DNA of 64,000 nucleotides, from assembly GCA_008330645.1 (NCBI GenBank), contig VLTN01000027.1, positions 372,001-436,000 on the forward strand. The letters are read 5' to 3'. The notes beneath the pieces are model-generated. The model saw only the letters and a program-made list of their open reading frames with translations. It had not been told where the DNA came from and ran no database searches. Of the stretch, positions 1 to 64,000 are shown in pieces. Each line of letters begins with the position of its first letter. Position 1 is the stretch's first letter. Made by a program: the position numbers and the translations under genes. Source of the stretch: Cafeteria roenbergensis. Lineage: Eukaryota; Sar; Bigyra; Bicosoecida; Cafeteriaceae.

Positions 1-1714
1 TCTGGGCCGCCTGGAGCCTTGCCACGTTCGCGGCGAGCGCCTGGGCCGCCTCGATGGCCGCCTGCTCCCTTGCGGCTGCTGCAGCCTCGGCCTGGGCCGC
101 CTTCTCCTCCCGCTGGCGTGCGATAAAGGCCTCCCAGGTGTTTCCGAACTGCTGGATCAGAACCGAGGTGACCAGTGACAGCACCAGAAAGTTGCACACG
201 AACACCACCAGCACGAAGTACACGGACGCTAGCGGGCCCTCGGCGCCCAGCACGGCGTACGCGAGGTCTGACCAGCCTTCGAGGCTGGCCGCCTGCACCA
301 CAACGTACAGGCCGTAGAGCACGTTCTGGAAGCTCTGCAGCCCCTGCAGCGGAAAGGACCCGGTGTCAGCACAGCGCCAAGCCGGATTGATGGTGCTGCA
401 GATGAGGCCTGCGGCCTCGGACGCAGGGGTTCCTTCCGGCACACAGAACGGCGCGGGCTCCGGGTCCGGCAGCTCTGCCTCCGGGAAGCCGCCTCCGGGC
501 AGAGGCGCGGCTGACGTGTCGACGCACCGACGCTGCAGGCTGAGGCCCAGCGACTCCACCCCAATGATGGCAAAGACGAAATAGAAGAAAACCATGACGA
601 CGAGGACGTTGAACAGGAAGGAGCAGGACCTGAACAGGGACACCAGAATGACCTGAAGGCCGGGGAGCGCCTCCACCGTGCGCACGACCCGAAACACGCG
701 AAGCGCTCGCAAGACCGTCACGTTGGCCGTCACGCCCTCCGAGAAGACGTCGACGAACATGACGACCAGCACGAGGAGGTCAGCAACATCCCAGGCGTTC
801 TGCAGATACCCCGGCTCCGCCACGCGGTCCCTTCGCCGGATGCGCCTCTCAATGGCCACAGCCTTCCACCGACGCTTTACTTGCATCCGGGTCGGCCCCT
901 CGGGCATAAGTCTCTCGGCCGGCAGGCCGTCCGGGTCCGTTGCGGCGGCGTTCGCCTTCCTCGCAGGAGTCGCACCGCCCCCTGCTGGCCTGACAGGCTC
1001 AGCCGCCGCCTGAAGCTGGCGCCGCATCTCCTGGCGGAGCATCCTCACGGACAGCACGGCGTGGATGAGCACGTCAGGGTCGAGAGCCTCTCTCACTAAG
1101 CGCGGCCCGGAGCCAATGGACACCGCGCGCGATAGGAGTCCCCGCGAGAGGATCTTCAGGACGGCTTCGGCCGCGAAGATGACCAGAGCGACGCGTTCCA
1201 CCATCGAGATCCACTCTGGGTCTGCCCCCACTGGCTGTGTGAAGAAGAGCGAGACGATGGAAACCACAATCGCAAGCGAGATGACGGCCCTGACCAGGGC
1301 GTGCTCCAAAACCCTGGACGCCAAGAAGCGTAACCTGGCGCCCCAGTGTGTGCTGGTGGGGCGTACCTTGCGCACCAGGGCCTTGTGGCCAGGCCACGCG
1401 GCAACTGGGGCAGAGTCGGCCGGAGAGCCCTTGGCACGCGTCGCGGTGTGCCGGTCCCAGTGGCCCAAATAGCGTCGCGCATACCTCCACACGGCCTCTC
1501 TGGAGGTGGCTGGCGACTCGCCACACACCCCGCCCTGCGCGCAGCAGGCTTTGCCGGGCTTGGGCAGCAGCAACGAGACTGTGTCCACCGGGTCCGCCTG
1601 GAGCAGGAAGAACCCCAGCACCGCCTGGCAGGCGCGTGTCGTCCAGTGCGGGCCGGCCGACCTGCCGGCGCCTTCGCTGCCGCCAGCGACCGGGCCCGGG
1701 GCGCTTGCTGCCAT
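1..1714 (-). CDS. Voltage-gated cation (calcium/sodium-type) channel, 3' part beyond window
   Basis: This is the 5' part of a channel gene on the minus strand, open from an ATG at 1714 to the left edge (571 codons, no intron needed). One complete six-helix voltage-gated unit is visible: S1 about residues 140-162, S2 178-196, S3 303-322, S4 323-345 with four arginines at every third position (LRALRVFRVVRTV), S5 367-388, a pore loop with SLEGWSDL around 470-485, and S6 497-519, followed by an Ala/Glu-rich coiled-coil tail. The glutamate in the EGW pore motif resembles the calcium-channel selectivity glutamate. The S2-S3 linker is unusually long (about 100 residues). The ATG is chosen for its ACC ATG G context and because an in-frame stop lies about 110 bases upstream. 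It could be the first repeat of a four-repeat channel or a one-repeat channel; the window does not decide. Confidence 0.85.
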   Translation of the reverse strand, partial: MAASAPGPVAGGSEGAGRSAGPHWTTRACQAVLGFFLLQADPVDTVSLLLPKPGKACCAQGGVCGESPATSREAVWRYARRYLGHWDRHTATRAKGSPADSAPVAAWPGHKALVRKVRPTSTHWGARLRFLASRVLEHALVRAVISLAIVVSIVSLFFTQPVGADPEWISMVERVALVIFAAEAVLKILSRGLLSRAVSIGSGPRLVREALDPDVLIHAVLSVRMLRQEMRRQLQAAAEPVRPAGGGATPARKANAAATDPDGLPAERLMPEGPTRMQVKRRWKAVAIERRIRRRDRVAEPGYLQNAWDVADLLVLVVMFVDVFSEGVTANVTVLRALRVFRVVRTVEALPGLQVILVSLFRSCSFLFNVLVVMVFFYFVFAIIGVESLGLSLQRRCVDTSAAPLPGGGFPEAELPDPEPAPFCVPEGTPASEAAGLICSTINPAWRCADTGSFPLQGLQSFQNVLYGLYVVVQAASLEGWSDLAYAVLGAEGPLASVYFVLVVFVCNFLVLSLVTSVLIQQFGNTWEAFIARQREEKAAQAEAAAAAREQAAIEAAQALAANVARLQAAQ

Positions 1715-2130
1715 GGTTGCCGAAGCGTCACTGGAGGCGAGCTCCAACAGCCGCCCGCGCTCCGCAGCTGGCCCGCCGCTTGGCCTGCTCCCCCTCGGCA
1801 AGGGGCGCCGCCGACCCGCGTCTCAAAGGCCTGGTGTGCCACAGGTCCGGTCTCGGGGCCGCCGCCCTGTATTCGCTGTCAACGCTGCCCGTCGCCGTGT
1901 CTTGTTGCCTCCGAGCCGGCAGAGGCGGACGAGTTGGGAGGAGAAAGGCGCTTGAAGCTCGTGGCCGTCAGTTGGGCGAGTATTCAGCGGAACTGAGCCA
2001 CGAATAGGACCCGACAGCCTCCGGGATTTGCCGGCAGAGCCGCACGCCAGCTCGGCCAACCCCAGCGTCTCGGCGCCGACGCGCGACGCCACTTGGCGTC
2101 AAGCGGCTCCCTGGAATCGCCACGCTTGCC
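1715..2130. promoter_or_regulatory. Shared upstream region of channel and WH2 genes
   Basis: These 416 bases separate two divergent start codons (1714 minus, 2131 plus). I see no convincing coding frame and no AATATT palindrome. It presumably holds both promoters and 5' leaders. Confidence 0.4.
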
Positions 2131-4805
2131 ATGGACGGACTCGAGCTACTTCGCGGCCTTGACGCCGTGCGCGTCCTGCGAAACCAGCGGCGCCTGGAGA
2201 TGCAGGCGCTAGACTCGGCGGCCATGACGGTTTTGGTAAGCGGCAGCAAACCACCCAGCCCGCCTGCGCCACGCTCCCGGCCGAAGCGAGCGCGCGGCCA
2301 CCGACATGCCCCGCCCTTTCGCACTGAATCGATGCCTTGCAGATCGCCTCGGCGGAGACCAAGGCTGCAACGGACCGGGTGGCGGCCCAGGCCGTCGCCG
2401 CAGCGCGCGACCCGCAACGCTTGCCCGGAGTGCAGGTGAGGGGCTCCCTTCTCGGGTGGCTTGCGAAGCCGCTGCTGCCCGGCGTCCGTGCGCCCGAACC
2501 GGTTCGCGCACACTCGCGCCTCGCGCACTACTGCGTCGTTCTGCCCGGCGACGGGGGAGCGTCTGCACACGCGCGGGGCGAAGAGGGGGGGCTCACAGGC
2601 CATGAAAGGGAGGGCGTAAAAAGAAACGGCGCCGAACGTTGGCCGCCGTCCAGGTCGAACGCTTCGAGAGCCGCACGCTCCCCGCAACGCCACTCGCAGT
2701 GGGTAAACGAGCAACTTGAGACCGTGGGCGCAGCCGTGGAGGCCATGGTGCGGCGTGCCAAGCAGCAGGCGAACCGCTCCCTGGCCTCTGCCATGCAAAA
2801 CGCAAGCAAGCTGCACGAGCCCGCGCAGTTCCGCGTGGCGGCACCCCTGTCTCTCGACAGGATGGTCGTGAGCGACGCCGTGGACGTTGACAGCGACGCC
2901 GAGGAGGAGCCCTCCTGCGCGGCTGCTTCCGGCGCGGGCGCCGTGAGCAAAATCGAGTTCCTTGAGCAGCAGCTGGAGGAGCTGCGCGCCCTAATGGAGG
3001 CGCAGGCCTTTGCAGGCGGGGCAGGCGCGGCGTCCGCTCCTGCTGCGGCGGGTGCGGCGAGCGATGCCACGGAAGCCGCCTCCCCCGAAGCGGCCGGCCG
3101 CGCTGCCGCGAGCCCGGGTGCCTACCACGACAGCCCCGGCGCGGCCTCGCACGCCTCCCGCGCCACGCGCGACCGCGCATCTGTGGACGCGCCCGCCCCG
3201 TCGGGGCCTTCCCAGGGCGTGCTGGAGCGGGCCGGCATCTTCGTGCCGGCCGGGCGGCCCTCCATGGTGGACCTGGTCGCCAAGGCCACGGCCACGGTGC
3301 AGCTGCGCAGCGTGTCCTCCTCCGGTGACGCTGCCGACGGGTCGGAGTCCGGGCCGGGAAACTCCGCGCCACGCACACCCGTTCGCCGCTTCGGCGGCGG
3401 AGGATCGGTGCACGATGCCAGCGCGGCCGGTGTGGGCGCCGGCGGGGCCGGCGGCGCTGGCGGCGGTGCTTCGGACAACAACATGACCGCTCTGCTGCGC
3501 TCTGCGATGCAGCAGCGCTTCGGGAGGGCCGGCGCCGCTCGCAACACCCGCGGCTGCATGTCTGGCGAGCTCAGCCCTATGAGCGACGTCACTGGCGTGA
3601 GCGACGACTCCGGGAGCGACGCTGGCACCGTCGGCAACAACGCAGCCGCTGCGTCCTCCCCGCTGCCCGCGGCCCCCATGCTGCGCGGCCTCGCCGGCTC
3701 CCGCCGCACCAGCTTCGGCCGCCGCAGCTCCTCCGGCGGCAAGCACGATGACGGCCGCCGCTCGAGCTCGAGCCGCCGCCGCTCCGGCATCCGCAAGTCG
3801 CTCGCGGGCGTCGGCCACAGCATCCCCGACGTGATCCACGAGGTCAGGCCTGCGAGCAGCGGCACGGCCGGAGGGTCCCGCCTCCAGCATGGCAGCGCAA
3901 GCGACGCCGAGGAGACGAAGAGCCCCACGCCCGAGGTCGAGTCCGACCGACCGTCGCTTCCCGTCGCGTCGGGTGCTGCCTCTGGCTCTGGCGCTGCCGG
4001 CTGGAGCGGGCGAGGCAGGCGCGGCATGCACCCCGCGGCCGCTGCCATTGCCGCCGCGGCCGCTGGGGGAGCTGGCGGGGCGCTGGCGTCGCCGGCCGCA
4101 TCCTCGCCTCGTGACAGCAGCCGCGCGGCTGGTGCCGACTCTGATGCCGCGTCCAATGTGCCTCTTGGCGGCACCCGGCCCCGCCAGCCGTTCCTGGGCG
4201 CAATCGCGGACTTCAACAAGGGGTCGCTGCGCCACCACGACGGCGGCTCCGCGAGCGAGGGAGAGTCAGCTGCGCGCCAGCCCCCCGCCGCAGCAGCTCG
4301 CCGTGGCCCGCCTGCCGGCCTGCTCGGTGCCATCCGCCAGCAGAAGGGAAGGCCCGAGGCCAAGGCGGCGCCCAAGCGCGCGGCCCCCGCCGAGGACCGC
4401 TCGGCCGCAGCAAACCGCCCCGTGCCGTCCAGAGCGGCGCCTTCCTTCGCGGCTGCGCTGCAGCAGGCTGCGGCCGAGGCCCAAAAGCGCCGTGCGGGCG
4501 CTCAAGCGGCGCCTTCCCCGCGCAATGCCCTTGGCTCCACCACGGCTGGCAACAAGAGCGGAAGCGAGGATGCCCCGCGCAAGGCCGCTCCCATGTCGCT
4601 GCTCGAGTCGATCAAGGGGTTCAAGGCCGGCGGCCTTCGCAAGACCGGTGGCCCAGCAAGGGCTGGCGCTGAGGCCTCGGCGGAGGCCGACGGGTCCGCG
4701 ACAGCACGGGCAGCCCCTCGCCCTGGGCCGCGCGCCGCCCCTCCCATGGGACTTGGGGCCATGATCCAAGGCGTCAAGCTTCGCAAGACTGGTCGCAAGC
4801 TTTGA
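2131..4805 (+). CDS. Multi-WH2 actin-binding protein (three exons)
   Basis: Exons are 2131-2235, 2343-2435 and 2700-4805, giving 767 residues; donors are GTAAGC and GTGAGG, acceptors CAG, both introns phase 0. The first 110 residues are helical, followed by an acidic stretch and a short coiled coil (IEFLEQQLEELRALMEAQ). The middle is Ala/Ser/Gly-rich and low in complexity. The C-terminus carries four spaced short motifs: FLGAIADFNKGSL (about 563), GLLGAIRQQKG (about 607), SLLESIKGFKAGGLRKT (from 699) and GLGAMIQGVKLRKTG (from 750). The last two fit the WH2 pattern, an amphipathic helix LLxxI followed by LRKT, which binds monomeric actin; the first two are weaker. No proline-rich VCA module or FH2 domain is visible. 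The likely role is actin nucleation or sequestration, inferred from these motifs only. Confidence 0.7.
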
Positions 4806-5012
4806 GCCGGCGCCACGAGTCGCCAAGCGTGGGAGGCATCCCCACGAAATGTAAGTACGAAAGCACGACATGCGTGGAACGATTGACTTGATAAAGCTTG
4901 GGCATGTACATGTGTGTGAACCAGGAGCGCCTTTGCCGGGCAGGTCGACCTGCAACGCTGCCCTGGGCCCGCTTGGCGCTCGCATGTCACGCGTGCCACT
5001 CCGGCCGGAAGC

Positions 5013-7559
5013 CTAGTGGGAACTCGCGGCTGCTGCCGACGCGGCGGACGCTCGGCCGGGCGACGCAAACGACACGCGGGCGCTGCCTCTCTGGCTCCTC
5101 CTGGATGCAGCTGACGCCCGTGCCGGGCCCTCCGCGGCCCAGGACACTCGTCCGCTCGGCCGACGGGCCGCACTGGACCGAATGCTGGGCATCCTCGGCC
5201 CCTCCTGGAGTCCCTGCCACCCTTGGTCATCAAGCGGGCCGTGCAGGCTTTCGGCGTACAGGCTCATGTCTGCCGCGTCGCCCACCGAGGCAATCGTCCT
5301 GCTCGGGAGGATTAGCTCGTCTGGCCTTGCAAGCTGCTGTTTCACCCTTGACAGGTCCTTCTTCTTTGCCGCTGTCCGCTGCTTGTACGCAGCCAAGCGG
5401 CTTTGCGCAACTTGCTGCCAGTACGCGAAGGAGCGAAGGTTGTCCGCCTCCTTCTCCAGCCGCCGCGTCAGGACCTCCTTCGTGTGCACCTGCTGCGCCT
5501 TTGCTCGCGCGAACGCGACGGACTGCTCCTTCTGAGCCAGAAGGCGGGCCCCGATGATGCTGCTCTGCACTCTTCGCGTAGGGAACCAGCGGTGGTGGTG
5601 GTGGGGCTCAAGGCGGCCGAGGCGGTGAGTGATTACTCCACCGTCGCGGTTCAAGTTGGCTCGCCACAAGCCCTCGTACATGACGTCCCCGCGGTAGGGG
5701 ATAGACCCTGCCAAGGGGGCAGACCCTTCCAGTGAAGGGTCTCCGCTCTCTGGGACGTCGCGGGGTCCTTCGATGGCCTGCTGGGGGGGGGCGCTCCGCA
5801 GCGCCGCCAGGTCTGCTTCCAGCGCCTCCATCCTTGCCTCTGCATCGCTTTGGGGTGGGCCGGTCAGCGACGCTAGCTTCGAGCTGTTTGTGGCCGCAGC
5901 GCTGGCTCGGACGATGCTCCGAGGGCTCACGCGAGCACGGCTGCCGCCGCCTTCGCTGGCGACGCGCCGGCGCGCGGCTCGCCTCGCTGCATCGCGGTGG
6001 ACATTCCCAATGTTGACCAAGCCACGCCCGTGACGGAACCCCAGTTTGTGCATGCCATAGTACCGTGCATCACACTCGGTCGCGTCGGTTTCGCCATGCC
6101 CGTGGCGCAGTCCGTAGGCGAAGCTCCCAACGTACTTGCCGATGGCGCGGTCCAGAACGATCCCCCTTCCGTGGAGCTGCCCGTCCCTCCAGGTGCCGCT
6201 TTGCGTCAAGTCCCCGACGGCAGAAGACCCCACACCGTCCATCAGGGACAGACTCCCAAAGTGCCCCTTCCAGCGGGAGCCCGACGCGTCTGTCAGCTCA
6301 CCTTGGCCGTGGGGTTGGCCGCTCGAGAACTCGCCCGTGAACTCGGAGCCGTCGACAAACTTGATGTTTCCGGCCCCGTGTGGCATCCCGTCCATGTACT
6401 CGTCGCCGTGGAGCAGGGACATCTTTTCGTGGAACCCCGGCGTTCCGAATGTGCCGCGGTACACGTCACCGTTGGCGAATACCAGAGTGCCTTCTCCGCG
6501 GCGCCACTCCCGCTCTAGCCGACCGGTGTACCGGCCTTGCGCGTTAATCTCCACGCCAAGGCCGTGGCGGCGCCCCAGCCTCCACTGGCCCGAGTAGAAC
6601 CCGCGCTCGTCCCGGAACTTGTACATGCCTCGGCCGTGCTGCAGGCGCACGACCCGCACGCCCCGCATCGTGACGGCGGTGTACGAGTCTGGGAGCTGGT
6701 CCTTGGCCCACGGCCCCTTTTGCGTCATCGGCTTGCCGATTCCGCGTTTGGACATGGCCAGCGCAAAGTCCGCCCAGTTCAGCTTGTGCGTCGCAACGTA
6801 AGCAAGCCGTCTCCCGCGGTCCTCCTCTTCGAACTTGATCTCCCACGCGTTGAAGCGGAGAGGCAGCACCGTCTCCACCAGCCGGGCCGTGAACCCGCGT
6901 CCTTTGTCTCCCTCCCGCCCCGCAATGATGCGGCGCATCCTCTCCTCGAGGTGTGCTAGCTCGGGTTCCAGCTCGGCCACCTGGGCCCTGAGCTGCCGCG
7001 CGCGCTCCACTCTAGCCGCCTTGATTTCGTCGAGGGTAGAGCCTGCCACGGGAGCAGTCGGGGCGTCGATGAGCTGTTTGCGCACGTCTTTGAGTCTGAT
7101 CGACGCTTCCTCGATTCTGAGCCGCGCCGCGACCAGCTCCGGGTCGTCGTCGTCGAGTCCCGCGCTGAGCCAGGCCTGCAGCGACTCCTGGTCCACTTGG
7201 TCCGGGACGTCGAGGCAAAACACGCCCACGCTCCCGCGATACGTCCCGTCCTCGAGCGCGTCCGGCTCCAGTTTTGGCTGAACGCTCTCTCTGATGTAGT
7301 AGAGCGCTGGCAGCGGCAAGCAGTCATTCTTCCATGTTTCTGGCATCACGACGGCTCCTGATCGCTCCTCTTGCAGAAAGACCACATCGCAGCGAAAGAG
7401 ATGGTCCAGCGTTTCCTTGTCCAGGCGATAGCGAGGGATTTGCTTGATGGTGGACGCGTCGCCCTCGAAACCGACTCGCACGTACAGGAACGCCTTGGGA
7501 AGGCTCGAAAACCGCTTCTTCTCGGCCCGCAGCGCCTCCGACCGGCGGGCATTGGCCAT
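5013..7559 (-). CDS. MORN-repeat protein with coiled-coil tail
   Basis: Single exon, 848 residues from the ATG at 7559 (MANARRSEALRAEKKRF). The frame stays open further upstream, but that part lies in the shared promoter. The N-terminal 200 residues are globular and unrecognised. Residues about 310-515 hold a run of MORN repeats (for example FYSGQWRLGRRHGLG, YRGTF, FTGEFSSGQPHGQGEL, YVGSFAYGLRHGHG). A basic coiled coil follows at about 670-740, then a Ser/Ala-rich end. MORN repeats form extended beta hairpins and are common in ciliary and membrane-associated scaffolds; a cytoskeletal or ciliary role is inferred from this and from the ciliary genes nearby. It is transcribed divergently from the FYVE gene. 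Confidence 0.85.
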   Translation of the reverse strand: MANARRSEALRAEKKRFSSLPKAFLYVRVGFEGDASTIKQIPRYRLDKETLDHLFRCDVVFLQEERSGAVVMPETWKNDCLPLPALYYIRESVQPKLEPDALEDGTYRGSVGVFCLDVPDQVDQESLQAWLSAGLDDDDPELVAARLRIEEASIRLKDVRKQLIDAPTAPVAGSTLDEIKAARVERARQLRAQVAELEPELAHLEERMRRIIAGREGDKGRGFTARLVETVLPLRFNAWEIKFEEEDRGRRLAYVATHKLNWADFALAMSKRGIGKPMTQKGPWAKDQLPDSYTAVTMRGVRVVRLQHGRGMYKFRDERGFYSGQWRLGRRHGLGVEINAQGRYTGRLEREWRRGEGTLVFANGDVYRGTFGTPGFHEKMSLLHGDEYMDGMPHGAGNIKFVDGSEFTGEFSSGQPHGQGELTDASGSRWKGHFGSLSLMDGVGSSAVGDLTQSGTWRDGQLHGRGIVLDRAIGKYVGSFAYGLRHGHGETDATECDARYYGMHKLGFRHGRGLVNIGNVHRDAARRAARRRVASEGGGSRARVSPRSIVRASAAATNSSKLASLTGPPQSDAEARMEALEADLAALRSAPPQQAIEGPRDVPESGDPSLEGSAPLAGSIPYRGDVMYEGLWRANLNRDGGVITHRLGRLEPHHHHRWFPTRRVQSSIIGARLLAQKEQSVAFARAKAQQVHTKEVLTRRLEKEADNLRSFAYWQQVAQSRLAAYKQRTAAKKKDLSRVKQQLARPDELILPSRTIASVGDAADMSLYAESLHGPLDDQGWQGLQEGPRMPSIRSSAARRPSGRVSWAAEGPARASAASRRSQRGSARVSFASPGRASAASAAAASSH

Positions 7560-7796
7560 GACCCCAGGCCTCACGCGGCGAGGGCCGTGCCCGCCAGCCC
7601 GAGGGCGAGCGCCTTGGGCGGCTGGAGCTCGATGGCTCTGCTGCTGGTGCGGCGCCTGCAGCAAGGCGGCGACGCTTGCAACGTGCAAGGCGGAGCTCGC
7701 TCCCCAGCGGCCAAGGCAGGCTCCCCTCCCCTGGGCCAATCGCCTCGGCCGGCTTGCCGAGGGTGGCGAGGCGACGAGTTGCGTGTTTCGCGGCAG

Positions 7797-7812
7797 CGGC
7801 AATATTTGACGG
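7797..7812. promoter_or_regulatory. AAATATTG palindrome in bidirectional promoter 1
   Basis: On the minus strand the core reads GTCAAATATTGCCGC. It lies 242 bases from the MORN gene ATG and 174 from the FYVE gene ATG. It is one of four matching sites in divergent promoters of this window. Confidence 0.5.
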
Positions 7813-7979
7813 CCTGCCAGCAACCGCCCATCGATTGCCACCCGCTGTTCAGGTCCACTCCCTGCGGCTCACCCCACGGATCCCGTCCACCCCATTCACC
7901 TGCAGGGCGGGGGCCGGCAACGCCAGTGTCGGCCCGAGCTGCCAGCGCGTCGGAGGCCTTGACGCGAGACTTGGAACGA

Positions 7980-9761
7980 ATGGCAACCTGGTCCAGCAGC
8001 AGCGAGCCAGGGCTGCCGCCCCTTGGGCCGTCGCGGCCCTACCTCACGCCTCAGCAGCAGCTCCACGGTGCTGGAACCCCGCATTCAGCAGAGGCGCCCA
8101 GTCATGTGGGACCCTGCGAGGCGCCGCGAAGCGCGGAAGAGCAACGGAGGAGGCGGCGCCAGCATGCGCGCCGCATCGGCGAGCCCCAGCTGCTGCCGGA
8201 ATGGAAGCGTCGCCCGCGAGATGCTGCCGCGGTTCCGCATCGTCTGGTGAGGGACGTTCTTCGCGCCGCGGGGGCGTCCCCTGGGTCGGAGGTATCCACC
8301 GAGCGAGTTGTGCAAGCCGTGCAAGAGCTGCGCCTCGCTGACAAGGAGGGTGTGCCCACCATCGAGGCCGTGGCAAGGGCCGCGCTGCGAAGCGCCGGGA
8401 AGCAGCGGGAGAGGGCCGCCCGGCGCGGGTCGAGCGCGAGTGGCGCGCCAAGGGAGAGCGCCAGCGCGGCCGCCAGCGCGGCTGCCAGCGCAGTTGCCAC
8501 AGGCAGCCGTGCCGGGGGAGGCGCCGCCGCTCGCAACGCCTCCGCTGCCGCCTCTGGCCCCGGGGAGGGCTCCGCCGACGGGGCGGGTAGAACTTCTGCC
8601 AGTGCCGGTGCCGGTGCCGGTGCTGGTGCTGGCGAACGCGGCGTGAGAGCGCCGGCGCGCTCTGGCGACGAGGCCCCGTCAAACGGAGCCCCGGGCGGCG
8701 CCCATGCCAAGCTCCCCCTCCGCGTCCCAGCCGGGAAGACGGCGTCCACGCTGATGCCTGTCACGGGGGTGTGGACTGGCGCGGACCTGGCGACGGCGGT
8801 GGGGTCGCTGGTGGGCAGCTTTCGCCCGCCCGACCCTTCCAGCGCTGGGCGCATGGCGCCTTCGTCGGCGGCGCCTGCGGCAGGAGCCGGCAAAGCGACC
8901 GCGCCGTGGGAGCCGTCCTCGGAATCAGAGCCCGAGTCGGGGTCGGGCTCCCGGCCAAGCGTCCCGCCGTCGCAGCTCGCCCGCGTGTCGCCGCCTGGCA
9001 GCCGGACGCCCCCCGGCTCCCTGCCACCCTCAGCCCCGACGCTGCCGCCGGCGTCCCCGGCGCGGCGTGCCTCTCCGCCAGCGTCCCCTCCCGCGGACGC
9101 ACGGGCAGCAGCAGCCGCAGCAGCAGCCCAGAGGCGAAGGGGTTTCATCGCCGCGATGAACCCCTCCGCCGTCACGAGCCCGTCAGCCCCGTCGTCGCCA
9201 GCACTGCCCGCGCGGGGCCCCACCGATGTGACTAGGGAAGCCCCTTCAGACCCCCGGGCGGCTCCCCAAGGGCGCGAAGGGGGCGGAGGTTACGGCTACG
9301 TGGGGCCTGTGCCGGCCCCGTCGCGCTCGACGCCGGCGACGGGCCGAATTTCGCCGCAGGCAGAGCTGGACCCCGGGGCGGAGGAGTGGGGAGCGACCGC
9401 GGCGAGGGTGCGGGAGTCGGCCGGCATGCCGCCGCCCGCGGCGCTGGGAGGGCTGATGCCGGCTTGGGAGGAGGACGACGCGCGGACGTCGTGCCCCGTG
9501 TGCGGGAAGCGGTTCGTGACGCTGGGAGTGGTCTCGTCGCTCATGGGAGCGATGGGTATCCGGGAGAATGGCAGACCCAGGCGGAGGCACCACTGCCGAT
9601 GCTGCGGATCCCTGGTTTGCAGCAAGTGCTCCCAGTTCGAGGCCGTCATCCCGGCGCTGGGGATGCGGGCCGGCAGCGTGCGCCTGTGCTGCTGCTGCGC
9701 GCTCGACGCAAGGCGCTCCGACTTGAAGGTTGTCATGTCGAGCTGGTCGAAGCGGCGCTAG
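7980..9761 (+). CDS. FYVE-type zinc-finger protein
   Basis: Single exon, 593 residues, starting at MATWSSSSEPGLPP. The N-terminal 150 residues are Arg-rich and partly helical (VRDVLRAAG, VVQAVQELRLADKEGVPTIEAVARAAL). A long Ala/Ser/Pro/Gly-rich linker follows, including a perfect Ala-Gly run coded by a GTGCCG/GTGCTG repeat at about 8600-8632. The C-terminus (about 504-575) has four cysteine pairs: CPVC, then RRRHHCRCCG, CSKC and CCCC. This is the FYVE signature, which binds phosphatidylinositol 3-phosphate on endosomes. The loop between the first pair and RRRHHC is long (about 23 residues) and I do not see the usual WxxD motif in front, so lipid binding is likely but not certain. Confidence 0.8.
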   Translation: MATWSSSSEPGLPPLGPSRPYLTPQQQLHGAGTPHSAEAPSHVGPCEAPRSAEEQRRRRRQHARRIGEPQLLPEWKRRPRDAAAVPHRLVRDVLRAAGASPGSEVSTERVVQAVQELRLADKEGVPTIEAVARAALRSAGKQRERAARRGSSASGAPRESASAAASAAASAVATGSRAGGGAAARNASAAASGPGEGSADGAGRTSASAGAGAGAGAGERGVRAPARSGDEAPSNGAPGGAHAKLPLRVPAGKTASTLMPVTGVWTGADLATAVGSLVGSFRPPDPSSAGRMAPSSAAPAAGAGKATAPWEPSSESEPESGSGSRPSVPPSQLARVSPPGSRTPPGSLPPSAPTLPPASPARRASPPASPPADARAAAAAAAAQRRRGFIAAMNPSAVTSPSAPSSPALPARGPTDVTREAPSDPRAAPQGREGGGGYGYVGPVPAPSRSTPATGRISPQAELDPGAEEWGATAARVRESAGMPPPAALGGLMPAWEEDDARTSCPVCGKRFVTLGVVSSLMGAMGIRENGRPRRRHHCRCCGSLVCSKCSQFEAVIPALGMRAGSVRLCCCCALDARRSDLKVVMSSWSKRR

Positions 9762-10457
9762 CGGCGCGCCAGGAGGCAGCTTCGACTCGTTGCGTGAGCG
9801 GCGCCCGTGAGCAAAGGTTCGCTCGTGCTTGCCTGGGCGCGCACGTGTGCTTCACGGTCTGGCGCCAGGGTGGATAGGTCGCAAACTTATGGCGCGCAAG
9901 AACTGGTTTGCTCGCCATGCATTCACAATTGCAGTCGTGGGCGAGGCGGCACTACCAATCGAGCCCGCAAGCCGCGGCGCTCTTGCAATCTCAACGCACC
10001 CAGAACGCAAGTGTGCACCCCCAACCTCAAGGTCCGCGCGGCGGGCAGCTTGCCACCAAGCCCCAAGGGGTGACGGCAAGGCCCAGAGAGGGGCAGTGGC
10101 GACGCTGATGTCTGAGCGGCGGCCGACCTCTGGACGACCGGTTGGTTCCGGCCGTGGACATTGTAGCTGCCGGCTTCGACGCACTAGGGCGGGAACGCGG
10201 CCAGCAGGAGAGGGGCGAAGCGCAGCGCCCAGGATGGAGGCAGAGCGAAGGCCTTGACGCGTGCTCTTGCGACCATGTCTTGCTGCTGTCGAGAGGGGCG
10301 CGGGGCGGGGGTGGCGAGAGGCCGTGCGCAGCAGCGAACCTCGACGCCTGCTGCGGCCACGCTCGATGGCCATGCTCCCGTCAAGGGGATGCAGTCTAGC
10401 ATGGTGCCCCAGCCCGTGCAGTGCTCCCTCGCGCACACAGTCGTCACGTGCCCTGAG
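9762..10457. other. Gene-free stretch between FYVE and Myb genes
   Basis: These 696 bases lie between two convergent genes. I found no credible start, splice chain or RNA gene. They presumably hold both 3' untranslated regions and terminators. Confidence 0.4.
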
Positions 10458-13400
10458 CTAGACGACCGCGGGAGGGTGCTGCCGAGCCTGGTCCGCGGCC
10501 GCCGTCGCCCAGCTCAGGGCGCTTGGCTCGGCCACCACCGGGGGCGGGCGTGCCTCCGCCACGGCGGCTACGGCAGACATGGCCGCCGCCGAGGCGTCCC
10601 TGGCGCCAGCCATGCGAACCCGCTTTGCGGCGTTGCCGCCAAGGCCAACCTCCCCGCCGTGAGCAAAAGCGGCTGCGGCAGCTGCTGCACGCGCGCTGGA
10701 GGCCGAGTCGCCGAGGGGGATGCTGGATGCCGGAGGCAAGAAGCGGTGCTGCTGGTGAGGCTGGTGGTGCAGTTGGTGGCGCTGCTGGTGTTGATGGTGG
10801 TGGTGGCCGTGGTGGTGGTGGTGGTGGTGGTTCAGGCCACTCTCGTCCTCTTCCTCGTCCTCGTCAGCGCGGGCCCTCGACGCGCGGCGGGAGCGGTGCA
10901 CGGTGCCTCGCCTGCCACGGCCCAGGGGCATGTGATGACCGCCATCCAGTGCCGGCGACTCGGCGGTAGACACGTCCAGCCCGGGTGGGAAGCGGCCGCG
11001 ACGGAAGGCCGTGGGGTGGGCGGGCGAGGCCGCGTCGTCGTCGCTGTCGTCGCCACGCGCCTGGTCACCCCTGGACGAGTCCCCCTGCGCGAAATTGAGG
11101 CTGGGGCTGCCCCCCGCGGACTGCGCAGCAGCGTGCTGGCGAGCTAGGCCGTAGAGAAGCCCGCCCGGACTCATCTGGACATTGGTGACGCCCAGGCCGG
11201 AGCCGGGCAGCGCGAGCGGGGCCAGCGGCACTGACTTGGAGTGCTTGCCCTGCGTGGCCAGCGACTGCGCCCGGCGGCGCTGGACGGCTGCGGAGGAGGC
11301 GTCGTTCGCAAACGGAAAGGCCTCGTCGTGGCTGAAGTCGGCGAGGGGCGGGGCCTGGCGGAACGCGATGGTGGCCTCGGACTTTCCGCGCGGCCGCTGG
11401 CCTGAACCTCCCCCTCCAGACGCACGGCTGAACACCGGGGCGCCCGCAGGCACTGGCTGGAGCATCGCGACGCGGTCGCCGGTGGCAGACGACGAGGCGC
11501 GCGCGAACACTGCGGGTGGCGCTGCGCCAGCAGACGTCGCCGCACCCGAGAACTGTTGGAGCGTGACGGTGCTGGCCGTGCCGTGATGCGGCCGCCCGTG
11601 GTGGTGGTGGTGGTGGTGGTGGTGGTGGGGGCCGTCAAACGTGGCCCCACCGTGGCCGGCGTCGTCGTTGTCAGAGTCGGGGTCGATGAGCTCCGCCTCC
11701 GGGGAAGGCTGCAGGCGGGGGGTCATGTCCAACGAAGAGTGCTTTCCGCGGCTGGCAGCGCCGCGCCCGCTCTGCCCGCCGGGCGCCCCGCCGCCGGCAG
11801 ACGCTGCGCCGCCAGCGCTCCCGCCGCGGCCCGCGCCACCCGCACCCCCCGACTGTCCAGACGCCCTGTGGGCGCGCCGCTTCGAGGAGGACCCGCCTCC
11901 GCCTGCCTTGGACGACTTGCGGCGCTGTCCCGACGTTGCCTGGCCTCCTGAGCGGCCGGACACGCTGCTGACCATGGGCGAGGCACCGCCAATGGACGCC
12001 GAAGGCGAGGCCACCGACGCCGAGGACCGGCCGTTGCCACCCGCCGCCGGGGCCTTCACCATCGCAATGGTGGGCCGAGTGCCGGGCGCCATGGCCGCCG
12101 AGGCGGCTGGCCCGTCGCCGGCGAAGTAAGCGCCCGCAGCGTCGCCCGTCGGCACCCCGTTCCCTCCCATGCCATGGTGCATGTCCACCGCCGCCTGGGA
12201 GAGGGGGCTCGACCCGCTCCTCGACATTGCGGCAACGACGCCCGGGGCTGCGACAGCCGCGGACCCCACCGAGCCCGAGGCCACGACCTGGTGGGAGGAG
12301 TTGGTGGAGGTGGAGGACGTGTCGTTTGGCGAAGCCGCTCGCGATGCGCCGTGCATGGGAAGCGCGGAGCCCGAGGCGGCCTGCAGGTAGGCGGCGGCGG
12401 CGGCCGAGTGCCGCTCGTCTGCTGCTGCGCCGCCCTCCCCGTCCGTGGCCCAGCGCTTGCGCTTCGGTGTGCGGTTGCTCGTTCTCACGGCCGAGGAGCC
12501 TCCAGACCCACCGCTGGAGCCGGCGCGGGGGCGACCGGCCGTGGCCCTCGGCCGGCCAGCCGAGTCTGCCTCGCTCGGCCCGCCTCCGCCGGCCTGGACT
12601 GCGGGCCCAAGCGTGGCCAGCCGAGGCTTTTGCTCCCCGGCGTCCAGCGCAGACCGCTCCTCTGTGACCAGCCGCGCAGCGTCCTGCGGGAAGGCGCGCA
12701 CAACAGCAGCAGAGGCGGGACAAGTGCGACAATGAGGACCGAGACTGCAAGCAAGTGCCATGCAGACCGAGGGAGCAAACGCGTGGCGCAAAGCCACGAC
12801 AACGGGGGACAGAAGAGGCCCCGCGGCCGGTGCTGGAGCGCGCGGCCTGGCCGCGCGGGCGGTACTGCCGCTTCGGGGCGGCCCAACGCGACGGCGGTTC
12901 GAGCCTGCCGCCTGCCACCGCAGCAATGCCGCATTGGCCAGCAGCAACACTGTCCCACGAGTGCGTGCACTGCCGGCAGTAGCAATCGCAAGCGGCCAGC
13001 CCGTCCCGCCGGGAAGGCGAAAGGCGAACGGCGGAGGGAGTGGGACCGAGGCGCTCCCGCGCCAGTGCACTCGCGCGTGCACATGCCATGCCATGCCATG
13101 CCTTGCCTCGCCCGCGTCAGCCCCCCCCCCCTGCCTCAGCGCGGGCGCTGGTCCCGGCACCGTGCCCAGCACCACCGCGCGCTGGCGGCCCGCCTCCTTG
13201 AGGACACGGGAGCGGAGCTTCTCGAGGGGGCGGCGGCTCGGCCCGCCCCGCCTCTGCGGCACGGCAACTTGCTTGGCGGTCCGGTCGACGAAACGACGCC
13301 TCGCGGCGCCTCGCCCCGTGGCCCCCCATGCCGGCCCTGTCGGGCATTCCTCCCGGCAGGTGAGTGCAGTGGCGTGAGCTGGGGCCGCCACGGGGGCGAG

Positions 13401-13899
13401 CGCGGAGCTAAGCTCCCTGGCCGCGCGGCGGCGGGGCCGGGCAAGCGTTCCGAGAGTCATCGGGGCGGCGTTCTCTCGCAGGCGCTCACCGCAACATCGA
13501 CGGGGGCTTGGCCCCCGGGACGGTTGTCCATTGTTGGAATTTCTTGTCCAGTCTGCAAAGAGGGGCAGCAAGGGCGCGCAGCAAGCCGGGTGGGGCGGCC
13601 AGGCGGGGGCTTCGTGACTCGCGGCGTGCCCTGTGACTGCGCGAGCAGCGAGGCGGACACTCGGCGGTGCTTGCCGCGCTGCGCGACCAGGGGGCGCGTC
13701 TGCGGCCGGAGCTGACCTTCTCAAGCTTCATGAAGAACTTCTGGGCGTGCGTGCGGATTTGCACAACGCTGCGGGTCGGCACGAGTTGCGAGATGCTGCG
13801 CCAGCAGCGTCCGAACCGCCTCAGGCCCTCCACGAACATGTCGTGCTCCAGCACCGTCCACCTCCCGCTCGTGCCCTTGCCCGACTCGGGAGCGGCCAT
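10458..13899 (-). CDS. CCA1/LHY/REVEILLE-like single-Myb transcription factor with poly-His runs
   Basis: Proposed exons are 13717-13899, 13490-13552 and 10458-12683, all joined in phase 0, giving 823 residues. Exon 1 codes one Myb/SANT repeat (GRWTVLEHDMFVEGLRRFG...) ending in THAQKFFMKLEK, the third-helix signature of the SHAQKYF/CCA1-LHY-REVEILLE class of single-Myb DNA-binding proteins, which includes plant clock factors. The rest is low complexity: Ser/Gly/Ala-rich, a basic KRKRW stretch, a run of ten histidines coded near 11600, and a longer His/Gln run near 10760-10830. Exon 1 uses a weak donor (GTCAGC); exons 2 and 3 have strong pyrimidine tracts before CAG. The intermediate splicing is a model; the Myb domain and the long last exon are solid. 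Confidence 0.75.
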
Positions 13900-14080
13900 G
13901 GCAGCGGAGACGCAACGGCGGCAGACACAGTCCCGAGTGGGCCGCGCAGCAACGACAACTGACGACGGCGGCCCTCCTCTGGCTGGTTGCCTTTGGCCAA
14001 CACTCGGCTTGGTCGATCGCGCGCGCGCGTTTGCTGTGTTGAAGCAGGGCGAGCGGTTCGGGGTGCGCGGCGCACAGCGG

Positions 14081-16594
14081 TCACTCATCCTTGGCAAGCG
14101 GGCGCACGCGGTACTCCGTGAGCCGGGCGTGGTCCACGGGGCCCGGGGCGCCGCTCAGCAGGTCCTGGCCGCCCGTGGTCTTGGGGAAGGCCAGCACGTC
14201 TCGCAAGCTGGGGGACTCGGTGAGCATGGCCACGAAGCGGTCGAGGCCGAGCGCAATCCCGGCGTGCGGGGGGGCTCCCCACCGCAGGGCATCCAGCAAG
14301 TGCCCAAAGGAAGCGATTCGCTCCTCGGGAAGCTGCAGCGCGGCGAAGACGGCCTCCTGGTCCTGGTGGCGATGCATTCGCACTGAGCCGCCTCCAAGCT
14401 CCGCCCCGTCGCACACCACGTCGTAGGACTGCGCCTCCACGCACGCCAGGCGGTCGCGGGCCGCGGCGTCCGTCCTCGGGTCCCAGCCCTCGCGCCGTGC
14501 GGTCTCCAGCACTTCCAGGTGCGCCGGCACCGGCGCGGTGAAGGGGTGGTGCGCCGGTGTCAGCACGGCGCCCCCGCCCCCCGGCTGGTACTCGCCCTCC
14601 TCGGCGCTCTCGAACAGCGGGAACGCCGTCACCCAGAACACGTCCAGCTCCCGCGGTGGCAAGGGGGCAGCGGCCGCGACGCCGTCGTCCTCGGCGGCCG
14701 CCGCCACCGCCCTCCGCGTCGGCTGCTTGCCTCCTCCCCTGCGGCCGGCGGCCGCACCCCCGCCGCCGCGGGCGGCACTGGTCCCAGCTCCTGCGCCTGG
14801 GGCCGGCGCCTCGGCCTCCTTCAGGGCTGCTGCGCCCTCAAGGCGCACCGCACCGAGCGTGCGGCAAGGCGTGTCGCCCAAGCCCGCCGCGATGACGACA
14901 AGGTCGCCCTCCTCTGCCCCAACCGCCGCACTCACCTCGGCCTGCGCCGACGGGGACACCGCTTTGGCCAGGGGCGACGCCGACCACTCCCCGCCCGCCC
15001 CAACCTTGACCAGCTGCAGCCCCAGCCCCTCGGCCGCGCACCGCCGCCCAGCTGCCCCCGCCGCGTGCTGCAGCCGCTCTGCCGCCTCCCCCAGCTGCCG
15101 CCTGCTCAGCAGGGCCCCCAGCCGCGGCAGGCGCACGGCGCGGATGCTCACGCGGGAAGGCCGCAGGGCCTCGAGGGAGCCGGGGGGGGCGGCGAGCGCA
15201 GACCCGTCTGCCTCGCGCTCTGCCTGGGCGGCGCAGGTCCGAGCAGCGTGGAGAAGGGCCGCCCCCGCCGCACCGCCCTGCCCCTCCTCCACCGCGCTGG
15301 CGGCCAGGATCGCCGACACGTCGCGCAGCGGGAGCTCGCCGCCCGCTGTGACGCTGCTGGCGCCGGCCTCGCCGGCGACTCGGTCCTTCAGCTCGGGCTC
15401 TGGCCGCGCCACCCCCAGGCGCCGCAGGGGGCGGTCGGAGCCAAACGAGTGCATGCAGTCCGCGTACGTGAAGACGGGAAGCGGGGAGCCGGCCCCGCCG
15501 CGCCTCGCCACGGAGCGGAGGGGCGGCGGCAGCCGAGCGAGGGCCGCTGCCGTGTCGTTGAACGCCGCCAGCGCGGCGTCGAGCACGCCCTCCGCGACGC
15601 GGCGAATGTCAGCGCCGCCGGCGAAGCCCATCTCCATGTCCAGCTGCGTGAACTCGGGCTGCCTGTCGGCTCGGCCGCCCTCGTCCCGGAAGCAGCGCGC
15701 GACCTGGAAGTAGCGAGTGACGCCCCCGGCCATTAGCATCTGCTTGTGCTGCTGCGGGGACTGCACCAGGGCGTAGAAGCGCCCCGACTCCCGCGTGGGA
15801 ACGATGAACTCCCTGGCTCCCTCCGGCGTTGACAGGAACAGGGCCGGCGTCTCGACCTCGAGGAAGCCGTGGCGCTCCGCCAGCTGGCGTCGCATGGCGT
15901 GGATGGTGGCGGCACGCACGCGGAGGTTGCGCTGCATCCGGGGGCGCCGCAAGTCCAGGGACCGGTGTCGCATGCGCACGTCCTCGCCCGGGCCGGTGGC
16001 TCCGGTCGCGCCCTCGTCCTCAGCGACCGCGGTGGCGACGGGCAGCGGGGCCGGCCCGGACGACGGCGGCGGGGCGTTCAGGACCGAAACCGCGCTCACT
16101 AGCACCTCGACGGCCCCGGAGGCTGCCGCGGACTTGGCCTGCCCCTCGGGCCGCGCCCTCACGACGCCCTCGACGCGCACGCAAGACTCCAGCGGAAGCT
16201 CCGCCACAGCGCTGGCTGCCTCCCGCGCAGACGGCCCGCCCGATGCGTCCACGACCAGCTGCACAGTCCCAAACTCGTCGCGAAGCACCACAAAGGCGGG
16301 CCGGGCCGCGTCCGAGTCCGCCTTGGCCGACCACACCCGCTTGGCCTGCACCCACCCCGCAAGCACGACGCTGCGGCCCACATCCGAAGCAGTCAGGTCG
16401 CACCCGCTGGTGCGGATTTCAGCGCTCAGCTGCAGCGCAGCAGATGGCGCCGCTGCCACGGGAAAGGCCCTCGCGGCCTCGGTCGGGGCGGCGGAGGCGC
16501 TGCTGGCAGCGCGGCTGGCCGCCGGCGCCGCCACCCTTGGCGACGGGCGCACCATCCGGGCCGGCCCGCGGGCCGCCCGGGCCAGAGCGCGCAT
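14081..16594 (-). CDS. DARS2: Aspartyl-tRNA synthetase, bacterial/organellar type
   Basis: Single exon, 837 residues from the ATG at 16594. It charges tRNA-Asp, and here the bacterial architecture and Arg/Ala-rich N-terminus (MRALARAARGPARMV) indicate an organelle. An OB-fold anticodon domain comes first (VVLAGWVQAKRVW ... FGTVQLVVDASGG). Class II catalytic motifs follow: FLEVETPALFLSTPEGAREF, then YFQVARCFRDEGGRADRQPEF (motif 2) with TQLDMEM, and near the end GLDRFVAMLTESPSLRDVLAF (motif 3). The region between is the bacterial-type GAD insertion, lengthened by a Gly/Ala/Arg-rich insert just before DVFWVTAFPLFE. An upstream in-frame ATG at 16738 exists, but it would put the promoter palindrome at 16710 inside the coding region, so the shorter start is preferred. 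Confidence 0.93.
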   Translation of the reverse strand: MRALARAARGPARMVRPSPRVAAPAASRAASSASAAPTEAARAFPVAAAPSAALQLSAEIRTSGCDLTASDVGRSVVLAGWVQAKRVWSAKADSDAARPAFVVLRDEFGTVQLVVDASGGPSAREAASAVAELPLESCVRVEGVVRARPEGQAKSAAASGAVEVLVSAVSVLNAPPPSSGPAPLPVATAVAEDEGATGATGPGEDVRMRHRSLDLRRPRMQRNLRVRAATIHAMRRQLAERHGFLEVETPALFLSTPEGAREFIVPTRESGRFYALVQSPQQHKQMLMAGGVTRYFQVARCFRDEGGRADRQPEFTQLDMEMGFAGGADIRRVAEGVLDAALAAFNDTAAALARLPPPLRSVARRGGAGSPLPVFTYADCMHSFGSDRPLRRLGVARPEPELKDRVAGEAGASSVTAGGELPLRDVSAILAASAVEEGQGGAAGAALLHAARTCAAQAEREADGSALAAPPGSLEALRPSRVSIRAVRLPRLGALLSRRQLGEAAERLQHAAGAAGRRCAAEGLGLQLVKVGAGGEWSASPLAKAVSPSAQAEVSAAVGAEEGDLVVIAAGLGDTPCRTLGAVRLEGAAALKEAEAPAPGAGAGTSAARGGGGAAAGRRGGGKQPTRRAVAAAAEDDGVAAAAPLPPRELDVFWVTAFPLFESAEEGEYQPGGGGAVLTPAHHPFTAPVPAHLEVLETARREGWDPRTDAAARDRLACVEAQSYDVVCDGAELGGGSVRMHRHQDQEAVFAALQLPEERIASFGHLLDALRWGAPPHAGIALGLDRFVAMLTESPSLRDVLAFPKTTGGQDLLSGAPGPVDHARLTEYRVRPLAKDE

Positions 16595-16705
16595 GCCGGG
16601 CGTCGGCTGCCTGGCGAGGCTCGGTCCCAGTCGCGCGCGGGGGCCGCGAGCTGTGCCCAGGCGAGCCGCGCGACGAGGCCCGCCGCGCTCGGTATTCGGG
16701 GCCAC

Positions 16706-16720
16706 GGCAAATATTGGCAG
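16706..16720. promoter_or_regulatory. AAATATTG palindrome in bidirectional promoter 2
   Basis: The site reads GGCAAATATTGGCAG. It lies 116 bases upstream of the AspRS ATG (minus) and 138 upstream of the zinc-finger/BTB ATG (plus). Confidence 0.55.
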
Positions 16721-16852
16721 AGTCGCCGGCTCGGTCATTGGCCAGGAAAATTTGTGCTCGGAGCTCGGCCCGAAGTCCTGGCAGCGCCCAGTCCGGCCGA
16801 TGCCAGACCTGCGCACCGCGGGAGCCGGACCCCGACAGACCGCCCGACCAGG

Positions 16853-19520
16853 ATGAGCGGCGCCAAGCGATGGGCGTGCTCGAAGTGCACGTTCATGAAC
16901 AGCTGGGGCAAGACGACCTGCGAGATGTGCAACGAGGGCGAGCGCCCGTCCGCCCCGGAGGTCGTGGAGGAAGGCGTGAACTGGGGTGAGGCGCTGCTTC
17001 CTGCGCTGCGCCCTGCGACCTTGCGACTGCCGCGCGTGCCGAGCGGGCGCCCGCGGGGAAAGTTCGGCGGCAGACCGCCTTTCGGCTGGCCCGCGAGGCA
17101 GCCGAGCCCGAGCTGGATCCGCAGCCAGCCCTGCTTTGACGCGCCCCGATTCGCGGCCTCGGCGCACTCCCGCCAGGCGAAGCAGCCTGCCGCGGGAAGG
17201 ACCCGACTTGAGCGCGCGGTGCGCCCCTCAGCCGCCCTCAGGCCGGCCCCGAGGCGCAGCCAATCCCTCTGGCATTGAGGTTCGCTCCATCGCCACGCCC
17301 GCGATTTCCGCTAACTCGCCGAGCTCCCCGGCCGCCGCGCCCTGGACTGCCCCCCCCGCCACGCCCCCGCGCCCCCGCGCCCTCCGTGTTCGCTGGTGCA
17401 CCGGCCTCGCAGCCTGCTCGGAGTGCACGTTCGAGAACAAGTGGTCTTCGCTCGTGTGCTCAATGTGTGGAACCGGCACCATTGCCAAGGGCAAGCGCAT
17501 TGCTCCGGAGGGCGGAAAGCGCCCAGCCAAGGCAGGCGGGGCTGCCGGAGCCTCCCGCCGCAAGGGCGGGAAAGGCAAGTCTGGGGACGACTCGGACGGC
17601 CCGGTCGTCGTGCAGGCCCCCTCGGCCAGCCGCGCTCTCTGGGAAAAGGGGCTGCCGCTGTCGGACCTGGTCATCGAGGCGGTGTCGCCCGAGGGCAAGG
17701 TGACCGAGATCCGCGCGCACCGCTGCTTCCTCGCCGCGGTTAGCAACTACTTCAAGGCGGCCCTCTTTGGCGAGGGCGCACCCGAAAAGCCCGCGACTGG
17801 GCCCGCTCGGCTTCGCATCGAGGATGTCGACGTCGACGCCCTTCGGGAGTGCATCCGCTGGTGCTACGTGGAGACGTGGTCGGAGGAGTCGTCCATGGTT
17901 GTCCGGTGCAAGATGGCTGCGAAGCGCTTCGATGTGCCAGGGCTGGAGTTCGCCAGCTGCCAGGCGGCTCGCTCCAAGCTCACGCCAGCGGGCATGCTGA
18001 CGGCGCTTGCGGCGGCCACGAACGCCGGGGACAGGGAGCTCATGGCCGCCGCGGTGGACGGCGCTGCCTCTGACCCCGAGGGCACCATCGCCAACCCAGG
18101 ATTCCTCGAGCTTCCTGCCCAGGCCGTGGAGGCCCTCGTGCGCTGTGACCGCATGGCCGCAGATGAGCTCGACATCGTCAAGGCTGTCCTTGCGTGGGCG
18201 GACAGGCGCGCGTCCCAGCGAGGAGCCGCCCAGCGCCGTGGAGCGGCCAGCGCGGCTGCCTCGGGCGCTGGCGGCGGCGGCGGCGGCTACGTCGGCCCGC
18301 TGAGCACGGCCGAGGAGCTCCTGAAGGAGCTTTGCCCCACCGGCGCCGCCGTGCAGGCAGCCGCTGCTGCCGCGTCGGCTGCCGCCGCTGGAGATGGCGC
18401 CGCCGCGGCCTCCGCAGCTGGAGCGGACGCTGCCGCCGCGGCCTCCGCGGCCGGTGCCGAGGATGGCGAGTCCGCGTTCAGCTACACCGCGTCCATCGCG
18501 GGGACTTCAACGGCTGGCGCGGGGTCCGGACCTGGTGCCCTGCCGGCCCGCCCCGTGGACATCTTGCACGCGCTGCGGCTGCCGCTGCTCAAGCTGGAGG
18601 AGCTGATCAAGTTCGTCAAGCCCTCGGGAGTGCTCAACGCGCGCGACTTTGCGGCCCTGGTCTCGCACTCGTACAAGAAGCCGTCGGAGCGCCGCCTGGT
18701 CAAGAGCGTCGCGGGCTTCAGCAACGAGCGCCGGGAGGGCACCAGCAAGACCGTGATCATCCACATGTGGGGCGGCGGCGGCGCCTGCGGGCAGGACAGC
18801 GGCCCGCAGTTCGGCGGAGCGGGCGGCTACCTGGCAGTCCGCTACGAGCTGGTGCCTGGGGACGAGCTGACCATCCACGTCGGCGACGGCGGGTACGCCG
18901 ACGCTTCTGGCTCCAACGACGCCCTGTCCACCAAGGCATGGCCGAACGGCGGCTGCGGTGGCTACAACTGGGTGTCCGGTGGCGGAGGTGGCGCCACGTA
19001 CGTGACCAGCTCGATGCACGAGGGCGAGGTGATTGCAGGCGCAGGCGGCGGCGGCGGCGGACCGGCAAACGGCACGTGGTCGTCTGCTGGTGGAGGCGGC
19101 GGGGGCACGAAGGACGGGCGTGTGGGCGAGGGAGGCCACGGAGGCAACCAGTCTCGCCGCTCCCCCACGATGGGAACAGATGGCGGCGGCAACGGCGGCA
19201 AGCCCGATGGCTCTGGCTCCGCAGCACGGGGGGCCTCGCCGCACGGCGCCGGAGGCGGGCCTGGCGGCTCGTCGCGGTCGGACGGCGGCGACGGCGGCGC
19301 CTCATCGAGCAAGTGGGCGGAGGAGGTCTGCACGCTCACCCCGACCGACCAGGAGGCGGTGGAGAGCCCCACCCTCAAGGTGTCTGCTGGCGGCGGGGGC
19401 GGGCCCCGCTCCCCCAAGGCAAGGGGAAAGCCCGGCCTGTGCATCATCGAGATCGAGGCCACGGGAGAGCGCATCGAGTTCAAGTTCAAGGGCGAGCCAG
19501 AGGTGTACATTGCCGAGTGA
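16853..19520 (+). CDS. RanBP2 zinc fingers + BTB-BACK + glycine-rich domain protein (two exons)
   Basis: Exons 16853-16985 and 17413-19520 (phase 1, GTGAGG donor, CAG acceptor), 746 residues. Exon 1 codes a RanBP2-type zinc finger (WACSKCTFMNSWGKTTCEMC); exon 2 opens with a second one (CSECTFENKWSSLVCSMC), in which the usual leading tryptophan is missing at the splice junction. After a basic linker comes a BTB fold (LSDLVIEAVSPEGKVTEIRAHRC...) and a BACK-like helical region interrupted by an Ala-rich insert. The C-terminal third is Gly-rich with regular aromatic/beta strands (TVIIHMWGGGGACG, YLAVRYELVPGDELTIHVGDGG), resembling the glycine-rich fold found in some extracellular receptors. BTB proteins often recruit substrates to cullin-3 ligases, and RanBP2 fingers bind ubiquitin or RNA, so a ubiquitin-related adaptor is plausible. 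The combination is unusual. Confidence 0.85.
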
Positions 19521-20122
19521 GCCGACGAGCTCGCAGCCGGTCTGCTGCTCGTTGCTCGAGTGTGCGTGCGCGCGCAAGTTCGGCTTCGCAGGCTTGCCAG
19601 CAAAGACACAGTGCGTGACAAGCTCGACGGCGTATGATGCATGGTTCACTCGTCGCCGAGGCTGAGGAGAGCGACCTTGATGGCGGCGCATCAGGCACAC
19701 ACTCTGCGAACTAGCGAGCCAGTTCGCACCGAGAAACAGACACACCTTGCGCTGTTTCCCTCCTCCCCACCCCCCCGCCCGACTGGCAGCCCGCGCGGCA
19801 AGCCGCCCGCCGTCTCGCACTCATGGAATGCGCGCAGCCATGGCACTGCCGGTGTGCGCTGCGCTGTTTCGTGGCAGAGAGTCCAAGGTTTCGGTGAAAC
19901 GGCGGTGACATGCAAGCCAGCTCGGCACGCACTCACACCTGCGGTTCGCCAACCCGGGCGCGACCCGAGCACAAGCCTCGTGTTGCCCTCGGCGGCTCAC
20001 CGAGCCCCTCGCCACTGCCCCTCGCCACCCCTGGGCCGAGGGAAGAGGTGCGCTTCCGTGGGCAGGCCGCGCCTTCGGCGTTGTGCAGTGGTCCTCGCCG
20101 ACAGCTCGGAAGCTGTCGTGCC
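19521..20122. other. Gene-free stretch before the RGS-FSP1 gene
   Basis: 602 bases between two plus-strand genes. It holds the 3' end of the BTB gene and the promoter of the next. No coding frame, RNA gene or AATATT motif is seen. Confidence 0.4.
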
Positions 20123-22190
20123 ATGGGATGCATGACTTCGGCTCCAGCAGTTCCTCGCAGCGCGCCGGTGACCGCCGCGACTGGGTCGGGGTTCCGGCGC
20201 CACGATAGGGGCACAGTCGACGCTTTCTCGGGGGCCGTGGAAGCCCCGCGGCCCCTCTTTGATCCCGTCGCCGGAGTGGACGACATGCCGCCTCTCGACC
20301 CGTCCCACTTGGGGCTCGCGCACCTGTTTCAGCAGACTGCCCTTCTGCGCATGTTCATGGCCTTCGCTGCGTCTCGGTGCGCCGAGGAGAATGTGCTCTT
20401 CTTGCGAGACGTAAAGGAGTGGGAGCGCAGCCTCCGGGGGGACAAGGGGGCCGACGGAAAAGGCGCTCGGGCGTCTGCCAAGTTCATGGTGAGCGCACCG
20501 AAAGGATTTCGCGCTGGTCGCGCGCTCCACGACTGCTCGCTCCCACTGACGCTGCGTGCCGGGGGCAGCACGCCGTGCATTGGCGAATGCGCAAAGCGTG
20601 CGTCGCGGTCAGGGCGGTGAGCGGGCCGCGTTGTGCGCGACGGCTGGCGAGTTCGACCGGATGCGAACCCTCTCGAAGAACCCGCCGCAGGTTGACGAAT
20701 ACATCCGGCCGGACGCGCCGATGGAGGTGAACATCTCCGACAGAACCAGGAAAGCCGTGCTCTCTGCCTATGCCTCTGGGGAAGTGCTCGCTTCCACGTT
20801 CACCCCGGCCGAGACTGAGGTGTCCAAGGGGTTGCAGGACAATTTTTGGGCCGAGTTCGTCAAGCTCGTGGCTGACCAGGCGGCCGCCCCGGTCCCCCGC
20901 AGCCCCTCACCGTCTCGGCGCAAGCGGGTTGTCATCATTGGGGGGGGATTCTGCGGCACCTACTGCGCGATAATGCTCGACGCCGACCCGAGGGTCGAGG
21001 TGGTGCTTGTCGACACCAAGGACTACTTCGAGTACACCCCGTCCATCATCAAGGCCTTCAGCAGACCGGAGACGCACGCGGCGATCGTGCAGCCCCACGC
21101 CAAAACGGTCCGCAACGGCCGTGTCATTGTTGGAGAGGTCCGTGCCGTCCGCAGCGACTGCGTAGCGGTGAACTTCGAGACGATCACGTTCGACTACCTG
21201 GTCATTGCCTCTGGCTCCCACTACCCCTCGGCGGTCAAGAGCACCAACGTCACGGTTGCGTACCGCGGGAAAGTCGTCCGGCAGCAGCGCGCCCTCATTG
21301 ACGCGGCCAAGCAAATTTGCGTGATCGGCGGAGGCGTCGTCGGGGTCGAGATGGCGGCCGAGCTTGCTGGAGTCCACCGCAAGAAGATCACTCTGGTCCA
21401 TAGCCGTGACAGGCTGCTCCCGAAGCTGGGGCCGGGCGCGGACGGCCGAGACGGTCACGACATGGCCTACGAGCACCTGGAGCGCGCCGGCGTCACGGTA
21501 CGGCTCGGCGAAAGGGCCACGCACTGGGACGACTCGTTGAAAGCTGTCGTCACCTCCTCGGGTCCGCCCATCCCGGCTGATCGCGTGCTGTGGTGCGGGG
21601 GCCCGCAGCCGCTGACGGCCTTCATGCGACCCCACTTGCCGTCCACCTTGGACAGCCATGGGTTTGTCAAGGTGTCCACCGCTCTGACTGTCGAGGGGCA
21701 CCCCACGATGTTCGCCGGGGGGGACATCATCACGATCCAGTGCGGCCCAGTGGCTGCGGAGCTTGACAGGCCTGCTGTCATCGACCCAGGTCAGTCGGCT
21801 CACAGCGAGCACGGAGCTGTTGCCAGGAGACCCGCCTCGAGCGAGGCTCATGTGCACGGAAGCACTGGCGGAAGCATTGCTCGCCTGGGCGCGGCAGTGA
21901 ACACCGTCGCAGACGATGGCTACGTCCTCGAGGAGAGGATGGCACGGAATGCAGTCCACCACGGGCTCCACATCGCCAAGAACATCCGCAACCTCGTGGA
22001 GGGAAAACCCGTCGTGCCGCGGGTGGTGGAGCGTGGCGTCCACGCGATGCTGGTCTCGCTGGGAACACGAGACGGGATCCTGGTGACTGATGGCGTGCCC
22101 TCCTTTGGCCCATTCATTTCAAAAAAGGACTGGTACGAAGCAACTGTGATGCAGGAGGTCAGAGAGCACCGCGTGATCGTCCACACTTGA
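20123..22190 (+). CDS. RGS domain fused to FSP1/AIFM2-like FAD/NAD(P)H oxidoreductase
   Basis: Exons 20123-20488 and 20613-22190 (phase 0; GTGAGC donor, CAG acceptor), 647 residues. The N-terminus MGCMTSAP fits an N-myristoylation site (Gly2) with a palmitoylatable Cys3. Residues about 55-205 form an RGS fold spanning the intron: LLRMFMAFAASRCAEENVLFLRDV, then VDEYIRPDAPMEVNISDRTRK and a helix ending FWAEFVKLV. RGS domains accelerate GTP hydrolysis on G-alpha proteins. Residues about 225-647 are a two-dinucleotide-fold flavoprotein: RVVIIGGGFCG for FAD, CVIGGGVVGVEMAAELAG for NAD(P)H, MFAGGDII, and a C-terminal LVSLGTRDGIL resembling the AIFM2 family. AIFM2/FSP1 reduces ubiquinone at membranes and is itself myristoylated in animals. 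Both domains look intact. The exact acceptor among nearby AGs is inferred from phase. Confidence 0.82.
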
Positions 22191-22508
22191 CAGGGTGGAG
22201 CCTGCCAGCGAGCTGGCCCGCCGTGGCTCGCGCGGCGGAGGCTTGCGAGCCCCAGCCCTCGTCTTGATCGCTGGGAGCGCGCCCGGGGCAGCTCTGCGTA
22301 TCCCGCGATCCAGTGGACCGCTGCGTCGTGCTGAAGCGATAGTTCCTTTTGCCCAACGTTGTAAGCCACGTGCGTGGCATCTCACCCGAAGCCATAGGCT
22401 CGTGCTGAGGGCGTGCGCGTCACTCTGTTGTTCGACTCGCTGGCTGGGCGAAGCATCACAGACTCGTTGCTTTCAGGCACTCAGCACAGCATCGCGGCGT
22501 CGTGCCGC
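22191..22508. other. Convergent intergenic stretch
   Basis: 318 bases between two convergent genes, containing one TGTAAG near 22357. Nothing else is recognised. Confidence 0.35.
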
Positions 22509-23819
22509 TCACTCACTCGCTGACGCATCGTCACCACCTGCGAACACGCCAACGCCACCAGCCTCGCCAACCCGGTCAATGACAAACAACGGAGCTTCAG
22601 ACCCAGTAGTGGCACCAGTGCCCGCCCCGCCGCCCACGAGCCCGGCACTCCCGGAAGCTGCAACGCTGGCCTGCCGGGCCAGGGCGTCGAAAAGCTTGAC
22701 CGCAACAGGCGAGGAGACGGACGGGGAGTCGCCTCCCCCCACCAGCGCAGTCCACAAGGCCGCGCCGCCCCCTGCCTTGGCAGCGGCGACGGCCGCGCTG
22801 AGCGCGTCCGAGTCCGCGGCGCCGAGCCGGCCAACTGCCGCCGCTGCAGCCTCCAGGTCTTCCGCGCAAGCCGCGTGAACCTTCACTGCCGCCAGAGCTG
22901 CGTCCCACTCCGCCACTGCCGCGCGGGCCACCTCGTGCGTGGCCCCGGGGTCGCAACGAGCACCCGCCGAGAAGGACTGGCGGCGACGCTCGCCACCGTC
23001 CAGGCGGCGCGCAGCCCACTTGGCGTCAGCGAGCACGACAGAGCGCGCCAGTCTGGCAGCAGCGGCCGCGGCGGCCACTTCTTCGCCGCAAGTGAGCAGC
23101 TCTGCCGCGCGGCGCCAGCGACGAGCCAGGCGCAGGAGCACAACAAGCCGGGAAGGCACAAGGGAACCAACAGCCAAGCTGCTCCCGCTCCCTACCACGG
23201 CAGCGGTGCGCTCCACCACGTCGGCGGGGCAGGCCGCGCCCTCGCCTGCGCCAGCGCCAGCGTCCGCGCCGGCAGCAGCCGCAAATGCTGAGGTCGCTAG
23301 GGGCAGGAGCCGCCACTCCACCGCCTCGGGGCACCCGGAGCAGCTCACGCCGAGGGCCTCGCCCCTGGCTCCGAGCATCAGGACCTGCGCAGCGAGCAGC
23401 GGCTCGACGGCTGCCTGTGCCCATGAGGCGGCCGCACCGGGAGCGGCGCTCCCCGCCCCGCTGGGGTCGGCCGCCGTGCCCTCAAGCGACGCCAATGCGG
23501 CGGAGTACCACTCGCTGGCGACTTTGCCAGCCGACTTGCCACTTGCTGCAGCGCCAGCGGCCCCAGCAGAGCGTCGCAGAAAAGTCGACAGCGCGGTCAA
23601 CAGAGCCCGCACCTGCGCCGCATCGAGGTCCTCCGCCAGGGCTGACGCAACTGCGGAGTGCACGCGGACCGCGGCAGCCGCTCGGTCTGCCCGGCCCAGC
23701 GACGCACCGCGAGCTGCGCGAAGTTCCCTCGCGACCGCGAGCACGGCCGACTGGGCCGGCGCAGAACAGCTACCTGCTGCAGCCGCACCACCAGGCGCAC
23801 GCAAAACCAGGGATGCCAT
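22509..23819 (-). CDS. Uncharacterised Ala-rich helical protein
   Basis: Single exon, 436 residues, starting MASLVLRAPGGAAAAG. I do not recognise a family. The composition is Ala-rich with many predicted amphipathic helices (AVLAVARELRAARG, AQVRALLTALSTFLRRSAG, VVLLRLARRWRRAAELL), suggesting a helical-repeat solenoid. The N-terminus lacks acidic residues and could be an organelle presequence, but this is weak. The start is chosen because it sits 103 bases from the AAATATTG palindrome; the frame is open further upstream without good ATGs. It is divergent from the EFCAB10-like gene. Confidence 0.6.
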   Translation of the reverse strand: MASLVLRAPGGAAAAGSCSAPAQSAVLAVARELRAARGASLGRADRAAAAVRVHSAVASALAEDLDAAQVRALLTALSTFLRRSAGAAGAAASGKSAGKVASEWYSAALASLEGTAADPSGAGSAAPGAAASWAQAAVEPLLAAQVLMLGARGEALGVSCSGCPEAVEWRLLPLATSAFAAAAGADAGAGAGEGAACPADVVERTAAVVGSGSSLAVGSLVPSRLVVLLRLARRWRRAAELLTCGEEVAAAAAAARLARSVVLADAKWAARRLDGGERRRQSFSAGARCDPGATHEVARAAVAEWDAALAAVKVHAACAEDLEAAAAAVGRLGAADSDALSAAVAAAKAGGGAALWTALVGGGDSPSVSSPVAVKLFDALARQASVAASGSAGLVGGGAGTGATTGSEAPLFVIDRVGEAGGVGVFAGGDDASASE

Positions 23820-23917
23820 GGCTGCGAGTGCCGCCCGCGGCCTGGCTTGCTGACTGCGCGCCGCGCGCACACCGAATTGCCTTTCGGGCAGAGCCGCCGC
23901 CCGCAGTCGTGTTCGAA

Positions 23918-23932
23918 GGTAAATATTGCCCG
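23918..23932. promoter_or_regulatory. AAATATTG palindrome in bidirectional promoter 3
   Basis: The site reads GGTAAATATTGCCCG, centred between two ATGs: 103 bases from the minus-strand start (23819) and 92 from the plus-strand start (24019). Confidence 0.55.
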
Positions 23933-24018
23933 CGGCAGGTTTGCAGTTCCCTGCTAGCAACCCTCGTCTCGCCACCTGTCCGTGTTGCTCGGGGGGGAGC
24001 TCGCGCCGCCTTGGTTGC

Positions 24019-24693
24019 ATGAACTCCGACACGAATGCCAAAGTGGCGTCGGGTGTCCAGACCTACGCGGAGAAGGTCGGCGCTGTGGACCTGATCGAGG
24101 TAAGAACCGTTGTTGCGCCGCGTGCGGCCGCGCTGGCGGCTCCGCGAGCGTCCTGTCCGACGGCCGTGCATGGCCCTTGCTCCTACGTCGGGTGCTGCCC
24201 CGGATGCATGCGTCTGGCCTCGCAGGACCTGACGAAGCTGTTGCTCGTCGAGAAGCCGGCCGACCCGCTGCCGTTCCTGGCCGGCCACCTGGAGCGCAAG
24301 GCAACCGTGACCATGCCGACGGAGGCAGGCGCCTGCGGTACCGAAGAGGAAGCCAAGGCGTACCTTGAGGAGCACAAGCTGCCGCAGATCCTGGAGGAGT
24401 TGCTCGGCCGCCTGCTGTTCGCGCGCCCGGACGACCCGTCGGCCTTCCTGGCGGAGCAGCTGCGGGAGGCAGGGGGCAGCAGCGCAGCCTACTTCACAGA
24501 TGACGACCTGCACGGCATGTTCTCGCTGTTCGACCCCACCGGCACGGGAAGCATCACCGCCGCGCAGGCGCTTGCTGGGGCGCGCAGCCTTGGGCTGGAG
24601 CCAGCGGACGACGCGGCGCCGGAGGGGCCTATGGACGAGGCGGCGTTCGTCTCGTGGGCGAGAGAGCGCCTGGACGCCGCCAAGGTCCTCTGA
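24019..24693 (+). CDS. EFCAB10: EFCAB10-like ciliary protein with docking domains and EF hand
   Basis: Exons 24019-24099 and 24226-24693 (phase 0; GTAAGA donor, CAG acceptor), 182 residues. Two short dimerisation-docking-like helical pairs are visible: DLTKLLLVEKPADPLPFLAGHL and YLEEHKLPQILEELLGRLLF followed by ARPDDPSAFLAEQL. This R2D2/Dpy30-like fold anchors proteins in the axoneme. A C-terminal EF-hand pair follows, with loop DPTGTGSITAAQA. The order YLEEH...LLFARP...EF hand matches EFCAB10, a protein conserved in ciliated organisms. The loop lacks a strong final Glu, so calcium binding is uncertain. It is one of the ciliary markers in this window. Confidence 0.8.
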   Translation: MNSDTNAKVASGVQTYAEKVGAVDLIEVRTVVAPRAAALAAPRASCPTAVHGPCSYVGCCPGCMRLASQDLTKLLLVEKPADPLPFLAGHLERKATVTMPTEAGACGTEEEAKAYLEEHKLPQILEELLGRLLFARPDDPSAFLAEQLREAGGSSAAYFTDDDLHGMFSLFDPTGTGSITAAQALAGARSLGLEPADDAAPEGPMDEAAFVSWARERLDAAKVL

Positions 24694-25145
24694 GGGCGCC
24701 TCAGACGGTGGCAGCTGGCCGGACGAGGGGGCGCGGCGCGGCAGGCGCCCTGCTGCTGCAAGTGCTGCTGCTGCTGCTGACGCCGCCGGCCTGCAGGCTG
24801 TGCGGGCTCGACGAGGAGCTGCGCTGGCTCGAGTGCGTTTTTGATGGGTGATGCGGGTGAGGTGCGTGTTCGGCTCAATGTGCGTAGGATGGCTAGGGCT
24901 TGGGCGCGGCAGCGGCCCGCTTGCTGCTCCCAACGTTCCCGCGTGTGCCACACTGCGCAGCGCACTGGCGGGGAAGAGGGAGCGCGCATGCTTGGATGTG
25001 GGTGCGTCCCTCCATTGGGGAGGCGGGGCGGGCTTGACATTGGTGAGGTTGCTGCTCGAAGCGCGGCGCCTTGCAGCACGGAGTCTCGACCAGCTCTGCC
25101 GTGCAGACCGCGAGGGGGGTGAGCCGCCCAGTCCACACGGCGACA
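24694..25145. other. Gene-free stretch with CTG run
   Basis: 452 bases between two plus-strand genes. A short (CTG)n tract lies at about 24757-24780. No RNA gene or coding frame is recognised. Confidence 0.35.
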
Positions 25146-25394
25146 ATGAACGGAATCTCCCCCCAGCAACTGGCTGCCATGCAGGCCGCTGCGGCGCAGG
25201 CAAGCCGGAAGGCGGGCCCGGAGACCCTGACCGTGGCGCAGGCCGTCGAGGTGACCAAGCAGCTCTCGGTTCAGTGGGGAACTGCCGCCCTCTACTACGG
25301 CGCCGTGCCCCTGCTCTTCTACACCGGCGCGAGGGCGTGCGGACTCACGATGGGTGACATCGTGGCGTCGGTTGTGTCGCTGCCCCTCACCTGA
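25146..25394 (+). CDS. Small single-span membrane protein, possibly Tom7
   Basis: 82 residues, one exon, start MNGISPQQLAAMQAAAAQ. The first half is a charged helix and the second half one hydrophobic segment (WGTAALYYGAVPLLFYTG). The order of helix, then WG..., Y.G.VPLL.Y.G and a short tail recalls Tom7, the small modulator subunit of the mitochondrial outer-membrane import pore (animal Tom7 has a similar WGFIPLVIYLG core). The similarity is short, so Tom7 is a suggestion. The gene lies among other mitochondrial genes, which is compatible. Confidence 0.5.
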   Translation: MNGISPQQLAAMQAAAAQASRKAGPETLTVAQAVEVTKQLSVQWGTAALYYGAVPLLFYTGARACGLTMGDIVASVVSLPLT

Positions 25395-26021
25395 GTGGGG
25401 CCGATCGGGTGGCGCCTGGCGGTGGCGCGCGCGGCCTGCGCATCCGCTCGCTGCTGGTGCGAAGCAGGCGCCTGCCGCCCCGGGCGCACCCCCGCAAGGG
25501 CCGTTCCATCGTCCCTGGTGGAGGTCTCTCGAGTGGGGTGCTGCCAGGACGGACTCTTGGGCCAAGTGGCGCGTCCTTTGGGAGTTGGGTGTTCCGCGCC
25601 TGACCACGACTTCCTCCGGCTGAAATCGGCGGTCCTTCGTCGCCGCCCGCGGCCCGGCCCGGCCCAAGCCCCCTCCCCGCCCGCTTGCGATGCTCTGCCG
25701 TGCGATTCTCGTGCTGGCCATGGCAGCGTGCGGGTCAATGCACGCTGGCACGCGTGTCTGTGTGTGTATGTGTGCGATTGTTTGTTTGTGAGTGTGGCGC
25801 TGCCTGGTTCGCGCGTGCGCCACACCGCAACTGTGCTTTGCATCCCTCGACTGCGCCGGCGGCCGCACACAATTGCCCAGAGCAGCCACTCGGACCTCCC
25901 CTCCGTGGGGCGAAGGCCTCACGTCTTGGACGCGCTCGCGTCCGAGCAGCAAATCGCTGTTGCTGCCATTCACTGGCAGAGTTGCGGCTGCTGCATCGCA
26001 CGCCGCACTCTCAGGCCTGCC
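25395..26021. other. Gene-free stretch with GT-rich tract
   Basis: 627 bases between plus-strand genes. A GT-rich tract lies at 25753-25797 (TGTGTGTATGTGTG and TTTGTTTGTGAGTGTG). No coding frame or RNA gene is seen. Confidence 0.4.
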
Positions 26022-27120
26022 ATGGCCCGAATCGCGACGCTCGCCTCGCTCAAGAAGAAGGAGGAGGAGGACGTGTCTGGTCTAGGACCGGCGCTGTTCG
26101 CCGGCGGCGGCGGCGAGGGCGGCTCGTGAGGGCCCGGCCGGCGCGGCCTCGGCGGCAGGCGCTCGCCAGCGACCGTGGCACAGGCTGCTGCGAGCGGCGC
26201 TCTTTCCCGGTCGCGTTGCCCCCTCCTGCTTTCCGTCGCAGAAGCACTGCCGTGTTCGGAAAGCCGACGGGCGACGCTGACCTGGACGGCGTTTTCGCCA
26301 AAGGTTCGAACGTGTGAGCACGGGCTGGCGGGGAACCGGTTTCCCGAGGGAATGCGGCCCAGTCACCCGCTGGCAGATATTGTAAACCTGTGGCTGTCCG
26401 TGTGAAGCGATCGAGAGTCTGGCGGGCCGCGAGCCAGCGTTTTCGTGAAATGTGAACTGTGCCCCTGTCTGCCCCTCGCACAGCGCAAGCGCAGCTGATG
26501 CGGCGCCCGCAGTCCACGTTGAGATCTTCAAGAACGGATTTCGTATCAACAAGGGAGAGTTCCGCCCCACGGAAGGGCCGAGCACGACAGACGCCAACCG
26601 CACGTTTCTGAGGGCAATTGGCCGGCGCGAGGTGCCCCGCGAGCTGGAAGCGTCAGACGGCGGAGACGTCGACATCAGCGTCGCGGACATGCGCGGCGAG
26701 CTTTACGACCCGTCGAAGCACGGCCAGCCGGCAACGGCTGAGGCGGGGGCAGCGGCGGGGCGCACCGCGTTCTCGGGGGCCGCGCGCTCGCTTGGGGGCA
26801 GCGGCAGCGCTGCCGAGGCTCGGCCCGAAGCGGAAGCGGCCGCAGCCACAGCAGCGCTAGTCCCTGCCCCCGTGGTGGACCCCTCACTTCCCACGTTGAC
26901 CATGGCAGTCCGGCTGGCGTCTGGCAGACGCAGCCGGGTCACGCTCAACGCCGCGCACACTGTTGCGCAGCTGCGCGCTCACGTGGCGTCTCTGGATGAC
27001 TGCGGGGGGCGGCCCTTCGACCTCCTTGCGGGCTACCCGCCGACTCGGCTGGCTGACGAGGGGGCGACCCTCGCGGCTGCCAAGCTCGGCGGCGCCGCCG
27101 TCACGCAGCGCCCCTGCTGA
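26022..27120 (+). CDS. p47/NSFL1C-like p97 adaptor (SEP + UBX domains)
   Basis: Exons 26022-26125, 26242-26313 and 26484-27120, both introns phase 2 with GTGAG donors and CAG acceptors; 270 residues. The SEP domain runs from about residue 66 (VHVEIFKNGFRINKGEFRP ... FLRAIGRREVPRELE). The UBX domain is at about 190-270 (RSRVTLNAAHTVAQLRAHV ... FDLLAGYPPTRL). Together these define cofactors of the AAA ATPase p97/Cdc48 in membrane fusion and degradation. The short N-terminus (LKKKEEEDVSGLGPALFAGG, then a small exon with AVFGK) replaces the UBA domain of full p47, so this form may not bind ubiquitin by that route, as in UBXN2A-type proteins. Confidence 0.9.
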
Positions 27121-27471
27121 ACCGCTCGGGCCGACTCCTCCGTTCGGCGGCCCTGCCCCTCCTGCGTTCGATGCGTTTTGGGCGACTTTCCAGTTGCCCG
27201 CCTTCGTCTCCCTTCCTCGCCCCCGCCGCAAGCGAGCAGTTGAGCGGCTGTGCGCTGTGTGGGAGCTGCCGCAGAGACGGCTTGCAGCGCGCGCTGTGCT
27301 CGCCATAGGCAGCCAGCGCCGCTCCGCCAGACACGCACAAACACCACACACTTACACGCAACTCGCGGCCCGGCGTGCAGCTGCTGCCGTTCGCCCCACA
27401 GCCCCTTCCCCCCCGCCCGAGCGCTCGGGGGGGACGCCCACCGCCGGCACGCACGCCCAGCGCACCGCCCC
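27121..27471. other. Convergent intergenic stretch
   Basis: 351 bases between p47 and enkurin stops. An AC-rich tract at 27331-27359 reads as TGTAAGTGTGTGG on the enkurin strand and may belong to its 3' end signal. Confidence 0.4.
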
Positions 27472-28463
27472 TCACTCGTCCACCACGTAGATGGGGCCCT
27501 TGACGCTGAGGCGCGCGATGTCGCGCTCCAGCTCGTCCATTTGCGCCTCGCACTGCTCCTTGTTCCGAATCTGCCCGAGCGAGGAGTTGTGCGTCGAAAT
27601 TTTCAGATGCGTCATCTTCTGGTAGCGGGCGTTCACAACGTCCCACTTGGCCTTGAGCGCGTCAAGCAGCTCCTCGCGCTCGTCGTCACCGAGCTCGCGC
27701 ATCAAGGGCTCGCCCGCAGCGCGGACCATTGCGGCGTGCTCGAACTCTGCGCGGGCCATGTCGCGCTCAGCCTCGACCTCCCGCTTCACCTCCTCCAGGT
27801 ACTCGGGGACGCGCCCGAAGTCTTCCTTGTGCAGGTAGTCGGGCGCAACCTCGGGCTCGGGGGGCGCCGCAAGGATGTTCTCGACCGCGTTGGCAACGAC
27901 GAAATTTTTGCTGCTGGTGATTCCATGAATCGGGCGCTCCGTGCGCTTCGGCACCGGGGCCTTGCCGCCGTCGGGAGGGGCACGCCGCGTGAACTTGCGC
28001 GCTGCGGGTGGCGGACGCGGGTGCGGGGGCAGGCGCGTTGGGACGGCGCGAGAGAGCGAGGGCAGGCGGCGCGGGGGGCGGGGGGCACCGCGGGCCGAGC
28101 AGGGCCGCTGCGGCGCGTTGGGCTGTCGTTGTTGCGGCCGCGAGGTGCCTGGCGAGGGCGGCCGCCCGCCCGCCGCGGCTCCCCCACAGCCAAGACTGCG
28201 GCGCCAGCTGCCTCACCCTGGCTGGTGGCTGGGGTCACGCCCTTGCCCATCCTGGAGCCGGCCTTGAGGAACTTCCGCGGGTTGATGGTGTCCTTGACGC
28301 TCTTGCCGATGGCGCCTGTTGCCTTCTTGGCCACCCTCAGCGTGGAGTAGGCCGGAGGTGCCTTCGGGTTGAAGCGCGACCTGTGCATGCGAGCCTTGGT
28401 CGGCGCCTCGGCCTCCTCCTTGATCCAGTTGTAAATGCTCTCGGCGCCAGCAGCGGCGGCCAT
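27472..28463 (-). CDS. ENKUR: Enkurin, ciliary microtubule inner protein
   Basis: Exons 28217-28463 and 27472-28001 (phase 1; GTGAGG donor, CAG acceptor), 258 residues. The N-terminus has the family motif ESIYNWIKEE followed by basic, proline-containing segments. After KNFVVANAVENIL comes the C-terminal enkurin domain (about 155-258): VPEYLEEVKREVEAERDMA, DDEREELLDALKAKWDVVNARYQ and IRNKEQCEAQMDELERDIARL ending in IYVVDE. Enkurin sits inside doublet microtubules of motile cilia. It is transcribed head to head with the acidic protein at 28750, 286 bases apart. Confidence 0.9.
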
Positions 28464-28749
28464 TGTCGCTCAAGCGAGAACAGCAGATGCACGCGATGCA
28501 CCAGGTGCGGGCGCAGGAGGTCAAGCACGGAGCAGCGAGTGTGCCAGGAGGCCTCGCACGCGCCGGCAGGGTGCGCGCGGCGCGGCCCGCGAAAGCAGCG
28601 CGCGGCCGATTACGGCCGTTGCAGCAACAACGGCACGCCGCGGCGGCTCTGCCGCGCCGGGCCTGCCGTCCCGAAATGCTCGCCCATGGGGAGAGCTGGG
28701 GCGCACCCAGGCCTCGGAGAGGCGTGGAGGCAGGCCCGGTCTCGCAGCC

Positions 28750-29869
28750 ATGGCGGTCAAGGTGGACGACACTGTCATCGAGGAGGCCAAGGCGCTGGCG
28801 CGGTTCCCGTACCTGGCGGAGTGTGAGCAGGGCCGCAGCGCGCGCGCAAGGCCCGGCCCGGCAAGTTGCAACGCTGACGAGGAAGGCGCTGCCTGCTGCC
28901 CGGCTCCCTCTCGGGGGGCGGCGGATGAGCCGCCAGGGCCGGCGATTGGCGCGCGCGCGCGACCTCCAAGCCTTGCGCGCCTCACGCTCTTGCTCCGCGC
29001 TCCACGTCCGTCCTTGATGCCCCGTGGCCGCAGTCGACCCCGAGGCGGCCACCACGGCTGTGCGCGAGGTCGTGAAGGAGGCAGGGTCCCCCGTTGGGCC
29101 CGAGTCCCTGCTGCAGAACGTGTTTCTCAAGCTCGGCTGGGACAAGTCCGAGACCCCTGCGGGCGCCCAGGATGGCGAGGAGGAGAAGGACGAGGAGGCT
29201 GCCGACGAGGACGGCGAGGGCGGCGAGGGCGAGGCTGCCGACGAGGGCGAGGGTGCCGGCGCGGGCGAGGACGAGGAGGACGAGGACGAGGAGGCCAAGG
29301 CGGCGAGGGAGGCTGCTGCCGCCGCCGCTGCGGCGCCTCCCGTCGTGTCCAACAACGCCATGGACGTGTGGAAGGTTCTCGTCGGCCCGGACGAGGCCGC
29401 AGAGGCCGACGTCCGGGCCGTGATGGCGCGCATGGCAGTCCGGTTGCGAGGCTACGGCGAGCCTCAGCTCCGCTTCGCAACCGGCGTCATGGAGGGCGAG
29501 GGCGGCACGGGACTGAGCGAGGCGGACCTGTGGGCGGCCATCACCGCCTGCGCCCCCCGCCCGCTTGAGGGAGTTCAGCTGACGCACCTCCGCCGCCTCT
29601 GGCGCACGGCAGAGACTTGGCTGCCGGCTCTGCCGGAGGAGGAGGAGGCTGCCGAGGAGGAGGAGGGCGCTGCGGAGGCCATGGCGGCAGCCAAGCAGGC
29701 GCTGGAAGAAGCAAAGGCCGGCCCGCGGCGGGTCACGTCCGAGTCATGGCTCGGCCTGCTGGCCGAGGACGAGTTTGCCGCAAGCCTCCTGCTGCCCGAA
29801 GTCGAAGTCCCCAAGGAGGACGCCCCCGAGGGCGGTGCCGACGAGGACGCTGAGGACGAGGACGAGTGA
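28750..29869 (+). CDS. Uncharacterised acidic protein (two exons)
   Basis: Exons 28750-28822 and 29034-29869 (phase 1; GTGAGC donor, CAG acceptor), 302 residues. The N-terminus is folded (VDDTVIEEAKALARFPYLAEF, VREVVKEAGSPVGPESLLQNVFL), followed by a nearly pure Asp/Glu/Ala/Gly linker. A second folded part follows (NNAMDVWKVLVG..., VMARMAVRLRGYGEPQLRF, SEADLWAAITACAPRPLEG), then another acidic end. I do not recognise the family. The shared promoter with enkurin makes a ciliary role possible, but nothing in the sequence proves it. Confidence 0.7.
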
Positions 29870-30939
29870 GCGGCAAGCCCGCTGCAGCCGAGGCGAAACT
29901 CAGCGCCGCCGTCGGAGCAGGGAGCGGCTCCTCCGCGATGCGCGTGGCTGCGGCTGTGGCTGTGGCACCGCGAAGGGGCCGGCTGGAGGCGGCGGTTGCG
30001 CGGGCTTGGGCTGCGTTGCGTGTGACTGCGTGTCCACATCCGTGCCTGTCCGGCGCTCGCGAACGGAAGGAAGAGCACCACACCGCGCAGCCTGACTCGA
30101 GCGCACCGCTCCAGCAGCGCCTTCATCCACGCCGCGCAGCCTGACTCGAGCGCACCGCTCCAGCAGCGCCCCGCGCCCCCTCCCGCTCACACAAGCGCAT
30201 CGCTTTCGCGCGGTCGGCGCAGCAACGCCTCCCCGTGGAATGGCCCTCGATGGTTCGGCGTGGCTCTCTGGGCTTCGGCTCGGGCGCGCGCGTGTGTGCG
30301 TGGGGCTCGCAGACTGGCCGGGGGTCGCGATGGGCCAGCCGAGCGGCAAAGGTGACCGTTTGCGGTCGGTCGCGCTCACACATGCATTGGCGGGGGGTGC
30401 AGCCGCGGTCGAGGACCGCTCGGGGCCAGCGGCGGGGTCGAAGCCGCGCTGTCGCGGCAGCGGCGCGGGGCGTGACCGGACGGCCACGCCCAGAACGAAC
30501 GGGGGCAACTTACCTGCGATGTCGATGTGGTTGGAGGGGCGGGTGCTGGGGGCGATGCAACGGCACGCCTGCGTGGCCGGGGTGAACGTGGGCGGGACGC
30601 GCGACTGCGTCGGGGGCGGAGGACTTGGGGGGATGCTCCGGGGGAGGAGAGGGGCGGGAGCGGAGTCACCGGCGTCGGGAGGGCAGGAACAGCAACGGGC
30701 ATCCGGCCGCGCTGCCCCGTCATGGTCGGGCCCTATTGCCCGCGAGCGCCGTGGCGCTGCCGGTGGGGGGGGACGGGGGAGTCCGGTATCACGGTCCGTG
30801 GCTGCGGCGAGGCACAGTGAAGGGCCCGCTCGATGCAGGTGCTGGAACCAGCACGCTCAGCCACCCCACGCCCGCCCACCCGCTCTCCCCCGCTCTAGCC
30901 GGATGCGATCGTCCGAGTCCGCTGACTGTTGCTCGCCAC
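29870..30939. other. Gene-free stretch before exportin-2 3' end
   Basis: 1070 bases between convergent genes. It contains a 39-base direct repeat (30083-30121 and 30132-30170). Several frames are open because of the GC bias, but none shows a domain, good start or splice chain. Confidence 0.4.
30083..30170. repeat. 39-base direct repeat, two copies
   Basis: A 39-base unit beginning CCGCGCAGCCTGACTCGAGC occurs at 30083-30121 and again without a mismatch at 30132-30170, with 10 bases between. It lies in non-coding sequence. Confidence 0.8.
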
Positions 30940-33900
30940 TCAGGCGAGCGTCACGCCCTTGGCGTCGCACCACTCCTTGATTTTGATGGCCAGCGACGTC
31001 TCCATGGAGCCGAGCACGGCCGGCAGCGCGCCGGGCGCGGCCGAGGCGACTGCCCCGAGCGCAGACGTGAGCGTGGCCGCAGCGTCAGCGCAGGGGAGCC
31101 CGTCGGAGCGCTCAAGGGCCGGCGCCGCCTGCACCAGCCGGCTGAACCTGCTTCCCGTGTCGTCCTTCACCATGGCCTCCTCCTCGGCCTCGGCTGCAAG
31201 CTCTTCGCTGCCCACGGTGTCGTCCGACGCAGCCATGGCCAGGCTTGACAGCCCCAGAACCAGCGCCTTGAGCGCCGCCGCGTCCTTCGCGATGGACGGG
31301 CTCTCGGCCAGGAAGCGGCTCCAGCCCACCAGGCAGGTGCGCCGGTCAGCCCTGCCGACAACCTTGTTCATCTGCGGCCCTGCGATGTTGGCCACGAATC
31401 CCGCCGCCCCGCCGCCTGACGCCAGCGCGGTGTCGAGCGAGGAGAGGAGGGCTGCGCCGCCGTGCACGCCCGCCACGGTGGCCATGGTGGGGAGGAGGTG
31501 CCGGAGGAACCTTACGCCGCCGCTCTTCGCGATGCGCATGAGGCGGCCCACGAACGCCTGCATCGCGGGAGCGAGCACTGGCGCGATGGCGGAGGCCGGG
31601 AGGGCCCGGACGAGGGCACGGAAGAGGGCGAAGGCTGCCCCCTCGGTGGCGCGCTTGCCAACAGCGGTGACAATGCGCCCGCAGACGGCGTTGAGCATGT
31701 CCGGGCTGCCCCCGATGGAAGCGGGCTCGCGGGCGACGCAGGCGCCGAGGAAGGCCGCCAGGGCTGGAACCACGCCGACGTCGGCCCACGCCGCCTCCGC
31801 CATGGCGACGGGGATGAGAGCCTTGGTCCCGGCGCTGAGGGGCGAGGCGGCGGCGGTGGCCTTACCCGCAGCTGCGCCGGTGGCCGCGCCGCTGGCCACC
31901 TCCGCGCCGTCCGTGGAGCCCATGCGGGCGATGAGGGCGAGGGTCTGGAGGACGTAGGGGAGGAGCTCGGGCACGGGGCCGGAGAGCACTGCCTGGAAGG
32001 GCTCGCGGAGGCCGGCGTCGAGGGTGTCCGCCGAGGCCGGACCCGAGGCCGCCACGGCCGCGCGACCCGCGGCGCAGATGGCCTCGAAGAGGTAGTGCTG
32101 CATGCGGGGGCGGCAGGGGTCCCGGATGACCTTGCCAAGGAGGCCGGCGTAGGCGCCGAGGGAGGGCCCCGCGGCCGGGCCGGCGACGGCGCGGCAGACG
32201 GAGAAGACGCGTGAGGCGCAGCGGAGGTGGTAGGGGTTGTCCCGGCGGGCGTTGGTGTCGCCTGCCGCCGCGGCGTCGGCGAGCTTGGTCGGGTGCGCGG
32301 CCAGCAGGGGCAGGAGGGTGGGCAGGTGGCGTGCCATGGCGGCGTGGTCCATCCGGTGCGGGCCGGCAGAGCCACGCGCCATGACGCGGGCAGCGAGGGC
32401 GGCGGCCGCCGCTGCCGCGGGCAAGGCCTCCGCGGCTGCGGCGTCGCGGGGGGCGCCAGTGGGAGCGGTGACCGGCTCGCCCCGTACGCTGACGAAGCTC
32501 TCGATCGCGGCCGCGGCGTAGGTGTTGACGACCTCGCTCTCCGCGCCGAGGAAGGGCAGGACAGTGTCGACGAGGGCCTGCAGCTGGCTCGCGGAGAACT
32601 GGTTGCGGAAGGTGGTGACGTAGCGAAGGGCGGCGGCCTTGAGCATGGGCTGGGCGTTGAGCGCGGCGGGGCCGGAGCGGCCCTCGGAGAGGATGGGGAG
32701 GATGCAGGAGGTGAAGAACTGGAGCGGGTTCACCGTGGGGGAGAGCTCCGTCACGCCCTGGGCCCGGGTGGAGCCGCGGATGGCGAGGGCGGACACCATG
32801 GCGGTGGCTGCCTCGAGTTCGCGCCAGCAGCTGGCTGCGTGCGCCCAAAGAGAGGGAAGGTGTGGGGGGGAGGAGGGAGGGGGGGGGGGAGTGGCGGGCG
32901 GCGGACGGCGGACGGCGGGCGGCGGGCGGCGGGCGGCGGGCGGCGGGCGGCGGGCGGCGGGCGGCGGGCGGCGGGCGGCGGGCGGAGCTGTGGCAGCAAC
33001 GAATGCAGCTGCCAGTCGGGTGGCGTTTCGTCTCTTCGTCTGCCGCGGCGCTGGCGAACAGCGCCGCGGCAGACGAGCCTGTAGGCTGCCTCTCACCCTT
33101 GTCGGCGTTGTACTTGGAGATCTTGTCCGTGACGCGGGCGAGGACGATGGCTCCGATTCGGCTCTCAAACTGGCTGGAGAGGCCCTTGATCAGCTCTGCC
33201 GCTGACCTGCGACGCGACTCGGTGTCGGACCCCTCCAGGTCCTGCACGATGAACTGCATGGGCTCGCCCTCGAACACGTCGTCGTCCTCCTCCTGCAGGC
33301 ACATGTTGGGGATGACAATGTGGTCCACGATGGAGGTGAGAGTGGTCTCCGCCTCGAACGTGGAGCGGTACATGGGGCGGCGGGCCGCCGCGGAGAGGAA
33401 CCCGATCCCCTGAGCGAGGAGCGTGCCGAAGCGGGGCGACCCCACTCCGTCGGACGACTTGGAGATGCGGGTGAGGAGCTGCCAGATGCCGCCGACCATG
33501 CCGGGGAAGTGGGGTGCGAAGTCGTCGTCGTGCTTGCTGGCGAAGAGGGAGGCGACACGGCAGACGGTGGCCTGGGCGCACTCCAGCGGGCCCGTGCTGA
33601 TGCCGTCAGCGTCGGCGTCGAGCGTCGCGCTCTCCACCCTGCGAGGCGGAGCGCATGGATCAGTTGGCGGGCATAGGCGCGGGGGCGTCGCGGGGGTGGG
33701 GGTGGAAAGGGGGGGGTGGGGGGAATGCACCGGAACCAGCGCACGCAGCCGGCGATGGCAGGAGCTTGGACCAGCTGACCGCGGCCCCCGCTGGCAGTGG
33801 CTCTGGCGCTGTGACACGGCGCTCTATGAAGCGACATAGCACAACGCGAAGCGACGCGACGTTAAGCATGGCGCGAGTGTGTCCCTGAGAGCCGCACCGG

Positions 33901-35126
33901 GTCGTGCGAGGGGCATGCAGGCATGCATGCAGGCATACAGGCATGCAGGCAGAGATGCAGGCAGAGATGCAGGCATGCATGCAGGCATGCATGCAGGCAT
34001 GCATGCAGGCAGGCAGAGAGGCAGGCAGAGAGGCAGGCATGCAGGCGTGCTCACTTGAGGAGGTTCATGAGCGCAGGGATGGAGACGGAGAGCCGGTCGT
34101 TCATCTCGTCTGCCAGCACGGGGTAGCAGAGGTGGTGGAAGCACTGCCCGGCCAGGTCAAAGGCGGTGAGCACGAGCTTGAGCTGCGGAAGCGAGGAGGC
34201 GCCGCCTGAGAGGGCTGGGCCCATGGCTGCGGAGAGGGTGCCAAAGATGGCGTGGAGCGGCTCGCAGAAACCGTCGAGGGCGGCCTTGAGCGCGATGTTG
34301 ACCTCGTCGCACTCGTATGCCCCGTCGAAGCGCTCGAACACTGCTGCTGCCGTCTCCAGCACGCCGATGATGACGCTTGGGTCGCTGGATCCGGCGTGCT
34401 TGGCAAGTCCGGGGAGGAGCCCGGGCCAGTGGCTGGGGAAGTCGATCTTGCTGATGCAGGCCACCGCCGCGGACAGCTGCGCCCTGACGAGCGGCTCTGT
34501 GGTGAGCATGAGGTCGATGATGTACTCGCGAACGGGGGCCTTGTCCTCCTCGGGAATGCAGCCAGCAACGGCGTCCTCGGGCTGCGCCGCGACAACGGTC
34601 AGGCGGAGGGTTGAGACACGGTAGGATAAGCGGCCGTGCAAGGGGCGTCGAGAACCAGCGGGCGGGGCGGGCGGAGGGAGTCACTGCTCGAGCGCGGAAG
34701 CAGCACGCGGCAAGCTGTGCACGGCAGCACGGACTCACAGCCACCCAGCGCTGGGCCACCAAGTTCTTGAACTGGATGGACGCCTGGAGGCGCACGTCGG
34801 CCGATACGCTCTGGTGGGTCACAAGCTTGAGGAGGCACACTGCAAAGCCGGCCATTCCAAAAGCGCCTAGGATGAGCTCCTCAGCTGCGAGAGCGGAGCA
34901 CGCGGACGCAAAGTCAACAGTTGGAAACTGCCGGCCGATGTGCGCAGGGTCTGCTGCTGAGGCAGCCGGCGCTGCAGCCGAAACGGGGCGCAGCAGCTTC
35001 CGCCCGTTTTGTTGGTTCGAGCTCACAGGCTCGGCGAGTGGCCAAGTCGACGTGGATGACGTTTTCCAGGGCCTTGGCCAGCCCTGCAAGGGTGGTCTCG
35101 TCCGGCACGAGTTTTGCCGCTGCCAT
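30940..35126 (-). CDS. CSE1: Exportin-2 (CSE1/CAS), importin-alpha re-exporter
   Basis: Five exons: 35027-35126, 34739-34884, 34055-34581, 33097-33638, 30940-32834, giving 1069 residues; phases 1, 0, 2, 1 fit exactly. Exportin-2 returns importin-alpha to the cytoplasm with RanGTP. The N-terminal importin-beta repeat is split between exons 1 and 2 (ATRRA joined to SEELILGAFG ... QFKNLVAQRWVA). Exon 3 carries EYIIDLMLTTEPLVRAQLS and FPSHWPGLLPGL. Exon 4 carries FAPHFPGMVGGIWQLL and the family signature DLEGSDTESRRRSAAELIKGL. Exon 5 carries FFTSCILPIL, LKAAALRYVTTFRNQ and VVNTYAAAAIESF. HEAT repeats fill the remainder. Introns 3 and 4 hold simple tandem repeats. It is somewhat longer than animal CSE1 (about 970), through Ala-rich insertions. 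Confidence 0.93.
32893..32986. repeat. 7-base tandem repeat in exportin-2 intron 4
   Basis: A run of GGCGGGC units (period 7, about 13 copies, a few with A in place of G) lies in the intron between exons 4 and 5 of exportin-2. Confidence 0.85.
33914..34046. repeat. GCAT/GCAG tandem repeat in exportin-2 intron 3
   Basis: About 130 bases built of 4-base units GCAT, GCAG and AGAG (for example GCATGCAGGCATGCATGCAG) lie immediately inside the donor end of intron 3 of exportin-2. Confidence 0.85.
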
Positions 35127-35764
35127 GGTCACGGGGCTCGGCGACCGAGGCTGGCTGCGCAAAGGTGGGAAGGACGCGCGCACCCCAAAACGTGGCCTGC
35201 GCCAGTCGAACTCTGCCGGCTGACGCCGTGCGCTCCCCGCGCAGCCTGCCTTTCCAACCGGCTCGCACCGGCACGATGCCGACCCCCATGTGTCTATATG
35301 TTCGCTTGGGGAGCATTGCTTGCCGCGGGGGGGACGCGCCCAGGGCGCCGGGCGGGCCGCGTGGCGACAACAATTCCCGTTAAGCTCTGCCGAAAGTCCT
35401 GGGTCTGCCCACAGGCCAGCCCCAACGCCCCTTGGCCCGAGCGGCGCCCAGCCCCCTGCCGAATCAGCACCCAATGGCACGATCGCACCGAAGCCCCGGT
35501 CCCGGTCCGAGCTGCCTGCAGGGCCGCGTGGTCCGAATCGCTTGGGCTTTGCTCCTATACTTGCTCCGTCGAAGATCCGCGCGGGTTCAGCAGCGGACCG
35601 CAACCGCAGCCTGCGCACCGCCCGATGCACCTCCCGGCGCCGGCCTGGGGTCCGCACCCTGCACGGCACCCGCGAGAGCAGGAGGGGGAGAGCACCAGAG
35701 AGCGGGGACAAAAGGCGAGAGCCGGCAGTGCGGGCAGGGTCGCCCGTCGGCCGGTCGGCTTCAC
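35127..35764. promoter_or_regulatory. Shared upstream region of exportin-2 and the ubiquitin-like-fold gene
   Basis: 638 bases between divergent ATGs. Two small AT-rich islands stand out, TCTATATGTTC near 35290 and CTCCTATACTTG near 35553. The CAAATATTG palindrome is absent. Confidence 0.35.
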
Positions 35765-37120
35765 ATGTCAGGCCTGCTGCTCCGTGTGCGCGTCCCGCCT
35801 TCGGACGCCACCACAACTTTGCGCCGGCTGCCGCGGAGCGCGCGCGTCGAAGACTTGCTGGAGGAGGTGCAACGAGCGACTCGGTGGCCCTTCGGCTGCC
35901 AGCGCTTGGTGGACATGCGCTCAGGCGAGCGCGTGACTGGCATCGGCAAGCCTCTCAGCGACTGGAAGCTGGAGGACGGAGACACGCTGCGGCTGGACTG
36001 GGCTGCTGTACGCGAGGAGGACACCTTGCAGGGAAGTGTGCGGCTTGTCGAGCCGCGAATCTCTCCCGACTCCAGGTTGCGCGTCGCTTTCTCGCGAGAC
36101 CTGCGGTGGCGCTCCAGCAAGACCAAAGTCGAGGTCCGAAAAGTCGGCACCCTTGGGTTTCCGCCGACTTGGGAGCGTATATCGGTGACGATGACTCTGG
36201 ACATGGCCGAGTCGGAGCTTGAGCTGGCCCCGCGCGAGCCTTGGCCAGCTTGGAGCAACTTCAAGCTCTACCTCGTCGAGGGCAGCTTCACTCGGCTCAG
36301 CCGACTAGAGGCTGCAATCCGGGCCAGAGCGACGCGTGCTGAGCAGCCGGGGGAGCTTCCGACGCAAGCAAGGGAGGCCCTGGCGGCGTTCAACAAGCGC
36401 CGCCTCCTCGGCTCGTTCCACTCGACGAACCGCACGGTCGGCGACGCATGCCTCCACTTCTCTACCTACGGCCGACCCGTGCAGGCGACAGTGCCGCTTC
36501 ACCGTTCGCTGGTCAGATCGCCGGACGAGTGCTTGTCCATTGCCATGCCGATGGGCTGCTCCGGCCTTGCGGCACTGCGGCGGGCAGTTGTGGGGCCCGT
36601 CGTGCAGCGGCTGGCCCAGGTCATTGCTGCCAGGGGAGTGAAGGAGGCAGTTGGCGACGGGTCAGCAGCAGAGGCCCTGATTGAGCTGAGGCGCGAGCTG
36701 CGGCGCATCGAGCGCGACGCTGCAGAGCGGAGGCGCCGGCTGCGGCCCAAGTCGGCAGCGCCCGAACCCAGCGCCGCTGCCGAGCCTGACGCGTCGGGTG
36801 CGGAGGCAGCTGCCGCCGCGCTGGCGGCGAGCGAGGCCCAGGCCGGCGCCCGTGCAGGGGCGGCGGCCCGCGCCAGACTGCACTTTGCCCCGTCTGGCTC
36901 GGTGCTGCGCAAGCCGATCGACGCTGCTCGGGCCAAGCTGCCCCGGAGCACTCGCGAGCGACATCCCGACGACGTGGCGCTCCCCTCGATCGGAACGTTC
37001 AGGCTGCTTGTGCAGCGCGGCCGCGTGAGTCGGCCCCTGCTCCGCGACAGGGACGCCCGGGAGCTTGCTGGCGACGAAGTGATCTCCGTCATCGTTCCTG
37101 AGGTTGCGTGGCTTGGCTAG
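35765..37120 (+). CDS. Uncharacterised protein with ubiquitin-like ends
   Basis: Single exon, 451 residues, start MSGLLLRVRVPPSDATTTL. The first 85 residues have the strand/helix order of a ubiquitin-like fold (LLLRVRVPP, SARVEDLLEEVQRAT, LVDMRSGERVTG, KLEDGDTLRLDW). The middle is beta-rich (KTKVEVRKVGTLG, RISVTMTLDM, SNFKLYLVEGSF), followed by a charged helix (LIELRRELRRIERDAAERRRR) and an Ala-rich linker. The last 50 residues look like a second ubiquitin-like strand set (IGTFRLLVQRGRVS, GDEVISVIVPEV). No enzyme motif is seen and I cannot name the family. Confidence 0.7.
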   Translation: MSGLLLRVRVPPSDATTTLRRLPRSARVEDLLEEVQRATRWPFGCQRLVDMRSGERVTGIGKPLSDWKLEDGDTLRLDWAAVREEDTLQGSVRLVEPRISPDSRLRVAFSRDLRWRSSKTKVEVRKVGTLGFPPTWERISVTMTLDMAESELELAPREPWPAWSNFKLYLVEGSFTRLSRLEAAIRARATRAEQPGELPTQAREALAAFNKRRLLGSFHSTNRTVGDACLHFSTYGRPVQATVPLHRSLVRSPDECLSIAMPMGCSGLAALRRAVVGPVVQRLAQVIAARGVKEAVGDGSAAEALIELRRELRRIERDAAERRRRLRPKSAAPEPSAAAEPDASGAEAAAAALAASEAQAGARAGAAARARLHFAPSGSVLRKPIDAARAKLPRSTRERHPDDVALPSIGTFRLLVQRGRVSRPLLRDRDARELAGDEVISVIVPEVAWLG

Positions 37121-37227
37121 GGGGCACGCACCGTGGGCGCGCGCGGGCTGAGTGATGATGGGGTTGCCTTGACGCGCGGCGCAGCGCGGCGCAGCGCAGG
37201 GCAGAACAGCGCGAGTCGCGAACACAA

Positions 37228-38690
37228 TCAAACCACAGCAATGCCGCCCTCCTCAGGGGCCATGGGGTCGGTGCCTGCGGGCCGCATCACGATCTCGTAG
37301 GGGGGCTGCTCCTCGTAGTCAGCCGGCAGCGTGCCCGCCTCGCGCATGCGCTCCACCTCCATGGCCGGCAGGGCTGCCCCGCTCTCCCACGCCTTCATGG
37401 CCTTCAGGTCCTCTTCGGTGGGCTTCCACGTGGGGAAGGGCACGGTCATGTCCTCGGGGAAGGGGTTGGACTTGACGCGGAAGCAGTCGCGCATCTTGAG
37501 GACGGTGCCAGTCTTGCCCGGCACGCTGCCCCGGAGGTACACGAGGTTCCGCTTGACGTCGATCTTGAAGACCTGCAGGGCCTCGGCGGTGCGCTGCTCG
37601 CCACCCATCTGGCCGGGCATCTTCTTGCCCTTCCACACCTTTCCGGGGGACGTGCTGTTTCCGGTGGAGCCCATCTGGCGGTGGGTCTTGGACACGCCGT
37701 GGGTGGCGCGCTGGCCGCCAAAGCCCCAGCGCTTCATCACGCCGGCGAAGCCCTTTCCGGCGGTGATGCCCGTCACGTCCACGTACTGGCCCGGGATGAA
37801 GTGTCTGGCCGTGATGGGCGTGCCGACCGGCAGGATCGCGTCCTCCGAGACACGGAACTCGGCCAGTCGCTCGGTAGGGAGCTGGCCTGCTCTGGCGAAG
37901 TGGCCAGCCATGGGCTGGTTCACGCGCTTGGGGTTGCGCAGGCCGGCGCCCACCTGGAGGGCAGTGTAGCCCTCCGTCTCGTCGCGCTTCACCTGGATGA
38001 CGCGCACGTCCTCCAGCTGCGACGGGGGCGAGAGTTTGTGAACAGGAAAGGGGCGGAGCACGCGGAGTGGGCGGTCGCCGTTGCCCGACGGCTCACGAGA
38101 GCCACAGCGCTCGGCACCGCGGTGCTGCGTTGTGCAGAGGCGCCCGGCGGCGAGACCTGGGGGGCTCCTCGCACCCAACAAGGGGCGCTCTGAGCGCTGC
38201 AGCACTCGCGGCGGCGACAGGGGCAAGGGGGGCACAGGCCGCGCCGCGCTTACGCGGCAGCGCGGTAGCTAGGCCGAAGGGAGCCAGGGCCAAACGCAAG
38301 CCTCACCTTGAGCACAGTCAGGGCGTGGCGCACCCCCCACACGTCCCACTCGGGGACCATGCCGCACTTGAGCGCAAGCACGCCCACCCGGCGGCTGGAT
38401 CCCGCGACGTACGGCGCCTCCGATTCGGGGAGGCTCTCAGCAAAGGCTTGGTGCGGCGGCAGCACCTCCTCGGTCGGCGTCAGGACGCGGCGGAACTGCC
38501 TGGCCTTGCGGATCTTCTTCTTCACGACGCGGTCCTTGGAGCCCTCGGCCTGGGCCGCGAGGCAGCGGCGGGGCGCAGCGGCCGCGGCCGCGCAAGGGAG
38601 CTCAGCAGCCGCAGCGCGAGAAGCGCGCGCTGCAAGGACTGGCGGAACTGCCCCTGCCGAGGCAAGGGCACGGCCCAAGCGAGCGAGCAT
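37228..38690 (-). CDS. MRPL3: Organellar ribosomal protein L3 (uL3m)
   Basis: Exons 38307-38690 and 37228-38016 (phase 0; GTGAGG donor, CAG acceptor), 390 residues. The N-terminus is an organelle presequence (MLARLGRALASAGAVPPVLAARASRAAAAE). The bacterial-type L3 fold starts at GVLALKCGMVPEWDVWGVRHALTVLK and continues after the intron with LEDVRVIQVKRDETEGYTALQVG. The typical uL3 core follows: HFIPGQYVDVTGITAGKGFAGVMKRWGF, THGVSKTHRQMGSTG and GKKMPGQMGG, then NLVYLRGSVPG. It binds 23S-type rRNA early in large-subunit assembly. A basic-Pro C-terminal extension of about 60 residues is present. It is head to head with Tim10, 201 bases apart. Confidence 0.93.
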
Positions 38691-38891
38691 GGTGCGCGGG
38701 TCTGCCTACCGCGGGGTGGGGGCCTGCCGAGCCGGCCGCCGCTGTGGGCCGGCGGCGGCAGCTCGGACCCGCAAGGTCGGTCTCGTTGCCCTCGCCTGCA
38801 GCTCTGCCGGGCCGGCTGGGGAGCGCGCAGCGGCTCGTCGCGCGGCGCAGCCAGGCCTCGCGCCGCACAGCCGCGCACCGGAGAGGCAGCC

Positions 38892-39248
38892 ATGGCCAGC
38901 GGAATGTCAGCCGACGAGGTGCGCATGTTCACAAAGGTGGAGATCGACAGCCTGAACGACTTGCAGAACAGGTGAGTCCGCCCCGCCGGCCTTGCCGAGG
39001 CCGCCCGCTCGCCGTCAGCGGCCGCACCGGGCGCTTTCTCGCGCGTGACGCCCCCAGAAGCTGCCCGTTGGCTTTGATCGTGCAGGGTGATGAAGGCGTG
39101 CTACGCCAAGTGCATCGCGAGACCGGTGCGCAACGGAGAGCTGGAGCTTGGCGAGATGACTTGCATCGACCGGTGCGTCCCCAAGTACTTTGAGACCCAC
39201 GAGATGGTGCAAAAGGAGTTCCAGCGCATGGTGCAGGTTCCTCGCTGA
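38892..39248 (+). CDS. TIM10: Tim10, small mitochondrial intermembrane-space chaperone
   Basis: Exons 38892-38971 and 39086-39248 (phase 2; GTGAGT donor, CAG acceptor), 80 residues. The start MASGMSADEVRMF is followed by a helix (VEIDSLNDLQNRVMKACYAKC) and the twin CX3C motif: CYAKC and CIDRC separated by 16 residues. The second helix continues VPKYFETHEMVQKEFQRM. The GEMTCIDRCVPKY segment points to Tim10 rather than Tim9 or Tim8. Tim9/Tim10 hexamers carry hydrophobic carrier proteins across the intermembrane space; cysteines are oxidised by Mia40. Confidence 0.88.
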
Positions 39249-39571
39249 GTGGACGGCCCGCCGTGCTTGTTTTGATCCGTGGCGGCTGCTGGCCGTGTGA
39301 AGAAGTCAATGTTGCCCCTTCATGCGCTGCCGCTTGGTTTGCATTCCAGCGCCCACCAAGCACGGTCACGCGCGTAGCTGCACTCGCTGGGTGGCCGGCG
39401 CGGAGCGGTTGCGCATGCGGCCGTCGCGCACTGGGCACACGGCGGCAGGCTGGCGGCCGGCGAGCGCCCGCGCCCCGCCCCGCTGCGCCGCCTGCGCGTC
39501 TGCAAGGCCGCTCCTGCTGCGGGCACCACGGGCGGGCACGCATGCGAGCGCGCCAACAACAAATTCTCTGC
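39249..39571. other. Convergent intergenic stretch
   Basis: 323 bases between Tim10 and the large secreted protein. Nothing is recognised beyond ordinary GC-rich sequence. Confidence 0.35.
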
Positions 39572-42500
39572 TCACTGCTGCGCCGGGACGGTGCTCTCGC
39601 TAAGCGAGTCATCATCGGGCATCGGCGCCCGGAACGAGGAGGCGCATGCAGCACAGGGCCCCGGCAGCGAGCCCAGGAGGGCCACGACGGCGGGAATGGC
39701 GCAAAATTCAAACACCTGGGGGGCGACGATGTGGGCGGCCCCGGCGAGGACGTCCTGGCTGAAGTGCGCGCCTGCCCGCAGCGCCCACGGCTCCACCGCC
39801 CACGCTTGCCAGGCCGGAACTGAGAGCATCAGGACCACCCACACGGTGCACGCGAGGGCGAATAGGTCCGCAACAATGGCGGCGTCCAGCAGCCAGCGGC
39901 GCGCTCGCAGCAAGCCCGCAGGCAGCGCCGTGGCACGGTCCACCGAGCATGCGCGCTCGGCGGCCAGCCCTGCCTGCGGAGCAGGAGGCGGCAGCTCAGC
40001 CCCTGCCACCCCGGGCAGCAGCATGACTGGTTGCGCGCGGCCAGGGAGGCCGGGGCCAAAGCCCAGCGCTCCGACGCGGGCCTCTCCTGGCTGCGCCCCT
40101 GAGGCCAGCGCCGAGCGACTCCCTGCCTCTCCTGGCCTGGGGCCGTCCGTCACCCGCACCAGCACACCTGCTTGCCGAGTGGCGAATAGGGCCTCTTCGC
40201 CCTCGGCAGGGGGCGTGTGCGCTCCTGACGGTGCCGAGGCATCTTGCGCACCGGCCACCCGCCCGGCAACGGAGCGCGGAGAGCCGGCCACGCCGAGGCT
40301 GAAGCGAGGCATGTCCGGGTTCTTGGGCCGAAACCTGGCCCGCCGCAGGGCCGAATGAGCGCGAGACGGCCCCTCGAGCGGCGGCACGGCCGCAGAGGGC
40401 CAGCGCGACCGCTGGGGCGGGCGGGTTGCGGCTGCCGCCGCTGCGGCGGGAGGCAGAGTGGCTCCGTCGCGCTCTTCCCCGCTTGGCTCCTCGAGCCAGG
40501 CGCTGGCAGCTGCCTCTTCAGCCTCCTCAAGCACGACGCTGGTGCACATCGCATCTCCCATGGACGCCAGCACAACGAGCAACTGCGGGTTGGGGACAAC
40601 GGCAGCCGCGGCACGAGGAGCAGCGCGGGCAGGCCCCGGCTCTGACAGGCTCATGAGCGGTGACAGCTGCTGGCCCCAACGCCGCATAGCCCTGTGCGCC
40701 GACAGCCGCCGCCAAAGCCCGCGGAAGAGGAGGCCGAGGCCGAGGACGGCAACGGCCAGGCTGAGTGCCGCACTCGCGCCCGCAGCGACCTCCACGAAAC
40801 CGCCGAGCGGCGCCAGCGCCACAAAGAGGCACACCGCGCCAACGGTGCGGAGCAGGCGGCCGAGGGGAACTGCCAGCTGCACTGCGCTCGGGCTCGGCCG
40901 GACCCGGGCGACGGCCTCGCTGCAGCCCGAAGCAGCCACCCATTGGCGACGCAGCTGGTGCACTCCGGCAAGCGTCAGCAGCCCGAGCAGGGCCAGCAGG
41001 GACACCACGGCGCCCGTGCTGGCCAGCAGGCCCCCCTGTCCTTGCTGTAGGCAAGACATCCCAAGCGACGCGAGCGACCCCTGCTCGCTGACAGCCACGG
41101 CCGCGGCCCACGTGTCATGCACGCACCGGACGCGCACGCCTACGCTGTGGCCGGACTGGTCAGCTGGCTGCGCCCACACCAGCCAGGCGCCCACCACGGC
41201 CCAGGCGTCCTGCCGGCGAAGGGCCGTCTGCAGCGAGAGCGCTCGAAGCACGGGGCTCTCCTGGGGGCTCGACAGGGCCCTTGCGGCCCAGCTGGCTCGC
41301 GCCGCTGCCGCGTCGGGGTGCCGCGCCGCCCAGTCAGCGCTGGCTCCTGTCCCGGAAAACACGACGGGGAGGGCGCCTCTGGCGTCTGCCATCCAGCTGA
41401 GCGACGCGTCGGAGCTGGGCCGCTTGCGCTCGCAGCTGGGCTGGAACGTGACTCTCAGCTGGAGCGTCACGAGGTCGGACGCTGCGCCTGGGCCTGCCAG
41501 GTCGCGCGGCGATTGGCCCCAGACGCTGTAGTTGCTGGCGTCAGGGCACTGCTCGCAAGCCACGAGCAAGCACGCGACGCGGGTGGACCCGAGAGAGGCA
41601 GCGATGTCGGAAGTGACCTGCATGACGAAGGCTGCCCGGGGGCCTCGACCGAGCTGCAGAATCGGGACTCGAAGCGTGATGCTCAGGTCTGCTTGGGAGA
41701 GCCAGGGGCTGAGCAATACCGCAGCTGCCCCGCTGGAGACTCCTTGGAACGAGGGCCCGAGAGCTGCCGTCTTTGCGGATCCTGAAGCGCCAAACAGGCC
41801 GGCGGAAGCCGCGCCTATGACGCGCGAGGCCGACACGCAAGCGGCCTTGGAGCCGTTGCCGCGCGGGCCGGTCCACGCCATGAACCACGACCGGCTCGGG
41901 ATGGCACCAGGCAGCAGCGGAGCCGACGTTGGGTCGGCGCTGCTCGGGGCGCCCGCATCTGCCAGCGAGACCCAGGGCACCGCAGCGGCGCCGTCGGCGC
42001 ACACCGGGACGCACTGCGGCAGCGCCGACAGCATCCCCTGGAACGCAGTGGACCAGCACTCGTAGTAGGGAAACGCGGAGCCGTCGGCGCGGCGCAGCTC
42101 CGCAAGCTGCTCCGGCGACGGTGGTTCGCCGCGACGGCCGACCCGTCGCTGAAGCAGCCGGGTCAGGTTTTTGCGGCACTGCTCCGCGTCGCACCCGTCT
42201 TCGCCGTTGCAGCCAGGGCAGGGCTTCCACCAGGCCTGCAGTCCTGTGTAGCCGGCTTGTGCCCAGATGCCCACAGGCAGCTCGGGCGTCGTCATTTCGC
42301 TGCCCAAGGTCGCAGGCCTCCCGCACGACAGCGCGTCGCCTTGCTGGGGCGTGGCCAGCGTGTGGTCCAACTGAATCGGGCACATTTCCGCGTGAAGCTG
42401 GCAAGGGCCGCTGGAGCCACCCAGACACAGCGTGGAGTCTGGGCTAGTGAGGGCCGACGGATTCCAAGGCACGCCGTTCCCGTTCGCGCGGCAGCCAAAG

Positions 42501-43707
42501 TGGCCGGTTCTTCCGTCCCACAACATTGTGTAGAGACTGGTGCCATTCGGAAAGCCGCCGTCCCATGTTTCTTCCCGCGAGCCCGCGTGCCACCAAGCCG
42601 TTGCGGGGGGCGACAGGCTCGGGCTGGACGGCTGCGTGGGCGAGAGCAAGCCAAGCTCGCTTACGTTGACGACTAGGAGAGAGATTACTTGATGGGGATG
42701 AAACGTGAAGGGGGCCAGCCCCTGCCCGGGAACGTCTAGCCCATAGCCGAAGTCGTTGAGCATGCCCTGGGCCAGGGTCCGGTCGAAAGCCATGCTGGGG
42801 GGGGGGCGCTTGCCTTGCCACGGTGCCGTCAGAGCATTCACGGCCATCCAGCTTCGCTCTCCCATCATCACGAATGGACCCATGTATGGAGGCACGGAGG
42901 TGCCATTGCAACCGGGCTGGTCAAGAGGGTTCTCCACGAACCCGTTCATCTCGTACCCCAAGTACTTCGTGTCGAGCATGGGGTTGGGCCACACGGTGGG
43001 ATAAAACCAGGTCTCGAGCGCAATCACGCGGTCCCCAGAGGAAAGGCGCGTCGCTCGCTTCCATGCGTCCCTTCCCTCTGGCTGGCGCGACGCAACAGGC
43101 TGTCCTCGCTGCGGCAGAGGCGGTTTCAAAGCGCGACGGAAGCGGTCGCTCATACCGCCGTGTCACTCGCGGCAGGCGGAGCCGCATCCACCCGACCCAG
43201 CTCCCATTCGCAGCCAAGAGAAAGGGGCTCACGAACAGCGGGTAGCCAGCCAAATTCCGCCAGCCGGACGCGTGCGCCGTCCCTGCGCGAGCGCTCTCGT
43301 TGCTGTCAGGGTCCTCCAGAAACGGGTACGGGGCAAGGTCACGGCGGAGATGCCAGTCGAAGCTCTGAGGACCCTGCGGTCTGCGCGAGTCGGCGTTGCA
43401 GAGCGCCGCCAGCTCACCTGCGAGGCGCGCGGCAGTGGCGAAGCAATTGGGGTGGAGCCCCCAGCGACCGTCCCCCAACTGAGGGACCCCTGAGCAGCGT
43501 GCGCCGGCCCAGCCCTGGTGCAAGCGCAAGCAGCACCTCACCAAAGCTTGCCGGGCTGCTGCGCATTCCCGCCTGGGCACCGCTGGCGAGGTCGCCGTTG
43601 CGGCAAAGCTCGTCCAACAGCGGCGGCCACGCCTGCGGGGGACCTTCCGCTCCGTACGCCACTGCCCAGCACGCCCCCGCCGCGGCCACGGCAAGCCAGC
43701 CGCGCAT
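39572..43707 (-). CDS. Large secreted/membrane protein with signal peptide and C-terminal helices
   Basis: Proposed exons 43542-43707, 43167-43489 and 39572-43108, with two very short introns (52 and 58 bases; phases 1 and 0), 1341 residues. The N-terminus is a signal peptide (MRGWLAVAAAGACWAVAYGA). About 800 extracellular residues follow with aromatic-rich segments (ETWFYPTVWPNPMLDTKYLG, WMAVNALTAPWQGK), N-glycosylation sites and a Cys cluster (CPGCNGEDGCDAEQC). At least five membrane segments lie in the last 490 residues (for example STGAVVSLLALLGLLTLAGV near 860 and AAIVADLFALACTVWVVLML). I do not recognise the family. The long last exon is solid. The first two introns rest on splice signals and frame, and are shorter than others here. 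Confidence 0.68.
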
Positions 43708-44209
43708 AGTTACGGGAAGGGCGCCGTCTCGGCCCGCCGTTCCACAGCCAGGGGACGGCTGAGTGCCGCGTCTTGTGTGAGCAGCAACTCCATCGGCTCT
43801 GTTGTGCTGCCGCACGGTCTCGCAAACAGATCGCTTGCTGCTTTCGGTGGTTCTGGGTGTGCTCGTCGTGTGTGTCCTATGGGGTGAGTGAGTGGAAGGT
43901 GATGTGGTGTGACAATCACACCAGCCAGCAGAGTCTTCCGCCGTCCGTGGAGGAGGCGGCTGCTGCTCCTCGAGCTGCGTTGACCGAAAGGACAAGCGCA
44001 AGGTGCAGTCGCAGCGAGGTTGATGTACCGCAGATATGACTCGAGAGCGCGCCACAGGCTCCCTACAGGGGAGGCAGTCGCCGAAGCTTCTGCAAGGCAG
44101 CGCCGTCTTAAGGGTCTGCGCGAGGGGAGCCATGCGCGACCTCCGACAGCGGCCGCCACTTGTTTCCAAGCAGCAGCTCACCCAGCGAACCACCACCCAC
44201 GCAAGACGC
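43708..44209. other. Gene-free stretch upstream of the secreted-protein gene
   Basis: About 500 bases with the presumed promoter of the minus-strand gene. A GT-rich tract lies near 43855-43875. No coding frame is supported. Confidence 0.35.
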
Positions 44210-44735
44210 GGGGTGGGATAAGCTGGACCGTTGCCGCACCATCAGGAGGTCTGCGACCGCCGCCCCCTTCCAAGAAAGGGAGCGACAGTCGTGCTGGACA
44301 CCCGTCGATCTTCCAGACTGTCTGGCCACCACCGGAAAACTGACCTCCCCTCCGAGGAGGGGTGGTCGGCCGGCGGCGGAATTTGGATCTGGGTGGTGCG
44401 CACCGGGTGACGAAGCCCCCTCGGGAAGATGGGCTCACCGAGACCGAGGCCAGTCACAGGCTTCCCGACTCTCCCCGCTCCCTCCTCGATACCTGCCCCA
44501 TGTTGCATGGGCAGGCAAGGGAGAATCAAGCTAGTTCATTGCTGCGGGGGCAACGGGAGAGGCAAGTGGGCCGAGAGGCGGACAGGCGGTGGAAGGAGCC
44601 AACGCGTGACGAAGAGCGAGCAGGATTCTGGGCTTCCCAGGCTTCCGAGGCAGCCGCGACTGTCGCCAGCGGCCGCCCCGGCCCTGGGCAAGAGGAGATG
44701 AGCTCAGTAACAAAATGTCGAGTTTTGTTGGACTA
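44210..44735. ncRNA. Candidate structured RNA region, family unknown
   Basis: This gene-free stretch contains at least six short near-perfect hairpins: 44265-44280, 44313-44325 (CCAGACTGTCTGG), 44342-44367 (GACC and CCCCTC arms), 44492-44515 (CCTGCC/CATG arms), 44628-44640 (CTGGGCTTCCCAG) and 44709-44729 (AACAAAA/TTTTGTT). Such density is not seen in neighbouring intergenic DNA. I compared it by eye with RNase P, MRP, SRP and snRNA consensus motifs and found no clear match, and strand cannot be decided. Confidence 0.25.
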
Positions 44736-45160
44736 GTTATCTTCACCCACGGCTTTTTGCCGGGTCAAAGCGAGCTGGGTTTATGCATCCTGCCTTCACC
44801 GCTCATCTTCCTCGTTGCGCACGCTCGGCGCCGCCGCCACCAGGCTGGCATCTGGCCCTGGGGCGCGCGAAGTGCCGCAGGGCGCTCGGCCACGTGCGAG
44901 GGTCCTCGCTTGGTGGCAAGGGGGAAACGCGCGCGGGGCCTCACCTTGAATGCGGGACGCTGGGGAGAGTGCGTGTTGCGGCGGCCGGAGCACGAGCCGC
45001 GGCTCTGCCGACAGAGCCCGCGCGCGGAATGGCCAGCGTGGCGTCGCTAGCCGGCTGCGTATTGCGGCCACGGCCTCGTTCGCGCAAGCTCACAAGGCAC
45101 GAGGCACCCGAGCCCAACACAATGGGTGCGCACCCTTGTTCGACCAGGAGGCAGAATTCG
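44736..45160. other. Gene-free stretch downstream of the LRR-like gene
   Basis: About 425 bases with one further small hairpin near 44750 (CGGC-TTTTT-GCCG). Otherwise nothing is recognised. Confidence 0.3.
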
Positions 45161-48100
45161 CTACCAGGGGAGGCTGGCCGACGCCGCAGCGCGCGGCGCG
45201 CTGGCCCAAGCCCGAACCTGCGGCATGATGCCGGCCCGGGAGAGCTGGGCCGTGAGACGAGCGTGCGCTGCCTGCAGCTCCGCCATGATGCTGTCGTCCG
45301 GGGCCGAGCGGGCCTCGACTGTGGTGGCCCCAGCGGGGGGCGCCTCCGGCAAGTCGCCCCGCTGCAGCGCGTGCAGCGTCACGAGCCACTTGCACGCGAG
45401 CCTCGCCCGAAAGCTCAGCTCCTTGACACGAATCGATTCGCCGACCGGAGACCCGGAGCTTGGTCGCGCAAGCCGGTCCAGAGCCGCTTGCAGCTGCATG
45501 TCGCCGCCGGGCCCAGCCGACACAGCTTCCAGGCACCGCAGAGCGCGCTTGCCGGCCCTGGACGACGGTCGCGCCGTGCCCACCACGGACGCAGGTCGTG
45601 GCCAGCCCGCCTTGGCCGCGTCCTGTGCCGGCGCGGACGCCAGGGCCGAGGCGGCCAGCGCAGAGCGACCGGTGACGCATCGCGAGGCCCCGGCGGCAGC
45701 CATCGCCCGCCGGGACTGCGGCCCCGTCAGGGGCAACGACGGCAGGGGCCGGTCGGCTTGCCGGCGCACAGCCTCCGGCCCGCTTCCGGCACCCCCTCGG
45801 ACGGCCTCCGGCCCCGCCGGGAGCACCCGCCCTGCGCCGCGCCGCCACGCCGCCTCCATTGCCAGGCCGAGGGACCTCCGCACCGATGCGGGGCCGCGAC
45901 CCTCCAGGCGCATCCTGCCCTCGCCCGCCAGCCGCGCAGCCTTGCTGCTGCTCGGCGAGGCAGCGCTTGCAGCCCGGCCGCCAGGGGCGGCAGGCGGCCC
46001 TGCCGCGGCTGTGGAGGGGGTGGCAACGCGAGGACGGGCAGTGTGCGGCGTGCGCGCGTCCTCAGCCGTCTCACCCCGCGCCCGCTTTCTCGCCCGTGCC
46101 GCTGCAGCAGCACGCTGCTCCGCAGCCGCAGCCTGCGCCGGCGCCGACCGCGGAGATGCCTCGGGTGTTCCCGCTTCGGGGGCGCTCGTCCATCGCGACT
46201 GGGCACTCCGCAAGCCGGCCTTGCTGTTGAGGACCGCCGCTCGCAGCGCGGCCGAGGCCGCCCCGCCCCTGGAAGGCCGGCTTGCCGCAGCGCGGGCTGC
46301 GGCGGACGCAGTTGGGGGCGCCTTATCCGCTGACTGGGATGCGGCCGCGCCGGCCACAGCCGCGACACGTTCGGCGCCTTGCACGCCGATGCCGGCAGCA
46401 GGGCTTGCATCCGGCAGGACCGGGCTTGCAGCCCCGCGCACCGGAGCTGCCTCGCTGTCCGCGTCAGCCTGCGCGTGCGCTGTCGCCGGAGCTGCCACAG
46501 GCTCGACGCCCGCCCCAGACGTCGTGTGCGACGAAGCCCCAAGCGCTCCGGCCCCGACCACGGCCTCGGCCCGGCCCTCGAGACTGCTGCCCGCTCGCCG
46601 CGAAGCCTCGATGGACGCCGTGGCGGCGGCCAGCGCCCTGCTAGCTGCCTCAGAAGCCGCCGCCGCAGACACTCCCGCCGCTCCTCGTCGGGCGCCCCTC
46701 GCTGCCAGCACGGCTGAAGTGACGAGGGACAGCGTCGCGCAGCCCATCTCGCCCGCCTGCCCGCCCTGCGGCCGGTGCTCGCGGGCCCCGCCTCGCGGGC
46801 CAGCCGGGGCCGACGCGGGCTCGCCCGCCTGCTGGTGGGGGCGCTGGCCGGGCGCCTCGTCGGCCAGGAACACGCGACGAAGCGCCACCGATAGCTCTGC
46901 CCCCAGCGAGTCCTCCAGCCGCGCCACCGCCAGCGCTGCCGCCGCCGACACATCGGCAGTGCTGTCTCGGCTAGGCTCCCCGCTCCGCAGGCCCGGCAGC
47001 GCAGCACGCACGAAGGCAGCGGCCGCTGCCTCGCACTCGTCTCTGCCGAAGCCCATGAGCGCGCCGAGCGCCCACGCCGCCGCGGCCGTTCCCGCCGTCG
47101 CCAGCAGACCGCTGGACTCTGGCGCCGCCGAGGCCGCCGAGGCCGCATCAGATGCAGTCGCAGCGACTGGACTGGCGCCTCCTTGGCCGGCGGCACCGCT
47201 CGGGCCCGCTGGCAGGGTGCTCGCCGCCCAAGCCGCCCCCGCCGCAGCGGCCGCGGCTCCGATCCGCCCCGCCGTCGTGCGTGCTGCGGCAAGGGCGTCC
47301 GCCTGCAGCGCGGGCGCAAGCCACCGGGCCGCGCTGGCCTCCTCCTTGGCTCTGCCCAGCCGCTCGAGCAGCTCCGGCTTGCGAGCCCGAGAGGGGACTA
47401 TGCTGCCCGTCACCGCCTCCAGCGCGGCATGCAGCTGCGCCACGGTGGAGTGCGGGCCGATCAGTGGGTGGCCGGCAGGAGGCCGCCGCGGCGAGCTGGG
47501 GCTGCCCGGCAGGGCGTCAAGAGCGTCGTCCACGGAGCTCGCGCTGTCCTCGTCGCTTGCACCGTCCTCAACGTCCCCGTTGACGTCACCGTCGACATTA
47601 TGGTCGGTAGAGCCCGAAGCTCCCTCAGCAGGCGAGGCCAACGGGTAGGGCCTGGCCGTTGGCCGGCAGGCCGGCAGTGGGGCTGAGGGTTGGCCGGGGC
47701 TGTCGTTGGCACTTGCAGGAGAGCCGCCGCCCCGGACAGGCGCGCCGCTCGTGCCTGCCAAAGGGGGCGTGCCTGGGGCGCTATAGTCGCAGAGCGGCGC
47801 GTCGGGGCGTGCCTGCGCCCCCCTGCCGTCTTGCGCCTCGCCGCGGCGAGCGACGGCCGCGGAAGGCAGCGGTCCGAGCGTCGAGAAGACAGCCGCCCCT
47901 CGCGCAGCGACGTCTGACACGCAGGTGGCTGCCGCCACGGGCAGCACGGCGATCTCGAGGCCGGGAAATCGGCCCGGGGACCCTGCCAACGCGGCGAGCA
48001 GCTTGCCAGCAAGCGCGTGCGGGTGCGGCGACGCGACGACGCGGCCGACACCCGAGCGCAGCACACGGGCCAGGTCGCTTGCGGTCAACGCAGGCGTGTC

Positions 48101-48759
48101 GGACACGTCGAGGAAGTGCAGTGCGTGCTGTCGGGAGGCAGGCGCGCGCCCGAAGGCGCGAAGCAGCCTCGCCAGGCCCTCGGGCCCCAAGCGCGTACAA
48201 GCAACTCGCAAGAAGCGAATGGTTTCGCTGGACCGAAGCCAGGCGACTTCGGTCTGCGGTGCCGATTCGGGTGCGAGCGAGCAAGAGGAGGGGAGTCGGG
48301 GGGAAGGGGTGGCACGGCGCTTGCATCAACTGTGGCGCGGGGGGCGATTGAATGTGCCTCGTCGAGAGCAGCGCTGCGCCGCGCGTTCCTCACCGGTGTA
48401 CCCGTCATGCAGGCTCCACTCAAGTCTGCGGGTCAAACCGTGCCGGGCCCTTGGAGAGGTTGCTTGCGCTGCTGGTGCTGTGCGCTGCAGGCTTGCGCGA
48501 GGTGCCACCGACCGGCTGCAACTGAGGCCTCACCGATTCCCGTGGATCCCGTGGGCGACACCAGTCCAACCCACGCCTGCAGTGGCAGCGAGCTGGAGGA
48601 GCCCCGGATGGCGCGCAAGAGCAGCCCCGCGCCAGGGCCGGCCGCCAGGGAGCGGAGAGCCTCGACAGCGCCAGCGCGCTCCCGCACGCGCCGCTGGAAC
48701 TGCGACAGGCCGCCCCGCGCGAAGGGCGGCGACGACAGCAGCGCGACAAGTTCGTCCAT
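45161..48759 (-). CDS. Uncharacterised protein with LRR-like N-terminus (three exons)
   Basis: Exons 48534-48759, 48394-48425 (32 bases) and 45161-48253; phases 1 and 0, GTGAGG donors, CAG acceptors; 1116 residues. The N-terminus (MDELVALLSSPPFARGG) begins a helix/strand pattern that continues across the introns: SLPLQAWVGLVSPTG, DLSGACMTGTP, ETIRFLRVACTRLGPEGLARLL and ALHFLDVSDTPALTASDL, resembling irregular leucine-rich repeats. A segment TVAQLHAALEAV...SRARKPELLERL resembles a SAP helix pair. Most of the rest is Ala/Arg/Pro-rich. The C-terminus has a charged helix ending SIMAELQAAHARLTAQLSRAG. No function can be assigned. The start is supported by the AAATATTG promoter site 95 bases upstream. 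Confidence 0.65.
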
Positions 48760-48849
48760 GGACTGCTTCGCCGCCCGCAAGGCGAGCTGCTGCCTCGCCC
48801 CCGCCGTGGGGCAGGCGCGGGCGGCGGAACCTCGGTCGCCCAGCGACTC

Positions 48850-48864
48850 TGCAAATATTGTGCT
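48850..48864. promoter_or_regulatory. AAATATTG palindrome in bidirectional promoter 4
   Basis: The site reads CTGCAAATATTGTGC. It lies almost exactly midway between the minus ATG at 48759 and the plus ATG at 48953 (95 and 94 bases). Confidence 0.55.
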
Positions 48865-48952
48865 GCGCGCCAGTCTGGTCTTGAGCGAGCACCGCTCGCG
48901 ACGACCTTCGCGGGGTCGCGAGAGCTCCGGCTTTGCACGCTCTCGCCTGAGC

Positions 48953-49614
48953 ATGGCGGCGGCGGCCAGTGGGGCCGCTGGGGCGGCTGCCACGCCACGG
49001 GAGGGAGCAGCAAAACCCGACGCCTCAGGGTCTGAACCGGCCGACGAGGGCGTGACCATGGAAACCCTCCACCCGGGGTGAGCGGGTCCATCGCAAGCCA
49101 CTGCTCATCGCGATTGAAGGGCGGGGGCTCGCGGTGTCTGGCGAAAGCGTCCGGTGCAACGCTGGCACGACTGCGACAGCGCGATTGCCGGTTTGCTGCT
49201 GCCCGCCAGCGCACTCGCAGCGACGCCACGTCCTACCCAAAGGACGGAATGACGGTGCGCGTGCATTATGAGACGATGGTGAGTTGGCCCGAGCGCTCAC
49301 TGCGGAGGCAAGCGCCTGGGCGGCAAGTGCCAAGTAGTGCGGAGGCTCATCCGCGCCGCTGTCGCTGTGCGCAGATCGAAGGGGAGAATCTGAAAATTGA
49401 CTCGTCCAGGGACAGGAAGGTGCCGCTTGAGTTTCGAGTCGGGCTCGGCCAGGTCATACCGGGCCTCGATGTGGCGATGAAGCGCATGAGCCGCGGCCAG
49501 AGGGCAAAGCTGACAATCCCGGCAGCCATGGCGTACGGCGCGCGCGGCTACCCGCCAATCATCCCCCCAGGAGCTGCGCTCGTCATGGACGTGGAACTCA
49601 TCTCGTTTGCGTAG
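48953..49614 (+). CDS. FKBP-type peptidyl-prolyl isomerase
   Basis: Exons 48953-49077, 49221-49278 and 49375-49614 (phases 2 and 0; GTGAGC and GTGAGT donors), 140 residues. A 35-residue Ala/Gly-rich leader precedes a complete FKBP12-like domain: TSYPKDGMTVRVHYETM, IEGENLKIDSSRDRKVPLEFRVG, QVIPGLDVAMKRMSRGQRAKL, AAMAYGARGYPPIIPPGAALVMDVELISF. The VIPG, AYG and IPP positions that line the active site and FK506 pocket are kept. FKBPs accelerate cis-trans isomerisation at proline. No membrane or targeting signal is obvious, so the cytosol is likely. Confidence 0.92.
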
Positions 49615-50089
49615 CCGGCGCGCCCGAAGCGGCCGGCTCGAGCGGGCTGGGACTCTGCGGCGGCTTACTGTTCTCGCTGCCAGCTGGCGACCAACGCCTT
49701 TGCGGGCTGCAGAACCCTGGCCCGCGCCCCGCCCTCGCCCTGCCGTGCCAAACGTGTGCTTGCACCGCGGCAATTTCGTGACTATGTGTGTGTTTGGTGG
49801 GCCCACTGTGGGCCCGCGCCGCGGTGCAGGAAATCCGGAATTCTTCGCACCTTGCCATCGGACACCGATTCCTGACGCAAAACTGGCCATTGAGACAGAC
49901 AGGCAAGCGTGCAGCTCACGAAGAACACACAACGATGCTCGCCGAACGAGCAAACTACGCCCACTCGCGGACCCCGGCAGCCCGGGGGGCCGCAGCGATG
50001 GCCGCGGGAGCGCGGCGCTCAGCTGGAGGTGCGGCGTCAAGTTGAGCCCGGGGGTTGCAGAACGCTCCGCGTTGGCTCGCAGGGCCTGC
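49615..50089. other. Convergent intergenic stretch with GT-rich tract
   Basis: 475 bases between FKBP and a small minus-strand gene. A TATGTGTGTGTTTGGTGG tract lies at 49783-49800. Nothing else is recognised. Confidence 0.35.
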
Positions 50090-50422
50090 TCACATGACGA
50101 TCGCCTGGGGCATGCTGACCTTCTTCATCCCGTCCACCGACATGGCCCGCGTGCCCGCCCGCTTGGGCGAGGCGGGGGCCACTGTGAAGCCTGGCTTTGC
50201 GGTCGCGCCGCCGGGAACGCTCGCTGTCGCAATCGGAGCGCTGGCGCAGGGCGAACGCGGCGCTCCCGCCGCGGGGACGGCCACGGGCGCTTGCACAGGG
50301 GACTTGGACGAAGACGACATGGGTACGCGGAGAAGGTGGCGGGTGGGGGCCTCGCGAAGCGTCGAGAGGAAGCTGTGCGCCTGCGCCAGCGCTCGGCGGG
50401 CTTCTTTGCCGTTGGGAAACAT
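50090..50422 (-). CDS. Small uncharacterised protein
   Basis: 110 residues, one exon, start MFPNGKEARRALAQAHSFL. A short N-terminal helix is followed by a Ser/Pro/Ala-rich basic region and the end SVDGMKKVSMPQAIVM. No family is recognised. It starts only 57 bases from the divergent gene at 50480. The modest length and low complexity leave some doubt that it is a real gene. Confidence 0.45.
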   Translation of the reverse strand: MFPNGKEARRALAQAHSFLSTLREAPTRHLLRVPMSSSSKSPVQAPVAVPAAGAPRSPCASAPIATASVPGGATAKPGFTVAPASPKRAGTRAMSVDGMKKVSMPQAIVM

Positions 50423-50479
50423 TAGCGCCCAGTTGCGGCGCTGCCGGCAAAGCACGCGAGCAGGCCGCCCACGAGCGCC

Positions 50480-51199
50480 ATGGCTGCCGCCGCTCCAAGG
50501 CGGACTGCTGCGGCCGGCTCCAGGTCAAAGAAGTCGCCCGAGGAGGACGCGGAAGCCGCCAAGGAGGTGAGACGCGAGCGCCGCGGCATGTGCACCGTCG
50601 CTGCATGCTCGCGCCGGCGCCGCGCCCCAAGCCAGCCGAGGACACCCGTGCCGCTGGTGGTGTGCCCGCAATTGCGGCCTGTGTTGGCTCCCGCGCAGAG
50701 GGAGATGGCGGAGCTGCTTCGCAAGCTGAAGGAGGCTACAGCGGTGCCTGAGCACGCTGCTCGACGAGTGAGGAAGCTGGACGACATGGTCTCGTACCTG
50801 CGCAAGGCCAAGCGCCAAGTGGACGCAACAGTTGCTGCCGACGAGGCGCGCCTGGCCGAGCTGGACCGCGAGGCCGCGTCTCTCGAGCGCACGATCGGGA
50901 GCATCAGAGCGCACCGGCGCGCAATGGAGGCCGAGAGGGACGACATCGTGGCGAGGCTCAAGGCCGGCGAGACGGGCTTCACCGGCTTCGTCAAGGAGAC
51001 GAGCGCGACCACGGCGGTCACCGCCCGCCGCAATGCCAGGCACCTCAGCAGTGCAGTCTCGCAGGAACTGCGCGCGTCTCGCGGGTACAGCGTGGACAAG
51101 GACAGCAAGCCGCACCTGGAGGCACCAGCCAGCGTCTTGGCAAAGGCCAGAGCCCTGGCGAGGAGAGCACCGGGCATTGGCGGCGGCGGCAGGGCCTGA
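50480..51199 (+). CDS. Small coiled-coil protein (two exons)
   Basis: Exons 50480-50566 and 50699-51199 (phase 0; GTGAGA donor, CAG acceptor), 195 residues. A basic N-terminus (AAGSRSKKSPEEDAEAAKE) leads into a long coiled coil: REMAELLRKLKEATAVPEHA, LDDMVSYLRKAKRQVDATVA, DEARLAELDREAASLERTIG and MEAERDDIVARLKAG. The C-terminal third is Ser/Ala/Arg-rich. I cannot assign a family; size and shape fit tethering or cytoskeletal adaptor subunits. Confidence 0.65.
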   Translation: MAAAAPRRTAAAGSRSKKSPEEDAEAAKEVRRERRGMCTVAACSRRRRAPSQPRTPVPLVVCPQLRPVLAPAQREMAELLRKLKEATAVPEHAARRVRKLDDMVSYLRKAKRQVDATVAADEARLAELDREAASLERTIGSIRAHRRAMEAERDDIVARLKAGETGFTGFVKETSATTAVTARRNARHLSSAVSQELRASRGYSVDKDSKPHLEAPASVLAKARALARRAPGIGGGGRA

Positions 51200-51564
51200 C
51201 TGCAGCGAAGGCCGCTCTGGCCTGGCTGGCTGCCAGGGTGCCTGGCTGCCTGGCGCCTCTCAAGGCGCTTGCTTCCGGGAGCCGGCTCGCCGTCGCGTCT
51301 GACAGTCTGCTTAACTCGTGTATGTGCGTTGCCTGGTGTAAAGGTTTGTTTGTTTGCCTGTGTCTGTGTCTGCGGCTGCGTCTGCGGCTGCGACCGAGCT
51401 GTGTGGCTCGCATGTGTCGGCCGAGCGGGCCGAGAGGCGGCCGATCACGAACCATCGCTGTGCAGTTGCAGAGGCCAAGCCACGGCCGGGCTGTCGACTC
51501 GGAATCACAGCGAGGCCACCAGACAGCCACCAGCGCGCCAGCACCTCACCGGGGCCTGAACCCA
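51200..51564. other. Convergent intergenic stretch with GT/TG repeat
   Basis: 365 bases between convergent genes. A simple tract at 51317-51390 mixes TTTG, TGTC and TGCGGC units. Nothing else is seen. Confidence 0.4.
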
Positions 51565-52622
51565 TCACGCCTCCTTGTCCGCCGACGGGGGCGACGCGCC
51601 CCCCGCCTCCCCCTCGGCGGCGCCCTCCGACCCCCTGACGCGCGCCGTGGCGTAGGAGAGGTACATATTCCACACCACGCCAACGCAGTTTGAGAAGACG
51701 ACGCGCATGGCGGCCGGCACGAGGCCAAAGTTGATCATCTGCGCGGCCGGCCACAGCGAGTAGTTGGCCAGCACGGCCGAGGCCCAGCCCTCGCGCAAAC
51801 GCCGCGGGGCGTCGTCGGCCCTTCCTTCCAGTGTGGCGGCGGTGACGAAGAACGCGGCGATGAACGGGGGCGCGAAGGCGATCTGGTCTACGAGCACGCG
51901 CTTGATGGTGGGCACGATGCCAGTGCCCCAGGCGCCCGTGACACGGCCGAGGAAGCCGTACCAGACAGTGAGCGTGGGCCCGACAAGCATGCAGTTCACC
52001 GCGATGAGACGCAAGCAGCGCTTGAAGTCGAAGTCCTCCGGCTTGACGCCCTCCACAACGAGCTGGCACAGCACATCGCCTGCGGGCAGGGCGCACACGC
52101 GCGAAGGCGCGAACACAGCGACGCCGCATGGCACAACGAGGCACTCGCCGTGCGGGAAGCGCCGGAACTTGCCCGGCGATCCCCCTCGAGCAAGCAGTGG
52201 GTTGCCTCAGCCCTGCTGCAGCCGCCTTTGGCCCATGGCACCTCGCCCGGCGCAGCCATGCCCGCGCGCAGAGAGTACGGACGCTGGTGGCAAGAGGAAC
52301 CAGCTGCCTGCCGCGCTGTCAGAGCTGCGCGTGCCGACGGAGCGCTGTCGCCGCGAGCCCAGACTTCCCAAACGCTTCACTCACCAGTTGCGCCGATGAC
52401 GCCGCTGGAAATCACGTTTCCCACCAGGGGGTAGCGGCCCATAAACGCCACGACCTTGCTCACGGCCCCGGCCTCCGGGGTGGGCGAGGACGACAAGGCG
52501 CGGCGAGGCGCCACGAAGCGGATTGGCTGGACAACTGCGCGCACCGGCGCCACCTGCACGGCGCTCCGGCAGCTGGCGCGGCCGACCGCGCGAGCGGCCA
52601 CGCGGGACGCAGAGAACATCAT
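51565..52622 (-). CDS. Mpv17/PMP22/Sym1-family membrane protein
   Basis: Exons 52385-52622 and 51565-52079 (phase 1; GTGAGT donor, CAG acceptor), 250 residues. The start MMFSASRVAARAVGRASCRS is a likely mitochondrial presequence. The family pattern follows: FMGRYPLVGNVISSGVIGATG joined over the intron to DVLCQLVVEG, then DFKRCLRLIAVNCMLVGPTL, WYGFLGRV, DQIAFAPPFIAAFFV, the family signature around NYSLWPAAQMINFGLVPAAMRVVFSN, and W.MYLSY near the end. These four-helix proteins sit in the mitochondrial inner or peroxisomal membrane; Mpv17/Sym1 is linked to mitochondrial DNA maintenance. The acidic tail is not conserved. Confidence 0.9.
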
Positions 52623-53020
52623 CCTGCTTGCGCGGGGCCAGGCGCGGAGTGCGGCGCCGGGGCCGTTCTGGGGGCGCCCTGTTGCTGTTTTCCGCTCCTT
52701 TGACGGCGCTGCCTCTGCGACGCTTCACGGAGAACAGAGCGCTTCGCCTGGGATTTATCCGCGCGCAAGTCGACGCACTTGCGCAGCGCGCGCACGCACG
52801 CCCGGGCGTTCTCCATTGGTCGGGTGTGAGCTGCCCCGCGCTTGCCTCGGCGCGCTGGTTCGGGCCTCGCCAAGCAGGCTGTGCGGGCGCCAGGCAGCGC
52901 TTGCCCATCGATCTCGAGCCATCGACACCCCCGCCGTGCTGCCACCCCGTCCTCGCAGCCGCAGGTCGGCAGCCCTCGGGCTGCAGCTCGCGCACGTAGC
53001 CCGGAGCTCCCTTTCCCACG
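52623..53020. promoter_or_regulatory. Shared upstream region of Mpv17-family and ferroportin genes
   Basis: 398 bases between divergent ATGs. No AATATT palindrome; one weak AT-rich site (GGGATTTATCC) lies near 52751. Confidence 0.35.
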
Positions 53021-54910
53021 ATGCTGGCCTTTTTGGACGTTGCGCTGCCCCGCGGACTCGAGTCGAGGCTGTATGCCAGCCACGCCCTGTCTCGGTGGGG
53101 CGACAGGATGTGGGCTTTTGCCGCTTCCATCGTCGTGGCGTCTGTGAGCGGGGGTGTGGCCACGCTCCCCGCGGCCTATGGCGCAATCGAGGGCATGTCG
53201 ACGTTTTTTGGAGGCGCGTCCGTGGGCGCCGCGCTTCGGACAACCCCGTCCCAAAGGCTCGGCGTGGTGCGCAAGGCGCTCGTCGCGCAAAACGTCAGCG
53301 TTGCCTTGAGCGCAGTTGCGGGCGTTTTCGCCCTGCTAATTGCGGAGGACACCGTGCTGGCGGGCAGTGACGCGTCAGGCTGGCTGCTCGCAGTGGCGGT
53401 GGGCGGCCTGATGCTCTTCGGCTGCTGTGCTGCAGTTGCCGGCCTTGCCAGCTCCCTGGCCGTCGAGAAGGACTGGGCCGTTGTGATTTGCGACGGCAAC
53501 GAGGACCGCCTGGCCCGCATGAACAGCACGATGCGGCGAATCGACCTCTTCTGCAAGACGGCCGCGCCCGCAATCACTGGCGCCCTCATGACCGCGGGCG
53601 TGGCGTGGGGTGCCGCCGGCGTGGCCGCGTGGAACGTTTTGTCGCTTGCTGTGGAGTACCGGCTGCTGGAGCTGGTCGCAGGCGGAGTTGCTGAGCTCGG
53701 GGGCACCGCCACCTCGCCAGCCCCCGTGCCTGAGCCAGGCGGCGGCGGCGGCTGCAGCGTGGAGCTCACAGCTCTACCGAAGCTCTCTGACAGTGCCAGC
53801 GAGACGGGGGCAGATGCGCCAGGCACGGCCGCCAGCGCTGCAGCGGCAAGCGGCGCGGAGGAGGGGTTGGCGTCGCACCGCGAGACGCTCGCGATGACGC
53901 CCGCCAGCGACGACCTCGACGCCGAGCGGCTCCGGCGCGGAGAGCCCGTCGCGTTTGCCGCGGCACCAGACGACAAGGCGATGGCGCCGGGGGCGGCGCT
54001 CAACGGGAGGGCTGCCCGGGACAGGGAGGGCGGCCCATCCGGCCCGCCGGGCGCGCGCAGCGGCAGCGGCAGCGGCAGCGGCAGCAGCGGAGGCGAGGCC
54101 GCGGTGGCGGTGGCGGCGCGGCCCCGCCTGACGGCGTGCCGCGTGCTCTGGCTGGCCGGGCAGCCGCTGCGCGACCTGGCCGCCGGCTGGGCGCAGTACC
54201 GGCGGCTCTCCTTCGTGGGCTCCGCCATGGGCCTGGTCATCCTCTACCTCTCCCTGCTGAGCTTCAACCGCGTCACGTCCAGCTTCCTCCTCTGGGCAGG
54301 CTTCGAGCCGTGGGCCATCGGCGTGGCGCAGGCGGTGGGCGCTGTCTGCGGGCTCTCCGCCACCTGCTGCGTGCCGGCCGCCCTGGCCAGGTTCGGGGTG
54401 CGGGGCACTGCCACCTACTCGGTGTGGGTCCAGCTGGCCATGCTGCTTCCCTCTCTGGCCGTCGTCCCCTTTGCGATGTCGGTCGAGGTCGCGTCCAACC
54501 CCGGGCCCGACGCGGACCGCCCGCCGCTTTGGGCGGTCGTGTGTCTTTGCTTGTCCCTGGCCGCGTCCAGGGCGGCGCTGTGGACCTTCGACCTCGCCGT
54601 GACGCAGATGCTGCAGCTCTGGGTCGACCCCGACGAGCGCACGCTCCTCAACGGCGTGCAGCGCTCGCTGACGTCTCTGTTCGGCGTGGCGGGCCTCCTC
54701 GCGGCAGTCGCGGTGCCCAACCCCTCGTCGTTCGGGTGGCTCGTCGTGGGATCCCTGGGCGTGGTGGCCGCCGCGGGCGTGGCCCATGGCTGCTTCTCCA
54801 GCGACAGGCCTGCAGCCCAGTTTGCGGCACTTGCGACCACGACCGCGAAGCCGACCAAGCATGAGGACGGCCCCGACCCGGAGCGCCCTTCGGCCGCAGC
54901 ATCCGCGTGA
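53021..54910 (+). CDS. SLC40A1: Ferroportin (SLC40A1/IREG family) iron exporter
   Basis: Single exon, 629 residues. Ferroportins export Fe2+ across the plasma or vacuolar membrane. The N-terminal half has SHALSRWGDRMWAFA (TM1 entry), paired helices, and the family signature VEKDWAVVICDGNEDRLARMN followed by STMRRIDLFCKTAAPAITGAL. A long Gly/Ser/Ala-rich cytoplasmic loop (about residues 225-365) follows. The second half resumes with LRDLAAGWAQYRRLSFVGSAMGLVILYLSL, WAIGVAQAVGA, and WTFDLAVTQMLQLWVDPDERTLLNGVQ. About twelve membrane segments are expected. Start MLAFLDVALPRGL is the only suitable ATG before TM1. Confidence 0.92.
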   Translation: MLAFLDVALPRGLESRLYASHALSRWGDRMWAFAASIVVASVSGGVATLPAAYGAIEGMSTFFGGASVGAALRTTPSQRLGVVRKALVAQNVSVALSAVAGVFALLIAEDTVLAGSDASGWLLAVAVGGLMLFGCCAAVAGLASSLAVEKDWAVVICDGNEDRLARMNSTMRRIDLFCKTAAPAITGALMTAGVAWGAAGVAAWNVLSLAVEYRLLELVAGGVAELGGTATSPAPVPEPGGGGGCSVELTALPKLSDSASETGADAPGTAASAAAASGAEEGLASHRETLAMTPASDDLDAERLRRGEPVAFAAAPDDKAMAPGAALNGRAARDREGGPSGPPGARSGSGSGSGSSGGEAAVAVAARPRLTACRVLWLAGQPLRDLAAGWAQYRRLSFVGSAMGLVILYLSLLSFNRVTSSFLLWAGFEPWAIGVAQAVGAVCGLSATCCVPAALARFGVRGTATYSVWVQLAMLLPSLAVVPFAMSVEVASNPGPDADRPPLWAVVCLCLSLAASRAALWTFDLAVTQMLQLWVDPDERTLLNGVQRSLTSLFGVAGLLAAVAVPNPSSFGWLVVGSLGVVAAAGVAHGCFSSDRPAAQFAALATTTAKPTKHEDGPDPERPSAAASA

Positions 54911-55249
54911 CGTGCAGCTCGCAGGCAGCGCGCGCTTGGACTGAGCTTGTGCTGCGCTCCTGCGCTTGATCCCTGGCTGCCCGGCACGCCAATTGCAGCG
55001 CCGTGTGTGGCAAAACGAGCAATGGCTCTCACGGCACGGTCGAAGCATGGTGATGCCGGCGGCGCACGCGCGATAGTGGCTGCTTGCATGCTCTCCGGCT
55101 GCGCAAGCGCCTGCGTTGTGTGACCTGCGTGTGATGAGGAGGTGCAAGTGCAATCGCTTGGCGCTCTGCCGGAAGGGCACGTCGCCTCAGCATCGCGCGC
55201 AAAGGCGCGCCGAGAGCGCGCCCGCACGGCCACACCGCCGCATCCGGAC
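54911..55249. other. Intergenic stretch
   Basis: 339 bases between two plus-strand genes; nothing recognised. Confidence 0.3.
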
Positions 55250-57043
55250 ATGGCAGCAGCGGCATCCAGCGCCGGAGCCGGCGGCTCGGAGAACCCGTTT
55301 GCGGGGGCCATGGAGGGGCTGAAAATCGCAGCGCTCGGCAAAAGCGAGGCAACCTCCGTGGAGCGCGCAGGCGCCGAGGTGCTCGAGGCGCTCTCCGACC
55401 CCGACCCCGTCGTCGACATTGAGATGTCGGCCGACGACTACAAGCGCGCCCCCGCGCTCGGCTCCTGGGACAAGCTTGGCGCCGGCGAGAAGGCCGGCAG
55501 CCCTTCCGAACCCCCCGAGGACCCGCGCGAGGTCGGCAACAAGGCACTGGAGTGGCTTCTCTTCCCCATGCCCGTGGATGCCTTCTTCCGCGACTGCTGG
55601 GAGCAGCGGCCGCTGATCATCCGTCGTCATGAGGTCGCGCCCGACTTCAACGCTGGGCTCTTGTCGCTGGCCGACATCCGCGGGCTGATCGAGGCTGGGC
55701 GTCTCACCTACGAGGACGACCTCGACGTGACTTCCTACAAGGACGGCAAGCGCTCCACGCACAACGGCACCGGCGTGGTGCCCCTGAGCGCTGCTCTCGA
55801 CAACCTGGAGAACCGCGGCCGGTCGCTCCGCATGCTCTGCCCGCACGCCCACCTGCGGCCCATCTACGGCCTCCTCTCCGCGTTGGAGGACGGGTTCGGC
55901 GCGTTTACGGGAAGCAACTCCTACCTCACCCCCGCCGGCACCCAGGGCTTCGCCCCCCACTACGACGACATCGAGGCCTTCCTCGTGCAGACCGAGGGCG
56001 CCAAGCGCTGGCGGGTGTACCGCCCCCTCTCCGCGTCCACCGTCCTGCCCCGCTTCTCCTCGCGCAACTTCGGCCAGGAGGACATCGGGTCCCCCGTGCT
56101 CGAGGCGGAGCTGCGCACCGGCGACCTCCTCTACCTCCCGCGCGGCTGGATCCACCAGGCGGTTGCCCTTCCGGGGTGCGCGTCCCTCCACCTCACCGTG
56201 TCGACGGCCATGCGCTTCACCTGGAAGGACCTGGTGTCGCTTGCGCTGGAGGCGGCAGTGGAGGCCGCGGCGGCCGAGGACCCGGCCCTGAACCGCACTC
56301 TGCCCCGCAACATGATGGACCTGCTCGGCGTGATGCGCGCAGACGACGACGGCGACAAGGACCGCGCTGCGCTGCTCGCGCACGCCAAGGAGCTCGTCGC
56401 AACGGCCGTGGGCCTCGTGGACACGGACGCTGCCGCGGATCAGATGGCCAGGCGCTTCCTCCGCCAGCGCCTGCCGCCCCTCGTGGACCCGGCCACGGCG
56501 GCCATGCAAGCCGAGTACACCGACCCGGCTGTGATGGAGTCTGTAGCGCTGCCGCCCCCCCCCGTGACGGCCACAGCCGCGGGCAGCTCCTCCTCGTCCG
56601 CCGCCGCCGCCTCCTCGGCCGCCTCGGCGGCGGCGGCGGACGAGGACGCCGCCAGCGTCGGGCCCCTCGAGTTTGGCCCCGCCTCCGTGGTTCGGCTGGC
56701 GCACCCACGTGCCACGCGCATGACGGTGGAGGCTGGAGAGTGCGTCGTGTACCACGCGCACACCAACTCGGTGCGCTTCGAGGGCGCGGAGGAGGGGCGC
56801 CTCGTGTTCGACATCGCTGTGGCGCCTGCCGTGGAAGCTCTGGTGCGCTCCTACCCGGGGTGGCTGCCCGCGCTGGAGCTGCCGGTGATGGAAGTGGACA
56901 GCGAAGACGAAGGCGGCGACAGCGAGGAGGACGGGGACGAGGACGAGGACGAGGCCAAGCCCGACTCGGGCCGCGCTGTCGTGCTTGGGATGGTTGAGGA
57001 GCTCGTCCGTGAGGGTGCTCTTGTGCTGCGCACGCTTGCGTGA
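55250..57043 (+). CDS. RIOX1: Ribosomal oxygenase NO66/RIOX1-like, JmjC histidyl hydroxylase
   Basis: Single exon, 597 residues. These Fe(II)/2-oxoglutarate oxygenases hydroxylate a histidine of a large-subunit ribosomal protein (uL2 for human NO66). The JmjC fold begins at PMPVDAFFRDCWEQRPLIIRRH and contains GSNSYLTPAGTQGFAPHYDDIEAF. Iron ligands are H237 and D239 in PHYDD and H302 in RGWIHQA. The helical dimerisation region follows (WKDLVSLALEAAVEAAAAEDPAL, RTLPRNMMDLLG), then a winged-helix-like end around VRLAHPRATRMTVEAGECVVYHAHTN and an acidic tail. The sequence between the ligands matches NO66 more closely than MINA53. The ATG at 55250 has the context ACATGG; the frame is open further 5' without support. 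Confidence 0.92.
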   Translation: MAAAASSAGAGGSENPFAGAMEGLKIAALGKSEATSVERAGAEVLEALSDPDPVVDIEMSADDYKRAPALGSWDKLGAGEKAGSPSEPPEDPREVGNKALEWLLFPMPVDAFFRDCWEQRPLIIRRHEVAPDFNAGLLSLADIRGLIEAGRLTYEDDLDVTSYKDGKRSTHNGTGVVPLSAALDNLENRGRSLRMLCPHAHLRPIYGLLSALEDGFGAFTGSNSYLTPAGTQGFAPHYDDIEAFLVQTEGAKRWRVYRPLSASTVLPRFSSRNFGQEDIGSPVLEAELRTGDLLYLPRGWIHQAVALPGCASLHLTVSTAMRFTWKDLVSLALEAAVEAAAAEDPALNRTLPRNMMDLLGVMRADDDGDKDRAALLAHAKELVATAVGLVDTDAAADQMARRFLRQRLPPLVDPATAAMQAEYTDPAVMESVALPPPPVTATAAGSSSSSAAAASSAASAAAADEDAASVGPLEFGPASVVRLAHPRATRMTVEAGECVVYHAHTNSVRFEGAEEGRLVFDIAVAPAVEALVRSYPGWLPALELPVMEVDSEDEGGDSEEDGDEDEDEAKPDSGRAVVLGMVEELVREGALVLRTLA

Positions 57044-57413
57044 GCTTGGCACCGCCTTTCTTGGTGGAGGTGCTCCTGCGCGACGCGCACATGCCCCTTG
57101 GAAACATCGCTTCGCTGCCTGCACAAAGGCCGCCGTGGGCGCGAGCACGGCCATGCAGATCGGTGTGTGTTGTGTGGGCGTGCGGCGTCTTCGAAATGTC
57201 CCGCTGGAAGGCGGCTGGGCGAAGCAGTTGCGCGCTGCGGCGCGCTTGCGTCTGACAGGTCGAAGCTGCAGAGCCGCCGCCTCGCAACCTGACGCGAGCG
57301 CGCGCGCATGCGACGGACGCCTCCCCCTCGTCCCACTGAGCGCCAGAGGCAGTCCTCGGGCAGCGCAGTTTCCGGCCTCTGGGGTGCGCGCAACAGCAGT
57401 TCAGCCGCCAGCC
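57044..57413. other. Intergenic stretch with GT-rich tract
   Basis: 370 bases between two plus-strand genes. A GTGTGTGTTGTGTGGG tract lies at 57162-57178, about 120 bases after the RIOX1 stop. Confidence 0.4.
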
Positions 57414-58844
57414 ATGGGAGCCTCGCAGTCTGTGCCTAAGAACGCTTCGCAGGTGCCTGACGCAGCTGCCGTGGCCCAGCAGCACGCAGCCACCGCTGGC
57501 GTGGCCGCCGCTGGCGGAAAGTGTCCTGTGGACCATTCCGCTGGAGCGGCGGGCGCAGTGTCCCCGGCTATGGCCGAGGCCGCTCGCGCGGGCGGCTGCC
57601 CCATCGACCACTCGAAGACAGGCTCTCAGGCCGGTGGGGCCGCTGCCGCTGGCAAGCATGCGGACGCCGGCAAGTGCCCTGTCGACCACACCGCAAAGGC
57701 GGCCTCAGCTGCCCCTGCCGCGGCCGGGGGAGAGTGCCCGATGGGGTACGACACGCCCGATCCCAACCGGCCCGCGTCCAACACCGGCAAGGTTTACAAC
57801 GTGTACGGCCAGGAGATCAACCCGAGGAACATGATGCCGTCCCTCGCGCAGAAGCCGGCCCCGGGGCAGAAGGCCCCCCTGTCCACGCACCGCGTGCAGT
57901 CGAACATCCCCAAGGGCGGCACCGAGTCGGAGACGTGGCTCTACCCGTCTCCGCAGCAGTTCTACAACGCCCTGGTGCGCAAGGATAAGGCGGACAATGT
58001 CTCGGAGGCCGACATGGAGCACGTGGTCGCCATCCACAACGCCATGAACGAGCGCGGCTGGTCCATGCTGAGGGAGTGGGAGACGCGCTTCCACGGCTCG
58101 GAGCTCCAGCCCGGGTGCCCCAAGCTCCGCCGGTTCATGGGCCGGCCCTTTGAGCCCAGCCCCAAGGCCCGCATCAAGGCGATGCTCGGCTTCGGCGAGC
58201 CCTTTGACCGCCACGACTGGTTCGTCGATCGCGGGGACGGCAAGGAGGTCCGCTACGTGCTTGACTACTACTTCGACTCCAAGGTCGAGGCTGCGGACCC
58301 CGACCCCAAGAGCACCAAGTGCATCCATGTGGACGTCCGCCCTGCTGTCGACAGCCCCGGCGCCTTCGTGGATCGCATCATGGCCTTCCCCGGCCGCGCG
58401 CTCGACGCCTTGAAGAACTTCAAGACTTTCGCCGACGGCACCGACCCGGAAGCCGTGCCAGAGAAGTTCACGGCAGCCCTTGGTGGCGGAGGCAGCTCCC
58501 GCAAGGGCGCCCAGCCGTCGTCCGCGGTGGAGTTCAAGACGGAGACCGCCCGCGCCGCCGCCGACCGCCTGGCGACCATGGACCGCAAGTGCAACCCCCT
58601 CCGAGTGAAGCTGGCGGAGGCCAAGACAGAGGACGAGGCCCGCACCGCCTTCGTGGGCCTGACTTACTGCCTGGGCACGGCCGCCTGCCCCGCCGAGGCC
58701 AGCGCGTTCATGCGCGCTGTGGAGTCGGCAACGCCCGCTCAGGATGAGTTGGAGGCCGGCCTCTTCGAGACCATGCGCGAGTGCGTGGTCGGGAAGATGG
58801 CCGCTGACGTTGCCGCCACCAAGGCTGAGGGTGCCCGTGCGTGA
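57414..58844 (+). CDS. HCCS: Holocytochrome c-type synthase (cytochrome c heme lyase) with four CP motifs
   Basis: Single exon, 476 residues. The enzyme attaches heme to the CXXCH motif of cytochrome c in the mitochondrial intermembrane space. The N-terminus MGASQS could be myristoylated. Four Cys-Pro heme-regulatory motifs follow: KCPVDH (C37), GCPIDH (C62), KCPVDH (C88) and ECPMGY (C108); animal HCCS has two. The catalytic region is well kept: NPRNMMP, ESETWLYPSPQQFYNALVRK, VVAIHNAMNERGWSMLREWE, PKARIKAMLGFGEPFDRHDW, YVLDYY, and STKCIHVDVRPAVDSPGAF. An extra C-terminal domain of about 130 residues, Ala/Lys-rich with a few cysteines, has no clear equivalent in the animal enzyme. This indicates System III cytochrome c maturation. 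Confidence 0.93.
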   Translation: MGASQSVPKNASQVPDAAAVAQQHAATAGVAAAGGKCPVDHSAGAAGAVSPAMAEAARAGGCPIDHSKTGSQAGGAAAAGKHADAGKCPVDHTAKAASAAPAAAGGECPMGYDTPDPNRPASNTGKVYNVYGQEINPRNMMPSLAQKPAPGQKAPLSTHRVQSNIPKGGTESETWLYPSPQQFYNALVRKDKADNVSEADMEHVVAIHNAMNERGWSMLREWETRFHGSELQPGCPKLRRFMGRPFEPSPKARIKAMLGFGEPFDRHDWFVDRGDGKEVRYVLDYYFDSKVEAADPDPKSTKCIHVDVRPAVDSPGAFVDRIMAFPGRALDALKNFKTFADGTDPEAVPEKFTAALGGGGSSRKGAQPSSAVEFKTETARAAADRLATMDRKCNPLRVKLAEAKTEDEARTAFVGLTYCLGTAACPAEASAFMRAVESATPAQDELEAGLFETMRECVVGKMAADVAATKAEGARA

Positions 58845-59182
58845 GCAAGTACGCGCGTGAGGCAGGCAAGGAGGCAGGGAGGCAGGGAGGAGACGTGTAC
58901 GTGTGGGAGTGAGTGCGATTGGCTTGCCTCGCGCCACCTTCCTTGCATGCGGCCAGGCAGCGGCTGGAACGCACCGCTCCCCAACTTTGCGCGGCTGCGA
59001 GCGCCGGGGGGCCGTGCTCACAACGTGTGCCCGCGCAAACAAACCCACCGGGTATACCACCGCGATGGGCCGGGCTCAAGGCGCGCAAAACCCAGCGCCC
59101 CGCAGCGCACACGGACCTCAGCTCCCGTGGCCTCTCACACGCGGCCAGCTCGACCACTCCGCTGTTGCGAGGGGGCAGAACG
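58845..59182. other. Convergent intergenic stretch
   Basis: 338 bases between HCCS and pantothenate kinase stops. A GGCAGGGA-type run (58857-58892) is followed by ACGTGTACGTGTGGG. No gene is seen. Confidence 0.35.
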
Positions 59183-60535
59183 CTAGCTTGCACAAGTGTC
59201 CCCAGACGCCAGCAGAGCGCCGAGAGCGCCGTAGTAGCCCTCGCGCTTGAGGAAGATGGCCTCGGCCTCCCCGCCCGACCACGCGTCGATTGCCCACGAC
59301 AGCCGCTCCTGGGGCACACCCCCGCTGCTACCGTGTCGCAGGAAGCTGCCTGCAAACAGGACCCGCCTGACCCCGTGGTGCTTCGCGGACATCACGGCGG
59401 CCTGGGCCACTTGGTCGGTCACCATCACCAGCGCTGCACGACACACGTCCTCCGTGCGAGCATGAAACCGCCCGTCCGAATGAAAGGATCCGGATCGGAC
59501 CCTGGGAGGAGTCGCGCTGTCAGCCTCTGCAGCCGCGCCATCCGAGCCGCATTCGCGGCGGCTGGTCGCCGGCTCTGCTCGGTCTCCTGGCATGCGGCGC
59601 GCGGCCAGCGGCTTTCCGAAGTTTGCCGCGATGTGATCTGGCCGCAAGCCGTAGACCCCCTCCGAGTCGCCGTATATGTCGCCGACGGTAAGGTTGACTG
59701 CCGTGTGGTCGCCCTTGGCGGCGGCGCTGAGCATTTCGCTGAAGCTCGTCAGCCCGGTGATGAGGTTCACGAGGCCAAAAAAGGTGCCGCCGCCAATGGG
59801 GGTGCCGCTGACACGCCGCCATCTGTCAGGGCTCTCCACCAGCACGATGGACACACCGCTTCCGACGTTGGCGACGATGAACGGAAACGCGCTGCTGCCG
59901 CTGAGGTCCCTCCCCATGCGCTCCCCGCCCGACCCAAGAGCGAAGGCTTCGTCGTCTGGACTGGCCCGCAGCAGGGCAATCAATCCACCAACCAGACACT
60001 CAAGCTCGTCGTGAGCTCGGAGCGTCAAAGACGCCTCCCTTGCAAAGGCACCAGCAAACTTGCGCGAACCGCCGCCAGTGCAGTCCACAGTCAGGCCAGC
60101 CCCCTTCACACCCTCACATGTTTCCAGCTGCGAACGGGCCAGGGCTAGAGCACCGGGCATTCGCCGCGTGTGGAACCGGAGCAAGTGGATCACGGCGCCG
60201 TCCCCAAGCTCGAGCGCGAGGTGCTCGTCGCGCTTGCCTGTCAAGCCGAACCGCTGGTGGGCCGTCACGAAGTCAACGACCCGCTTGCAGGCAGGAGATC
60301 TAGCGTCTGCAGTGCCGGGGTCGATGACAATGAGCTTGCTCAGGGTGCCTCCAATGTCCAAGCCCAGAAACGCGCCTCGCGCACCTGCCTGGATCACTCT
60401 CATGCGCAGAGGTGTCCACTCCCTCGGGACACCAGGCGGATCGAATGCGGTGCATCGCCATCCAAGGACAGCCCAAGCAATCGCCCCCCCAAGCACAACG
60501 GTCCCAGCAGTGGCGAGCTGCTGCCAAGCCTCCAT
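59183..60535 (-). CDS. Pantothenate kinase, eukaryotic type II, membrane-anchored
   Basis: Single exon, 450 residues from MEAWQQLATAGTVVLGGAIAW. It phosphorylates pantothenate, the first step of coenzyme A synthesis. The first 30 residues contain one hydrophobic segment (TVVLGGAIAWAVLGW), suggesting membrane attachment. The ASKHA kinase fold shows FLGLDIGGTLSKLIVIDPG (phosphate loop, about 55), FIVANVGSGVSIVLVE (about 220), GTPIGGGTFFGLVNLITG (about 245) and MVTDQVAQAAVMSAKHHG, with VLFAGSFLRH near the end. These match the eukaryotic PanK/Fumble family. An in-frame upstream ATG exists but would include the TATA-like sequence near 60740. A Ser/Arg-rich insert separates the lobes. Confidence 0.9.
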   Translation of the reverse strand: MEAWQQLATAGTVVLGGAIAWAVLGWRCTAFDPPGVPREWTPLRMRVIQAGARGAFLGLDIGGTLSKLIVIDPGTADARSPACKRVVDFVTAHQRFGLTGKRDEHLALELGDGAVIHLLRFHTRRMPGALALARSQLETCEGVKGAGLTVDCTGGGSRKFAGAFAREASLTLRAHDELECLVGGLIALLRASPDDEAFALGSGGERMGRDLSGSSAFPFIVANVGSGVSIVLVESPDRWRRVSGTPIGGGTFFGLVNLITGLTSFSEMLSAAAKGDHTAVNLTVGDIYGDSEGVYGLRPDHIAANFGKPLAARRMPGDRAEPATSRRECGSDGAAAEADSATPPRVRSGSFHSDGRFHARTEDVCRAALVMVTDQVAQAAVMSAKHHGVRRVLFAGSFLRHGSSGGVPQERLSWAIDAWSGGEAEAIFLKREGYYGALGALLASGDTCAS

Positions 60536-61324
60536 GGCTTCCAGAGGCTGCGGAGGCGCCTGGACAGCCGATGCGTTGCCTCCCGGAGACTCCCAAAAGC
60601 ACCAAGCAGACCTCGACGCGATGCCAGCGGTTTTCTTCTTCCTCCTTGCGACTGGTTGTGCGCAGGGCCGCGCACAGTGCTCATGCCAGCCGCGAGTTGC
60701 CTCGGCCAGCTCAGCCACGGCAATGCTCGCAGCGATCAATATATATGCGTGCATGGGAGCAGACTGCTCGAGCGGCACTGTTCGAAAAGCGTCGTGCTCG
60801 CTGAAGTCCGATCGCTTCCGCGCTGCCTTGCACATCGTATGTCCCATTTATCCTGGTGCTGATTCCCCAATGCATGGCCGCATTCGCTGCGGCCGCTGGC
60901 ATCGAGCGCACCGCCGCTGACTCATCCGCGGCGGGGTGCGCGAGGCTTGCCGCGTTGGGCTCCGCCTTGTCAGGTCCGAGCACGAAAGAGGGAAACACAA
61001 CATTAACACCGGGTCGCGCGAGCGCTGAAATAGGCAGGCCAACTGTTCGGCTGCAAAAGGTCGTGCAGTTGGGTGCTCGGCGGACGCGAAACAGGCTCGA
61101 TGCGGCAGAGGCAGCAGCGCGCGATCAGAACGACAGCATCACGACTGACAGTGCATTCGCACAGAGCCCATAGGCTGCGTGCCGGGCGCTCTAAGGTCGT
61201 TCCAGGACACGGCTGACGATCTGGACAAGGTTTGCCGCCGGCAGCCTAGCTCCCTTGCTCGCCAGAGCAGCCTCGCGATCAAGGCCGGCCAGCTTGGCCA
61301 AGTCAATCAGGTTGCCAGCTCGCC
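60536..61324. promoter_or_regulatory. Upstream region shared by pantothenate kinase and the NAT-repeat gene
   Basis: 789 bases between divergent start codons. An AT-rich TATA-like site (TCAATATATATGC) at about 60737-60749 lies about 200 bases upstream of the kinase start. No other element or RNA gene is recognised. Confidence 0.4.
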
Positions 61325-64000
61325 ATGCGCGGCACCGGCGCTGCGTGGCGCAGGTACGCGATCCTTTGTGCATTGGCCGCTGCGGCATGCGCTTGGCATT
61401 TCGTGAGTATGGCGGGAGCGGCGAGAAGACGCTTTGCAGCCAAGGGGTTCATGCCCTCTCTGGCTCCGCGACACCAGCAGCGCCAGTCGGCGTTGGGCGG
61501 CGCAGGGTCGCGAACCTCGAGCCAGACCGCGCTCGGGGACATCCGCAGCCCTCCGAGGAGCTCAAAACGCAAAATCTACCCAAGCAGCACCGCCCGGTCC
61601 TGATATCCGCGTCCACGCAGCCACAGGGGGTCCATGCCAGCTCGGGGAAAAAGGAGCCGATGCCAGCGAGCAGTGGCCACGGAAGTTTGGAAACGCGAGA
61701 AACCCCAGCGCAACGATTCCTCTCGCTTGAGCAAAGCAACGAAACAACAACTCCCGGAACCAATGCCACGGCCACGCCAGCGGCCAACGCCACGGCCACG
61801 CCAGCGGCCAACGCCACGGCCACGGCCATGCCTTCACCAGCGGCCAACGCCACGGCCACGGCCACGGGATCACCAGCGGCCAACGCCACGGCCACGGCCA
61901 CGCCTTCACCAGCGGCCAACGCCACGGCCGCGGCCAACGCCACGGCCACGGCATCACCAGCGGCCAACGCCACGGCCACGGCCACGCCTTCACCAGCGGC
62001 CAACGCCACGGCCACGGCCATGCCTTCACCAGCGGCCAACGCCACGGCCACGGCCACGGGATCACCAGCGGCCAACGCCACGGCCACGGCCACGCCTTCA
62101 CCAGCGGCCAACGCCACGGCATCACCAGTGGCCAACGCCACGGCCACGGCCACGGGATCACCAGCGGCCAACGCCACGGCCACGGCCACGGCATCACCAG
62201 CGGCCAGCGTCTCGGCCACGGCCACGGCATCACCAGCGGCCAGCGTCTCGGCCACGCCAGCGGCCAACGCCACGGCCACGCCAGCGGCCAACGCCACGGC
62301 ATCACCAGTGGCCAACGCCACGGCCACGGCCACGCCTTCACCAGCGGCCAACGCCACGGCCGCGGCCAACGCCACGGCCACGGCATCACCAGCGGCCAAC
62401 GCCACGGCCACGGCCACGCCTTCACCAGCGGCCAACGCCACGGCCACGGCCATGCCTTCACCAGCGGCCAACGCCACGGCCACGGCCACGGCATCACCAG
62501 CGGCCAACGCCACGGCCACGGCCACGCCTTCACCAGCGGCCAACGCCACGGCCACGCCAGCGGCCAACGCCACGGCATCACCAGTGGCCAACGCCACGGC
62601 CACGGCCACGGGATCACCAGTGGCCAACGCCACGGCCACGGCCATGCCTTCACCAGCGGCCAACGCCACGGCCACGGCATCACCAGCGGCCAACGCCACC
62701 GCCACGGCCACGCCTTCACCAGCGGCCAACGCCACGGCCACGCCAGCGGCCAACGCCACGGCATCACCAGTGGCCAACGCCACGGCCACGGCCACGGCAT
62801 CACCAGCGGCCAACGCCACGGCCACGGCCATGCCTTCACCAGCGGCCAACGCCACGGCCACGGCCACGGCATCACCAGCGGCCAACGCCACGGCATCACC
62901 AGTGGCCAACGCCACGGCCACGCCAGCGGCCAACGCCACGGCATCACCAGCGGCCAACGCCACGGCATCACCAGTGGCCAACGCCACGGCCACGGCCAAC
63001 GCCACGGCCACGGCCACACCTTCACCAGCGGCCAACGCCACGGCCACGGCCACACCTTCACCAGCGGCCAACGCCACGGCCACGCCAGCGGCCAACGCCA
63101 CGGCCACGGCCACGCCTTCACCAGCGGCCAACGCCACGGCCACGGCCAACGCCACGGCCACGGCATCACCAGCAGCCAGCGTCTCGGCCACGGCCACGGG
63201 ATCACCAGCGGCCAACGCCACGGCCACGGCCACGGGATCACCAGCGGCCAACGCCACGGCCACGGCCATGCCTTCACCAGCGGCCAACGCCACGGCCACG
63301 GCCACGGCATCACCAGCGGCCAACGCCACGGCATCACCAGCGGCCAACGCCACGGCCACGCCAGCGGCCAACGCCACGGCCACGGCCTCGCCTTCACCAG
63401 CAGCCAACGCCACGGCCACGGCATCACCAGCGGCCAACGCCACGGCCACGGCCATGCCTTCACCAGCGGCCAACGCCACGGCCACGGCATCACCAGCGGC
63501 CAACGCCACGGCATCACCAGCGGCCAACGCCACGGCCACGGCCACGGGATCACCAGCGGCCAACGCCACGGCCACGGCATCACCAGCGGCCAACGCCAAC
63601 GCCACGGCCACGGCATCACCAGCGGCCAACGCCACGGCCACGGCCAACGCCACGGCCACGGCCACACCTTCACCAGCGGCCAACGCCACGGCCACGCCAG
63701 CGGCCAACGCCACGGCATCACCAGTGGCCAACGCCACGGCCACAGCCACGGGATCACCAGCGGCCAACGCCACGGCCACGGCCATGCCTTCACCAGCGGC
63801 CAACGCCACGGCCACGGCCAACGCCACGGCCACGGCCACACCTTCACCAGCGGCCAACGCCACGGCCACGGCCACGCCTTCACCAGCGGCCAACGCCACG
63901 GCCACGGCCACGCCTTCACCAGCGGCCAACGCCACGGCCACGGCCAACGCCACGGCCACGGCATCACCAGCGGCCAACGCCACGGCCACGGCCACGCCTT
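61325..64000 (+). CDS. Secreted Asn-Ala-Thr repeat protein (likely N-/O-glycosylated), 3' end beyond window
   Basis: Model: exon 1 61325-61402 and exon 2 from 61549 to the window edge, phase 0, donor GTGAGT, acceptor CAG. Exon 1 codes a textbook signal peptide (MRGTGAAWRRYAILCALAAAACA). Exon 2 opens with about 75 ordinary residues (PSEELKTQNLPKQHRPVLIS...), then from about 61750 becomes a pure Ala/Thr/Asn/Pro/Ser array to the edge. It contains about 70 copies of NAT, each an N-glycosylation sequon, separated by linkers PSP, GSP, ASP or PAA (for example AANATATATPSPAANATATA). A few blocks read ASVSA instead. Such a protein would be extended and heavily sugar-coated: a cell-wall, scale or extracellular-matrix mucin. 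Two antisense frames are also open, but lack any signal or start. Splicing is inferred from frame and signal sequences. Confidence 0.65.
61750..64000. repeat. Compound 6/18/24-base tandem repeat, at least 2.2 kb
   Basis: The array is built from GCCAACGCCACGGCCACG blocks joined by linkers such as CCAGCG, GCATCACCAGCG and GCCACGCCTTCACCAGCG. All length changes are multiples of three. A variant block containing GCCAGCGTCTCGGCC appears near 62205, 62240 and 63175. It extends past the right edge. Confidence 0.95.

Follow-up and report, generated by a model that had tools for sequence, protein, structure and literature searches.

RGS domains are found in a number of multidomain proteins, such as the GRKs, the RGS-RhoGEFs, the plant 7TM-RGS proteins and the RGS sorting nexins, in which the RGS domain is combined with a working domain, often at a membrane. 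In the GRKs and the p115-type RhoGEFs, the RGS-homology domain serves as a docking and input module for the enzyme. To our knowledge, there is no single polypeptide in which a regulator of heterotrimeric G proteins occurs together with a flavoenzyme of the quinone-reductase type. Cafeteria is a marine flagellate and belongs to the bicosoecid stramenopiles. According to PMC6972860, it is the host of a giant virus and a virophage. For RGS4, a review names three critical contacts with G-alpha, namely Asn88, Asn128 and Asp163 (PMC8252600). On the flavoenzyme side, GxGxxGxE, WxxG and GD are described as motifs of FSP1 and of NDH-2 (PMC10643123).

Here, we analysed 64,000 nucleotides of Cafeteria DNA, the whole of which is referred to as the window. 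Positions 20123..22190 on the plus strand contain a single spliced gene, which starts with an ATG at 20123 and ends with a stop codon at 22190, and which codes for an acylation-type N-terminus, followed by an RGS domain and then by a flavoprotein (Table 1). The joined exons give a 621-residue protein identical to the NCBI protein FNF27_04769 ('hypothetical protein', Cafeteria roenbergensis), which is named 'RGS domain-containing protein' in UniRef; the 621-aa entry comprises six member sequences and four contigs (sources ncbi, uniref, nr and eukprot).

Table 1. Features of the RGS-flavoprotein fusion gene; positions are those of the window, residues those of the joined protein.
Feature	Position	Strand	Residues	Remarks
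Exon 1	20123..20488	+	1-122	MGC N-terminus, low-complexity stretch, RGS half 1
MGCMTS	20123..20140	+		predicted N-myristoylation (G2, S6) and palmitoylation (C3) signal
RGS half 1	20318..20488	+	66-122	A-E-E-N at 87-90
Intron	20489..20690	+		202 bp, GT-AG, phase 0, interrupts the RGS domain
Exon 2 and stop codon	20691..22190	+	123-621 (499 aa)	RGS half 2, linker, flavoprotein
RGS half 2	20691..20864	+	123-180	M-E-V-N at 133-136
Met133 codon	20721..20723	+	133	M in 6/6 rows; start of two metagenomic ORF calls; possible internal start
Linker	20865..20924	+	181-200	about 20 residues, poorly conserved
Pyr_redox_2 domain	20925..21737	+	201-471	1e-36, intact
Cofactor motifs	within 20925..21737	+	W-C-G-G 423-426; G-D 466-467	FAD site GGGFCG; NAD(P)H site GGGVVGVE
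Variable insert	21738..21917	+	472-531	about 60 residues, 3' of the GD motif
C-terminal part	21918..22187	+	532-621	terminates in KKDWYEATVMQEVREHRVIVHT; first portion matches the FSP1 C-terminal region

The sequence-only reading had proposed that the intron unites the two halves of one RGS fold in frame and that exon 2 leads directly from the second half into an intact oxidoreductase, and both statements held. The joined protein matched the Pfam RGS profile PF00615 with 44.5 bits (2.3e-11, profile positions 3-110 of 117), which passes the cut-off of 23.9, whereas exon 1 and exon 2 scored 19.3 bits (0.0015) and 15.6 bits (0.022), respectively, and thus both stayed below the cut-off when searched separately. 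When the frame of exon 1 is read through the intron, a stop is reached at 20618, after 165 amino acids. Six in-frame acceptors are available to the intron donor, five of which were scored with Pfam RGS on the RGS piece (20613 was left out), and the acceptor leading to 20691 gave the highest score with 49.2 bits, compared to 42.5, 41.3, 40.4 and 30.3 bits for the other four. We regard the fusion of RGS domain and flavoprotein as confirmed at the sequence level. The domain pairing is new, and both families are already known. That no standard protein is known to have this pairing, as had been stated beforehand, is in agreement with our searches: no fusion of an RGS domain with a flavin oxidoreductase was found in the literature among the matches listed, nor was any paper on an RGS domain and AIFM2. 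Similarly, a literature search pairing Cafeteria burkhardae with G protein found nothing, and the main text of the Cafeteria expression paper PMC7852580 does not contain 'rgs', 'g-protein' or 'antioxid'.

Several other features were seen in the window. An open reading frame upstream of the fusion gene and on the same strand (16980-19517) codes for a BTB domain (1.2e-9) and a BACK domain (4.9e-5), followed by a glycine-rich tail. The open reading frame at 7362-9758 has a FYVE zinc finger at its C-terminus (1.9e-11). Another open reading frame, at 53000-54907 and thus some 31 kb away from the fusion gene, codes for a ferroportin-like exporter of iron (Pfam FPN1, 3.1e-83). A long degenerate tandem array with a 36-base unit and multiples thereof covers positions 61760-63998, where several frames are open at the end of the window.

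Five metagenomic relatives (P0004-P0008) share 46-86% identity with the Cafeteria protein, and in each of them RGS half 2 and the flavoprotein are aligned in one open frame. Absence of the fusion from all close relatives, which would have spoken against it, is contradicted by these five, although an independent match to Pfam RGS was obtained in only two of them (see below). Conservation counts over six rows refer to the Cafeteria fusion and these five proteins. Three of the five (P0004, P0005 and P0008) extend upstream of the exon boundary and have a glutamine directly before the first residue of exon 2 (V or L), as would be expected if the position of the intron is conserved. In P0006 and P0007, only the part from residue 133 onwards is seen, and the RGS assignment there is by alignment. 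RGS half 1 and the N-terminal region are visible in Cafeteria only. In the five relatives, RGS half 2 is 92, 52, 48, 54 and 37% identical to that of Cafeteria, and the flavoprotein core, in the same order, 93, 71, 66, 65 and 51%. The corresponding values for the insert are 78, 14, 19, 18 and 16%, and the linker is 13-60% identical among the relatives. The comparison of RGS half 2 (37-92%) with the insert, which is only 14-19% identical in four of the five relatives, suggests that RGS half 2 is under constraint. With the full relatives and an E-value of up to 1, Pfam RGS was matched by P0004 (0.044) and P0005 (4.3e-4) and by none of the other three, and when the RGS half 2 piece alone was used, P0005 reached 25.6 bits, which is above the cut-off, and P0008 15.0 bits, which is below it. 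In precomputed Pfam lists for 77 and 92 listed homologs, RGS was present in none except the fusion protein; these lists provide weak evidence for absence, because they also missed the domain in P0004-P0008. When a homology search was run with the RGS domain alone, two proteins out of 550 candidates matched at an E-value of up to 0.01, namely the fusion protein and one close relative, and a relative was encoded in none of 162 pattern-matching stretches from viral contigs.

We propose, with moderate confidence, that the fusion protein is an N-acylated, membrane-bound NAD(P)H flavoprotein, which is docked on G-alpha via its RGS domain and which, as a second output, likely deactivates G-alpha. To this end, the N-terminus would be myristoylated and palmitoylated, bringing the protein to the membrane that bears the acylated G-alphas. 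The RGS domain would bind active G-alpha and probably accelerate its GTP hydrolysis, and this binding would keep the reductase where G proteins are active. There, the flavoprotein would use NAD(P)H to reduce a membrane quinone or a similar acceptor. By analogy with the GRKs and the p115-type RhoGEFs, the RGS domain most likely acts chiefly as a docking and input module for the reductase; the deactivation of G-alpha as a second output is the least secure step.

A start with MG followed by a serine at position 6 is the motif for N-myristoylation and a cysteine at position 3 that for palmitoylation, and MGCMTS conforms to this rule. The MGC start that had been read from the sequence is also the start in the annotated model. 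As there is an in-frame ATG upstream at 19910, which would add 71 residues and abolish the acylation signal, the MGC N-terminus is a predicted one. Two stand-alone FSP1-like genes were found in Cafeteria. The first one (locus L006, 932-2334, contig C36) has three exons by eye and codes for a protein of 383 amino acids that starts with MGAASSAP, and the second one (locus L007, 684-2283, contig C21) starts with MGNCCAKV and shows a change of reading frame beside a run of C, possibly because of a sequencing error or an intron, or because the gene is broken. Because these paralogs (MGAASS and MGNCC) and the fusion gene all carry such starts, an acylation-type N-terminus appears to be a common theme. 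The 16 kb contig C140 carries part of a near-copy of the C36 gene (locus L008), in which a 215-aa frame ends early; this may represent either a haplotype or a duplicate that is incomplete. Candidate partners of the RGS domain are encoded in the same genome, in which at least five G-alpha loci are above the Pfam cut-off (two on contig C33 and one each on C67, C40 and C36). The three G-alpha N-termini that were read are MGLC, MGIC and MGIC, and in switch I, the glycine is kept in all four proteins read, within T-T-G in three of them and T-M-G in one. Four other RGS matches are present in the genome, one of which scores 20.5 bits in hmmscan and is thus below the cut-off, and another of which lies beside a PH domain. 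The latter (locus L003, contig C25) consists of an RGS half, in which an E-N motif is found, and a PH domain downstream in another frame, and is perhaps an intron-bearing RGS-PH gene.

Among solved structures, the best match to the RGS piece was RGS16 (2.4e-4). Of the 18 structures matched with an E-value of up to 10, 16 carry the name RGS or GAIP, a further one, CG5036, is an RGS domain as well, and the last one is unrelated (E 0.56). In an alignment with RGS16 and RGS2, the equivalents of RGS4 Asn88 and Asn128 are N90, which is visible in Cafeteria only, and N136, which is invariant in all six rows. The third contact is not conserved; in a by-eye alignment with RGS2, the position of Asp163 is occupied by N in four of the six rows, including Cafeteria, whereas the remaining two have G. 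In addition, the last RGS helix diverges from that of solved RGS proteins. As two of the three critical RGS4 contacts are present, the domain probably speeds up GTP hydrolysis by G-alpha; as N or G has taken the place of Asp163, this GAP activity may be weak or lost. One might therefore consider that the flavoprotein is the working part and that the RGS domain is a tether, which binds G-alpha but has no GAP activity. The replaced Asp163 and the unusual last helix would agree with this, as does the core of the flavoprotein, whose identity exceeds that of RGS half 2 in each of the five relatives, but the retention of both asparagines, one of them without exception, argues against it, and we consider a purely tethering domain possible, though rather unlikely.

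The flavoprotein itself is intact. The GxGxxGxE motif is kept in all six rows, as are E342 and E346, which correspond to FSP1 E156 and E160, respectively; a third acid (FSP1 E164) is present in P0008 only and missing in the other five. W423 and G426 of the WxxG motif and G466 and D467 of the GD motif are likewise found in all rows, and so is the pair K600-K601 near the C-terminus. FSP1 was the best match in a search of solved structures, both with one sequence (1.7e-20) and with a profile of the six (2.6e-36). H48 of FSP1, which belongs to the inhibitor/quinone site, is replaced, the H-H of FSP1 being aligned to E-Y of the fusion. In NCBIfam, no equivalog was found for the flavoprotein, the best score being 63.6 bits against a cut-off of 310. 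The retention of the catalytic motifs suggests that turnover matters, and it thereby weakens the idea that catalysis is minor and that the protein is a redox-sensing GAP, in which the NAD(P)H/FAD state regulates the RGS domain and sets the length of the G-protein signal. The two domains are separated by only about 20 linker residues, as one would expect for such a coupling, but the linker is variable, and we consider this possibility improbable.

We compared the most hydrophobic 18-residue window within the last 42 residues (shifted by 10 for P0008) of 14 chosen proteins and found mean hydrophobicities of 0.18-0.43 in the six fusion rows, compared to 0.49-0.68 in the other eight, of which seven are archaeal-type rows and one is a plant row. 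By the hydrophobic moment, these two sets were not separated. As the C-terminus of the fusion is less hydrophobic than that of its archaeal-type and plant relatives, access to membrane quinone is uncertain. We speculate that, for the fusion, a C-terminal membrane segment may be less important, and acylation or G-alpha more so, a lead that was sought post hoc. In alignment A2, the archaeal-type rows lack the insert at residues 472-531.

The flavoprotein could also, or mainly, be made alone, from the internal start at M133 or from a promoter of its own, with the full-length form being rare. This would account for the invariant methionine and for the two metagenomic reading frames called from it, yet a start at M133 would yield a cut RGS domain, and the residues EYI 5' of M133 are kept in all four rows covering that part (Cafeteria, P0004, P0005 and P0008), so that we think this quite improbable. 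That two adjacent genes have been merged by annotation, as could be suspected for gene models made, according to PMC6972860, with BRAKER and the transcriptome data of a single strain (E4-10P), is very unlikely, as the splice junction lies inside one domain and completes the RGS fold in frame and exon 2 itself runs unbroken from RGS half 2 into the flavoprotein, by alignment also in the five relatives.

In contrast to the fusion itself, an identity of the flavoprotein with FSP1/AIFM2 found no support in this form. The relatives with the highest scores beyond the fusion clade are about 345 amino acids long and either archaeal or unnamed, with up to 39% identity. Among contigs of prokaryote genomes, 34 of 147 stretches encode a relative, and 31 of these 34 are titled archaea, mostly DPANN and Thermoplasmatota. 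The matches begin at residue 166 or later in 33 of the 34, the exception being a Methylobacterium locus (L052; residues 129-233, E 2e-4). Two trees were calculated from hand-chosen rows, which include 18 of the 34 prokaryote loci in a tree of 51 rows and 12 in a tree of 41 rows. The 51-row tree was a quick one with SH-aLRT only and contained the C36 protein with a mis-framed first exon, which was corrected for the 41-row tree. The latter was calculated without the long branches L051 and P0028 and, for a shorter run, also without L035, L042, L043, P0055, L020, P0018, L024 and P0027. In the 41-row tree, the fusion proteins form a clade with 100/100 support, and an FSP1/AIFM2 clade (99/94) excludes them; it contains two vertebrate-type FSP1 proteins, one of which is a reconstructed ancestor, one plant protein, three fungal proteins and the two other Cafeteria proteins. 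The fusion clade groups with 21 archaeal-type rows with support of 89/54 in the 41-row tree and of 88 in the 51-row tree, neither of which is decisive. According to the AU test, a grouping of the fusion with the FSP1 clade is not rejected (p 0.437), and a grouping with the two FSP1-like paralogs of Cafeteria is (p 0.0254). A recent duplication of these paralogs as the source of the flavoprotein is thereby rejected. A simple orthology with FSP1 is unsupported in both trees, and the AU test leaves room for it. Thus, the likeness to FSP1/AIFM2 that had been noted from the sequence holds for the best solved-structure match and for the cofactor motifs; the position outside the FSP1 clade and the replacement of H48 speak against an identity, and p 0.437 is to be read with both. 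The flavoprotein is FSP1-like in motif content, and membership in FSP1/AIFM2 is not shown by the trees. An archaeal-type origin of the flavoprotein is regarded as a lead and not as a result. An FSP1-like name in a protist can hide a different flavoprotein lineage.

A bolder proposal would be that of a G-protein-gated membrane redox enzyme, in which the RGS domain allows active G-alpha to recruit an NAD(P)H:quinone-type reductase and to switch it on, and in which the reductase was taken from archaea-type FAD oxidoreductases, instead of being inherited as FSP1, and was fused to the RGS domain in an ancestor of several Cafeteria-related protists. We put this forward as a tentative and rather doubtful reading. 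If it is true, receptor signalling would set the local antioxidant or electron-transfer capacity of the membrane. If the two domains cooperate at all, the protein of this free-living bacterivore would naturally link receptor signalling to the redox control of lipids or quinones, in a way that can be tested.

Taken together, the flavoprotein of the fusion belongs to the superfamily of FSP1, NDH-2 and the archaeal FAD oxidoreductases, as judged by its sequence. With the type II NADH dehydrogenases (NDH-2), it has the fold class and the cofactor motifs in common. NDH-2 membership was rejected, as no match to NDH2_C (PF22366) was found in the fusion protein (E up to 1, precomputed list) or in the five relatives; the six NDH-2-type rows form a separate clade with 100/100 support in the 41-row tree. 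The FAD-dependent oxidoreductases of DPANN and Thermoplasmatota (about 340-350 amino acids) are the best-scoring proteins outside the fusion clade and take a sister position to it in the tree, with support that is not decisive (89/54), but those examined show no RGS domain, are without the insert and have a more hydrophobic C-terminus. With the vertebrate NAD(P)H:quinone oxidoreductase FSP1/AIFM2 (PDB 9ift, 8wik, 8jsc and 7xpi), the fusion shares the two-Rossmann layout, the GxGxxGxE, WxxG and GD motifs and an N-terminal MG, whereas it has in addition the RGS domain ahead of the flavoprotein and an insert of about 60 residues, and E-Y in place of H-H; the C-terminal end of FSP1, with K355 and F360 close to the quinone site, lies outside the region aligned with the fusion. 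The stand-alone FSP1-like genes of Cafeteria on contigs C36 and C21 belong to the same superfamily and have acylation-type N-termini like the fusion, but they lack an RGS domain and are placed inside the FSP1 clade. No flavin oxidoreductase was seen as a partner of multidomain RGS proteins among the literature matches listed, and the fusion resembles these proteins in that an RGS domain is joined to another working domain.
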